Shown here: positions 1 to 42,202 of the stretch, piece by piece
How positions within the stretch are numbered: position 1 is the stretch's first letter
Layout: every line of letters begins with the position of its first letter
NCBI GenBank assembly: GCA_040905475.1
Contig: JBBDRM010000166.1
Coordinates: forward strand, 28,642 to 70,843
Reading direction: 5' to 3'
From: Actinomycetota bacterium
GTDB lineage: Bacteria; Actinomycetota; AC-67
DNA: 42,202 nt
Program-made: the position numbers and the translations under genes
Notes under the pieces: model-generated
Told to the model about the DNA's origin: nothing
The model's database searches: none
The model's input: only the letters and a program-made list of their open reading frames with translations

Positions 1-63
1 CCGGCCCTGCCGGGCCGGGCCCACCCCCTCAGGTATCCTCAGCGGCTGAGGCGACCCCACGAC

Positions 64-1209
64 GTGCGAAAACTCAGAAGGATCCTCCGGATCTCCGCGC
101 TGGTACTCGTCGTGATCCTTGTGATCGGCGGCGCTTACCTCGGCTACTTGCTGACCAGCAACAGCTACCCGCGTACCGAAGCGGAGGGCTGGCTGCGCCT
201 GAAGGATCTTCCCCGGCCGCGTGGCGAGGCGGGCTCGACGTTCGCGCTCCCCGGACCTCCCGGGACGCCCGATATCTGCCCGGACGGCCCGTGCGAGCCG
301 CAATTCTTCGTCGTCGGCGGTCTGTCGGGCCCGTTCGCGAAGACGGTCGCCCACGTGGACATCCTCGACGCGAAGACCGGTTCGTGGCGCCAGGGTCCGG
401 CCCTCCCGGACGCGCGTCATCACCCGGCCGCCGCCTCCATCGGCGGGGCCGTCTACGTGACCGGTGGCTCGAAGAAGGCCACGAACTGGACCCCGGAGCG
501 CGAGATGTGGGTGCTCGGGCCGGGATCGGATACCTGGGACCCGCTCCCGGCCATGCCCGAAGGCCGGATGGGTCACGCCATGATTCCCGTGGCCGGGAAG
601 CTCTACGTGATCGGCGGGCGGGGCGGCTCCAGCGTCCTGGTGTACGACCTCGAGCAAGGCTGGAGCGAGGGTGCCCCTATGCCGGGGCCTCGGGACCACC
701 TTGCGGCAGTCGAGTATCGCGGCAAGATCTACGCGATCGGGGGCCGCGACGACAAGGTCCGGCCCCGGGTCGACATCTACGACATCGCCGCGGATTCCTG
801 GTCGGAGGGTCCCGAGCTACCCGCCCCGACGAGCGGGATGGCCGCTGAGGTTCTGAAGGACGGACGCCTCCACGTCGTCGGTGGTGAGGACCCGGGGACC
901 CTCGGCGGCGGCGTGGTCGACGCCCATTACGTTCTCGATCCGCAAACGGACACGTGGAGCTCCGGCCCCAAGGCACTCCTCGCGGTGCACGGCGCGGCGT
1001 ACGACCAGGTGGCGGGGATCCTGCTCATCTCGGGCGGCGCGAGGCGGCAGGGTGCGTTCTCTCCGATCGCGTGGACCGGGGTCACACAGCGCTTCGAGCC
1101 GCAAGGAGTCACGGCGCCGACACCGACGACGACGGCAACCCCGAGCCCCAGCCCGAGCGGAACCGCGACCGGCCCCTCGCCGGATCCGACCGGTTCCTTA
1201 CCCGGTTAG
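64..1209 (+). CDS. membrane-anchored kelch-repeat protein
   Basis: This 381-residue protein begins with a basic stretch and one hydrophobic helix at about residues 10-30, so it is probably an N-terminally anchored protein with its body outside the membrane. From about residue 80 to 345 it shows five to six kelch-type blades, each with a paired-glycine strand such as YVTGGS, YVIGGRGG, YAIGGRDD or HVVGGED, followed by a W-containing strand (TWDPLPAMP, SWSEGPELP). These should form a beta-propeller used for binding. The tail after about residue 348 is a low-complexity Pro/Ser/Thr linker. The start is GTG with no clear Shine-Dalgarno sequence. A -10-like TATCCT lies at 34-39, overlapping a small inverted repeat (37-51). 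The LarA-family gene follows 22 bp downstream and may be co-transcribed. The ligand cannot be told. Confidence 0.8.
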   Translation: MRKLRRILRISALVLVVILVIGGAYLGYLLTSNSYPRTEAEGWLRLKDLPRPRGEAGSTFALPGPPGTPDICPDGPCEPQFFVVGGLSGPFAKTVAHVDILDAKTGSWRQGPALPDARHHPAAASIGGAVYVTGGSKKATNWTPEREMWVLGPGSDTWDPLPAMPEGRMGHAMIPVAGKLYVIGGRGGSSVLVYDLEQGWSEGAPMPGPRDHLAAVEYRGKIYAIGGRDDKVRPRVDIYDIAADSWSEGPELPAPTSGMAAEVLKDGRLHVVGGEDPGTLGGGVVDAHYVLDPQTDTWSSGPKALLAVHGAAYDQVAGILLISGGARRQGAFSPIAWTGVTQRFEPQGVTAPTPTTTATPSPSPSGTATGPSPDPTGSLPG

Positions 1210-1231
1210 CGGAGCGCCACGAGGGACGAGC

Positions 1232-2617
1232 ATGGAACAGACCATCGTCTTCGGGGACGCTACCGTGAACGTCACCCTTCCCGACCGGACGCACATCGTT
1301 TCACCGGGCTTGTCGATCCCCCTTGATCCTGTGCAGGACCTGGCATCCGCGGTGCGTGAGGCGCTGACCCGTCCCGAGGACCTGCCTCCGCTTCGCGTGC
1401 TCGCGCGCGGGAAGCGGCGCGTGACCGTCGCCTTCGACGACGCCACGGTGCCCTGCTACGCGCCGGTCTGGTCGATCGCGATCCCGTTGGTACTCGCCGA
1501 GCTCGAGGCCGGCGGCGTTCGCCGCGAGGACGTCACGCTCCTCTGCGCCAACGCACTTCACCGCATGTTCACCCACGAAGAGCTCGCGACCCTTATCGGC
1601 CCCGATCTCGTGAGCGAGTTCGGCGACCGGCTCGTCTGTCACGACGCAGAGGATCCGGAGATGATCGAGCACCTCGGTACGACGCCGAACGGATTTCACG
1701 TCGAGCTCTCGCGTCACGTGACCGACGCCGATCTCTGCGTGTACGTGAACTGCTCGACGGTACGCGGTTTCTCAGGCGGCTGGAAATCGATCTGTGTAGG
1801 GCTCTCCACCTACCGGTCCATCCGCCACCACCACAACCCTGACGACATGTCGATGTCCACGGAACGGAACCGCATGCACGAGATGCTCGACGAGATGGGC
1901 GAGCTCGTGACGAAGCGGCTCGGCGTCGACCGGATCTTCAAGCTCGAGACCATCTTGGCCAACCCGCTCCAGGTCGCGGCGATCCGCGCAGGAACCGTCG
2001 ACGGCACTCGCCGGATCGCGCTCGAGACCAACCGGACGCACATGCCTCCACGCCGGACGCTGCTCGAGGAGAAGGTGGACGTCGTCGTGTACGGCGTCCC
2101 GGAATGGAGTCCTTATGCAGCCTTCTCGTATCTCAACCCGATCTTGACGCTCATCTCGACGGGTCTCGGTTACCTCGGTGGGATGATCGAAGCGCTCGGA
2201 AAGCCCGGCTGTTCGGTGATCCTGGCGACGCCGTGCCGCGACCGCTGGGACGACGTTCATCACCCGTCCTATCGCGAGGTGTGGGAGCGGGTCCTGCCGG
2301 AAACGCGCGACCCGTACCGGGCGAGCGAACTGTTCGAGACCGAGTACGCGACGCGCGCCGATTACATCGAGCGTTACCGGTTCGGGTACGGATTCCATCC
2401 GGTGCACGCGATCATGGCGCTGTTCCCGCTGAAGCGCTTGCGACACGCAAGCCGTGTCTTGGTCGGCGGCTCCGAGAACCCGTCGCTCGTATCGCACGCC
2501 GGCTTCATCCCCGCCGGTTCCGTCGAAGAGGCACTCGGAGCGGCCTTCGAGATCCACGGTTCGGACGCCGAGGTGGCACTCGTCCCCTATCCCCCGGCGT
2601 TCAATCGCCAACTCTAG
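1232..2617 (+). CDS. LarA-family (lactate racemase-like, DUF2088) nickel-pincer enzyme
   Basis: This 461-residue protein belongs by its motifs to the LarA family, cytoplasmic racemases/epimerases of alpha-hydroxy acids that carry a nickel-pincer nucleotide on a lysine. The lysine motif SGGWK places Lys at 185, close to the known Lys184. The catalytic-type histidine is in ALHRMFTHEEL (His110), and a second histidine cluster follows at SIRHHHNPDD (about 198-201). In LarA an Asp-x-x-Arg-Pro motif lies near residue 72; here it reads DDATVP, so the arginine is missing. This hints at a substrate other than lactate. The start ATG follows GAGGGACGAGC, a good ribosome site. Longer in-frame starts upstream overlap the kelch gene and are rejected. 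No larB, larC or larE cofactor genes are in the window. The stop interlocks with the convergent gene through a shared CTAG. Confidence 0.8.
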   Translation: MEQTIVFGDATVNVTLPDRTHIVSPGLSIPLDPVQDLASAVREALTRPEDLPPLRVLARGKRRVTVAFDDATVPCYAPVWSIAIPLVLAELEAGGVRREDVTLLCANALHRMFTHEELATLIGPDLVSEFGDRLVCHDAEDPEMIEHLGTTPNGFHVELSRHVTDADLCVYVNCSTVRGFSGGWKSICVGLSTYRSIRHHHNPDDMSMSTERNRMHEMLDEMGELVTKRLGVDRIFKLETILANPLQVAAIRAGTVDGTRRIALETNRTHMPPRRTLLEEKVDVVVYGVPEWSPYAAFSYLNPILTLISTGLGYLGGMIEALGKPGCSVILATPCRDRWDDVHHPSYREVWERVLPETRDPYRASELFETEYATRADYIERYRFGYGFHPVHAIMALFPLKRLRHASRVLVGGSENPSLVSHAGFIPAGSVEEALGAAFEIHGSDAEVALVPYPPAFNRQL

Positions 2618-3000
2618 GCGAAGAACGCGTCGATCGCGCCCTGGTTCTCCGCGAACACCCAGACCTCGGTCGCCTTGCCCTCGATGATCTTGAAGACGGC
2701 GACGCCGTCGTCCTCGAGGACACGCCCGTCGCGTTCCGCCGTTAGCGTCGTGAGCACGATGACGTGGTCCTCGCTCGTCAGGATGTCGCGCGCGGAGATC
2801 GAAATGGTTCCACCCGTCGACTGTCCCAGGCGCGCGAGGAGAGCGAACAGCTCTTGGTGGCCCTTGTAGACGCCGGCCAGGGGGCTCGAGCCGCCCACGT
2901 GCCAGAGCACGTCGGGATCGATCAACCCGGCGACCGTCTCGAGGTCACCGCCAACGAAGGCTTCATATCCGGCGCGGACGAGCGCCTCGTTCGGGTGCAT
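2614..3000 (-). CDS. SnoaL-like / NTF2-fold protein
   Basis: This 128-residue soluble protein has the pattern of the SnoaL/NTF2-like fold: an N-terminal helix (ALVRAGYEAFVGGDLETVAGLID), then DVLWHVGG, GVYKGHQELF, a long strand pair (VIVLTTLTAERDGR) and the closing ALVVFKI-type strand before EVWVF. Proteins of this fold are small dimeric barrels used as cyclases, isomerases or ligand pockets. Family membership alone does not give the substrate. The start ATG follows GAGGTGAGAGC, a good ribosome site, and a -10-like TAGGGT is 30 bp upstream (complement of 3031-3036). Its stop overlaps that of the LarA-family gene by 4 bp. Confidence 0.7.
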   Translation of the reverse strand: MHPNEALVRAGYEAFVGGDLETVAGLIDPDVLWHVGGSSPLAGVYKGHQELFALLARLGQSTGGTISISARDILTSEDHVIVLTTLTAERDGRVLEDDGVAVFKIIEGKATEVWVFAENQGAIDAFFA

Positions 3001-3077
3001 GCTCTCACCTCGTCCCGATCCCCACGCGCGACCCTACGCCCGCGGGCCGAGTCCGCACAAGGGAGCCGCCGGCCCAG

Positions 3078-3101
3078 AAAAAGCGAGAGCGCCGCGGCGC
3101 T
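3078..3101 (-). terminator. intrinsic terminator after the ECF/DUF5667 unit
   Basis: A perfect 14-base palindrome AGCGCCGCGGCGCT (3088-3101) is followed, reading on the minus strand, by CTCGC and then five Ts (complement of 3078-3082). It lies downstream of the DUF5667 gene and upstream of the SnoaL-like gene, where a terminator is expected. The T-run starts a few bases from the stem, so efficiency is uncertain. Confidence 0.5.
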
Positions 3102-3139
3102 GGGGGACACCGCGACGCACCCCGCGTGAACCTATCTCG

Positions 3140-3952
3140 CTAGTTGCTCTTGCCTTTGCCCTTGTCCTGGGAGCCCGGCACGCTGCCGCTGTTGCCCGGC
3201 GGCGTCGTCGGCGGTCCTCCACCGGGATCGCCTTCGGGATTCTCTTTGCCTTGCTGGACGTTCGCTTTGGCCTTCTCGGCGTTGTCGATGGCCTTCTGGA
3301 TCGCGTCCTTGGCCTGATCGGGGACCCTCGCGAGAACGTCGTTCAACACGGCGATGTGTTTGGAGATCATCTCCTGGACGTGAGCGAGGAGGGCGTCGGA
3401 GTCCTTGCCGAGCGCGATCGCGTGGAGCGCGTCGAGCTCGGCGCCGTCCAGCGCGTCCTCGAGCCCCTCGATCGCGTCGGTCGGATCGCCGCCGGCCGCG
3501 ATCAAGTCCTCGACCTCGGACATCCGGATCGAGGCGAACCGCAGCTGGAGCGCGATCCGTCCGATGGGTTCGCGGTGCATCGCAAGGGAGATCCGCTCAG
3601 CGGCGCGCTTGACCCCGTACAGCGCGTCGCCGGGGAGCGCAGACGCCGATGCGGCGACGGCGCTTCCCGCCCCCAGCACGAGCGCGATCCCCGTCACGAG
3701 CGAGATCGCCCCCATCCGGACGCCGCGGTGGCGGACCGCAGGCACGATCACGACGTTGCTCGCGCGGTCGGTCCGTAGCGCAACCAGATGATCGTGAGCG
3801 ACCTCGCTGGGCAACGACCGGGAGAGCGTGGCCCGGGCGGCCCGCGCCGGGTGGAGGAGCGGCGCCAGGTCGCCCTTGGCAACGGGTTCCTCGCCGGCGG
3901 TCAAGCCGTCGAGGAGCCGGTCAAGGTCGTTGCGAAGCGATCGGGTTCCCAT
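3140..3952 (-). CDS. DUF5667-domain membrane protein, partner of the upstream ECF sigma factor
   Basis: This 270-residue protein has a cytoplasmic N-terminal part of about 75 residues, one membrane segment (about residues 78-100, GAISLVTGIALVLGAGSAV), then the DUF5667 signature ALPGDALYGVKRAAERISLA, a helical region to about residue 225, and a low-complexity Gly/Pro/Lys tail. The start codon lies 8 bp after the ECF sigma stop, so the two are almost certainly one operon. An N-terminal cytoplasmic region, one helix and an outer domain fit an anti-sigma or stress-sensor role, but I see no zinc anti-sigma HxxxCxxC motif. The regulatory role is inference from context. The tail resembles cell-wall-contacting linkers of other actinobacterial proteins. 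Confidence 0.7.
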   Translation of the reverse strand: MGTRSLRNDLDRLLDGLTAGEEPVAKGDLAPLLHPARAARATLSRSLPSEVAHDHLVALRTDRASNVVIVPAVRHRGVRMGAISLVTGIALVLGAGSAVAASASALPGDALYGVKRAAERISLAMHREPIGRIALQLRFASIRMSEVEDLIAAGGDPTDAIEGLEDALDGAELDALHAIALGKDSDALLAHVQEMISKHIAVLNDVLARVPDQAKDAIQKAIDNAEKAKANVQQGKENPEGDPGGGPPTTPPGNSGSVPGSQDKGKGKSN

Positions 3953-3960
3953 CTCTTCAT

Positions 3961-4566
3961 CTAAAGCGTCGGAGGGGGCTGATCGGTTGCGTCCCCGAGG
4001 TCTCGCAATGCCCGGGTGAGGCTGTTCAGGGCCCGATGCTGGAGCGCTTTGACGGTTCCGATGCGTTTGTCCAGTGCCTCGGCGATCTCTCTCGCGGTCA
4101 GGCCGGCCCCGAGACGCAGCACCAGCACCCTCCGCTGCTGTTCCGGCAGACCCTCGACCGCTTGCCAGACCCGCGCGACGGCCACACCGGAGATCGCCCG
4201 CTCCTCGGTCCCAAGGAGGTCCGCCACGCCCTCGGCCTCTTCGAGGCTCTCCTCGCGCCTCCGAGCCAGCCGCCTGGCGAGGTCGACGGCTCGGTTATGG
4301 GCGATCCGGAAAATCCAGCCCCTGAAGGCGGAGGCATCGCCGGTGAACCCCCGTATCCCCCTCATGGCCTCGAGGAAGACCTGTCCCGTGAGATCCTCGG
4401 CGTCCTCTCGGCGTCGGGTCTGGGTGATCAGATACGAAAAGACCGGCCCCGAGAGGATCCGATAGATCTCGTCGAATGCCCGGCCGTCGCCGGATCTGGC
4501 CCGCGCGACCGCGTCCTCTAGGAGGGCGGCACGCTCGCCCTCCCGCCCCCCCCGCTCTTCAGGCAT
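3961..4566 (-). CDS. ECF-family RNA polymerase sigma factor
   Basis: This 201-residue sigma-70 factor of the ECF type has region 2 at about residues 30-100 (FDEIYRILSGPVFSYLI, EDLTGQVFLEAM, FRGWIFRIAHNRAVDLAR) and region 4 at about 133-190 (LPEQQRRVLVLRLGAGLTAREIAEALDKRIGTVKALQHRAL). Its role is to redirect RNA polymerase to a small regulon. The start ATG is chosen because MPEERGG begins the family-length protein, and a -10-like TAAGTT (complement of 4574-4579) lies 7 bp before it, suggesting leaderless transcription. A longer frame upstream overlaps the SigF gene and is a shadow. It is followed directly by the DUF5667 gene. Confidence 0.88.
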   Translation of the reverse strand: MPEERGGREGERAALLEDAVARARSGDGRAFDEIYRILSGPVFSYLITQTRRREDAEDLTGQVFLEAMRGIRGFTGDASAFRGWIFRIAHNRAVDLARRLARRREESLEEAEGVADLLGTEERAISGVAVARVWQAVEGLPEQQRRVLVLRLGAGLTAREIAEALDKRIGTVKALQHRALNSLTRALRDLGDATDQPPPTL

Positions 4567-4622
4567 CCGCACCAACTTAACGTCGGTTGGGCCCGTGTCG
4601 GGATGAACCCGGAATGAGTTTC

Positions 4623-5381
4623 TCAGCCTTCCAGGGCGCCGACGGCTTCCCGGAGCGCGGCAAGGGTTCGGGACAGGATGCGCGAGACGTGCATCTGGGA
4701 TATCCCGAGCTTGTCTGCGATCTGACTCTGGGTCAGCCCGCGGAAGAATCTGAAGTAAAGGATCTGACGCTCGCGCTCCGGGAGGCGTTCCAGGTGCGGA
4801 GCGACGCTGGCCCACCCCTCGAGCAGCTCGTAGGTTTCGTCCTCCGCCCCGAGCCGTGCCGCGGACGTCTGGCCCTCGTCGTCGGTCGGCGCGTCGAGGG
4901 AGCCGATCGAGTGCGCGTGGATGGCGTCCATCCCCTCGAGCACGTCGTCCTCGCTGAGATCGGAGCGCGTCGCGATCTCGGGCACGGTCGGCGAACGGCC
5001 CAATTCCTGCGAGAGCTCCCCGACGACGCGGGAGAGCTGAAGCCCGATCTCCTGAAGCCTTCGGGGTACCCGCAGCGCCCAACCTTTGTCCCGGAAGTGA
5101 CGCTTGAGCTCGCCGATGATCGTCGGCGTCGCGTAGGTCGAGAACTTCACGCCACGCTCGGTATCGAATCGTTCGATGGCCTTGAGCAGACCGATGCTCG
5201 CCACCTGGACGAGATCGTCCACCGGCTCCCCCCTCCCGGCGAAACGATGCGCGAGATACTCGACGAGGGGGTAATGGAGCAAGACGAGCTCGTCGCGCGC
5301 CGACGGATCCTTCGACAAGCGGGCGAACAACTCGTCGGAGCGCTGCTCGTCGATGAGGCGATCTTCTTCGGAGCTTGCCAT
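4623..5381 (-). CDS. sigF: SigF/SigB-type alternative sigma factor
   Basis: This 252-residue sigma factor has the SigB/SigF/SigG layout. Region 2 is at about residues 20-95 (LVEYLAHRFAGRGEPVDDLVQVASIGLLKAIERFD, FSTYATPTIIGELKRHFRD), region 3 at about 105-165, and region 4 at about 200-250 (LPERERQILYFRFFRGLTQSQIADKLGISQMHVSRILSRTL). Such factors drive general-stress and stationary-phase genes. The ATG overlaps the anti-sigma stop in TAATG, so the two are translationally coupled, as in the mycobacterial usfX-sigF operon. Upstream in-frame ATGs would lie inside the anti-sigma gene and are rejected. Two candidate target promoters lie nearby, before the STAS gene and the KGG gene. Confidence 0.9.
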   Translation of the reverse strand: MASSEEDRLIDEQRSDELFARLSKDPSARDELVLLHYPLVEYLAHRFAGRGEPVDDLVQVASIGLLKAIERFDTERGVKFSTYATPTIIGELKRHFRDKGWALRVPRRLQEIGLQLSRVVGELSQELGRSPTVPEIATRSDLSEDDVLEGMDAIHAHSIGSLDAPTDDEGQTSAARLGAEDETYELLEGWASVAPHLERLPERERQILYFRFFRGLTQSQIADKLGISQMHVSRILSRTLAALREAVGALEG

Positions 5382-5776
5382 TACGATCTGCTCGCCGCCT
5401 CTCGCCGCTTCCACATGCGAAGCGCCGGCCCCGAGTCGAGCCGCTCGAAGCGCGCCTCGTCCGCCAAAGCGGAAAGCACCTGCCACGTGAGCGTGCGTTC
5501 CGCGCCTTCCGGAGGCCAGACCGCCGTCGAGACGTCCGCGTCGGTTGAGGCGATGACCTCCAGGCCACCGTCCTCGGTCAAGATGATCCGAAGCGTCAAG
5601 TTGTTCGCCGGTGCAGCGAACGCGAGGAGTTGAGCGCTCGCCTCATCCACGGCGAGTCGCATGTCGTCGATCGAGTCGAAGCTGAAGTCCGCGCGCGCAG
5701 CGACGGCGGCTATCACGGAACGAAGTACGTGGATGAAATCCGGCCGCGCAGGAACGGACACGGTTACTTCGGTCAT
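5381..5776 (-). CDS. UsfX/RsbW-like anti-sigma factor (divergent HATPase)
   Basis: This 131-residue protein has the GHKL anti-sigma fold expected to hold the adjacent SigF-like factor inactive until a STAS antagonist displaces it. The motif DDMRLAVDEASAQLL corresponds to the kinase N-box, but the usual asparagine is a glutamine. No DxGxG ATP-lid motif is visible; the C-terminal half reads TLTWQVLSALADEARFE. As I recall, mycobacterial UsfX shows the same departures and a very similar LAVDE and W-HVLTALAD pattern, so this is a UsfX-like protein with reduced or absent kinase function. It is coupled to the sigma gene by TAATG. The region before it carries clustered inverted repeats shared with the divergent STAS gene. 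Confidence 0.85.
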   Translation of the reverse strand: MTEVTVSVPARPDFIHVLRSVIAAVAARADFSFDSIDDMRLAVDEASAQLLAFAAPANNLTLRIILTEDGGLEVIASTDADVSTAVWPPEGAERTLTWQVLSALADEARFERLDSGPALRMWKRREAASRS

Positions 5777-5818
5777 TTTTCCTCGCTCTCACGAACGCGG
5801 CTTGCGAGCGTACCGAGC

Positions 5819-5848
5819 TATCCTTCCCAAGGATACGCGTATGTATCC
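5819..5848. repeat. clustered inverted repeats in the divergent anti-sigma/antagonist promoter region
   Basis: TATCCTT (5819-5825) and AAGGATA (5829-5835) form a perfect inverted repeat with a 3-base centre. GGATAC (5831-5836) and GTATCC (5843-5848) form a second, overlapping one with a 6-base centre containing ACGCGT. A further GGATA lies at 5852-5856. The arrangement looks like an operator for a dimeric repressor or a chain of half-sites, but no regulator can be assigned. Confidence 0.45.
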
Positions 5849-5859
5849 TCGGGATATCG

Positions 5860-5885
5860 GTTTGCTCGCCCCGCTTCATGGGTAG
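5860..5885 (+). promoter_or_regulatory. SigF-type promoter of the STAS antagonist gene
   Basis: GTTT (5860-5863), a 16-base spacer and GGGTAG (5880-5885) match the SigF/SigB consensus GTTT-N15-17-GGGTAT except for the last base. Initiation 6-9 bases downstream would fall at about 5892-5895, just before a perfect ribosome site (5896-5907). The module's own sigma factor would then drive its antagonist. Confidence 0.6.
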
Positions 5886-5910
5886 GACGCGGGCTGGGGA
5901 GGTGATCAGC

Positions 5911-6246
5911 ATCGATATCAAGGTGGAAACGCGGAAGTCGGGGGGATGGGCGGTCGTCGATGTCGAAGGCGAAGTGGACGTCTTCACCGCACCCAAGCTC
6001 CGAGAGCAGATCATCGCCCTCCTAACCGGAGGTAGCGATCGGATGGTCGTGAATCTGGAGAAGGTCGGATTCATGGACTCCACGGGCCTGGGAGTGCTCG
6101 TAGGCGGTCTCAAACGCGTCAAGGAGAAAGAGGGAACTCTCGCACTCGCAGGCGCGCATGGGACCGTGCTTCGCGTGCTGAACGTGACCGGGTTGAACTC
6201 GGTATTTCCGATGCACGACACCGTGGAGCAAGCGACCGGTTCGTAG
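5911..6246 (+). CDS. STAS-domain anti-sigma factor antagonist (RsbV/SpoIIAA type)
   Basis: This STAS-domain protein of about 111 residues has the strand VVDVEGEVDVFTAPKLREQI, the phospho-acceptor loop FMDSTGLGVLVGGLKR (the serine of DSTG) and the closing AGAHGTVLRVLNVTGL. In partner-switching systems the unphosphorylated antagonist binds the anti-sigma factor and frees the sigma factor. Start choice is unusual. An ATG at 5878 lies between the promoter boxes and has no ribosome site. GGGGAGGTGATC (5896-5907) is close to a perfect anti-16S match and lies 8 bases before the in-frame ATC at 5911, exactly where a STAS domain normally begins. GTG at 5902 lies inside the ribosome site. I therefore favour ATC initiation; if that is wrong, the gene starts at 5878 or 5902. 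No dedicated kinase or phosphatase gene is present. Confidence 0.85.
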   Translation: MDIKVETRKSGGWAVVDVEGEVDVFTAPKLREQIIALLTGGSDRMVVNLEKVGFMDSTGLGVLVGGLKRVKEKEGTLALAGAHGTVLRVLNVTGLNSVFPMHDTVEQATGS

Positions 6247-6269
6247 AAGTTCAGCTCCATCTACCTGGG

Positions 6270-6295
6270 GTTTCAGCTCGGAACGGTACGGGTAC
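6270..6295 (+). promoter_or_regulatory. SigF-type promoter of the KGG stress-protein gene
   Basis: GTTT (6270-6273), a 16-base spacer and GGGTAC (6290-6295) match the SigF/SigB consensus with one mismatch in the last base. The spacing is identical to that of the promoter before the STAS gene. It lies 55 bases before the start of a GsiB-like stress protein, a classic SigB/SigF target. Confidence 0.65.
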
Positions 6296-6349
6296 CTCTC
6301 CCTAGGGCTTTCGCCGAAGTGCGATGTGGATCAGGGGAGGTGTCCCGCC

Positions 6350-6604
6350 GTGGACGACTACAACGGAAACATGAGCAAAGGCACCAGCGGCACGAGCAGC
6401 GCCGAGATGACCGAGAGCGAACAGAACAAGATGAGTCGCGCAGAAGCCGGTCGCAAGGGTGGCTTGTCGACGAAGCAGCGCTACGGAGGCGACCACTTCA
6501 GTCGCATCGGAAGGCTCGGCGGCAAGAAGGGCGGCGAGTCGACGAAGCGTCGCTACGGCGTCGAGTTCTATCAGCGGATCGGCCGCAAGGGCGGATCGAG
6601 CTAA
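6350..6604 (+). CDS. KGG-repeat (GsiB-like) general stress protein
   Basis: This small hydrophilic protein of 84 residues has at least two copies of the stress-induced KGG repeat: AGRKGGLSTKQRYGGDHFSRIG and GGKKGGESTKRRYGVEFYQRIG, then a third start RKGGSS. Proteins of this type (GsiB in Bacillus) accumulate under general stress and are thought to be disordered protectants. The GTG at 6350 is preferred over the upstream ATG at 6326 because GGGGAGG (6334-6340) ends 9 bases before it. It sits behind a SigF-type promoter and next to the SigF module, which supports regulon membership. Confidence 0.85.
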   Translation: MDDYNGNMSKGTSGTSSAEMTESEQNKMSRAEAGRKGGLSTKQRYGGDHFSRIGRLGGKKGGESTKRRYGVEFYQRIGRKGGSS

Positions 6605-6625
6605 CGCACCTGATGCATTGAAGGG

Positions 6626-7438
6626 TCAGCGACCCTTGAAGTCCGGGTCGCGTTTCTCTGCGAAGGCGCGAACGCCTTCCGCGAAGTCGTAGGTCTGACT
6701 CATCAGGGCCTGCGCCGTCGCTTCCTCGTCGAGCCCGGTTCCTAGATCCGTCTCAAGGGCTCGATTGAGAAGCGCTTTGGAGGCGCCGATCGAGCGCGTC
6801 GGACCCTTCGCGAGCCGCTCGGCCCATGCACGGGTCGCCGTCTCCAGCTCTTCCGGCGGAACGACCTTGTTTATCAGGCCTGCCGCGTGAGCATCTTCGG
6901 CCGAGATCGGGTCTCCGAAAAACACGAGTTCCTTCGCTTTCGACAATCCGATGAGTCGTGGCAGGAGCCAGCCGCCGGCGGAGTCGACCGCGAGTCCTCG
7001 CTTCACGAAGATCTCGATCAGGCGAGCGCTCGACGAGGCGATAACGAGATCGGCCACGAGCGCGAGCTGCGCGCCGCCTCCCGCCGCGACGCCATTAACC
7101 GATGCGATCACGGGCTTGTCGAGCTCCCAGATCGCGCGAACGACGCGCTGCATCCCTCGTTTCATCGCTTCGCGGATGGCCCGCAGGTCCGGGCGACCCT
7201 TCTCGCCTTCCGAGGCGCCTTTCGTGACCGTGGAGCGCCCGAGGTCGACGCCCGAGCAGAACGCGTCGCCCGCGCCGGTCAATACGACGCAGCGAACTTC
7301 GTCATCGTTCTTCGCTTCATCGAGCGCGGCGAGCAGCTCGTCGCGCAGCTCGGGAGAGATCGAGTTCTTCCGCTCGGGACGATTCAACGTCAGCCAAAGG
7401 ACGCCGTTCTCGCGCTTCTGCAGCAAGATGTCGCTCAT
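6626..7438 (-). CDS. enoyl-CoA hydratase/isomerase family protein (crotonase fold)
   Basis: This 270-residue crotonase-fold protein has the first oxyanion-hole loop at GAGDAFCSGVDLG (about residues 60-72) and the second at VNGVAAGGGAQLAL (about 115-128). The active-site region reads LAVDSAGGWLLPRLIG. The D-SAGG-WLLPR pattern is closer to the PaaG/2-(1,2-epoxy)phenylacetyl-CoA isomerase branch than to the double-glutamate hydratases, so an isomerase role is possible. It acts on acyl-CoA thioesters in the cytoplasm. ATG overlaps the stop of the SRPBCC gene (ATGA), so the two are one operon. An extension upstream in frame lies inside that gene and is rejected. Confidence 0.85.
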   Translation of the reverse strand: MSDILLQKRENGVLWLTLNRPERKNSISPELRDELLAALDEAKNDDEVRCVVLTGAGDAFCSGVDLGRSTVTKGASEGEKGRPDLRAIREAMKRGMQRVVRAIWELDKPVIASVNGVAAGGGAQLALVADLVIASSSARLIEIFVKRGLAVDSAGGWLLPRLIGLSKAKELVFFGDPISAEDAHAAGLINKVVPPEELETATRAWAERLAKGPTRSIGASKALLNRALETDLGTGLDEEATAQALMSQTYDFAEGVRAFAEKRDPDFKGR

Positions 7439-7905
7439 GGTCTGAGCCCCGGGAACGGACGGCCTCGCTCGCCCGACTCCATGAGACGCTTGATCTCGGT
7501 GACTTCCTGACGCACCGAGTTCTCTAGCCAGCTCCGGAACGTGGTTTCGAAGAGCGGACCGATCGGTCCCATGCCCATCTCGATCTCCTCGACGTGATGG
7601 ACGCGAGTGCCGCCTTCGACCTGCTCGATCTCGAAGAACGCGTTCAGCGACTTCAGCGCTCCGTGCACGAGCGTGACGTGGATGGTCTTGAACGGCACCC
7701 ATCGGTACCGCGTGACAACCGAGCCGGGCAACCCGAAGAATCTCCCTTCTTCGATCGCGATCATCCCGTCCTCGGTGTCCGAGACCTTCGTGATACGCAC
7801 GATCTTGGTGTCCGCCTTCGAATACTGCGTGTCGTCGAGCACGAAATCGAAGACCTCATCCGGCGTCACCCCGGAGATCGTTTCCGTTCCTTCGCCTCGC
7901 ATCAT
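7435..7905 (-). CDS. SRPBCC (START/polyketide-cyclase-like) protein
   Basis: This 156-residue protein has an SRPBCC/Bet-v-1-like layout: an N-terminal strand and helix (SGVTPDEVFDFVLDD), a beta-rich middle (FFGLPGSVVTRYRWVPF, LNAFFEIEQVEGGTRVHHVEEIEMG) and a long C-terminal helix (SWLENSVRQEVTEIKRLMES). Such proteins bind hydrophobic ligands in a deep cavity; the ligand is unknown. The ATG at 7905 (or the next at 7902) is supported by AAAGGGAT 8-9 bases upstream. A longer frame reaching 7953 lacks support. It is coupled by ATGA to the crotonase gene. Confidence 0.7.
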   Translation of the reverse strand: MMRGEGTETISGVTPDEVFDFVLDDTQYSKADTKIVRITKVSDTEDGMIAIEEGRFFGLPGSVVTRYRWVPFKTIHVTLVHGALKSLNAFFEIEQVEGGTRVHHVEEIEMGMGPIGPLFETTFRSWLENSVRQEVTEIKRLMESGERGRPFPGLRP

Positions 7906-7991
7906 GAGTGGATCCCTTTCGCTCGCGCGCACGGAGGATAAGGGCGGGCCCATGTGACGGTAAAGTGCGGGCGTCTCGAACGGGAGGAACC

Positions 7992-9653
7992 CTGAACGAC
8001 GCGGGCAGGTTGATCGCGAAGACGCTGCGCACGCACGGAGTCGATGTGATCTTCGCGCTCTGCGGTGACCACACGAACTCGATCTTCGATGGATGCGCCT
8101 CCGAGGGGATCCGGATCGTGGATGCCAGAGACGAGCGAGGCGCCGCGTGGATGGCCTGCGGCTACGCGCTCTCGACGGGCCGCACCGGCGTGGTGCTGGT
8201 CACCGGCGGCCCCGGCCTGACCAACGCGGTGACCGCGCTCGCCGACGCGCACCTGTCAGGGATACCTCTCGTCTGCATCACCGGCGGCGTCGGCCTGACG
8301 CAACGCGGGACCGGACACCCGGGAGACCTCGATCAGATCGCGATCGTACGCCCGATCTCCAAGTGGGCCGAGACGGTGCAACGCCCCGACGACGCCGGCG
8401 AGTTCCTCTCGGCGGCGTTCGGTCACGCCCGCGCCGGACGCCCCGGCGTCGCGGTGCTCGAGGTTCCCGTCGACATCCAGCTCCTCCCCACCGACGCTGA
8501 GGCGCCCGAGCCGTTGCCGCGCGAGCCGGCGGCGCCCGATCCCGAGCGCGTCGGCGCCGCGCGCGCGTTGCTCGCGGCGGCCGAACGACCGGTCGTGGTC
8601 GCCGGCAGCGGTTGCTTCTGGTCGGGAGCCGCGGACGCGCTCGGCGCGTTCGTCGACACGACCCGGACGCCGCTCTTCACGATCCGCGCCGCGCGCGGCT
8701 TGGTTTCGGACTATCACGAGCTGTGCTTCGGCTTCCCGAATTTCCTTTCGGGTCCCGCGCAGATCGCCTACGGCGAGGCCGACGTCGTGCTCGTCGCGGG
8801 GACGAAGCTCGATCTGATGCTGGCCGGAGGCGCGTTCAACCCGAGCGCACGCGTGATCCGCATCGACGTCGACCCGAACGCGTTCACCCTCGGCCGGACG
8901 GCCGACGTGGAGATCGCCGGCGACGCGCGCCTTGCGCTCGAAGCGCTCACCGACGGCTTCGGCGCGTTGCCGACCGGGCCGTGGCTCGAGCGTCTCTCCA
9001 CCGCCGACGTCGATCGCCGTCGCGTGCTCGACGAGCGTGCATCGATCCCGAACGACCCGATCCATCCGGCGCGTCTCGTCGCCGCGGTGGCCGCCTCGAT
9101 CCCCGAGGACGCGATCGTCTGCGTCGATGCCGGAGAACTCGCCCTGTGGGCGGTCGAGGCGCTGCACGCCTCCCGACCCGGCTCGCTGATGCTTTCCTTG
9201 AACTCGGCGCTCGGCGGCCTCGGGATGGGCGTGCCGTGGGGGATCGGAGCCAAGATCGCCAACCCGGAGCGTCCGGTGGTGGTGCTCGCCGGGGACGGGT
9301 CGTTCGGGTTCAGCGCGATCGAGCTCGACACCGCGACCCGTCACGGCGCGCCGGTGGGTGTGATCGTCGGCAACGACGGCGGCTGGGGGATCGTCCGGCA
9401 CATGCAGCAGCTCGTCCACGGCCGAGCCGTGGCTTCGGATCTACACGGAACGGTCTACGAAGCGGCTGCCACGCTCGCCGGCGGGCACGGCGAGCGGGTG
9501 ACGCGACCGGCGGGCCTTGAGATCGCGATCACGAACGCGATCGCGGCGAAGACGCCCGCCGTCGTGAACGTGATCCTCGATCCCGAGCCGATGCACGAAG
9601 CCTGCCGTTTGATCGCGCTCATGTTCTCCCGGTCGACCGAAGCCAACGGCTAG
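7992..9653 (+). CDS. thiamine-pyrophosphate-dependent enzyme (acetolactate synthase/oxalyl-CoA decarboxylase-like)
   Basis: This protein of about 553 residues has the three-domain ALS/POX layout. The N-terminal pyrimidine-binding domain carries the activating glutamate in ARDERGAAWMACGYA, then VLVTGGPGLTNAVTALADAH. A central FAD/nucleotide-fold domain follows. The C-terminal domain has the TPP-Mg motif GDGSFGFSAIELDTATRHG...VGNDGGW. It should cleave or join 2-keto acids or acyl-CoAs; the substrate is uncertain. Start choice: GTGs at 7908 and 7965 are in frame, but the -10-like TAAAGT (7961-7966) covers the second. GGGAGG (7982-7987) points to CTG at 7992, where homologous proteins normally begin. 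If CTG is wrong, use 7965. The stop interlocks with the lipoprotein gene through CTAG. Confidence 0.82.
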   Translation: MNDAGRLIAKTLRTHGVDVIFALCGDHTNSIFDGCASEGIRIVDARDERGAAWMACGYALSTGRTGVVLVTGGPGLTNAVTALADAHLSGIPLVCITGGVGLTQRGTGHPGDLDQIAIVRPISKWAETVQRPDDAGEFLSAAFGHARAGRPGVAVLEVPVDIQLLPTDAEAPEPLPREPAAPDPERVGAARALLAAAERPVVVAGSGCFWSGAADALGAFVDTTRTPLFTIRAARGLVSDYHELCFGFPNFLSGPAQIAYGEADVVLVAGTKLDLMLAGGAFNPSARVIRIDVDPNAFTLGRTADVEIAGDARLALEALTDGFGALPTGPWLERLSTADVDRRRVLDERASIPNDPIHPARLVAAVAASIPEDAIVCVDAGELALWAVEALHASRPGSLMLSLNSALGGLGMGVPWGIGAKIANPERPVVVLAGDGSFGFSAIELDTATRHGAPVGVIVGNDGGWGIVRHMQQLVHGRAVASDLHGTVYEAAATLAGGHGERVTRPAGLEIAITNAIAAKTPAVVNVILDPEPMHEACRLIALMFSRSTEANG

Positions 9654-10027
9654 CGGATCCCCGAATCGAACGAGACGGTGACATCTTCGTACGTGTGGGC
9701 ACGGACCACGACGTCGATCGCCTTTCCGAACGGGAGTCCGCCACTTGCCGCGACGGGCTCGAGGCGATACGACCCGGGAGCCAAAGCCACGCGGAACCTG
9801 CCGTCGTCGCTCGAGCGGGCGGTCGCCACGACCTCGCCCGACGAGACGTCGATGATCCGAACCTCACCGGCGTAGGGCCTGTCGTCGCAATCCTGCCCCA
9901 CTGGCTCGACGGGGCACGTCGGCCCGATAAGCATCAGACCTTCGATCCCCGAGTCTGGAACGGGCGCTGCCGTTCCCCCGCCGCAGGCGATGAGTCCGGC
10001 GAGCAGCACACCGACGAGTCGTCGCAT
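9650..10027 (-). CDS. small lipoprotein with carboxypeptidase-regulatory-like domain
   Basis: This 125-residue protein has a lipoprotein signal peptide, MRRLVGVLLAGLIAC, with the lipobox cysteine at 15. The remainder is a small beta-sandwich (EVRIIDVSSGEVVATARSSDDGRFRV, LAPGSYRLEPVAASGG, VVVRAHTYEDVTVSFDSG), the pattern of carboxypeptidase-regulatory/SpaA-like domains. It should be tethered outside the membrane; its role is unknown. A longer frame through 10666 is a shadow of the phosphatase gene. It lies 31 bp after the inositol-phosphatase stop, with a hairpin in the gap. Its stop shares CTAG with the TPP-enzyme gene. Confidence 0.7.
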   Translation of the reverse strand: MRRLVGVLLAGLIACGGGTAAPVPDSGIEGLMLIGPTCPVEPVGQDCDDRPYAGEVRIIDVSSGEVVATARSSDDGRFRVALAPGSYRLEPVAASGGLPFGKAIDVVVRAHTYEDVTVSFDSGIR

Positions 10028-10042
10028 GCGCGTTAGACGCTC

Positions 10043-10058
10043 ACCGGAACGATCCGGT
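10043..10058 (-). terminator. hairpin after the inositol phosphatase gene
   Basis: ACCGGA (10043-10048) and TCCGGT (10053-10058) form a perfect 6-bp stem with a 4-base loop, directly after the phosphatase stop and 16 bases before the lipoprotein start. There is no T-run, so it may be an attenuator, an RNA-stabilising hairpin or chance. Confidence 0.3.
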
Positions 10059-10847
10059 TCACTGCGCTCCCAGCACGAGCGCCCGGAGGGCATCGTGGAG
10101 ACCCGGCCCGGCCGCCACCAGACCCGGACCCGATGGCCCGATCGGGTCCAGCTCGCTCGTGATCCCGCCGGCCTCACGAACGAGTATCTCGCCGGCCGCC
10201 CGATCCCAGTGGTGCGCCGGCACCTCGTAATAGGCGTCGAATCGCCCGGCAGCGGTCCACGCGAGGTCGAGAGCCGCCGATCCCGCGCGACGGATGTCGC
10301 GGACGCGGGGAAGCACTCGCACAAATCGCTCGGCGGCGACGGCCCGCTCCTCCGCCAGATACGAGAATCCCGTCGCGACCAGAGCGTCGGCCAGGTCGGT
10401 CTTCGCGGAGATCCGCAGGCGCCGCTCGCCGAGGAACGCTCCCCCACCGCGCGCGGCCGTGAACGTCTCGTCGCGGATCGGATCGTGCACGACGGCGGCG
10501 ATCCCTCCTGCGTCGTCCTCGCAGGCGATGCTGACGCACCACTGCGGGATCCCGAACAAGAAGTTCGTTGTGCCGTCGAGCGGGTCGACCACCCAACGAA
10601 GCCCGCTGGTCCCCTCCTCGGCGTCCTGCTCCTCGCCGATGATCGCGTCGTCGGGTCGCTCGGCACGGAGCCGGGCGCGGATCAGCGCTTCGGAGCTGCG
10701 ATCGGCTTCCGACACCATGTCGGTCGCGCTCGACTTCGAGCCCACCCCGACGACCGGCGCGCGGAACCGGGCGAGAAGCAACTCGCCGGCGGCACGGGCG
10801 GCATCGATGGCGATCTGAACGAGCTCGTCCGGGCGCGGCGTTCCCAT
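10059..10847 (-). CDS. inositol monophosphatase family protein
   Basis: This 262-residue Mg-dependent phosphatase has the family's metal ligands: IIGEEQ (Glu72/73 region), WVVDPLDGTTNF (Asp88, Asp91, with Gly-Thr-Thr) and the C-terminal WDRAAGEILVREAGG. It removes phosphate from inositol 1-phosphate or related sugars or nucleotides (histidinol phosphate or PAP are alternatives in this family). The length is normal. A -10-like TACGAT (complement of 10856-10861) lies 8 bases before the ATG and there is no ribosome site, suggesting a leaderless transcript. It diverges from the small zinc-ribbon gene, with which it shares a mirror-image -10 region. Confidence 0.88.
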   Translation of the reverse strand: MGTPRPDELVQIAIDAARAAGELLLARFRAPVVGVGSKSSATDMVSEADRSSEALIRARLRAERPDDAIIGEEQDAEEGTSGLRWVVDPLDGTTNFLFGIPQWCVSIACEDDAGGIAAVVHDPIRDETFTAARGGGAFLGERRLRISAKTDLADALVATGFSYLAEERAVAAERFVRVLPRVRDIRRAGSAALDLAWTAAGRFDAYYEVPAHHWDRAAGEILVREAGGITSELDPIGPSGPGLVAAGPGLHDALRALVLGAQ

Positions 10848-10855
10848 CGCCGGGA

Positions 10856-10870
10856 ATCGTAGGCTACGAT
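10856..10870. promoter_or_regulatory. back-to-back -10 elements forming a palindrome
   Basis: ATCGTA-GGC-TACGAT is a perfect 6+3+6 inverted repeat. Read leftward it gives TACGAT 8 bases before the phosphatase ATG. Read rightward it gives TACGAT upstream of the zinc-ribbon gene. The two promoters would exclude each other, or one site may be a dimeric operator instead. Confidence 0.4.
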
Positions 10871-10897
10871 GCCGCTTCCGGGAGATCGGAGGAGCTC

Positions 10898-11203
10898 GTG
10901 GCCGAGGATGCGACCAAGCCCCACGCAGACGAAGAGGCCGTGGCGGAAGCGGTGCGCGACTTCACGCGCACGCACGCCTTGGAGCTGCTCGAACGCAAGG
11001 GGCTGACCGACGCGCCGGAGCTCGAAGCGTGCCCCCGCTGCGGCGAGCACACGATCCATCCCGACGTTCCCGCTACCTTCGCGATCGACCGGCGCGACCG
11101 TACCCGCATCTGCGCGGCATGCAGCGCGGTCGCCGACACCATGAAGATCATGCTGCCGCGCTTCGAGATCGACGTCGGCGGCGAGGGCGAAGGCGGCGGG
11201 TAG
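10898..11203 (+). CDS. small zinc-ribbon protein of unknown function
   Basis: This 101-residue protein starts with an acidic helical part (EEAVAEAVRDFTRTHALELLERKG) followed by two CxxC pairs, CPRCG (about residues 46-50) and CAAC (about 70-73). These would bind one zinc ion in a ribbon. The C-terminal tail is Gly/Glu-rich. The GTG start is supported by GGAGGAG ending 3 bases upstream. I do not recognise the family. It may act in nucleic-acid or protein contact, as most such ribbons do, but nothing here proves this. It converges with the aldehyde dehydrogenase gene with a 12-bp gap. Confidence 0.65.
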   Translation: MAEDATKPHADEEAVAEAVRDFTRTHALELLERKGLTDAPELEACPRCGEHTIHPDVPATFAIDRRDRTRICAACSAVADTMKIMLPRFEIDVGGEGEGGG

Positions 11204-11215
11204 GCGCAGCGCGCG

Positions 11216-12673
11216 CTAGATACCGAGGTTGAGGTGCTTCACCTCGGTGAACTCATCGAGGCCGATCAGGCCCAGCTCTCTCCCGATCCCCGATTGCTTG
11301 AAGCCGCCGAACGGCGCCCACGGGTTGAGGCCGCCGCCGTTGACGCTCACGGTTCCGGTACGCATGCGACGCGCGACCGCGGTCGCTCGCTCCCGCGTTC
11401 CGGCCCAGACGCAGCCGGCGAGCCCGTAGATCGAGTCGTTCGCGACCGCGAGGGCCTCGTCCTCGTCGCGCACCTTGATCACGCACGCGACCGGGCCGAA
11501 GATCTCCTCCTGCGCGATGCGCATGTCGTTGCGCACGTCGGTGAAGATCGCCGGCTCGAGATAGAACCCTCTCGAGAGATGTTGCGGCCGCCCGCCGCCG
11601 ACGAGCAGCGTGGCGCCCTCCTCTTGCCCAAGCGCGATGTAGCGCTCGACGCTCTCGCGATGCGAGCCGCGGATCAACGGTCCCACCATCGTCGTCCATT
11701 CCTTCGGATCGCCGATCGACAGGCCCTTGACGAGGTCGATCAGGCGGTCGACGACGTCGTCGTGCACCGATTCATGGAGGACGAACCGGGTCGCCGCACC
11801 GCACGCCTGTCCCTGATGCACGAGCCACGACCAGAGCAGGTGCGGCACGGCCTTGTCGAGCGCCGCGTCCTCGAGCACGATCCCGGCCGACTTCCCGCCG
11901 AGCTCGAGGGAAACCTTCTTCACGTTGGCCGAAGCGAGCTGCATGACGCGCTTCCCCGACTCGGTGGAGCCGGTGAACGACACCATGTCGGCGAGCGTGT
12001 TCGAGGCGAGCTCCTCGCCGACCTCGGAGCCCGCGCCGGTGACGACGTTCAGGACGCCCGAAGGCAGACCCGCCCGCTCGGCGGCGTCCGCGAGCACGAA
12101 GGCCGACAGGGGCGTCCACGACGCCGGCTTCAAGACCACCGTGTTGCCCATCGCGAGCGCTGCGCCGATCTTGTGCACCGCGATGTAGAGCGGGAAGTTC
12201 CACGGCACGATGGCGGCGACGACGCCCACCGGCTCGCGCGTGACGATCGACTCGGAAGGCGGCGGCCCTTTGTGCGACGGAAGCCGCTCGTCCGGGTCGC
12301 GAGCCGTACGGTCCGCGTACCAGGACAGGTGCTCGATCGGTGGTCCGACCTGGAGATGTTCCGCCATCAAGCGCGTGCAGCCGGCCTCCCTGATCAACAA
12401 CTCGGTCAGCCGCGAGCGCTCGAGGGCGAGCTCCACCGCGAACCGCTTCATGTACTGCGCTCGCTGCGCGGGGGTGAGGCGGGGCCAGGGGCCGTTGTCG
12501 AACGCGTCGCGGGCGGCGGCCAGCGCCCTGCGGGCGTCATCGCGGCGGCCCAAGGGGGCGCGGGCGAAGATCTCTTCGGTCGCGGGATCCTGGATCTCGA
12601 GCCAGCGGCCGCGTCCGGGCGCGAGCCACTCGCCGCCGATATAGAAACGCTCGCGATCGTAGGTATCCGTCAT
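11216..12673 (-). CDS. NAD(P)-dependent aldehyde dehydrogenase
   Basis: This 485-residue protein has all the key residues of the aldehyde dehydrogenase superfamily: Asn159 in VPWNF, the general base Glu257 in LELGGKS and the nucleophile Cys291 in GQACGAATR. The cofactor-binding loop FTGSTESGKRV is also present. It oxidises an aldehyde to the acid in the cytoplasm; substrate range cannot be read from sequence. The start MTDTYDRERF is chosen over an upstream ATG because GGGGAAGCGGAAG precedes it and the promoter at 12695-12723 puts the initiation site close to 12688. Length is normal for the family. Confidence 0.93.
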   Translation of the reverse strand: MTDTYDRERFYIGGEWLAPGRGRWLEIQDPATEEIFARAPLGRRDDARRALAAARDAFDNGPWPRLTPAQRAQYMKRFAVELALERSRLTELLIREAGCTRLMAEHLQVGPPIEHLSWYADRTARDPDERLPSHKGPPPSESIVTREPVGVVAAIVPWNFPLYIAVHKIGAALAMGNTVVLKPASWTPLSAFVLADAAERAGLPSGVLNVVTGAGSEVGEELASNTLADMVSFTGSTESGKRVMQLASANVKKVSLELGGKSAGIVLEDAALDKAVPHLLWSWLVHQGQACGAATRFVLHESVHDDVVDRLIDLVKGLSIGDPKEWTTMVGPLIRGSHRESVERYIALGQEEGATLLVGGGRPQHLSRGFYLEPAIFTDVRNDMRIAQEEIFGPVACVIKVRDEDEALAVANDSIYGLAGCVWAGTRERATAVARRMRTGTVSVNGGGLNPWAPFGGFKQSGIGRELGLIGLDEFTEVKHLNLGI

Positions 12674-12694
12674 GCTTCCGCTTCCCCGAGCCTT

Positions 12695-12723
12695 GTGATA
12701 CAAGCACCTGACGTGCGGGTCAA
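12695..12723 (-). promoter_or_regulatory. sigma-70-type promoter of the aldehyde dehydrogenase gene
   Basis: On the minus strand TTGACC (complement of 12718-12723), a 17-base spacer and TATCAC (complement of 12695-12700) make a good housekeeping promoter. It is the clearest -35/-10 pair in the window. Initiation near 12688 would give a leader of about 15 bases with a purine-rich ribosome site. Confidence 0.6.
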
Positions 12724-12741
12724 CCCCAACAGGACGGCGCC

Positions 12742-13503
12742 GTGATCCTTCTTCTCGAAACGATCGGACGGCGCTGGTATGCGGTGGCTTTCGTCGCCGG
12801 CTTCTTCTGGGCAGCCTCGACCGAGCGGGGCTGGAAGCGAGCGGTCAGGTTCTACGCCATCGCCTCCCTCGTCGCCCTGATCTTCGAGTACACGAGCACC
12901 CACTCAGGTTTTCCCTACGGCAACTATTCCTACACCGGTCTCACACGCGGCGACGAGCTCTACATATCCAACGTGCCTGCCTTCGTCCCACTGGCGCACG
13001 CCGTGCTCATGTGGGCCGGCCGTTCCATCGCCGTCGTCGGCTTCCGCGCGCGATCCCGCGCCGCGATACCGTGGCTTGCGGCGCTCGGGACGGTTCTCGT
13101 CGACATGGTCGTGGATCCGGTGTCGCTGCACGGAAGCGACTGGTTCCTCGGCGACATGTACCGCTGGGAGACCGCGAAGGGGTACCTCGGCGTGCCGCTC
13201 ACCAACTTCCTCGGCTGGTACTTCGTGGCCTGGCTGGTGTTCTTCGTCGACGAGGCGCTCGACGTCGGCCGGGCCGAGCGATCCTTCGACGCGATACGCG
13301 GTATCACCCTGGCGTTCTCGGTGATGATCTTCAACGTGTTGATCGCGTTGGGTATCCAGCAGTGGCGGGTCGCGCTGTCGGGCCTGGTGATCACCGCAGC
13401 GGTCGCGTTGATGTGCCTTCCGACGCTGCGCGAGATCTGGTCGTCGCGTGAGGCGACCGGTCCGCCGGGACCTACGAGCGGCGAGCCTCGAAGCGGCCCA
13501 TGA
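12742..13503 (+). CDS. carotenoid biosynthesis protein, DUF422/CruF-like
   Basis: This 253-residue integral membrane protein has seven or so hydrophobic helices. The motifs FPYGNYSYT, VPAFVPLAHAVLMWAGRS, the acidic VDMVVDPVS and YLGVPLTNFLGWYFVAW match the DUF422 family. Its studied members (CruF) hydrate the psi end of C40/C50 carotenoids. Activity here is inferred from the family; no other carotenoid gene is in the window. The GTG start has only a weak AGGA upstream. The last 32 bp overlap the convergent ferritin-like gene, an unusually long tail-to-tail overlap for this window, so the C-terminal Pro/Gly-rich extension may be dispensable. Confidence 0.78.
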   Translation: MILLLETIGRRWYAVAFVAGFFWAASTERGWKRAVRFYAIASLVALIFEYTSTHSGFPYGNYSYTGLTRGDELYISNVPAFVPLAHAVLMWAGRSIAVVGFRARSRAAIPWLAALGTVLVDMVVDPVSLHGSDWFLGDMYRWETAKGYLGVPLTNFLGWYFVAWLVFFVDEALDVGRAERSFDAIRGITLAFSVMIFNVLIALGIQQWRVALSGLVITAAVALMCLPTLREIWSSREATGPPGPTSGEPRSGP

Positions 13504-14311
13504 TTCCTGGGTCGGCGAGGTAGGTCTTCGTCAGCTTCGCCGGCTTGCGGCGGACCGGATTCAGCACGCGCGCGTACCGGCTCGCCGTCGATCGTGCGAT
13601 CAGCGAGGCGCGCTGCCCTTTGCCGAGCGACGCGATCGGACGTTGGATGACTCCGAGACGGCTGAGGCGGAGCTCGGTCACCCGGTTCGAGTGCTCGAGG
13701 AACGCCGGCATCCGGCGCAGGACGGGGTGGTCGCCGAAGCGCTTGCTCGTGTAGCGCGCGATCGCGCGGACCCCGAGCATCGCGGTCAACGTGAGCCCGA
13801 GCAGGTGCGGGGCGAGACCAGGCCGCCGCGCGAGCGCCTTGAGGGTCTGCTGTTCGCCGAAGTTGACGTGCCCCTCTTCCTGACGGGCGAGACCGGACAT
13901 CAGCGTGCGGATCTCGCCCTCGGGAAGCGTGTCGATGAACGCGTAGATCGCGGTGAGCACGAAGCCTTCTCCGACCGCCATCTCGAGATGACAGTGCTCC
14001 TCGAACGTCGCGCCGGCGAAGTCGGTGGCGAGGAACTTCAGCGCGCGGTGTGGCGGCTGGGGCCTGGCACCGAGCGAGTCGAGGATGCGAAGGAAGAGCT
14101 TCACGTGCGCCATCTCCTCGTTCGCCTGGCGCGCGAGGAACTGGGCCGCGTCGAAGTCCGGCGCGATCTCGAGCCAGTGCCCGACCTGAACGCCGGTGAC
14201 CTCGCCGTACAGGTATTGCGAGAAGATCCAGGCGAGGGTATCGCGGTCGCGCTCGATGTCGAACCGCGCGCCTTCGAAGTCGAAGGTCATCTCCTCACGG
14301 GTCAGCAGCAT
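13472..14311 (-). CDS. ferritin-like diiron-carboxylate protein
   Basis: This 279-residue helical protein shows the ferritin-like diiron pattern: glutamate in YLYGEVTG (about residue 37), NEEMAHVKLF (ExxH, about 69-72), EMAVGEG (about 109-114) and RQEEGHVNFG (ExxH, about 146-149). Each helix pair supplies a Glu and an ExxH, as in diiron oxygenases and bacterioferritin-like proteins. The basic C-terminal tail is extra. The substrate is unknown; an N-oxygenase, aldehyde-active or oxidative-stress role are all possible. A -10-like TACCCT (complement of 14319-14324) lies 7 bases before the ATG, so transcription may be leaderless. It overlaps the CruF-like gene tail to tail. The 170 bp upstream hold nothing I can assign. 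Confidence 0.7.
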   Translation of the reverse strand: MLLTREEMTFDFEGARFDIERDRDTLAWIFSQYLYGEVTGVQVGHWLEIAPDFDAAQFLARQANEEMAHVKLFLRILDSLGARPQPPHRALKFLATDFAGATFEEHCHLEMAVGEGFVLTAIYAFIDTLPEGEIRTLMSGLARQEEGHVNFGEQQTLKALARRPGLAPHLLGLTLTAMLGVRAIARYTSKRFGDHPVLRRMPAFLEHSNRVTELRLSRLGVIQRPIASLGKGQRASLIARSTASRYARVLNPVRRKPAKLTKTYLADPGIMGRFEARRS

Positions 14312-14481
14312 GCGTCAAAGGGTATCGGGCCGGGGTGGCACACCGCGAAACGTCAGGTCCGGCTGCTGTTCCGGGAGCCATGGGCTGGTCGCAGACCTGG
14401 ATCGAGACGCCGCTCGACCGCTCGAAGTCCGCTTTCGCGACCGAGGTCGCCGGAGACGGCCGCGCCCAACTGTAGGAAGCG

Positions 14482-15402
14482 TCAGCCGCCCAAGAACGGG
14501 CTCAGCGGGAACTGGTTTCCGCTCACGACGTTGCCGCTGGCGATCAGCGCGAACACACCCGCGCCGATCACCAGTGCGAACCCGACCAGCGCGGCGAGCC
14601 GCCCGGTGTCTCCACGGGAACGCGACCATTTCTCAAGCCCGGAGCCCGCGACGAAACCGCCGACCAGGCCGCCGAGGTGCGCGAAGTTATCGATGCCCCC
14701 GATGGAGAATCCGAAGAAAAGATTGATCCCGACGAGGAAGAACAGTGAGCGAAGCTGATCCCTCGACCCCTGCAGATCCCGATGCCGGACGTAGAACGCT
14801 ATCCAGCAGCCCAAGATCCCGAACACGCCACCCGAAGCCCCCGCCCGGACGCCGAAGCCCGACGTCAGCGCGACCGACATGGCCGACCCGAGGAACCCGG
14901 CCGACAGGTACAGCACCAAGAAACGGAACCGCCCGTAGCGCGCCTCCACGGCCGGACCGAACAGGAACAGCGCATACATGTTGAACAGGAGATGGAACGC
15001 TCCGATGTGAACGAACATCGCCGTGAAAAGCCGCCACCACTCGCTCGCTCTCAGCGGAACCCTCAGCGCCCCGAAGCGGATCAGATTGTCTGAGTCCTCC
15101 CAACCGCCGGCGGCGAGCAACGCAACGAAGAGCGCGACGTTGATCGCGATCAAGGCCTGGGTCACGCCGGCGCCGCTGATGATGCGGACCAGCGGGAACT
15201 TGTCGGCTTGACGTTGCACGGCCGACCGCGTCCGGTACGAGGCGGCACCGGCGGCTCCCTCCCGCGCCCGGCCCGTGCAGACCGGGCACTGGTAGCCGAC
15301 GGGTGCCTCGATCATGTCGTCGGGGCAGATCGCCCGCCCGCAATTCGTGCAGGTGACGGCGGTGAGGCGGTCGGGATGGAATGCACACGGCTGCTCGGGC
15401 AC
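14482..15402 (-). CDS. rhomboid-family intramembrane serine protease with N-terminal zinc finger
   Basis: This protein of about 306 residues opens with a B-box-like zinc finger (CAFHPDRLTAVTCTNCGRAIC, then CPVC), a linker, and six membrane helices. The rhomboid features are HLLFNMYALF (helix 2 loop), the catalytic serine in GASGG (about residue 190) and the histidine in NFAHLGGL (about 242). Rhomboids cleave membrane proteins within the bilayer. The GTG at 15402 is chosen because a TAGACT hexamer (complement of 15411-15416) lies 8 bases before it, and homologues begin with this zinc-finger sequence. The longer GTG at 15462 would nearly touch the divergent cyclase gene and has no ribosome site. 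Confidence 0.88.
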   Translation of the reverse strand: MPEQPCAFHPDRLTAVTCTNCGRAICPDDMIEAPVGYQCPVCTGRAREGAAGAASYRTRSAVQRQADKFPLVRIISGAGVTQALIAINVALFVALLAAGGWEDSDNLIRFGALRVPLRASEWWRLFTAMFVHIGAFHLLFNMYALFLFGPAVEARYGRFRFLVLYLSAGFLGSAMSVALTSGFGVRAGASGGVFGILGCWIAFYVRHRDLQGSRDQLRSLFFLVGINLFFGFSIGGIDNFAHLGGLVGGFVAGSGLEKWSRSRGDTGRLAALVGFALVIGAGVFALIASGNVVSGNQFPLSPFLGG

Positions 15403-15472
15403 TGAGGGCCAGTCTAGCCGGGGCGGATGATAGTGTTCTGAGACCGTTTCCGATGGGGCCACGGGGAGAATC

Positions 15473-18400
15473 GTGAGCGGTCAACAGCCCGACGGCGCCG
15501 TCACAGTGCTCTTCACCGACGTCGAAGGCTCGACGGATCTTCGTACCCGCTTCGGCGACGAGCTGGCGGACGAGCTCCTCCGAACGCACGAGGATCTCGT
15601 CCGGGGTCAGGTCGAGCGCCACGGCGGTCGCGAGGTGAAGTCGCTCGGGGACGGGTTCATGGTGGCGTTCGGCTCGCCGCGCAAGGCGATCTCGTGCGCC
15701 GTCGACATCCAGCGGGTCCTCGATGAGCGGAACCGGTCGAGCCCCGGCCGTGAGATCCGCGTCCGCATCGGCATCAACACCGGCGAGGTGTCCGACGTCG
15801 CCGGCGACTTGATCGGGGCGGCCGTCAACGCGGCTGCGAGGATCGCAGGCAAGGCACGCGGCGGGCAGATCCTGATCGCGAACGTCGTGAAGGATCTCGC
15901 CGGCGTCCGTCCCGACCTGTCGTACATCGACCGCGGGTTGTACTGGCTCAAGGGATTCCCCGAGCGCTGGCGCCTGTACGAGATCCTGCGCCGTGCCCCC
16001 GGACCGGTCGAGGAGCTCACGGCACCGACCCTCGGGAAAACGCGCTTCGTCGGGCGCGACACCGAACGCGCGGATCTTCGCCGGTTCGTCGAAGGCGCAG
16101 CGGCCGGTCGCGGCGCACTCGTCATGATCGGTGGCGAGCCGGGCGTCGGGAAGACCCGCATCACCGAGGAGGTGGCCGAGGAAGCCGCCGCACGCGGGAT
16201 GATGGCTTTGGTCGGGCATTGCCAGGAGACGGAGGCTCCCCTTCCGTACGCGCCGGTCGTCGAGATCCTCGAAGCGACGTTGCGGAGCGTGTCTCGCGAG
16301 ACGCTGCTGGAGGCCTTCGGAGACGCGGCGCCCGAGCTCGCTCGCATCCTGCCGGAGCTGCGGAGGATCTTCCCCGATCTTCCCCCGCCGCTCGATCTGC
16401 CCCCCGAACAAGAGCGCCGCTATCTGTTCAACTGCTTCACCGAATTCCTCGAGCGGGCCAGCCATCTGCAACCGCTGCTGTTCGTGCTCGAGGACGTTCA
16501 CTGGGCCGATGAGTCGACCTTGCTCTTGCTCCAGCACCTCGCCGAGCGTCTGGCGAACATGCAGATCCTCATGCTCGCCACGTACCGGGACGTCGAGCTG
16601 GACGTCGAACGGCCGCTCGCCCGTCGGCTCGAGGAGCTCGTGCGTCGGCGGCTGGCCCACCGCGTCAGCTTGAACCGCCTGCCCAAGCACGGCGTCGGCG
16701 ACATGATCGGCGCGCTCGCCGGACGCGTGGCTCCCGAGTCGCTCGTGGACGCGGTATATGAGGAGACCGAGGGGAACTGCTTCTTCGTCGAGGAGGTCTT
16801 CCAGCACCTCCACGAGGAGGGAAAGCTATTCGATCAGGCCGGCAACTGGCGGACCGAGGTTCAGGTCGGCGAGATCGACGTGCCGGAAGGCGTGCGACTG
16901 GTGCTCGGGCGGCGGCTCTCGCGCCTTTCCGAGGGCGCCCGCCGGGCGCTTTCCGCCGCGGCTGTGATCGGGCGCAACTTCACCTACGAGCTTGCCGAAG
17001 CGGTCGACGAGGTCGGCGGCGACACCCTGCTCGACGCGGTCGAGGAGGCCCAGCGCGCTAACCTGTTGACCTGGTCCGAGGATCCGCTGCGTCCGCGTTT
17101 CTCCTTCGCGCACGAGTTGATCCGTCAGACGCTCCTGACGAACCTCGCGCTTCCGCGCCGGCAGCGGCTCCACCTGCGCATCGCCGAGGCGATCGAGCGC
17201 GTCTACGCGCGCGATCTCGAGCCGCACGTCGCGGACCTCGCCCACCACCTCTACCAAGCGGGCGCGGCTGCGGATCCCCATAAGGCGGTCGGCTTTCTCT
17301 CGCTGGCGGCTCACCGCGCGATGGAGGGCGCCGCCTTCGAGGAAGCGCTGCGCGCCTACGAACGCGCGCTCTCCCTACAAGACCCAGGCGACGTGAGTAC
17401 CCGCGCCGATCTGCTGGTCCGCCTCGGGTTCGCGCAGCGGAGCCTCGGTCGCACTGAGGGCGCGCTCGCGTCCTGGCGCGAAGCGCTCGACCTGTACGCG
17501 GAACTCGACGACATCGCGGCCGCGACGAGCGTCTGCTGGGACATCAGCTATCAGCTCGGCTGGGCCGGACGTCCCATCGAAGCGATGGAGTTCACCCAGC
17601 GCGGACTCGTCGCGGCAGGCGACGCCCGTACGCCGGTGCGCGGCATGCTGCTGTCTTCGGCCGGCGCGTTCGTTGGCTTCCTCGGCGATTACGTCGGAGG
17701 GGCGGAGATGATCGACGAGGCGCTCTCCATCGCCGAAGAGACGCACGACCTTGGGCTCGAGAGCTACGCTCGTCTGGCACGAGGGATCTTGAATTACTCG
17801 CACGCGGAACTCGAGGTCCTGCGTCGGGACGGGCCGGAAGCGACGGAGCTCCTCCGAGAGCACGGGTCTGCCTGGGACCTCTCCAGCTATCTGTCGCTGC
17901 TGGAGTTCGCCTACTTTGCGACCGGTCACGTCGCCGCCTCGATTCCCGTGCACGAGGAGCTGGAGCCGCTGGCGTCACGGATCGGCAACCAAGTTCCCTA
18001 TCTGCTCACGCGGCGGGGAGAAGCGATCCGCGCGCTCATGTCGTCCGGCGACCTGGACGCGTGGGAGGAGTTCTCCCGATGGGATCTGGAATTCTGTCGC
18101 AGCCGCGAGCTCGAGTGGATCAGCAATTCCTTCGGTTTTCTGTCCGGCATCGCGTTCTACCGAGGACGCTGGGAGGAAGCGCTCGAGCTGGCTCGGGAAG
18201 CGAACGCGACCGAGCCTCCAGGGGGCTTCAACGGATGGGCGTGGCCGCTCGTGTTCCACACGCTCGCGCACCTCGGTCGCCGAGACGATGCGCTCGCGCT
18301 CCTGGAAGAGGACCGTGTCCGGCTTCCGGCGGGACGGCCGGCGTCGTGGGGAGCCTGGGCGATCCTGCACGGGGCCGTCGAAGGTTTGATGATCCTCGGC

Positions 18401-18766
18401 GAGCACGAACGGGCAGCCGATCTCTATCCGCTCGTCGTGGAGTCGCTGAATACCGGAACCGTTTACCTCAAGGTCTACAACATCCGTCTCTGCCATACGG
18501 TCGCCGGTCTGGCGGCCCACGGAGCGCGGGACTGGTCGAGATCCGAAGCACACTTCCGTGAAGCTCTGCGGTTGGCCGAGACGCTCCCGGTCCGGATCGA
18601 GCAGGCGGACGCGCGTCGCTACTTCGCCGCCATGCTCGCCGAGCGGAATGGTGACGGTGATCGGGAAGAGGCGCGCGCGATGCTCGAGGAAGCGCTGGAC
18701 CTGTACCGCTCGCTGGGCATGCCGCGTCACGTCGAGATGGCTGAGGAGCAGTTGAAGGGCCTTTAG
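15473..18766 (+). CDS. class III adenylate cyclase fused to an AAA/STAND ATPase and TPR region
   Basis: This 1097-residue regulator has three parts. Residues about 8-165 are a class III cyclase: metal aspartates Asp16 (FTDVEGST) and Asp60 (SLGDGF), adenine-selecting Lys56 and Asp112, and transition-state Asn119 and Arg123 (VNAAARIAG). All are present, so ATP cyclisation is likely. Residues about 190-450 form a STAND-type ATPase with Walker A GEPGVGKT (221-228) and Walker B LLFVLEDVHWAD (335-346). The rest is TPR-like helical repeats. No DNA-binding domain follows. Cyclase activity would be gated by ATP and ligand binding at the repeats. The GTG start follows GGGGAG by 5 bases. A Crp regulator and a peptidase with two cyclic-nucleotide domains are encoded 8-15 kb downstream. 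Confidence 0.9.
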   Translation: MSGQQPDGAVTVLFTDVEGSTDLRTRFGDELADELLRTHEDLVRGQVERHGGREVKSLGDGFMVAFGSPRKAISCAVDIQRVLDERNRSSPGREIRVRIGINTGEVSDVAGDLIGAAVNAAARIAGKARGGQILIANVVKDLAGVRPDLSYIDRGLYWLKGFPERWRLYEILRRAPGPVEELTAPTLGKTRFVGRDTERADLRRFVEGAAAGRGALVMIGGEPGVGKTRITEEVAEEAAARGMMALVGHCQETEAPLPYAPVVEILEATLRSVSRETLLEAFGDAAPELARILPELRRIFPDLPPPLDLPPEQERRYLFNCFTEFLERASHLQPLLFVLEDVHWADESTLLLLQHLAERLANMQILMLATYRDVELDVERPLARRLEELVRRRLAHRVSLNRLPKHGVGDMIGALAGRVAPESLVDAVYEETEGNCFFVEEVFQHLHEEGKLFDQAGNWRTEVQVGEIDVPEGVRLVLGRRLSRLSEGARRALSAAAVIGRNFTYELAEAVDEVGGDTLLDAVEEAQRANLLTWSEDPLRPRFSFAHELIRQTLLTNLALPRRQRLHLRIAEAIERVYARDLEPHVADLAHHLYQAGAAADPHKAVGFLSLAAHRAMEGAAFEEALRAYERALSLQDPGDVSTRADLLVRLGFAQRSLGRTEGALASWREALDLYAELDDIAAATSVCWDISYQLGWAGRPIEAMEFTQRGLVAAGDARTPVRGMLLSSAGAFVGFLGDYVGGAEMIDEALSIAEETHDLGLESYARLARGILNYSHAELEVLRRDGPEATELLREHGSAWDLSSYLSLLEFAYFATGHVAASIPVHEELEPLASRIGNQVPYLLTRRGEAIRALMSSGDLDAWEEFSRWDLEFCRSRELEWISNSFGFLSGIAFYRGRWEEALELAREANATEPPGGFNGWAWPLVFHTLAHLGRRDDALALLEEDRVRLPAGRPASWGAWAILHGAVEGLMILGEHERAADLYPLVVESLNTGTVYLKVYNIRLCHTVAGLAAHGARDWSRSEAHFREALRLAETLPVRIEQADARRYFAAMLAERNGDGDREEARAMLEEALDLYRSLGMPRHVEMAEEQLKGL

Positions 18767-19704
18767 CGGACGAGCGGCATCACGGATTCGGAGAACTGGC
18801 GGATCTGATCCTCGGCTTCGGCGTCGAACGGAAGCTCGTGCCAGAGGATGAACTGCTGCACGCCGATGTCCTTCAAAGCCATGATCTGCTCGGCGACCTG
18901 CATCGGCGTGCCGAAGATGAACCGCGATCGCAACTGCTCGTCGAAGGGAACACCGTTGCGTTCGTACTGCTCGATCGCGCGGGCCTCGGCGCGCTTCGCG
19001 TCCGCGTCCACCGACACGCGTTGACCGAACGAGAGCGTGAGAGATGCCGGGTCGCGGCCGATGTCCTCGCAGGCGTGACGCATCGCGGCGAGCCGTTCCT
19101 CATACTCCTTGAGGGAGAGGAAGATCGCGTTCCAGCCGTCGGCCTGGCGGGCGATGATCTCGGGCATCTTGGTGCGGCCCCAGCCGCCGACCCAGATCGG
19201 CGGGTGCGGCCGCTGCGCCGGCTGCGGCTGCACGTGCGCGGAAGACACCTTGTAGAAGCGCCCCTCGAAGTTGTCCCGCGTCGGGTCCCACATCGTCCGG
19301 ACCACGCTGATCGCTTCGTCGAGACGCTCGACGCGCTCGGAGAGCTTCGGGAACTGCACGCCGTACAGGTCGGCCTCCCAGGCGTTCCAGCAGGCGCCGA
19401 TCCCGAACTCGAGCCGGCCTCCCGACGCGATGTCGATCGTGGACGCGGTCTTCGCGAGGATCGCCGGATGGCGGAACATCACGCAGCTGACGAGGATCCC
19501 GCCGCGGATGCGGTCCGTCTTGGCGAGGAGCATCGCGAGCGCCGACCACGACTCGTATACCTCCCCGTCGAGATCGCCGCCGACGGGAACGAGATGGTCG
19601 TACAGCCATCCGTGGGAGTAGCCGGTGCGCTCGGCGAGCTGCCACAGGCCGAGGATCTCGGAGAACGGCCGGTGCTGCTGTCCGGTCTGGATGCCGAACT
19701 GCAC
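18763..19704 (-). CDS. LLM-class (F420-dependent, luciferase-like) oxidoreductase
   Basis: This 313-residue TIM-barrel protein belongs to the luciferase-like monooxygenase family, whose actinobacterial members mostly use F420. It shows the N-terminal strand MQFGIQTGQ, GYSHGWLYDHLVP, the segment MFRHPAILAKTASTIDIASGGRLEFGIGACW and PHPPIWVGGWG. Family length is usual (about 300-330). The reaction cannot be named. The GTG start is 5 bp after the IF-1 stop, so it is probably co-transcribed with infA, an odd partnership. Its stop shares TTAG with the convergent cyclase gene. Confidence 0.85.
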   Translation of the reverse strand: MQFGIQTGQQHRPFSEILGLWQLAERTGYSHGWLYDHLVPVGGDLDGEVYESWSALAMLLAKTDRIRGGILVSCVMFRHPAILAKTASTIDIASGGRLEFGIGACWNAWEADLYGVQFPKLSERVERLDEAISVVRTMWDPTRDNFEGRFYKVSSAHVQPQPAQRPHPPIWVGGWGRTKMPEIIARQADGWNAIFLSLKEYEERLAAMRHACEDIGRDPASLTLSFGQRVSVDADAKRAEARAIEQYERNGVPFDEQLRSRFIFGTPMQVAEQIMALKDIGVQQFILWHELPFDAEAEDQIRQFSESVMPLVR

Positions 19705-19709
19705 GGGTC

Positions 19710-20096
19710 TTAGCGGTACCGGTAGATGATGCGCCCGCGCGTGAGGTCGTACGCCGAGAGCTCGATCTTCACCCGGTCGCCCGGCAGGATGCGGATGTAG
19801 TGCTTGCGCATCTTCCCGGAGATGTGGCCGAGGATGCGATGGCCGTTGTCGAGGTCGATCCGGAACATCACGTTCGGCAGCGCCTCGACGATCGTGCCGT
19901 CGAATTCGATCGCGTCTTCCTTCGAATCGCCGGCGCGAGCGAGCTGCTTCGTTCGCTGCTGCTGTTTCTTCTCGAGGCGCGCCTGACGAGAGCCGGGCCG
20001 CTTGGCGCCCGTGCCGGGACGGCCGCCGCCGGGACGGCCGCTCCGGCCACTTGCGCCGCCGGCACGCGGCGCCGGTCCTCTGCGTGGTCGTGCCAT
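19710..20096 (-). CDS. infA: translation initiation factor IF-1 with N-terminal basic extension
   Basis: Residues about 57-128 are a full IF-1: [52 protein letters not shown], then [15 protein letters not shown]-1 sits in the ribosomal A site during initiation. Before it come about 56 residues rich in Arg, Gly and Pro, then [10 protein letters not shown], which normal IF-1 (about 72 residues) lacks. No ATG, GTG or TTG lies between the extension and the core, so the extension appears translated. The ATG at 20096 follows GAGGA. An ATG at 20138 lies only 3 bases after the -10-like TAGACT (complement of 20142-20147), so it should not be in the mRNA. No rpmJ or rpsM follows; an LLM oxidoreductase does. 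Confidence 0.9.
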
Positions 20097-20231
20097 ATCG
20101 CGTCCTCGTCGGGTTGCGCGCTCGGTTGAGCGAGCCATAAGAGTCTACAGCGGGGCCGGTCGCTCAGGTAAAGGCGCCGGTGATCACTCCGGGACGATAC
20201 CCGAGCGCCGGGCGAGGCTTCGAAGGGGGCC

Positions 20232-20256
20232 GGGGGGGGGGGGGGGGGGGGGGGGG
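20232..20256. repeat. 25-base G homopolymer
   Basis: An unbroken run of 25 G residues (C on the other strand) lies between infA and a 50-residue peptide gene. It begins 4 bases past the peptide stop in the peptide's reading direction. It could be a true phase-variable or G-quadruplex tract, or a poly-G artefact of two-colour sequencing at an assembly join. Nothing else in the window is as low in complexity. Confidence 0.95.
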
Positions 20257-20259
20257 TCG

Positions 20260-20412
20260 TCAGCCGAGAGCGACCACTGGGGTCGCCAGCCCCAGCAGCA
20301 GCGCGCCCGACAGCACGACGATCGTGACGAGACGCTTGCTCGCGCGCCGCGAAGGGCCGGTTGCCCTTCGAGATCGTGCGAGCTCCAGAGCCTCCGGGGA
20401 GAACGGTCGCAT
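20260..20412 (-). CDS. 50-residue single-helix membrane or secreted peptide
   Basis: This short gene encodes a 50-residue peptide. It has a basic N-terminal half (RSRRATGPSRRASKR) and a hydrophobic helix at about residues 28-49 (LVTIVVLSGALLLGLATPVV), ending ALG. It looks like either a one-helix membrane peptide or a signal peptide whose mature part is missing. The ribosome site GAGGAGGAA ends 4 bases before the ATG, one of the best in the window, and lies within a hairpin. The stop lies 3 bases from the G-homopolymer. If that tract marks an assembly error, the gene could be the beginning of a longer secreted protein. No family recognised. Confidence 0.6.
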   Translation of the reverse strand: MRPFSPEALELARSRRATGPSRRASKRLVTIVVLSGALLLGLATPVVALG

Positions 20413-20417
20413 GGTGT

Positions 20418-20440
20418 TCCTCCTCACGTGGGGAGGAGAA
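20418..20440 (-). promoter_or_regulatory. hairpin that covers the ribosome site of the 50-residue peptide gene
   Basis: On the minus strand CUCCUC pairs with GAGGAG across a 7-base loop. The stem extends by a G-U and a U-A pair to 8 bp. The 3' arm is the Shine-Dalgarno sequence itself, so the fold would block translation. The outer pair is G-U in the minus RNA but C-A in the plus RNA, fitting a function in the peptide's mRNA. Upstream, a 15-base near-palindrome (20489-20503) and CCCG-GTTG-CGGG lie in the same leader. Confidence 0.4.
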
Positions 20441-20565
20441 GGCGACGCCTGTTCTCCCGCAACCGGGCGACGGAATCAACGGCAGCTCGCGGCCGTCGGC
20501 CGCCTCGCGCCGAAGACGTCGCGGTCGAGAGGGGTTGGCTCATCGCGCCGTATACTCCGGCCGCG

Positions 20566-21429
20566 ATGGACGCCAAGGAGCTCAACGCGCTGGTCCACGA
20601 CCGCGAGGCCGCGTTCTACGACGACCGGTTCCTGATCGCGTTCGACGGCCGGGTCGGCCGCGACGTCGAGCGCGACCTGCAGCGCGTTGTCGGAGGACCG
20701 GTGCGCGCGCGCCGCGCGCTGGATCTGGCCTGCGGCACCGGGTACGCGGCGATCGGGCTCGCGGTGGCCGGGCTCGCCGACGAGATCCACGCGACCGACC
20801 TGTCGACCAAGATGCTCGAGCGCTGCCGGGACAACGCAGACGCCGCCGATGCGACCATTCGGATCGCGCTCGCCGACGCGGAGCGGCTGCCGTACGCGGC
20901 GGATGCCTTCGACCTCGTCGTTGCCCGCGGAGCTCTGCACCACGTCCCTTCGCCGGGGGCCATGATGAGCGAGATCCGGCGCGTGCTCTCGCCGGGCGGG
21001 ACCGCGGTCGTGCTCGCGGAGCCGACGGCTCCCGGCGAGAAGCAGGTCGCTGCGGTCGTGGGCACGGCGTACCGCGTGATCGAGGCGTGGCGGAAGCTCC
21101 GGCGGCGTGAGAAGGATGCGGAGCACGAACGGTGGGAGATGGCCTCGATCGCCGCGAACCTGCACACCTTCGCGCCGGCCGACGTCGAGCGCCTCGCACG
21201 CGACGCCGGGTTCACCGAGGTGCGCGTCGGGACCGCATCGTGGGCGTGGGTGCTGACGCTCGGGCTCAACTACTACTTCGTCGGCGAGTCGGAGCGGCTG
21301 GCGCGCAGCCGCGTTGCCCGCGCGACCGGGCGCCGGCTGGCGGAGGCGGCCGCCGCGTTCGACCGTGCCGTCGCCGATCGCGTCTTCCCCCCGTCGTGGC
21401 GACACACCGTGCAAGCCGTCCTGCGATGA
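20566..21429 (+). CDS. SAM-dependent class I methyltransferase
   Basis: This 287-residue methyltransferase has motif I in LDLACGTGYAAIGLA (about residues 49-63), the acidic end of strand 2 in IHATDLSTKML, and ADAERLPYAADAFDLVVARGALHHV, the UbiE/type 11 pattern. The substrate is unknown. The long frame running back to 20002 is a shadow; the ATG at 20566 is preceded by a -10-like TATACT (20551-20556) at 9 bases, with no ribosome site, so a leaderless transcript is likely. The stop overlaps the next gene's start (ATGA), giving a two-gene operon with the hydrolase. Confidence 0.87.
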   Translation: MDAKELNALVHDREAAFYDDRFLIAFDGRVGRDVERDLQRVVGGPVRARRALDLACGTGYAAIGLAVAGLADEIHATDLSTKMLERCRDNADAADATIRIALADAERLPYAADAFDLVVARGALHHVPSPGAMMSEIRRVLSPGGTAVVLAEPTAPGEKQVAAVVGTAYRVIEAWRKLRRREKDAEHERWEMASIAANLHTFAPADVERLARDAGFTEVRVGTASWAWVLTLGLNYYFVGESERLARSRVARATGRRLAEAAAAFDRAVADRVFPPSWRHTVQAVLR

Positions 21430-22073
21430 CTCACCGTCCCGCCGAGCCGCTCACCTTCACCTGGCGGGACGGCGAAGTATCGGGCGCTCGCAGCGTGACG
21501 GACGGCGAACCCAGGGCGAAGCTCGTCCTCGCGCACGGTGCCGGTGGCGACATGAACCACCCCCAGCTCACCGGGATGGCTGAGGGGCTCGCCGCGAACG
21601 GGATCGAGGTCGTGCGGTTCAACTTCCCGTACCGCGAGGCCGGAAGGAAGGCGCCCGATCGTCAGGAGAAGCTCGAAGCGTGCTACTGGGCCGTCGCGAA
21701 AGAGCTTTCGGCGTCGGCGGCTCGGCTCTATCTCGGCGGCGGGTCGATGGGCGGCAGGATCGCTTCACATATCGTCTCGGACGGCTTCCCGGCCGCCGGT
21801 CTGGTGTTTCAGAGCTATCCCTTGCATCCGCCCGGGAAACCCGAGCGGTTGCGCGACGCCCACCTCACGCGGATCGCGGTACCGATGCTCTTCATCTGGG
21901 GAACGCGAGATCCGTTCGCGACGCCCGAGCTGCTCGAGCGAACCGTCGCGTCGCTGCCGTCCGCGACGCTCCATCGCATCGAGGGGGGCGACCACGGGCT
22001 GAAGGTTCGCGGACGCACCGGCGCGGACGTGCTCGACGAAGTCGTCGGCGTTATCTCCCGCTGGATCGGTTGA
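21426..22073 (+). CDS. alpha/beta hydrolase (TEX30/dienelactone-hydrolase-like)
   Basis: This 215-residue alpha/beta hydrolase has the oxyanion-hole segment VLAHGAGGDMNHP, the nucleophile elbow GGGSMGGRIAS (Ser in GxSxG), the acid in FIWGTRDPFATPE and the histidine in EGGDHGLKVRG. The pattern LAHGAGGDMxHP...NFPYREAGRKAPD is that of the small TEX30/KANL3-like family. The substrate is not known. ATGA coupling to the methyltransferase gene sets the start; the longer upstream frame is a shadow. Confidence 0.83.
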   Translation: MTHRPAEPLTFTWRDGEVSGARSVTDGEPRAKLVLAHGAGGDMNHPQLTGMAEGLAANGIEVVRFNFPYREAGRKAPDRQEKLEACYWAVAKELSASAARLYLGGGSMGGRIASHIVSDGFPAAGLVFQSYPLHPPGKPERLRDAHLTRIAVPMLFIWGTRDPFATPELLERTVASLPSATLHRIEGGDHGLKVRGRTGADVLDEVVGVISRWIG

Positions 22074-22077
22074 GCCC

Positions 22078-22803
22078 TCAGCCGCCGCGCGCGGCCGGCA
22101 GTTCGAAGCGATCGCCGGGCACAAGCCATCGGGTGTCGTCGCCCGTACGGATCAGCGCCTCGCCGCGCCCGAGCGCCCGGCCGTGTCCCTCGTCGAGCAG
22201 CACCGCCGAGTCCTCCGCGATGCCGAACACCATGCAGGAGGGGGCGATCTCATCGGCGAGCCGCTCCGCTTCATCCCACCGGTCGTAGTGCGGAACGACG
22301 GCGATGCCCTGGAGGATGCCGAGGCCGATCGTCCACGTGGTCGGCGTTCCGTACCCCGAGCCCGGCGCGTGCACGAGCGTCCAGTCGCCGAGCACCATCG
22401 CCCCCGCGCTGGCGCCGACGATCCAGCCGCCGTTGCGCCGCGCTTGCAGGACCCCGCTCCACAGCGGCGATCCCTCGAGCGCCGCGAGCAGCCGCGCCGG
22501 CTTCCCGCCCGATAGGTACACGAGGTCGGCCGAGGAGACCTCGGCGACGTTCTGCGGATCCTCGGCGTGCGACCAGTTGAGCACCATCAGTGCGACCGTC
22601 CGCGCGCCGAGTCGCGTGAAGTGCTCGACGCCGCGGTAGGCCCAGTCGTCGGGATCCTCTCCCCCGGCCGCGGTCGGGAGGATCACGACCCGGGGGTGTG
22701 GCGGAAGCGTCGTGAGGATCTCACGATCGATGTCCTCCATCGCCGGGGTGAACTCGCCTGATCCGACGAGCCCGATGCGAGCGTGCGCGACGACGTCGTC
22801 CAT
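22078..22803 (-). CDS. peptidase S51 / cyanophycinase-like protein
   Basis: This 241-residue protein has the S51 fold (class I glutamine amidotransferase-like): IGLVGSGEF, VVILPTAAG, LVYLSGGKP and the nucleophile elbow GASAGAMVLGD (Ser132). It then has PHYDRWDEAERLADEI, as in cyanophycinase and dipeptidase E. These hydrolyse aspartyl dipeptides or cyanophycin; no cyanophycin synthetase is nearby. The ATG at 22803 is supported by TAGCCT (complement of 22812-22817) at 8 bases. GGAGG touches the ATG and is too close to act as a ribosome site. The alternative start at 22839 is less likely. It diverges from the alpha-hydroxy-acid dehydrogenase gene. Confidence 0.8.
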   Translation of the reverse strand: MDDVVAHARIGLVGSGEFTPAMEDIDREILTTLPPHPRVVILPTAAGGEDPDDWAYRGVEHFTRLGARTVALMVLNWSHAEDPQNVAEVSSADLVYLSGGKPARLLAALEGSPLWSGVLQARRNGGWIVGASAGAMVLGDWTLVHAPGSGYGTPTTWTIGLGILQGIAVVPHYDRWDEAERLADEIAPSCMVFGIAEDSAVLLDEGHGRALGRGEALIRTGDDTRWLVPGDRFELPAARGG

Positions 22804-22870
22804 CCTCCGAAAGGCTAGCGGCCGGATCCGCTCCCGCACGGAGCTGGGTTTCCGCTATGCTCGCGCGCCC

Positions 22871-23992
22871 ATGACCGTCCCGGTGAACGTCGAAGAATTC
22901 GAGGCCATCGCACGCGAGCGCCTCACCCAGATGGCCTACGACTACTACGCGGGCGGGGCCGAGGACGAGATCACGCTGCGGGAGAACCGCGAGGCCTTCC
23001 GTCGGCGGTTCTTGCGCTACCGGGTGCTCGTCGATGTTGCCGAGCGAGACCTCTCGACCAGCGTGCTCGGACGGTCGCTCCCGTTCCCGGTCATCCTGGC
23101 GCCGACGTCCATGCACAAGCTCGCGCACCCCGAGGGAGAGCTCGCGACGGCGCGCGGAGCGTCCTCCGTGGGCGCGCTGATGACGCTGTCGAGCATCTCG
23201 ACGGTCACCATGGAGGATGTCGCTGCGGCCGTCCCCGGGTCGCCAGGCTGGTTCCAGCTCTACTGCTACTCCGATCGATCGGTGACCGAGATGCTCGTCA
23301 AGCGTGCCTACGAGGCCGGGTACACCGCCCTGGTCGTCACCGTGGACGTGCCGCTGCTCGGCCGCCGGGAACGCGACTTCCGCAACACGTTCACGCTCCC
23401 CGAGGACGTGCGCTTCGCCAACTTCGAGTCTTCGACGGCCACCCCGAGCGAGCAAGGCAGCGCGCTCTCCAGCTGGGTGGCGACGCTGCAGACGCCGACG
23501 CTCAACTGGGACGACCTGGCTTGGCTGCGAGCGCTCGCCCCGATGCCCATGATCCTGAAAGGCATCGTGCGAGCGGACGATGCCCGCCGGGCGCTCGACC
23601 TGGGCGTGGAAGGGATCTGGGTCTCGAACCACGGCGGCCGGCAGCTCGATACATCGATCGCGTCGCTGGACGCCCTGCCGGAGATCGCCGCGGCGGTAGG
23701 AGGGCAGACCGCGATCATCCTCGACGGCGGCGTTCGGCGAGGGACGGACGTGCTCAAAGCCATCGCCATGGGGGCCGACGCGGTGGCCGTGGGCCGCCCG
23801 CAGCTCTGGGGCCTCGCCGCCGACGGCTCGGAAGGGGTGGCGAGGGTCCTCGGGATGCTTCGGGACGAGCTCTCCCTTGCGATGGCATTGGCGGGATGCC
23901 GCACGATCTCGGAGATCACTCCCGACCTGATCGCCCCCGACCAACGGGCCGGGTTAGGGGCCGACTTACCGCTCGGACCGCCCGAACCGTAA
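22871..23992 (+). CDS. FMN-dependent alpha-hydroxy-acid dehydrogenase
   Basis: This 373-residue FMN TIM-barrel protein is of the glycolate oxidase/lactate dehydrogenase family. It starts with the typical FEAIARERLTQMAYDYYAGGAEDEITLREN and has WFQLYCYSDRS. The catalytic His-Gly-Gly-Arg is in SNHGGRQLD, and ILDGGVRRGTDVLKA with VGRPQLWGLA binds FMN. It oxidises a 2-hydroxy acid to the 2-keto acid. The LarA-family racemase at 1.2 kb could in principle supply substrate, but the two are 20 kb apart. The ATG at 22871 follows the -10-like TATGCT (22856-22861) by 9 bases with no ribosome site; the upstream frame overlaps the divergent gene. Confidence 0.92.
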   Translation: MTVPVNVEEFEAIARERLTQMAYDYYAGGAEDEITLRENREAFRRRFLRYRVLVDVAERDLSTSVLGRSLPFPVILAPTSMHKLAHPEGELATARGASSVGALMTLSSISTVTMEDVAAAVPGSPGWFQLYCYSDRSVTEMLVKRAYEAGYTALVVTVDVPLLGRRERDFRNTFTLPEDVRFANFESSTATPSEQGSALSSWVATLQTPTLNWDDLAWLRALAPMPMILKGIVRADDARRALDLGVEGIWVSNHGGRQLDTSIASLDALPEIAAAVGGQTAIILDGGVRRGTDVLKAIAMGADAVAVGRPQLWGLAADGSEGVARVLGMLRDELSLAMALAGCRTISEITPDLIAPDQRAGLGADLPLGPPEP

Positions 23993-24087
23993 GAAACCCT
24001 CGTCCCGGTCGTATCCATCATCGACAAGGGCGGTCGGTCACTGCGGGGGGTTGTGATCGGCTGCCCAGGAAAACGGCGGAGGAGACC

Positions 24088-24321
24088 ATGACCTACAACA
24101 CCGACACGATCATCTTGCCGAGCGCCGACGAGCGCGAGCGCTTCCTGCTGCCCGCCGAGGCCGCCAGGATGCTCGGGGTCGCGACGAGCACCCTTCGGCG
24201 ATGGGCCGAGGAGGGCAAGCTGCAGTCCGGCTCGACGATCGGCGGGCACCGCCGCTACCGCGAGAGCGACATCTCGCGCCTGGCTCAGGGCCTCGGTCTC
24301 GACCAAGTCGTGGTCGGCTAG
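24088..24321 (+). CDS. bldC: BldC-type MerR-like DNA-binding protein
   Basis: This 77-residue protein has a MerR-type winged helix-turn-helix with no effector domain: LLPAEAARMLGVATSTLRRWAEEGKLQS, then the wing TIGGHRRYRESDI. Size and the GGHRRYRE signature fit BldC, an actinobacterial regulator of development that binds DNA cooperatively on direct repeats. It is the best phylum marker in the window. GGAGGAGACC precedes the ATG. The 95 bp upstream show no clear repeats. It converges with pepN with an 18-bp gap. Confidence 0.85.
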   Translation: MTYNTDTIILPSADERERFLLPAEAARMLGVATSTLRRWAEEGKLQSGSTIGGHRRYRESDISRLAQGLGLDQVVVG

Positions 24322-24339
24322 CTCGAAGCAGCGAACCGG

Positions 24340-26868
24340 TCAGGCTTCCCCGTCTTTGGCCCGGGCGCGTAGCGCCCGGAGTACGTCGTCCCGTCCCTCC
24401 ACGATCAGCCGCCGGCACGGCGGGATCGGAGCGCGCTCGCTCAGGAATCGGTCGGTCGCGTCGACGGTGTCCTGCCCGACCAGCACCCGCGGGTACAGGC
24501 CTGCGGTGAAGCCGATCGCGATCTCCGTCGCTCGTTCGGCCCAGAACGATCCCACCGAGTCGAAGTAGCGGTTCCGGTACGACTCGAGCAGCGTCGCCTG
24601 CGACGGGTGCGAGAAGCCGGCCATCATCGCCCGCATCGTCGAGTACGGCAGCGACGGATCGCCGACGATCGCCGACCAGGCTTCCTCCTTCGCCTCTTCG
24701 GACGGACGGAGCGCCTTGGCGGCTGCCGCCTCCCGCCGGCCCTTGTCGCTCGGATCACGCGCGAGCTCTGCTTCGATCAGCTCCGCGTCGGCAAGGCCCG
24801 CCGCAGCCAGCGAACGAACGATCAGCCAGCGGAGGTCGGTGTCCACGGCCAGCCCGGCGATCGTCCGAGATCCGTCGAGGAGCCCGCGAACCAGTTCGCG
24901 CTGCTCGTCCGACTGGGCCCAGGTGATGAAGCACCGCGCCCAGGCGAGCTGGTGGTCGCTTCCCGGCTCGGAGCCTTCCATCCCCGTACGGGCCGCGCCG
25001 GCGAACCGGTCGAGCCCCGGGATCCGGTTGGGCTCCTCGCCGTATTGGTTGATGGCTGCGGCGGCTTGCGCGAGGAGCGACTGCACCACGCCGATCTCCG
25101 TCTCGCCCGAGATGTTTCGGAGCACGAGCTCCACGTAGTCGCGGGCGGCGATCTCGGCGTCGCGGGTCATGTCCCAGGCGGCGCTCCAGCACAGCGTTCG
25201 CGCGAGGGGATCGCTGAGAAGGCGAAGGCGGTCGACCAGAGTGTCGAACGACCGGCCGTCGAGCCGTACCTTGGCGAACGTCAGGTCGTCGTCGTTCAAC
25301 AACAGCAGCGAGGGCACCCGCTCGCCTTCGAGATCGGGCACCGGCGTCCTGGTGCCGACGACGTCGAGCTCGACGCGCCGCCGCCGCACGAGGGCATCCC
25401 CGTCGGCGTCGAACAAGCCGATCGCGATCCGATGCGGCCGAAGGGTTGGGTGCTCGTCGGTGGACTCTTGGACGACCTCGAACGAGCGGTACGCGTCGCC
25501 GTTGCCTTCGAAGGACGGCCGCAACGTGTTGACGCCCGCGGTCTGGAGCCACTCCTTGCTCCATGCATGCAGGTCGCGGCCGGAGGACTCCTCCAGCGCG
25601 GTCAGGAAGTCGGAGAGGTCGGTGTTGCCGTACTCGTGACGCCGGAAGTAGCTGCGAAGGCCCTTCAGGAAGGCATCCTCCCCCACCCATGCGACGAGCT
25701 GCTTCAGGACGGAGGCGCCTTTCGCGTAGGTGATGCCGTCGAAGTTCACCTTCGTCGACGCGATGTCTGGGATGTCGGCAACGATCGGATGTGTGGAGGC
25801 GAGCTGATCCTGCCGGTACGCCCACGTCTTCTCCGCGTCGGCGAAGGTGACCCACGCGTTCTGCCACCGCGTCGCGTTCGCCTGCGAATAGATCGCCGCC
25901 CAGGACGCGAACGACTCGTTCAGCCAGAGGTCGTCCCACCAGCGCATCGTGACGAGGTCCCCGAACCACATGTGCGCCATCTCGTGCAGGATCGTCTCTG
26001 CCCGGCGCTCCCGCGCCGCGTCGGTGACCTTCGATCGGTAGAGATAGTCCTCGTTGAAGGTGACGCAGCCGATGTTCTCCATCGCGCCCGAGTTGAACTC
26101 GGGAACGAAAAGCTGGTCGTACTTGCCGAAGGGATACGGATAGTCGAAGGCCGCGCTGAAGAAGTCGAAGCCCTGCTTCGTGACGTCCAGGATCTCGTCG
26201 GCCTCGAGGTAGGAAGCCAGCGTCTTGCGGCACCACACCCCGAGCTCGATGTCGCCGTGGCGGTCGCGGACGACGTGGTACGGACCGGCGGCGATGCAGG
26301 TTATGTACGTCGACATCAGCGGCGTCTCCGGGAACCGCCAGATCCCGGCTTCCCCTTCGGGGGGTCGCTCCGACGGCGGGGTGTTCGACGCCACCTGCCA
26401 ACGTGCGGGGACGTTGACGCTGAACGTGAACCTGCCCTTGATATCGGGCTGGTCGAAGCACGGGTAGACGCGGTGGATGTCGTAGGGCTCGGCATCGGTG
26501 TAGATGTAAACCTCACCGTCCACAGGATCGACGGCCCGATGGATGCCGATCCCATCCCGCTGGTACGCGCCCTCTGCGACGATCCGGACCTCGTTCTCCT
26601 CCGCGATCGACGGCAGCGTGATACGCAAGCCGTCGAAGTGCTTGCTCGGCTCCAGCGCTACGCCGTTGAGCGCGAGCGAGTGGACCTCCGGCGCGAGGAA
26701 CTCGAGGAACGTGGATCCGCCCGGCTCTGCCCCCCGGAAGCGGATCGTCGCTTGGATCCCGAACCGCTCCTCTCCGGCGTCGAAGTCCAGATCGATCTGG
26801 TAGCGCGGATCCGAGACGGCGGCCGCGCGACAGCTCGCCTCTTCTCTGGTCAGGTTGGCTGAACGCAT
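24340..26868 (-). CDS. pepN: aminopeptidase N (M1 family)
   Basis: This 842-residue M1 metallopeptidase has the substrate-anchoring GAMEN motif (261-265) and the zinc site HEMAHMW (His295, Glu296, His299) with Glu318 in LWLNESF. The N-terminal beta domain (residues about 20-200) and the C-terminal ERAP1-like helical domain (about 500-842) are complete. It removes N-terminal residues from peptides in the cytoplasm. TAGACT (complement of 26877-26882) lies 8 bases before the ATG without a ribosome site, suggesting leaderless transcription. Confidence 0.93.
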   Translation of the reverse strand: MRSANLTREEASCRAAAVSDPRYQIDLDFDAGEERFGIQATIRFRGAEPGGSTFLEFLAPEVHSLALNGVALEPSKHFDGLRITLPSIAEENEVRIVAEGAYQRDGIGIHRAVDPVDGEVYIYTDAEPYDIHRVYPCFDQPDIKGRFTFSVNVPARWQVASNTPPSERPPEGEAGIWRFPETPLMSTYITCIAAGPYHVVRDRHGDIELGVWCRKTLASYLEADEILDVTKQGFDFFSAAFDYPYPFGKYDQLFVPEFNSGAMENIGCVTFNEDYLYRSKVTDAARERRAETILHEMAHMWFGDLVTMRWWDDLWLNESFASWAAIYSQANATRWQNAWVTFADAEKTWAYRQDQLASTHPIVADIPDIASTKVNFDGITYAKGASVLKQLVAWVGEDAFLKGLRSYFRRHEYGNTDLSDFLTALEESSGRDLHAWSKEWLQTAGVNTLRPSFEGNGDAYRSFEVVQESTDEHPTLRPHRIAIGLFDADGDALVRRRRVELDVVGTRTPVPDLEGERVPSLLLLNDDDLTFAKVRLDGRSFDTLVDRLRLLSDPLARTLCWSAAWDMTRDAEIAARDYVELVLRNISGETEIGVVQSLLAQAAAAINQYGEEPNRIPGLDRFAGAARTGMEGSEPGSDHQLAWARCFITWAQSDEQRELVRGLLDGSRTIAGLAVDTDLRWLIVRSLAAAGLADAELIEAELARDPSDKGRREAAAAKALRPSEEAKEEAWSAIVGDPSLPYSTMRAMMAGFSHPSQATLLESYRNRYFDSVGSFWAERATEIAIGFTAGLYPRVLVGQDTVDATDRFLSERAPIPPCRRLIVEGRDDVLRALRARAKDGEA

Positions 26869-26902
26869 GGACGGTGAGTCTACCGAGGTCGCGGTGCGGA
26901 GA

Positions 26903-27553
26903 CTATCGGGCGCGCCGTTGCAGTGATTCCGGGTCGACGATGTCGATCCGGCCGCGCCCGATCGTAACGATCCCGGCCTCCTGCGCCTCGCCGAGCACGC
27001 GGTTCACCGTGGCCCTCGAGGTTCCCGCGAGGTGAGCGAGGTCCTCTTGCGTCAGCGGCACGACCGTGCCGGGCGCGTTCGCTCCGTAGATGCGAGAGAG
27101 GTCGTTCAGACGGCGGAGGACGCGTTTGTCCGCGGGGATGTACAGCGCCTCGAGCACCTGCTCGGAAAGGCGCCGAACCTGCGCGCCCAACACGCCTGCG
27201 ACGAACGACTCCACGGATGGATGCTCGCGCTTGAGCGCGTCGAACTCCTCCCGATGGATCGTCACCGTCTCGGTTTGCTCGATCGCCGTCACCGTCGCCG
27301 TTCGGGTCGTAGGGCCCAGGAGTGCGAGCTCGCCGAAGAAGTCGCCGGGACCGAGGATGGCGAGCGTGGCGACCTCCCCGAGCAGGGTGGTGACGCGGAC
27401 GGCCACCCGGCCTTTGGCGATCAGATGGAGGGTGTCGCCGGGGTCGCCCTCGTGGAACACGACTTCACCCCGGGCGAAACGCCGGAGCCGCCCCGCCGCA
27501 AGGACGCGGCGGCGCGGCTCCTCCGGTATCCCGTCCAACAGGGGCCACTCCAT
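26903..27553 (-). CDS. Crp/Fnr-family transcription regulator
   Basis: This 216-residue protein has an N-terminal cyclic-nucleotide domain (FARGEVVFHEGDPGDTLHLIAKG) with the phosphate-binding cassette FFGELALLGPTTRTATV. A dimerisation helix follows, then a C-terminal helix-turn-helix (LTQEDLAHLAGTSRATVNRVLGEAQEAGIV). The Glu and Arg of the cassette are present, so cAMP binding is plausible. It has no cysteines arranged as in Fnr. It lies 10 bp after a 79-residue protein gene and is probably co-transcribed. A cyclase is encoded 8 kb upstream on the map, but linkage is inference. Confidence 0.87.
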   Translation of the reverse strand: MEWPLLDGIPEEPRRRVLAAGRLRRFARGEVVFHEGDPGDTLHLIAKGRVAVRVTTLLGEVATLAILGPGDFFGELALLGPTTRTATVTAIEQTETVTIHREEFDALKREHPSVESFVAGVLGAQVRRLSEQVLEALYIPADKRVLRRLNDLSRIYGANAPGTVVPLTQEDLAHLAGTSRATVNRVLGEAQEAGIVTIGRGRIDIVDPESLQRRAR

Positions 27554-27563
27554 GGCCTGAGTG

Positions 27564-27803
27564 TCAGCACGGGCGGTTCGTCGCAGTCAATTGACCCTTG
27601 GCGAACCAGCGGCGGTAGGCCGCCACGGGCGCCGGCCGGAACCCGCGGATCGCGGCGACGAGGCCGACGATCCGAGAGGGGCTGCGGTTGGCGCGACGCG
27701 CCGCGCGGGCCTCCTTGACGGTGCGGGCGTGAGCCGCCTCGGCGTGGAACTGCTGGATGCGCTGCTCCGCCAGAGCCTGCTGCATGCTCGGGTACCCGTT
27801 CAT
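27564..27803 (-). CDS. small basic protein of unknown function upstream of the Crp gene
   Basis: This 79-residue protein has a helical, Gln/Ala/Arg-rich first half (MQQALAEQRIQQFHAEAAHARTVKEARAARRANR), then a more hydrophobic stretch (IVGLVAAIRGFRP) and a basic end. AAGGAGGAGC lies just before the ATG, which is strong support for translation. The short gap to the Crp gene suggests one operon. I do not recognise the family. Short, helical, positively charged proteins of this kind in actinobacteria are often uncharacterised. Confidence 0.6.
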   Translation of the reverse strand: MNGYPSMQQALAEQRIQQFHAEAAHARTVKEARAARRANRSPSRIVGLVAAIRGFRPAPVAAYRRWFAKGQLTATNRPC

Positions 27804-27947
27804 CGCTCCTCCTTCCGAACCTCTCCGAACTTCCTGACGCGAGTCTGGCTCGAAGGAAGGGGTCCGGTCGTTCACCGAAGCGACGGTGCGGATGTAAAGC
27901 TCGTGACACAACGTGGCTGGGCTCGAAGGCGGGAACGGACAAACGTT

Positions 27948-27975
27948 ACGGGCCCGGGAATCCTCCCGAGCCCGT
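27948..27975 (-). terminator. strong hairpin terminator after the histone-like gene
   Basis: ACGGGCCCGGGA (27948-27959) and TCCCGAGCCCGT (27964-27975) pair over 12 positions with a 4-base loop. The one non-Watson-Crick position is G-U in minus-strand RNA but C-A in plus-strand RNA, so the hairpin appears shaped for minus transcripts. Reading on, AACGTTTG follows, a weak T-run. A perfect 12-base palindrome (27976-27987) adjoins it. Confidence 0.55.
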
Positions 27976-27999
27976 ACGCAGCTGCGTCGGTAGTGCGCC

Positions 28000-28125
28000 T
28001 TACAGCGCGCGGGTCTTGAGCGCGCGGGTCTTGGCCGCGGTGCGCTTGCTGGCACGCTTGGTCGACGTGCGCTTGGCGGCGGCCTTCTTGGCCGGGGCCC
28101 TCTTCGCTGGCTTGCGAGCTGCCAT
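28000..28125 (-). CDS. 41-residue Lys/Ala-rich histone-H1-like protein
   Basis: This 41-residue protein is made almost wholly of Lys, Arg, Ala, Pro and Thr in AKK/AKR repeats (KPAKRAPAKKAAAKR, then TSTKRASKRTAAKTR), like the tails of bacterial histone H1-like and HupB-type proteins. It probably binds DNA or RNA non-specifically. AGGAGGTGG lies 7-8 bases before the ATG, and a terminator follows the stop. It could be a tail without a body, but the good ribosome site supports it as a separate mini-protein. It lies 75 bp after the cysteine-rich gene. Confidence 0.65.
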   Translation of the reverse strand: MAARKPAKRAPAKKAAAKRTSTKRASKRTAAKTRALKTRAL

Positions 28126-28200
28126 CAGTATCCACCTCCTCGCGTCGGCATCTTTTTCGTCCCTGTCTTCCAGACGTGGGCTCGCGCCCATTCTCTTGCC

Positions 28201-28416
28201 TCAATCGAGCTCGGCGATATCCACGGGGTCCGGCCGGGGCGTGCAGATCCCACAGAAAAGCGCGTCTTCGACGACGAGCACCTTCATGGAATCGCCGGTT
28301 TTCGAGCGGTACAGATCGAGGATGTAGGGGTGCTCTTGAGCGTGATCCTCGCAGAGCCCCCGCCCGCAGAATCGACAGACACCGAGCGCGGCCTTCCGAC
28401 AGTGCCAGCAGTCCAC
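28201..28416 (-). CDS. small cysteine-rich zinc-binding protein, DUF2180-like
   Basis: This 71-residue protein has ten potential zinc ligands: Cys3, His5, Cys6, Cys14, Cys17, Cys22, His25, His29, Cys55 and Cys58. The pattern CWHCRKAALGVCRFCGRGLCEDH resembles the DUF2180/B-box-like small proteins, with CGIC near the C-terminus. The GTG start follows the stop of the M50 gene by one base (TGAC-GTG) and GGGAG lies 8 bases upstream, so it is tightly coupled to that gene. Its role is unknown; coupling suggests it works with the peptidase. Confidence 0.7.
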   Translation of the reverse strand: MDCWHCRKAALGVCRFCGRGLCEDHAQEHPYILDLYRSKTGDSMKVLVVEDALFCGICTPRPDPVDIAELD

Positions 28417-28417
28417 G

Positions 28418-30607
28418 TCAGTGCTCCCACTCGCGGCTGAGCGTCCTCGACGGGGCGAGTCTACCCTTGCGGAACGACTTGGCCAGCACACGATCGAACG
28501 CTTTCCGCTCGAGCTCCAACGCACGGACGGGAGTCACCGCCCGGATCGTCGCCGTGCGAGGCTCACGCATCAGGAGCGCGACCTCGCCGAAGTAGTCGCC
28601 GGCTCCGAGCCGGCCCTTGCGGCGGCGATCCTCGATGACGTCTACCTGGCCCGAGGCGATCACGTAGAACGCGTCGGCGTCGTCCCCCTGCTTCACGATC
28701 CGCTCTCCGGGCTTGAAGCTGTGCCAAGAGGCCCCCTGCAGCAGGCGCGACGCGTCGGCGTCGTCGAGCGACGCGAACGGTGACAAGGATCGCAGGTCCG
28801 CCGCCGAGATCAGGCCGGCCCGGACGTCGTCCGCGATGTCGATATTGTTCGCGAGGGCGCGATCGAAGGTCCCCTTGTCGATAACGAACAGCTCCGAGGG
28901 CTCCACCGCGCGCACCGTCGCCGTGCGCGTCGTCCCCTCGAGCAGCGCGATCTCGCCGAACGAACGGCCGCGCTCGCGGCGGCGGATGGATCGTTCGGTG
29001 CCGTCCGCTTCCGTGTGGCTAACCTCGAGCGTGCCCGAGCGGACGACGTAGAACGCGTCCCCACGCTCACCCTGCTTGATGACGACCTGCCCTCGGGGAA
29101 CCCGGATCAGGCGAACGTGTTCGCCGATCTCCTGGACCGCCTCGTCGTCGAGCGGGCCGGCGAGCGGCAGATCGCGGAACAGGCTCACGGCTTCTGCTCG
29201 CCACTTCCGCTCGGTCGCCCGGCGCGCGATCCGAAGCACAGGCCGCGCACGGCGGATCCCGGCGCGGATCAGCCGGATGACACCGCGAAGCAGCGGCGCG
29301 AGCACCAACCCCACCAGGATCGAGATCAAGATCCGGGATACCCAGCCGCCCTGCCAGGCGCTTCGGATCGCCTGGCTGAGGATCTTTGACCAGAACAGGG
29401 CCGAAAGGGCGACCGCCAGCACCGTGAAGAGGACGGCGAAGATCCCGTATCCCGTGTACATGCGCTCCTGGCGAGAGAGGCGCTCGCGGCGTCGCAACTT
29501 GCCGAAAAGGTCGTCCCGCAGGAACTCGAACGAACGCTCTCTGAGGTTCATCTCCTCGAGCGCGTCCATCATGATGTAGTAGCCGTCGAGCCGGAGGAAC
29601 GGCACGAGGTTCTGCGCGATGGCGATGTACGACAGCACGGCGTAGCGGAACAGGAACAAGGTCACCGGGCTCGCCGGGAGCGAAAGCGCTAGTAAGGTCG
29701 CGATCCCGCCGATGACCGTCTCGATGTAGGGGCCGGCGCCGGCGGCCGCCATGCGTCCACGCCTCGGCGCCATCCAGGTGTCGGTCGTCTCGATGAAGAA
29801 CGCCGGCATACCGAGATAGAGCATGAACCCCGCCGCATTGACCCGGCGGCCGGCGTGGATCGTGGCGAGTGCGTGCCCCGACTCGTGCACGAAGGTCGAT
29901 ACGTAGTCGGCGACGTAGAGCAGCCCGACGCTCGCGGCGGCCGACTCCCCGATCAACGTGTACTTGTGTTGGCCGAGCAGAACGAAGAACGCGATCATGC
30001 CGACGATCGCGACGACCGTGCCGGCGATCACGACCGGCTTGACGAAGAAGAAGCGGCCGCCCCAGCGGTACATAGCATCGAAGAAGCGATGTGAGCCGGG
30101 GAATTCGATGCGTCGTGTCGCCGCGAACTCACGCATCCAGCCCGGCAGCGGGAGCCTCCGCTTCCGTCTCTTCTTGGCCTCCATCACGTTATCGAGGACG
30201 GGCTCATAGCGAACGTCGAGGAATCCCCCACGGAAGAGCTCATCCACGAGATCGGCGACCGACGAAAGCTCGAACGCGCCCGATTCCCGGAACTTGCCGA
30301 CGACCAGGTCCTTGACCGTGCGGCTCCCGTCCATCTGCACGACGAGCGCGCGCTCGTCGGCCGTCAGCCGGACGTAGTTGGGTCCGATCGGCGTCTTAAC
30401 CATCGTGTAGCTCTCGCCGTCGCGGCGCACGAAGTCGAGTATCTCGAGGTCGTCACGCAGCCTCGGAAGGAAGAACGCTGGATTGACCGCCCGCTCTATC
30501 CGGTCCCAGGCGTGGATCGAAGCGGCGCGGCGCCGGCGACCTCGGACTCGCCGGCGGATCTCCGCATGGACGCCGCCGAGCGGCGGAAGTGTCTTCGCCT
30601 TCTCCAT
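28418..30607 (-). CDS. membrane M50-type metallopeptidase with PqqD-like head and two cyclic-nucleotide domains
   Basis: This 729-residue protein combines three modules. Residues about 50-135 look like a PqqD-type winged-helix domain (VRLTADERALVVQMDGSRTVKDLV, then LVDELFRGGFLD). Residues about 185-445 are a membrane M50-like peptidase: HESGH at 241-245 gives two zinc ligands and the base, and LRLDG at 338-342 supplies the Asp. There are six or more helices. Residues about 470-590 and 610-715 are two cyclic-nucleotide-binding domains with cassettes FGEIALLEGTTRTATV and FGEVALLMREPRTATI, keeping the key Glu and Arg. Proteolysis gated by cAMP or cGMP is a reasonable inference. TAGAGT (complement of 30617-30622) lies 9 bases before the ATG. 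It leads an operon with the cysteine-rich and histone-like genes. Confidence 0.85.
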   Translation of the reverse strand: MEKAKTLPPLGGVHAEIRRRVRGRRRRAASIHAWDRIERAVNPAFFLPRLRDDLEILDFVRRDGESYTMVKTPIGPNYVRLTADERALVVQMDGSRTVKDLVVGKFRESGAFELSSVADLVDELFRGGFLDVRYEPVLDNVMEAKKRRKRRLPLPGWMREFAATRRIEFPGSHRFFDAMYRWGGRFFFVKPVVIAGTVVAIVGMIAFFVLLGQHKYTLIGESAAASVGLLYVADYVSTFVHESGHALATIHAGRRVNAAGFMLYLGMPAFFIETTDTWMAPRRGRMAAAGAGPYIETVIGGIATLLALSLPASPVTLFLFRYAVLSYIAIAQNLVPFLRLDGYYIMMDALEEMNLRERSFEFLRDDLFGKLRRRERLSRQERMYTGYGIFAVLFTVLAVALSALFWSKILSQAIRSAWQGGWVSRILISILVGLVLAPLLRGVIRLIRAGIRRARPVLRIARRATERKWRAEAVSLFRDLPLAGPLDDEAVQEIGEHVRLIRVPRGQVVIKQGERGDAFYVVRSGTLEVSHTEADGTERSIRRRERGRSFGEIALLEGTTRTATVRAVEPSELFVIDKGTFDRALANNIDIADDVRAGLISAADLRSLSPFASLDDADASRLLQGASWHSFKPGERIVKQGDDADAFYVIASGQVDVIEDRRRKGRLGAGDYFGEVALLMREPRTATIRAVTPVRALELERKAFDRVLAKSFRKGRLAPSRTLSREWEH

Positions 30608-30682
30608 CCGGACGGGACTCTACGGGAGGAGAGGCCACGGTGGAAGGGCAAAGACGGCCGGGAGATGTCGTACCCTACGGAG

Positions 30683-31264
30683 ATGCCGAGCCGACGAACG
30701 GCGACCCAATCCGAGCGGAAAACCGCGAGCGACGACGAGCTCGTCGCCGCATGTCTGGCGGGCGATGAGCATTCCTGGGTCGAGCTGATCTCGCGCTACG
30801 CCGCGTACATCTACGCGATCGCGACGCGCGCGTTCGGGCTGCCGCCCGCAGCAGCGGAGGAGGTCTTCCAGGACGCCTGCATCCGCGTGTATGAGGGCCT
30901 GGCGGGTTTCTCGGGCCGCGGAGAGTTCCGTTCCTGGCTCCGCGCCGTCGTCCTGAGCGCCGCGCGGGAGCACCTGCGCAAGGAGGCGCGCAGACCCGAG
31001 GTCGCCCACGAGGTCGACCCCGGGACCGAAGCGGAGCTGGAGGAGCTGGAAACCGCGCTCGACGTCAGGGCGGCGGTCCTCGCCCTCGGCGAGCCGTGCA
31101 ACGGCACCATCGGCCTGTACTTCTTCCGAAACCTCACCCAGGCCGAGGTCGCCGAAAGCCTCGGCGTCCCGCCGGGGACGGTCGCAGCGCGGCTCAGCCG
31201 CTGTCTGAAGCGGCTTCGCGACGCCCTGCAAGAGTCCGGGCCCCCTGAGGCGTCCAGAGGGTAA
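30683..31264 (+). CDS. ECF-family RNA polymerase sigma factor
   Basis: This 193-residue sigma factor has region 2 at about residues 35-105 (AEEVFQDACIRVYEGLAGFSGRGEFRSWLRAVVLSAAREHL) and region 4 at about 130-185 (LGEPCNGTIGLYFFRNLTQAEVAESLGVPPGTVAARLSRCLKRLR). A long acidic linker lies between them. The ATG at 30683 is chosen because TACCCT (30671-30676) ends 6 bases before it, the spacing of a leaderless start; ATG 30665 is an alternative. The frame back to 30512 overlaps the M50 gene. The anti-sigma-like gene follows in 2 bp. It is divergent from the M50 peptidase operon. Confidence 0.85.
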   Translation: MPSRRTATQSERKTASDDELVAACLAGDEHSWVELISRYAAYIYAIATRAFGLPPAAAEEVFQDACIRVYEGLAGFSGRGEFRSWLRAVVLSAAREHLRKEARRPEVAHEVDPGTEAELEELETALDVRAAVLALGEPCNGTIGLYFFRNLTQAEVAESLGVPPGTVAARLSRCLKRLRDALQESGPPEASRG

Positions 31265-31266
31265 CG

Positions 31267-31656
31267 ATGGCTTCCGACCACCTTTCCGACGCCGAGCTAG
31301 CCCGGCTCGCCCTGACCGCGGGCAAGCATCGGCATCTCGCGGCTTGCGCGGCCTGCGCGGCCGGGTTCGAGCAGTTCCGGGTCTTGATCGACCGGCTGCG
31401 AGCCCTCCCCGACCCACCGGATCGTCTGCTCGAAGCCGCCACGGACTTCTATCGGCGCCACCAGCGGCTGGAGGCGCTGCTCGAACGGCTCACGGAGGAC
31501 GGGGCGCTCCGGGCGAAGGCACGCAGCAAGCCGGAGCATGTGCTCCGCGAAGCCGGGCTCGAGCCGGTTCCCGAGCTCGTCGAGGCTCTTCGATCGCAAG
31601 GCCGCGAGTCGGGCGCCGTCGCCCGCCGGATCGCCGCGAAGCACTTCTGGTTGTAA
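31267..31656 (+). CDS. soluble zinc anti-sigma-like protein with a leader-peptide-like C-terminal part
   Basis: This 129-residue protein carries the exact zinc anti-sigma signature His-x3-Cys-x2-Cys (His23, Cys27, Cys30, in HRHLAACAAC), right after an ECF sigma gene, so it probably restrains that factor. It has no membrane helix, so the usual site-2 release route cannot apply. Residues about 70-110 (LEALLERLTEDGALRAKARS, then PEHVLREAGLEPVPELVEAL) resemble Nif11/nitrile-hydratase-type leader peptides of RiPP precursors. This resemblance is by eye only. The C-terminus ends KHFWL. The start has GAGGG 5 bases upstream. Confidence 0.7.
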   Translation: MASDHLSDAELARLALTAGKHRHLAACAACAAGFEQFRVLIDRLRALPDPPDRLLEAATDFYRRHQRLEALLERLTEDGALRAKARSKPEHVLREAGLEPVPELVEALRSQGRESGAVARRIAAKHFWL

Positions 31657-31711
31657 ACGCCCTCGGCGGCGGGCGGCAGGTGCCGCGCGGGGCGGCGTAG
31701 AAGACGCTTGG

Positions 31712-33346
31712 ATGCGCCGCTTCTCGCTCCTACTCCTGCTCGTGGCCGGCGCTTCGACGCTCGTCGCGCGGGCCGACGCCGCGTACGCCCGCACCGACGC
31801 CATGGTGACGATGAGCGACGGGGTCCGGCTCGAGGCTTCGGTGTACGTGCCGGTCGGGAACCCGCCGGCGGAGGGCTACCCGCTCATCGTGCGCCAGCAC
31901 GGCGGAGGGTCCAACAAGGACAACCCCTACGACACCATGTACGGGATCAAGTTCGTCGAGACCGGCAACTTCGCGCTCCTGATGTACTCGCACCGCGGCC
32001 ACGGAAACTCCGGCGGGTTCTTCGACTTCTTCGGAGAGCGAACCACCCTCGATTTCTCGGAGATGCTCGACTGGGTCGAGTCGAGCTTCGGCTCCCAGAT
32101 CGACACGGAAAGCGTCGGCGCCAACGGCATCTCGCAAGGCGGCGGCGAGTCTCTGCTCCCGGCTGCGAACGACTCACGCGTCAAGGCGGTCGCGGTCGGG
32201 AACACGTTCGCCGACCTCAACCAGGCGCTCAACCCGAACGACTGCATGAAGTTCTCGTTCGACACGGCGATCTTCGTGGCCGCCTACAAGGCGGCCGCCG
32301 CCCGCACCGAGGACGCGCTGGCCGTGCGCTGGGGACTGACGCTCTACACCGACACCGAGGACGTAGTCGTGCCCGGCCTGGGATCGACGAGCGACGACCT
32401 GCGCGCGCGGTCGCCGCTGACCTACGTGCAGCCGCTCGTCGATCGCCGCGTCCCCGTCTACTGGACGCAGTCGTGGGAGGACTACCTCTTCCCCGGCGAC
32501 CACCCGGCACGGTTCCTCGCCCCACTCGAAGCCGCAGGCGTCCCCGTCCACTACTGGTTCGCGTCGGGCGGCCACGCCGCCGGACCGAACGACCCGGCCG
32601 ACGAGGCAGACAAGGAGCAAGACTGGATCGACTGGATGGACGAGTTCCTCCGCGGCGTCGACCATGGGTTCGCGAGCGGCGCCCGTCCGCGCGTCGACTA
32701 CGCCCAGCGGCTCACGCAGGGGTTGCCCGGCGAATGGACCCACCGCACGGCCGCCGCGTGGCCCATCCCCGGGGCGACACCGCTCGTGCTGCATCCGCGG
32801 AGCGACGGCACGCTGGCCGGCTCGCAGGGAGACGCCGGCTCCGTTGGGACGATCGTGAACGACCTCGTCACCATCAACGTGGCCAACGATCCGGTCGCCA
32901 CGAACGAGATATCCGGCCGCGTCCCGGTGCCCGCATCGCGCGACGCGGTCCGAGCGGTGCCGGAAGGAGCCAACCCGCTCGACACCGCTTCGTTCCTCTC
33001 CGATCCCTTGTCCTCGCCCCTCGACGTGGTCGGCGCTCCCGCGGTCGAGGCGCTGCTGAGCACGACCGCCCGGCGGGTGGTGCAGCTGAACGCGAAGGTG
33101 TGGGACGTCGCTCCCGACGGCTCGCGCGTCCTCGTCACTCGGGGATGCCGTTCCGTCGAGAACGCAGGCCCGAACCCCGCCGTCGCGCTGGATCTCTGGC
33201 CGAACGCCCACACTTTCCTCATGGGGCACCGGATCGAGCTGACGCTCGCTGCGGTCGACTTCCCGGTTTTCAAGCCGGAGACGGAGCCGGCCGTCACCGA
33301 CATCCTTTCGGGGACGACCGTTTCGTTGCCGGTGCTCGCCGGCTGA
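31712..33346 (+). CDS. secreted S15/CocE-type alpha/beta hydrolase
   Basis: This 544-residue protein begins with a signal peptide (MRRFSLLLLLVAGASTLVARADA). The hydrolase body has the Xaa-Pro dipeptidyl-peptidase (S15)/CocE pattern: MVTMSDGVRLEASVYVP, YPLIVRQHGGG, SHRGHGNSGGFF, the nucleophile in NGISQGGGESLLPA and the His in ASGGHAAGPND. A C-terminal jelly-roll of about 200 residues follows, as in CocE. It should hydrolyse peptides or esters outside the cell. The ATG at 31712 is chosen for the signal peptide; the longer frame upstream overlaps the anti-sigma gene. Confidence 0.83.
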   Translation: MRRFSLLLLLVAGASTLVARADAAYARTDAMVTMSDGVRLEASVYVPVGNPPAEGYPLIVRQHGGGSNKDNPYDTMYGIKFVETGNFALLMYSHRGHGNSGGFFDFFGERTTLDFSEMLDWVESSFGSQIDTESVGANGISQGGGESLLPAANDSRVKAVAVGNTFADLNQALNPNDCMKFSFDTAIFVAAYKAAAARTEDALAVRWGLTLYTDTEDVVVPGLGSTSDDLRARSPLTYVQPLVDRRVPVYWTQSWEDYLFPGDHPARFLAPLEAAGVPVHYWFASGGHAAGPNDPADEADKEQDWIDWMDEFLRGVDHGFASGARPRVDYAQRLTQGLPGEWTHRTAAAWPIPGATPLVLHPRSDGTLAGSQGDAGSVGTIVNDLVTINVANDPVATNEISGRVPVPASRDAVRAVPEGANPLDTASFLSDPLSSPLDVVGAPAVEALLSTTARRVVQLNAKVWDVAPDGSRVLVTRGCRSVENAGPNPAVALDLWPNAHTFLMGHRIELTLAAVDFPVFKPETEPAVTDILSGTTVSLPVLAG

Positions 33347-33357
33347 GCGTCAGCCTT

Positions 33358-33378
33358 CCCCGGCGTCGCCCCCCGGGG
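33358..33378. terminator. hairpin between convergent genes
   Basis: CCCCGG (33358-33363) and CCGGGG (33373-33378) can pair across a 9-base loop in the 51-bp gap between two convergent stop codons. There is no T-run on either side. It may end transcription in both directions. Confidence 0.3.
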
Positions 33379-33397
33379 CCCTCGTCATCCCTCGCTT

Positions 33398-35890
33398 CTA
33401 CGGCGCCGTCGCGTCCGAGTGGGCTTCGGCGACGATGACCTCCAACCCGGGCAAGCCTCCCGGCGGCGGGTCGAGCAGGACTACGCGGATCGCGCGCACC
33501 GTCAGGCCCGAATGCGTGGTCCCGCTGCACGTCGGTACCGGCCCCGGCGCCGCGAGACTGCCTCCGTCGCAGAACTGCTCGTTCAACACGATGTACCCGA
33601 GCGCGCCCAGGCTGATCACGGTGTTGCGCGCGACGGGGACCGCGATCGTCTGACCGTTCACGACCAATCCGACGAATTGCGTGCCGGTGTCGTTCGACAA
33701 AGCGCCCCCGGAGGAACCGTCGGAGCTCGCCACCTGCGAACGCACGAGGGTCGCCCCGACGAGGCAGCCCGGACCGACCGCGTCTCGGAGCACGCACAGG
33801 TTCGCCAGCTCCGCGTAATCGCTCGACGAGGCCGAGGTCGGGGTCAGCGTCCCGTCGCTCACCGACTTCGTCAGCTCAGCCGAGACGACCGAGCCGTCGG
33901 CAGGCAAGAACAGCTGATTCAGCGCCTGCTCGTCGTGGCCGCCGTACGCCGGGATCGCGACGTAGCCGACCGTGATGGGGATCAGTTCGGGGTCGGTGGT
34001 CTCGCTCGCGATGAAGGCGTGGCCGCTCACGGCGCCCGGGCAGCCCGTCGCGGAGGGATGCTCCGCGTGAGCACCGGCCGTCGAAACCTGGACGCTGGTC
34101 GTCTGCCGGCCGAGCGCCAGTGGGTCACGATCCCAAGCGGTGATGTCGATCATCGTCACCGTGACGTCCGAAACGAATGTTCCGGTGGTCGATCCCGACA
34201 CCTTGCGGAGCGTAACCCCGCTCTTCTGCCCCTGCGGACCCTTGCCGAACAGGCTCGACAGGTCGATGAAGGCCCCCGGATTGACGTTGTCGTAGACCTG
34301 CGGCTGACCGGGTCCGAGCCGTCCATCGGTGTCGATCTTGAGGTTCACGAACCCGGTTCCGAGCGTGTTCCAGTTCGACCCGTCCTCGGTCGCCTCGGCG
34401 AGTCCGGCCGCTCGAACGAGCTCGGCCGTGATGACACCATCCAGGATATTGAGCCCGGCCACCTGCGCCACGGTGTTCTGCCGCGACGTCGGCGGGGTGC
34501 TCAGCACCTGCGATGTCGCAACGCCCTGGATCAGGTTCACCTGCAGGACCGGAGGCGACAGCGTCGAGGTCGGGATCCGGACGTTCGCCTGCGAGAGATC
34601 GTTCGAGTCCACTCCCTTCCCGGTCTGCGAGCTGCTCACGTCGGTGATGATCTGATCGATGCCGAACCCGGTATCGGAGATATGAACCCCCGTGGCACGA
34701 CCGCTGGCCGAGGCCGTCCCCGGGTTCGGACCGGGAGACACGTGCACGCAAGCAGTGCTCGAGGCGTCGGGTGAGCCGGGTTTCTGCGGGCTGTCGATCG
34801 TGGCGGTGTTGCAGAGGAGACATTGCGGCGGAGTCTGCAGAACCCGGAGCGTCAGCGACACCGTGTCGCTCGCTCCCGGCGCGAGCGGCCCAACCTGCCA
34901 CGCGACGGTATCGCCGGACACCGTGCACCCATCGGTGCAAGACACGAACTCGGTGCCGGCCGGAAGCGTGTCGGTGATCGTCGCCGAGCTGGCCGTACCC
35001 TCGGTCGAAAGGTTTCCGTAGGCGATGTTAAAGGTCACGGTGCCGCCGACCTCAACGCTGGCCTGGGCCGCCGTCTTGGTGATCGTAGGATTCGGCGGCG
35101 GGCAGATATCCGACCGCTTCGCAGTCCTGTCCTTCGGGTCCGATGTGATCGCGGTCGACGACCGGGTCCGCACGTATGCGCTCGCGAACTTCGGGCAGAT
35201 GTCGCCGATGGTCTTGGTGAGGTTGAGAGACGCTTCCCCGAACGCGCCCGCCTTCAGGCCGGGCTCGGTGGTGTTGGTCCGGTTGACTTCCGCGTCGTAG
35301 GTGACGTGCTCCACGAGCGTCGCGTCGTCCTCCACGTACTCGCCGACGCCGTTCCCGGTGAAGCGCCACCGGAACGCGCGGATCGTGATCGTGCCGCCGC
35401 CGTTGTCGAAGTCGTAGGTGAGGATGATGTCACCTTCCGTGCGCACCGGAAGACCGGGACAAACTTCGAGGTTGGACTGGCTGAACTCGTAGTCGATGTT
35501 CGCCGTTCCGTTGGTTGCGTACCGCTCCCAGTTCACGTACATGAAGCGGTCGCCGCCGAACGTCCTGAAACCGAGCGCGGCCTTGACGATGTCGTCCTTC
35601 GGGGGTGCCTTCTTCGTGGCGCATGCCCAGCCGCCGGGCGCGAGCGCCTTGCTGCCATCCTTGTAGACATCGTCCCCGTTCGAACTCTTCGGGTCGGTGA
35701 ACTCGATGACCCTCGCTCCCGAGGCGGTCAGCGAAGACCAGTCGAGCGGCTCGCCCGCAACGGAGTCCGGACGGTTGCCGTCGACCTCGAAGCTGCCTGC
35801 GGTGCCGGCGGCAAGCGCCGCGCGCGCCGGAATGATCGCGGCGAACACGACCGCGAATAGCAGGACTGAAGTGGTTCGAGCCCCCCGCAT
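33398..35890 (-). CDS. secreted DUF11 / choice-of-anchor P family protein
   Basis: This 830-residue exported protein has a signal peptide (about residues 1-28, ending ARAALAAG). The N-terminal part (about 30-280) is beta-rich, with WACATKKAPPKDDI and several Cys and Asn/Thr. Residues about 285-375 are a DUF11-type repeat (VEVGGTVTFNIAYGNLS...ITDTLPAGTEFVSC). From about 400 it fits the choice-of-anchor P architecture (ASGRATGVHISDTGF), and the C-terminus ends in a Pro/Gly-rich segment. It is probably a cell-surface or secreted protein of unknown binding role. The ATG follows GGGGGGAT. The 169-bp leader upstream can fold into several hairpins. Confidence 0.75.
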   Translation of the reverse strand: MRGARTTSVLLFAVVFAAIIPARAALAAGTAGSFEVDGNRPDSVAGEPLDWSSLTASGARVIEFTDPKSSNGDDVYKDGSKALAPGGWACATKKAPPKDDIVKAALGFRTFGGDRFMYVNWERYATNGTANIDYEFSQSNLEVCPGLPVRTEGDIILTYDFDNGGGTITIRAFRWRFTGNGVGEYVEDDATLVEHVTYDAEVNRTNTTEPGLKAGAFGEASLNLTKTIGDICPKFASAYVRTRSSTAITSDPKDRTAKRSDICPPPNPTITKTAAQASVEVGGTVTFNIAYGNLSTEGTASSATITDTLPAGTEFVSCTDGCTVSGDTVAWQVGPLAPGASDTVSLTLRVLQTPPQCLLCNTATIDSPQKPGSPDASSTACVHVSPGPNPGTASASGRATGVHISDTGFGIDQIITDVSSSQTGKGVDSNDLSQANVRIPTSTLSPPVLQVNLIQGVATSQVLSTPPTSRQNTVAQVAGLNILDGVITAELVRAAGLAEATEDGSNWNTLGTGFVNLKIDTDGRLGPGQPQVYDNVNPGAFIDLSSLFGKGPQGQKSGVTLRKVSGSTTGTFVSDVTVTMIDITAWDRDPLALGRQTTSVQVSTAGAHAEHPSATGCPGAVSGHAFIASETTDPELIPITVGYVAIPAYGGHDEQALNQLFLPADGSVVSAELTKSVSDGTLTPTSASSSDYAELANLCVLRDAVGPGCLVGATLVRSQVASSDGSSGGALSNDTGTQFVGLVVNGQTIAVPVARNTVISLGALGYIVLNEQFCDGGSLAAPGPVPTCSGTTHSGLTVRAIRVVLLDPPPGGLPGLEVIVAEAHSDATAP

Positions 35891-36059
35891 CGATCCCCCC
35901 TATGTCGTGGATGCCCGTATCGCCGTAGATTCTCCAAAAGTCGCCCTTGCCCTGCTGTTAGCTTTGCCACAGAAGGCTTGAGGGACGAACGGATGTTCGA
36001 AAGTACTGTTTCGTAGGCATTTCTGGGCGCGCGGCGCGGCAGAGGCGTGCTCCCGCGCC

Positions 36060-36653
36060 TTAGCTCGGCTCGCCGGCGACGAGCGGCCAGACCTCGTCCA
36101 GGAACAAGCGCAGGACCGCGCCGGTGAATCCCCAGATGTAGTGGCCGCGCGTGTCGAAGACGTTGGTCTCGATCTGGAACCCACGCCGTTCGATCGTCTC
36201 CCGCCGGCCGATCCGCGCGAGCTCGGCGACGGGGAGCTCGATGATCTCATCGATCTCAGCGTCGCTCGGGCGGTAGGAATGCTGCTCGGGTACGACGGCG
36301 ACGAACGAGGTTACGTTGTAGCCCGTGACGAACGTCGGGAGCTCGTCGAGCCGGCCGACGATCCGGATGTCCGCCGGGTCCACGCCCAACTCCTCCACGG
36401 TTTCTCGTATCGCGGTCGCCTCGATGTCGGCGTCCTCGTCGTCGCGAGCGCCACCGGGGAACGAGATCTCGCCCTTGTGGTGTTTCACCGAATCCGTCCG
36501 CCTCGTGAAGACCAACCACGGCTCGCCGTCGCGCTCGAAGAACATGAGCAGTACCGCAGCTTGACGTCCGGGAGGGAGCTCGTACTCGCGGTGCGGCCGC
36601 TGCGCCATCGCTTTCTTGAGCTTCGTTTCGAGAGGATCTGTTGCGGTGCTCAC
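36060..36653 (-). CDS. NUDIX hydrolase, CoA-pyrophosphatase-like
   Basis: This 197-residue protein has the NUDIX box ending in REtvEELGV (in GGARDDEDADIEATAIRETV) and the CoA-pyrophosphatase hallmark around it: FTRRTDSVKHHKGEISFPGG, then the box. The family cleaves CoA and its derivatives to 4'-phosphopantetheine and 3',5'-ADP. Length is slightly above the usual. The GTG at 36653 is supported by TACAGT (complement of 36662-36667) at 8 bases; the ATG at 36764 would overlap the divergent nitrobindin gene. The two promoters are about 14 bp apart. Confidence 0.85.
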   Translation of the reverse strand: MSTATDPLETKLKKAMAQRPHREYELPPGRQAAVLLMFFERDGEPWLVFTRRTDSVKHHKGEISFPGGARDDEDADIEATAIRETVEELGVDPADIRIVGRLDELPTFVTGYNVTSFVAVVPEQHSYRPSDAEIDEIIELPVAELARIGRRETIERRGFQIETNVFDTRGHYIWGFTGAVLRLFLDEVWPLVAGEPS

Positions 36654-36693
36654 GGTGCGACACTGTACCGGAGGCCGTGATAGCGTCGGCTCG

Positions 36694-37167
36694 ATGGAAC
36701 CGACGCTGCATCCCGATGTCGAGCCGCTCGCGTTCTTGCTCGGAACCTGGAGCGGAGAAGGCAAAGGCTCGTACCCGACGATCGACTCCTTCGCCTATCT
36801 CGAAGAGATCCGCTTCTGGCACACGGGCAAGCCGTTCTTGTTTTACGAACAGAAGACGAAGCACCCCGTTAAGGGCTTCCCGATGCACGCCGAGGTCGGT
36901 TACTGGCGTCCGCAGGCCGGCGGGCGCATCGAGATCCTGTTCACGCATCCGACCGGCATCGCCGAGATCCAGGAAGGAACGATCGACGGCACGACGATCG
37001 ACGTCGCATCCAAGACGGTCGCCAGGACCACGACCGCGAAAGAGGTCGTCGCGCTGGAGCGCACGTTCACGGTGGACGGCGACGTGCTCCGCTACGAGGT
37101 GCGGATGGCGGCCGTCGGGGTCCCGCTCACGCACCATCTGGCCGCCGAGCTGAAGCGCGAAGCCTAA
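36694..37167 (+). CDS. nitrobindin-like heme-binding beta-barrel protein (DUF1794/THAP4-type)
   Basis: This 157-residue protein has the nitrobindin pattern: LAFLLGTWSGEGKGSYPTI, then FAYLEEIRFWHTGKPFLFY. It continues with PMHAEVGYWR, PTGIAEIQEG and a C-terminal PLTHHLAAELKRE, where the proximal heme histidine is expected. Nitrobindins bind ferric heme and handle NO or peroxynitrite; the role here is inference. TAGCGT (36681-36686) lies 7 bases before the ATG and there is no ribosome site. Upstream frame extensions overlap the NUDIX gene. Confidence 0.85.
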   Translation: MEPTLHPDVEPLAFLLGTWSGEGKGSYPTIDSFAYLEEIRFWHTGKPFLFYEQKTKHPVKGFPMHAEVGYWRPQAGGRIEILFTHPTGIAEIQEGTIDGTTIDVASKTVARTTTAKEVVALERTFTVDGDVLRYEVRMAAVGVPLTHHLAAELKREA

Positions 37168-37179
37168 GCGCCACGGCAG

Positions 37180-37968
37180 CTACATCAGCGCGCGGACCAT
37201 CCCCCCGTCGACCTGGATCGTCGTGCCCGTGACGTATGAGGCCGGATCGCTCGCGAGGAAGACGACCGTCGCGGCGATCTCTTCCGGCCGGCCGAGGCGC
37301 CCCATCGGGATGTCGGTTAGGTAGGCCTTCACCGCCTCGTCGAAGGGGATCCGTTCCCGTTCCGCGCGTTGTGTCGCGAGTGAACGGATGCGGTCGGTGA
37401 ACGTCGGCCCGGGGCATACGGTGTTGACGGTGATGCCTTCCCGCGCGAGAGCGGTCGCCAGGGTCTTCGCGAAGCCGACCACCGCCGCGCGGGAGCTGTT
37501 CGAGAGCACGAGGCCCTCGAGCGGCTGTTTCGCGGCGACGCTGGTGATGTTCACGATGCGGCCCCAGCCGCCGCGGCGCATCAACGGCACCGCGCCGAGC
37601 GTGCAGCGTACGGTTGAGAGCAGGTTGAGCTCGAGAGCCTTCCGATAGTCGTCCTCCGAGAACGAGTCGAACGCGCCGGAGGGCGGCCCGCCGCAGTTGT
37701 TCACCAGCACGTCGACGCGCCCGAGCGCTTCGGCGGCGCCTTGCACGAACCGGCGGCAGTCGTCGGATATCGACAGATCGGCGACCGCTGCGTGCACGCG
37801 GACGCCGACCTCGACGAGCTTGGCTTCCGCGTCGCGCAGATCGTCCTTGCCCCGCGCGCAGATGGCTACATCGGCGCCCTCGTGCGCGAACGCCTCGGCG
37901 CACGCCCGGCCGATCCCACGACTCGATGCGGCGACGAGCGCAACACGACCCTTCAGACCCAGCTCCAC
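37180..37968 (-). CDS. atypical short-chain dehydrogenase/reductase lacking catalytic Tyr/Lys
   Basis: This 262-residue SDR-fold protein has a nucleotide-binding loop AASSRGIGRACAEAF and NNCGGPPSG (NNAG-like). The catalytic segment reads NITSVAAKQPLEGLVLSNSSRAAVVGF. The serine is kept but the Tyr and Lys of YxxxK are Ser and Arg. Such BKR-like SDRs exist in public families, but their chemistry is unclear. It may bind NAD(P)H with a changed or absent reductase activity. The GTG at 37968 is supported by TAGCAT (complement of 37977-37982) at 8 bases. It diverges from the ferredoxin gene. Confidence 0.82.
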   Translation of the reverse strand: MELGLKGRVALVAASSRGIGRACAEAFAHEGADVAICARGKDDLRDAEAKLVEVGVRVHAAVADLSISDDCRRFVQGAAEALGRVDVLVNNCGGPPSGAFDSFSEDDYRKALELNLLSTVRCTLGAVPLMRRGGWGRIVNITSVAAKQPLEGLVLSNSSRAAVVGFAKTLATALAREGITVNTVCPGPTFTDRIRSLATQRAERERIPFDEAVKAYLTDIPMGRLGRPEEIAATVVFLASDPASYVTGTTIQVDGGMVRALM

Positions 37969-38053
37969 CGCAGCGGATGCTACTACGTAAAGCCGGCGCG
38001 CCGACCTCGAGAGCCGGGATCGCTCTGGCGACGGTTGCACTATCATCCGAGGG

Positions 38054-38416
38054 ATGCCGAAGCCGGAGAAGTTCGTGTTCGTCTGCACGAACGAGCGGCC
38101 CGAGGACCATCCGAAGGGCTCGTGCATCGCCCGCGGCTCTGCCGAGCTTCTGGGCCACTTCCGCGATCTGCAGGGCGAGAAGAGCCTCGTCCACTTCAAG
38201 GTCGTTGCGACCGGGTGCCTCGAGCCATGCCTGGCGGGCCCGACCGTCGTCGTCTACCCGGACAACGTGTGGTACGGCGGTCTGACGCTCGACGACGTCG
38301 AGCAGATCATCGACGAGCATCTCGTGGGCGGTCGCCCCGTCGAGTTCCTGACCCTCACCGACGACGACTTCGAGCGCTCACAGCGCGCCGCGAAGCAGGC
38401 TCCTCCGACCCTCTAG
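38054..38416 (+). CDS. thioredoxin-like [2Fe-2S] ferredoxin
   Basis: This 120-residue protein has the thioredoxin-fold ferredoxin pattern: VFVCTNERPEDHPKGSCIARG gives the first two cysteines and VATGCLEPCLAGPTVVVYPDNVWY the other two. It carries electrons for unknown partners, and family members often stand alone, as here. The ATG has TATCAT (38041-38046) 7 bases upstream, with GAGGG directly before it, so either leaderless or short-leader translation is possible. The stop interlocks with the next gene through CTAG. Confidence 0.9.
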   Translation: MPKPEKFVFVCTNERPEDHPKGSCIARGSAELLGHFRDLQGEKSLVHFKVVATGCLEPCLAGPTVVVYPDNVWYGGLTLDDVEQIIDEHLVGGRPVEFLTLTDDDFERSQRAAKQAPPTL

Positions 38417-39171
38417 CGCGTCAGGGCCGGCTCCCGGGTCGCGACCGGACCCTTGTTCCAGTCCCGCACGGCGTCGACATAGAGCCTCCAGGTGACCAAG
38501 AGGAAGTACGCGGCAGCCGGCACGCCGAGCCAGTCGACCGCGAACCCGTGCACGTCGTGCGCGTACCGTCCTGTCCCCGAGTAAAGGAAGAAGACGCCAT
38601 GCATGAACGCGCACGTCGGGAAGACGGCTGCGAGCGACAAGCCCGATACCGACCATCCACCGAGGGGTCCCCGGTTGCGGAGCTGCGTCCGGGTCAGGAA
38701 GTATCCGATCGCGCAGTACAGCACGACGAGAAGAGCGTTCGGCACGATCGTGGCGCGGAATGCGAACCCGCCGCCTGCGATCGCGATGGACGAGGCCACG
38801 AGGCCGGTAACGTACACCCCGGCCAGCGTCGGGATCGCCATGACCCATAGCGGGGTGCCACCGATGAAGCGATCGCCCCGGCCGCCGCGGAACGCTTCGA
38901 TGCGCAGCAGGAACCAGGTGACACCGGCCGGAAAGCCGACCAGCACCACGGCAAGGTCCAGCGACCCACCCGGACGGCCTTCGAACGCAGCGTGGATGCC
39001 GTGGAAGAGATGATGCGGCCCGCACGTGAACGCCATCGCGATCCATGCCGCGCCGAAATGCGAGAAGCCCATCGTCTTCCATCCGCGACGCATGTCCTCG
39101 ATCGTCATGATCCCGTAGCTTGTGTAGACGGCGCCGAGCACGAGGTTCACTACTGCGACCGCGATCCTCAT
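38413..39171 (-). CDS. seven-helix membrane protein of unknown function
   Basis: This 252-residue membrane protein has about seven hydrophobic helices (for example RIAVAVVNLVLGAVYTSYG and LAVVLVGFPAGVTWFLLRIE). It is rich in helix-edge histidines (CGPHHLFHGIHAAF, CAFMHGVFFLY, YAHDVHGF), which could bind metal or heme. I do not recognise the family. AAGGAGGGAGTC before the ATG is a strong ribosome site. It overlaps the stop of the histidine-kinase gene by 4 bp (ATGA), so it may work as the kinase's membrane partner. That role is inference. Confidence 0.7.
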   Translation of the reverse strand: MRIAVAVVNLVLGAVYTSYGIMTIEDMRRGWKTMGFSHFGAAWIAMAFTCGPHHLFHGIHAAFEGRPGGSLDLAVVLVGFPAGVTWFLLRIEAFRGGRGDRFIGGTPLWVMAIPTLAGVYVTGLVASSIAIAGGGFAFRATIVPNALLVVLYCAIGYFLTRTQLRNRGPLGGWSVSGLSLAAVFPTCAFMHGVFFLYSGTGRYAHDVHGFAVDWLGVPAAAYFLLVTWRLYVDAVRDWNKGPVATREPALTR

Positions 39172-40820
39172 GACTCCCTCCTTACGGGAACCCCCATCTG
39201 GCGCATGAATTCGCGGATCACTGAGGTTTCCCCAACGCCGGGCCGCGGCGTCGGGTCGGGCTCGGGAGCCGGCGGACGAGCCGGCGCCGTCGCGCCGACC
39301 GGCGTCAGCGAAACGGTGAACGCGCTTCCCTCGCCGAGCGTGCTGCAGACCCCGATGGAGCCCCCCATCGACTCAACCAGCGACCGGACGATGAACAGGC
39401 CGATCCCGGTGCCGCCGAACCGGCGATCGTTCGCCGATTCTCCTTGCCAGAACTTGTCGAAGCAGTGGAGAACCTGCTCGGCGTCCATGCCGATCCCTCG
39501 ATCCGAGACAACGATCTGCAGCCCCTCGTCGGAACGGACCTCCACGTCCACCGGTTCGCCGCCCGGCGAGTATTTGATCGCGTTGTCCAGAAGGTGATCC
39601 ACGACGATCGCGACGGCATGAGCGTCGGCGATCACACGAGGCAGGTCGGCGCCGGCTTGGAACTGGACCGGCCGTCGGGTGGCTTGCGAGAAAGCGGCGA
39701 CGCGCTCGGCGACGATCGAGCCGAGATCGATGTCGGAGAGGTCGAGCGTCATGCGCCCGGCGTCGATCCGACTGGACAGCAACAACCGATTCACGATGCC
39801 GTCGAGCTCGATCGCCCGTCGCTCGATCGCGCGGAGGGCGTCCTCGCGGAGGCCGTTCGGCGCCGCTGTTCGTAGCAAGGTCTCGGCGAATCCTTGGATA
39901 ACGGTTAGCGGGGTCTTGAGCTCATGCGAGGCGGTCGCGAGGAACAGGGCCTTCGCTTCATCGGCCTCCTTGAGCCGGGTGATGTCGCGGAACGAGTGAA
40001 CGACCTCGGAGATCCTCCCGTCCGCGTCACGGACCGCTTGGGCGGTGCCGAGCAACGGCTGACGATCGCCGATCGGACGCCTGCGCCAGAGCTCTTCTCC
40101 GAGGGTCGCGTCCGGCTCGACGAGATCGATCAACGGGCACGCGCCGTCACACGCAAGCTCGGCCTCCCCCCGGTGAAGCGCGAGCACGGCAGAGCATCGC
40201 CGGCCGAGCGCACCCGCCACGTCGCTGTCGAAGGTTCGTTCGGCCGCAGGGTTCCATTGCAGGATCGTCCCGGCCGAATCGGTAACGACCACGGCATCGG
40301 CGACGCGAGCGAGGATCGCCTGCGATTTCTCCTTCTCTGAGAGCGCCCGCTCGTAAAGGTGCGCGGTTTGCAGCGCGAGTCCGGTCTCGCGCGCGATGCC
40401 TTCGGCGAAGGCGCGCTCTTCGGACTCCCACCCCTCGAGGCCGGGGTGCTGGTTTCGCTCGAGATAGAGGACTCCCATGGCCCCGGTCGCCGCGACCAAT
40501 GGGAGCGCGAGATCTCCGACGAGTTGATTCGAACCGGCACGGGCACGCATCGCCGCATCGACGACGGCCGCCGGCGGATGTGCCGGACCGGCGATCGGCT
40601 CGCCCATCAGAAACGCGAGGCGTGGGACGTCGCCGCGGATGCGAACCCAGGCGCTCGTGCGGCGACATTCGAGGGTGCGATGCAACGCCTCGACGGCGGC
40701 CCGGAGGACTCGCTCCGTGTCGAGGTGCTCGCGGATCTGGTGGCCTGCTGCATCGAGTGCGTTGGAGAGATGACGCATGCGACGGCGCTCGGCCCACCGT
40801 TGGGATAGGTCTCGCGACAA
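39168..40820 (-). CDS. soluble sensor histidine kinase with GAF and PAS domains
   Basis: This 550-residue protein has a GAF-like domain (about 30-155), a PAS domain (about 165-285), the phospho-acceptor His299 in ATASHELKTPLTV, and a HATPase domain with the N-box LLDNAIKYSP, DRGIGM and GTGIGLFIVRSLVESMGG. No membrane helix is seen, so it senses a cytoplasmic signal or relies on the membrane protein encoded after it. No response regulator gene is adjacent. The TTG start has AAGGAG 8 bases upstream; ATG 40778 is the alternative. It is coupled to the next gene by ATGA. Confidence 0.85.
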   Translation of the reverse strand: MSRDLSQRWAERRRMRHLSNALDAAGHQIREHLDTERVLRAAVEALHRTLECRRTSAWVRIRGDVPRLAFLMGEPIAGPAHPPAAVVDAAMRARAGSNQLVGDLALPLVAATGAMGVLYLERNQHPGLEGWESEERAFAEGIARETGLALQTAHLYERALSEKEKSQAILARVADAVVVTDSAGTILQWNPAAERTFDSDVAGALGRRCSAVLALHRGEAELACDGACPLIDLVEPDATLGEELWRRRPIGDRQPLLGTAQAVRDADGRISEVVHSFRDITRLKEADEAKALFLATASHELKTPLTVIQGFAETLLRTAAPNGLREDALRAIERRAIELDGIVNRLLLSSRIDAGRMTLDLSDIDLGSIVAERVAAFSQATRRPVQFQAGADLPRVIADAHAVAIVVDHLLDNAIKYSPGGEPVDVEVRSDEGLQIVVSDRGIGMDAEQVLHCFDKFWQGESANDRRFGGTGIGLFIVRSLVESMGGSIGVCSTLGEGSAFTVSLTPVGATAPARPPAPEPDPTPRPGVGETSVIREFMRQMGVPVRRES

Positions 40821-40913
40821 AGAAGCTCTCCTTGCTTGCCGGAGAAGGATTATCAGGAGAAACGAGGAGCTCCCGGCAGGCCCGGACTACTCAATCTGGG
40901 TAGCCCGAATGGA

Positions 40914-41924
40914 TCATCGTGGTCGCGAATCAGACATCCCAGGCGCCGCGACATCTTCATCCTCGACGGGCGGCATCCCGGCCCCGACCTCCCCGGGCTC
41001 TGCGGTTCGCCGAGCCGTAACGATCATGGCGACGGCGGTGACGACGATCGCGCCGGCGAGGATGGTGAACGCCTCAACGCGCTCGTCGGCGAGCGCCCAG
41101 CCGAGTGCGACGGCCACGACCGGGTTGACGTACGCGTACGTGGACACGAGCGACGTCGGGGCCGACCGGAGGAGCCACGTGTAGCACGGGAAGGCGGCGA
41201 GGGTCCCGAATACGATCAAGTAGGCCAGCGCGAGGATCGACGAGCGTGAGAACGCCGACGGTTCGATCCGGCCGAGCTCGCCGGCGAAGATGCCGACGAC
41301 GCCGAGGATCGCTCCTCCGCACAGGAGCTGCATCGAAGCCGAAACCAGCGGCCGCGCAGGAAGTGGCGCGCGCCGCGAGTAAAGCGACCCGATCGCCCAC
41401 GACAGTGAGCCTCCGACGACGACGAGCGCGCCGAGCGTGTCGATGCTGCCCTCGCCGGTGGGGCGGATCAGCAACGCGGTGCCGGCGAACCCGACCACCA
41501 GCCCGGCGACGGCGACCCGCGGAAGTCGCTCGCGCAGCGCCGCGAACCCGATCAACGCCATCCACAGCGGCACCGTCGCGACGAGGAGCGCCGCGACCCC
41601 AGACGGGATCCGCTGCTCGGCCCAGACCACTCCCCCGTTGCCGCCGAGGAACAACAAACCGCCGACGATCGCCGCGGAGCGCCACTGCGGCACGCCGGGG
41701 CGGTCCGCCTCGCGGTCGCCGCGGCGGATCGCGAACGCATACAGGAGACCGCCGGCGACGAGGAATCGGAACGACGCGCTGAGCATCGGCGGCAGGGTTT
41801 CGATCGTGAACCGGATCGCGAGGTAGGTCGAGCCCCACACGACGTAGACGACCGCGAGCGCCGCCCAGACCAGCGGCGCGGTCTGAGACCGGCCGTGAGC
41901 CGGTGGACCCGCCTCCCCCGCCAT
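40914..41924 (-). CDS. EamA/DMT-family metabolite exporter
   Basis: This 336-residue protein has ten hydrophobic helices in two EamA halves (about residues 18-155 and 165-300): WALAVVYVVWGSTYLAIRFTI-like start, LLFLGGNGGVVWAEQRIPSG and LGWALADERVEAFTILAGAIVV. DMT exporters move amino acids, nucleotides or drugs out of the cell; the substrate cannot be told. The first 16 and last 25 residues are polar. TAGCCT (complement of 41934-41939) lies 9 bases before the ATG. It does not appear to share an operon with the kinase. Confidence 0.87.
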   Translation of the reverse strand: MAGEAGPPAHGRSQTAPLVWAALAVVYVVWGSTYLAIRFTIETLPPMLSASFRFLVAGGLLYAFAIRRGDREADRPGVPQWRSAAIVGGLLFLGGNGGVVWAEQRIPSGVAALLVATVPLWMALIGFAALRERLPRVAVAGLVVGFAGTALLIRPTGEGSIDTLGALVVVGGSLSWAIGSLYSRRAPLPARPLVSASMQLLCGGAILGVVGIFAGELGRIEPSAFSRSSILALAYLIVFGTLAAFPCYTWLLRSAPTSLVSTYAYVNPVVAVALGWALADERVEAFTILAGAIVVTAVAMIVTARRTAEPGEVGAGMPPVEDEDVAAPGMSDSRPR

Positions 41925-41968
41925 CGTCGGCCCAGGCTAACCGACGCCCGGCCCGGCCACCGCCGGAT

Positions 41969-42202
41969 TTAGGGGCCGTGACGGAGCTGCGTAAAGCATT
42001 CCGAAGCGAGCAGCTCGAGCCCGGCGCGATCGTACGGCGGGTGGGCCATCACGGCACAGTGGGTTGCGCCCGCTCTCTCATATCGCGAGAGCTGCTCGGC
42101 GCACTCCTCGGGCGTGCCGACGAGCGATCGCTCCTCCAGCCGCTTCGCGTCGCGTCCGCGAGCGCGCGCCCCGGCCTCGAGCGCGCCCACGGCGTCCGAA
42201 CG
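41969..42202 (-). CDS. LLM-class oxidoreductase, C-terminal part, cut by the window end
   Basis: The frame stays open to the right edge, so only the last 77 residues are present. They end with the C-terminal LLM (luciferase-like) pattern: RLEERSLVGTPEECAEQLSRYERAGATHCAVMAHPPYDRAGLELLASE. The TPEECAEQLxxYxxAG motif is typical of the last helix of F420- or flavin-dependent members. The N-terminal part, including the start, lies beyond the window. The gene ends 45 bp before the EamA start on the same strand. Confidence 0.75.
   Translation of the reverse strand, partial: RSDAVGALEAGARARGRDAKRLEERSLVGTPEECAEQLSRYERAGATHCAVMAHPPYDRAGLELLASECFTQLRHGP

Follow-up and report, generated by a model that had tools for sequence, protein, structure and literature searches.

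We propose a model in which the protease gene described here belongs to a gene set, conserved across two phyla of bacteria and apparently undescribed, that encodes a nucleotide-gated, RRE-dependent intramembrane peptidase maturing a leader-bearing peptide encoded beside it, a reading that we modestly favour. In this model the cytosolic PqqD-type head of the protease would bind the leader of a small peptide from a neighbouring gene, the candidate substrates being the basic mini-protein in Actinomycetota and, in Chloroflexota, a peptide with an NHLP/Os1348 leader. The M50 core would cut the peptide and release its repeat-rich tail, which would perhaps be exported, the two C-terminal cNMP domains would switch the protease, and the adjacent CRP-family regulator would control the peptide gene. 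With CRP control of the peptide gene and a cNMP switch on the protease, one signal class could therefore govern both supply and processing in most lineages. Proteolysis of peptide-bearing substrates under a nucleotide switch, as predicted in a preliminary description of this DNA, fits the evidence that we read from sequence, namely the domains, the conserved residues, the gene linkage, the leader and tail layout and the CRP boxes of relatives.

The protease gene lies at 28418..30607 on the minus strand of the window, by which we mean the whole stretch of 42,202 nucleotides that was analysed, and its 729-aa product is assigned the architecture RRE(PqqD-like)-M50-cNMP-cNMP by profiles, AF2/Foldseek and an alignment of relatives. 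The zinc-binding HESGH motif occupies residues 241-245 (29873..29887, minus strand), LRLDG stands at residue 338, and the HExxH and LDGY of the M50 core are invariant in 18/18 aligned relatives, including the H, E and H of the zinc motif. The M50-type peptidase proposed earlier is thus borne out by its motifs, and the zinc ligands, whose loss in relatives had been named as grounds for doubt, are instead invariant. The core stays under the curated Pfam cut-offs (PF13398, 21.2 vs 26; PF02163, 14.6 vs 27.2), and the best NCBIfam match of the protein is the daptide intramembrane metalloprotease NF041824 (residues 62-447, E = 3.6e-51), at 174.5 bits under an equivalog cut-off of 300. A second copy of the protease in the source genome (C35) shares 38% identity.

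The C-terminal part carries two cNMP cassettes of the form FGE...RTAT at residues 550 and 673 (FGEIALLEGTTRTATV and FGEVALLMREPRTATI), matched by Pfam cNMP_binding (PF00027) with 164 bits in two stretches (cut-off 27.5), and the key Glu and Arg already remarked upon in both are invariant across the 18 aligned relatives. This invariance, together with the many nucleotide cyclases of the source genome, argues against the possible but rather unlikely reading that the cNMP domains serve as degenerate scaffolds, or have a different ligand such as ppGpp, and that the enzyme acts without cyclic-nucleotide control. That reading draws on a sister locus of Chloroflexota (L031, L033), in which a separate FHA protein is found instead of cNMP, and on HetC, likewise a peptide-processing membrane protein with a cNMP domain, which binds ppGpp and not cAMP (PMC10986499); HetC differs in being a C39 peptidase and ABC exporter with neither M50 nor RRE. 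Because of the HetC precedent, cAMP or cGMP is not established as the ligand of the protease, and the ligands of cNMP domains cannot be read from sequence alone. Paired cNMP domains likewise occur in TIGR03896, a cyclic-nucleotide bacteriocin-transport-associated protein annotated to bacteriocin-type peptide systems, but TIGR03896 is without M50 and the protease scores 67/161 bits on it.

The N-terminal head, taken for the RRE test as residues 29-172 (30092..30523, minus strand) from the alignment, has no Pfam match of its own in the window protease, and PqqD (PF05402) is matched by 7/26 of the relatives' heads (best 6e-9), with some of the others weakly matching a PaaA-like profile. A search of PDB sequences with the head returned PaaA alone at E = 0.1, and therefore fold comparison was used. 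The AF2 model of the head (pLDDT 85) ranked TigE first and PqqD (5sxy) second in Foldseek, with two RREs of lasso peptides, TbiB1 and 6jx3, each solved together with a leader peptide, in the top ten; these comparisons gave probabilities of 0.96-1.00 (0.98-1.0 for 8vpo, 5sxy, 5v1u and 6jx3, with TM (target) of <=0.69), all at E > 1e-3. Three strands and the helices of the model superpose on PqqD and the lasso RREs. From profile and modelled fold together, we take the PqqD-like head suggested by the preliminary description for an RRE fold, a call that is highly but not fully certain. RREs bind precursor leaders, and RiPP pathways are known to employ intramembrane peptidases guided by an RRE.

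Among the latter, the RRE-dependent intramembrane peptidase proposed to remove the leader of daptides, MpaP (NF041824; PMC10036551), likewise has an RRE-type head in front of an M50 core, and the match of the window protease spans the full-length profile. Unlike MpaP, the window protease scores 174 against the cut-off of 300 and has two extra cNMP domains and a zinc partner, and unlike the hydrophobic daptide core the mini-protein is hydrophilic and basic. Neither the MpaB/C/D/M partners nor a daptide precursor were seen among the genes around the window and its relatives, judged by eye rather than by profile, and a daptide assignment was rejected on the NF041824 score and the neighbouring genes. 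The best reading, by analogy, is that the protease would work like the MpaP-type RRE peptidases without being an MpaP ortholog, as the curated cut-off is missed. The M50 enzymes EpeP, TglG and TmoG act on RiPP peptides, and EpeP has been linked to both the production and the export of epipeptides (PMC10885120). EpeP/YydH/LiaK (NF058609) resembles the window protease as an M50 membrane protease acting on a small peptide encoded beside it, but the latter reaches 40.6 bits on this profile against a cut-off of 225, has RRE and cNMP domains fused to it, and is accompanied by no radical-SAM epimerase gene that we could see. Leader binding by RREs, the proposed daptide peptidase, the EpeP link and the cNMP precedent of HetC together make nucleotide-gated, RRE-guided maturation the most economical reading.

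The genomic setting of the protease is conserved. Among 396 Actinomycetota genomes the protease is present in 24, the zinc protein in 21 and both in 19 (Fisher p = 7e-26, genome relatedness uncorrected), and in nearly all genomes with both the two genes are adjacent with a CRP-family gene beside them. The Actinomycetota locus consists of the protease, an eight-ligand zinc protein, a basic mini-protein of 35-53 aa and a CRP-family regulator, so that the conserved neighbourhood which had been suggested as a check is both present and strong. The operon first described comprised the zinc protein and the mini-protein, which stand, and overlooked the CRP gene, the CRP-box arrays of relatives and the RiPP-leader peptides of Chloroflexota.

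The zinc protein (28201..28416, minus strand; 71 aa) starts one base past the protease stop, a coupling that the coordinates confirm. Seven Cys and one His are its predicted ligands: in an alignment of 20 sequences from three phyla the seven Cys are invariant and the His nearly so, and the C-terminus reads C-G-x-C-x-P-[RQ] or a near variant. Its match to DUF2180 in Pfam is under the cut-off (18.9 vs 22.2) and its AF2 model found no PDB match. In two Actinomycetota genomes (G019 and G090) the zinc protein is without an M50 partner and is flanked by a gene for an intramembrane protease of the PrsW family on one side and a winged-helix gene on the other (L142 8473-10213; L143 8701-10348), the PrsW call resting on PF13367 (1.9e-22) in G019 and on similarity to the G019 gene in G090. 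An exclusive pairing with M50 was rejected on these copies and on the more than half of inspected Chloroflexota zinc-protein copies that have no M50 gene at a distance of up to 1.5 kb. A probable role of the zinc protein is that of an adaptor to intramembrane proteases.

The mini-protein of the window (28000..28125, minus strand) is a Lys/Arg-rich protein of 41 aa with a repetitive tail and an upstream AGGAGG Shine-Dalgarno, placed by synteny, by this Shine-Dalgarno and by its relatives as a divergent member of a leader-plus-tail family. In relatives it is a basic protein of 35-53 aa, encoded behind a strong Shine-Dalgarno between the zinc and CRP genes, with a leader KK[IV]xPKxPAxK...ATRVTK, whose second conserved patch is ATRV[TS]K, and then a variable, often repetitive basic tail with repeats such as (RSAT)n, (RDSK)n, RVKRVQ and KVxR. 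Within 3.5 Mb of strands, the start motif KK[IV]xP[KRM] occurs within six codons of a start at these loci only. The family profile matches in 17/396 genomes, 16 of them with the protease (among these G191, outside the set from which the profile was built) and the 17th weak (7e-4); from these searches the family does not appear convincingly away from the protease locus. The window mini-protein lacks the KK[IV]xPK signature and is missed by the profile, though it is syntenic and repetitive.

The preliminary description had called this protein histone-like, a main reading that was rejected after the family alignment, since the family has a leader-plus-variable-tail layout tied to the locus; the label is probably wrong for the family. 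It is unlikely that the mini-protein is a co-regulated nucleoid-associated or RNA-binding protein rather than the substrate, with the protease cutting other peptide-tagged or membrane substrates. The pI of 10-12, weak NCBIfam matches to Rv3852 and to histone-H1-like proteins, and the resemblance of the window copy to a PAKK-type tail would all suit such a role, whereas the family conserves an N-terminal KK[IV]xPK and ATRV[TS]K ahead of a hypervariable tail, is linked to the protease across genomes, and has its slot beside the zinc gene filled in Chloroflexota by leader-bearing peptides, one of which (L195) is acidic with a pI of 4.4.

Control of the putative substrate gene is suggested by the CRP-family regulator (26903..27553, minus strand; cNMP and HTH_Crp_2 by Pfam), which is conserved next to the locus in roughly 17 genomes. 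Between the zinc gene and the mini-protein, 15/18 loci (L127, L128, L129, L131, L017, L018 and nine more) have one to four TGTGA-N6-TCACA-like sites with a usual spacing of 24 bp, and the density of these CRP boxes upstream of the mini-protein (40 sites/4.7 kb) is 82-fold that found elsewhere (30/290 kb). No CRP boxes were found in this interval in the window, its paralog or L019; in the window a lone, weak CRP-box-like site (8 of 10; 27893..27908, no strand assigned) rather than an array stands between the mini-protein and CRP genes. A 79-aa ORF (MNGYPSMQQALAEQRIQQF...) also lies between these two genes (27564-27803, minus strand). The paralogous locus of the source genome (G000:C35; L016, L132) carries a tandem pair of mini-proteins, with several class III cyclases in its vicinity, and 9 kb from it the zinc and CRP genes recur as a partial duplicate. 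The source genome holds 33 class III nucleotide-cyclase domains, one of them within the window at 15473-18766.

In Chloroflexota the zinc protein is present in 50/301 genomes, and the RRE/M50 gene adjoins the zinc gene in 12/30 loci read. An Os1348/NHLP-type-leader peptide is encoded beside the zinc gene in 10 of these 12 protease-zinc loci, a count that leaves out the NHLP gene of L032, which is next to a radical-SAM-like gene and some 4.5 kb away from the protease; six protease-zinc loci reach the NF038399 cut-off of 40 (40.5-65 bits). Several of these leaders are followed by near-perfect tandem-repeat tails: (ARNT)n in L198 (1805-2113), (NSAEAL)n in L195 (1810-2283) and (DTGTV)n in L190 (954-1511). 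A further cNMP/CRP-like gene is present in four loci. The Chloroflexota peptides beside the protease-zinc pair fall within the Os1348/NHLP clan (NF038399; PMC7726476; PMC2887384), in which Os1348 also neighbours a HExxH peptidase, although that protein, Os1350, is a gluzincin and not an RRE-M50, and the mini-proteins of Actinomycetota carry a different leader. In a sister arrangement of Anaerolineae a double-FHA protein takes the place of cNMP domains and is encoded between the zinc and RRE-M50 genes (L031 8492-11176; L033 6707-9466). NHLP-type genes were also observed in Actinomycetota: a second locus type of G148 (L182 1-1923) lines up an NHLP peptide, a separate cNMP protein and RRE-M50, and in G377 three NHLP-type genes adjoin the M50 and zinc genes.

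Cleavage of anti-sigma proteins by M50 enzymes is known, and the window protease has as divergent neighbours an ECF sigma factor gene (30665..31264, plus strand; TIGR02937, 91 bits over cut-off) and a gene for a 129-aa protein (31267..31656, plus strand) with an HxxxCxxC N-terminus, anti-sigma-like by motif only, and an NHLP/Os1348-like segment at about 31462-31596. The latter is the sole NF038399-like match in a scan of the whole source genome and lies less than 1 kb from the protease. It could accordingly be imagined that in the lineage of the window the head reads this NHLP-like segment and a cut frees the ECF sigma factor, which we consider very unlikely: the 129-aa protein was not found in the 59 relatives searched, its NF038399 score (E = 6e-6, 26-28 bits) misses the cut-off of 40, and it has no Pfam anti-sigma match. 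No ECF sigma gene was seen beside the other protease copies. The peptide-maturation reading has points against it of its own, as no tailoring enzyme or exporter is a conserved member of the locus, the mini-protein lacks the hydrophobicity of daptide cores, the window mini-protein is divergent and without a CRP-box array, the NHLP-like protein of the window is under its cut-off, and the Foldseek matches of the head have E > 1e-3.

The system extends further, and is more sharply defined, than the preliminary description had it. To that description the combination looked undescribed, and searches of the literature on the architecture and on the DUF2180 and NHLP combinations likewise returned no description among the papers available. 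We tentatively suggest, with less confidence than for the peptidase itself, that double control of a repeat-tailed peptide by one nucleotide signal, through CRP boxes and fused cNMP domains, the swapping of leader families between phyla, the exchange of cNMP for FHA sensors and a zinc protein shared as adaptor between M50 and PrsW would make up an undescribed maturation system. No RRE-guided intramembrane peptidase with a second-messenger sensor of its own, or with a zinc partner dedicated to it, was found described. As the candidate substrate, switch and regulator are all named by the locus, signal-gated peptide maturation becomes directly testable. Furthermore, the locus can serve to find leader-plus-repeat peptides, both in Chloroflexota and in uncultured Actinomycetota.
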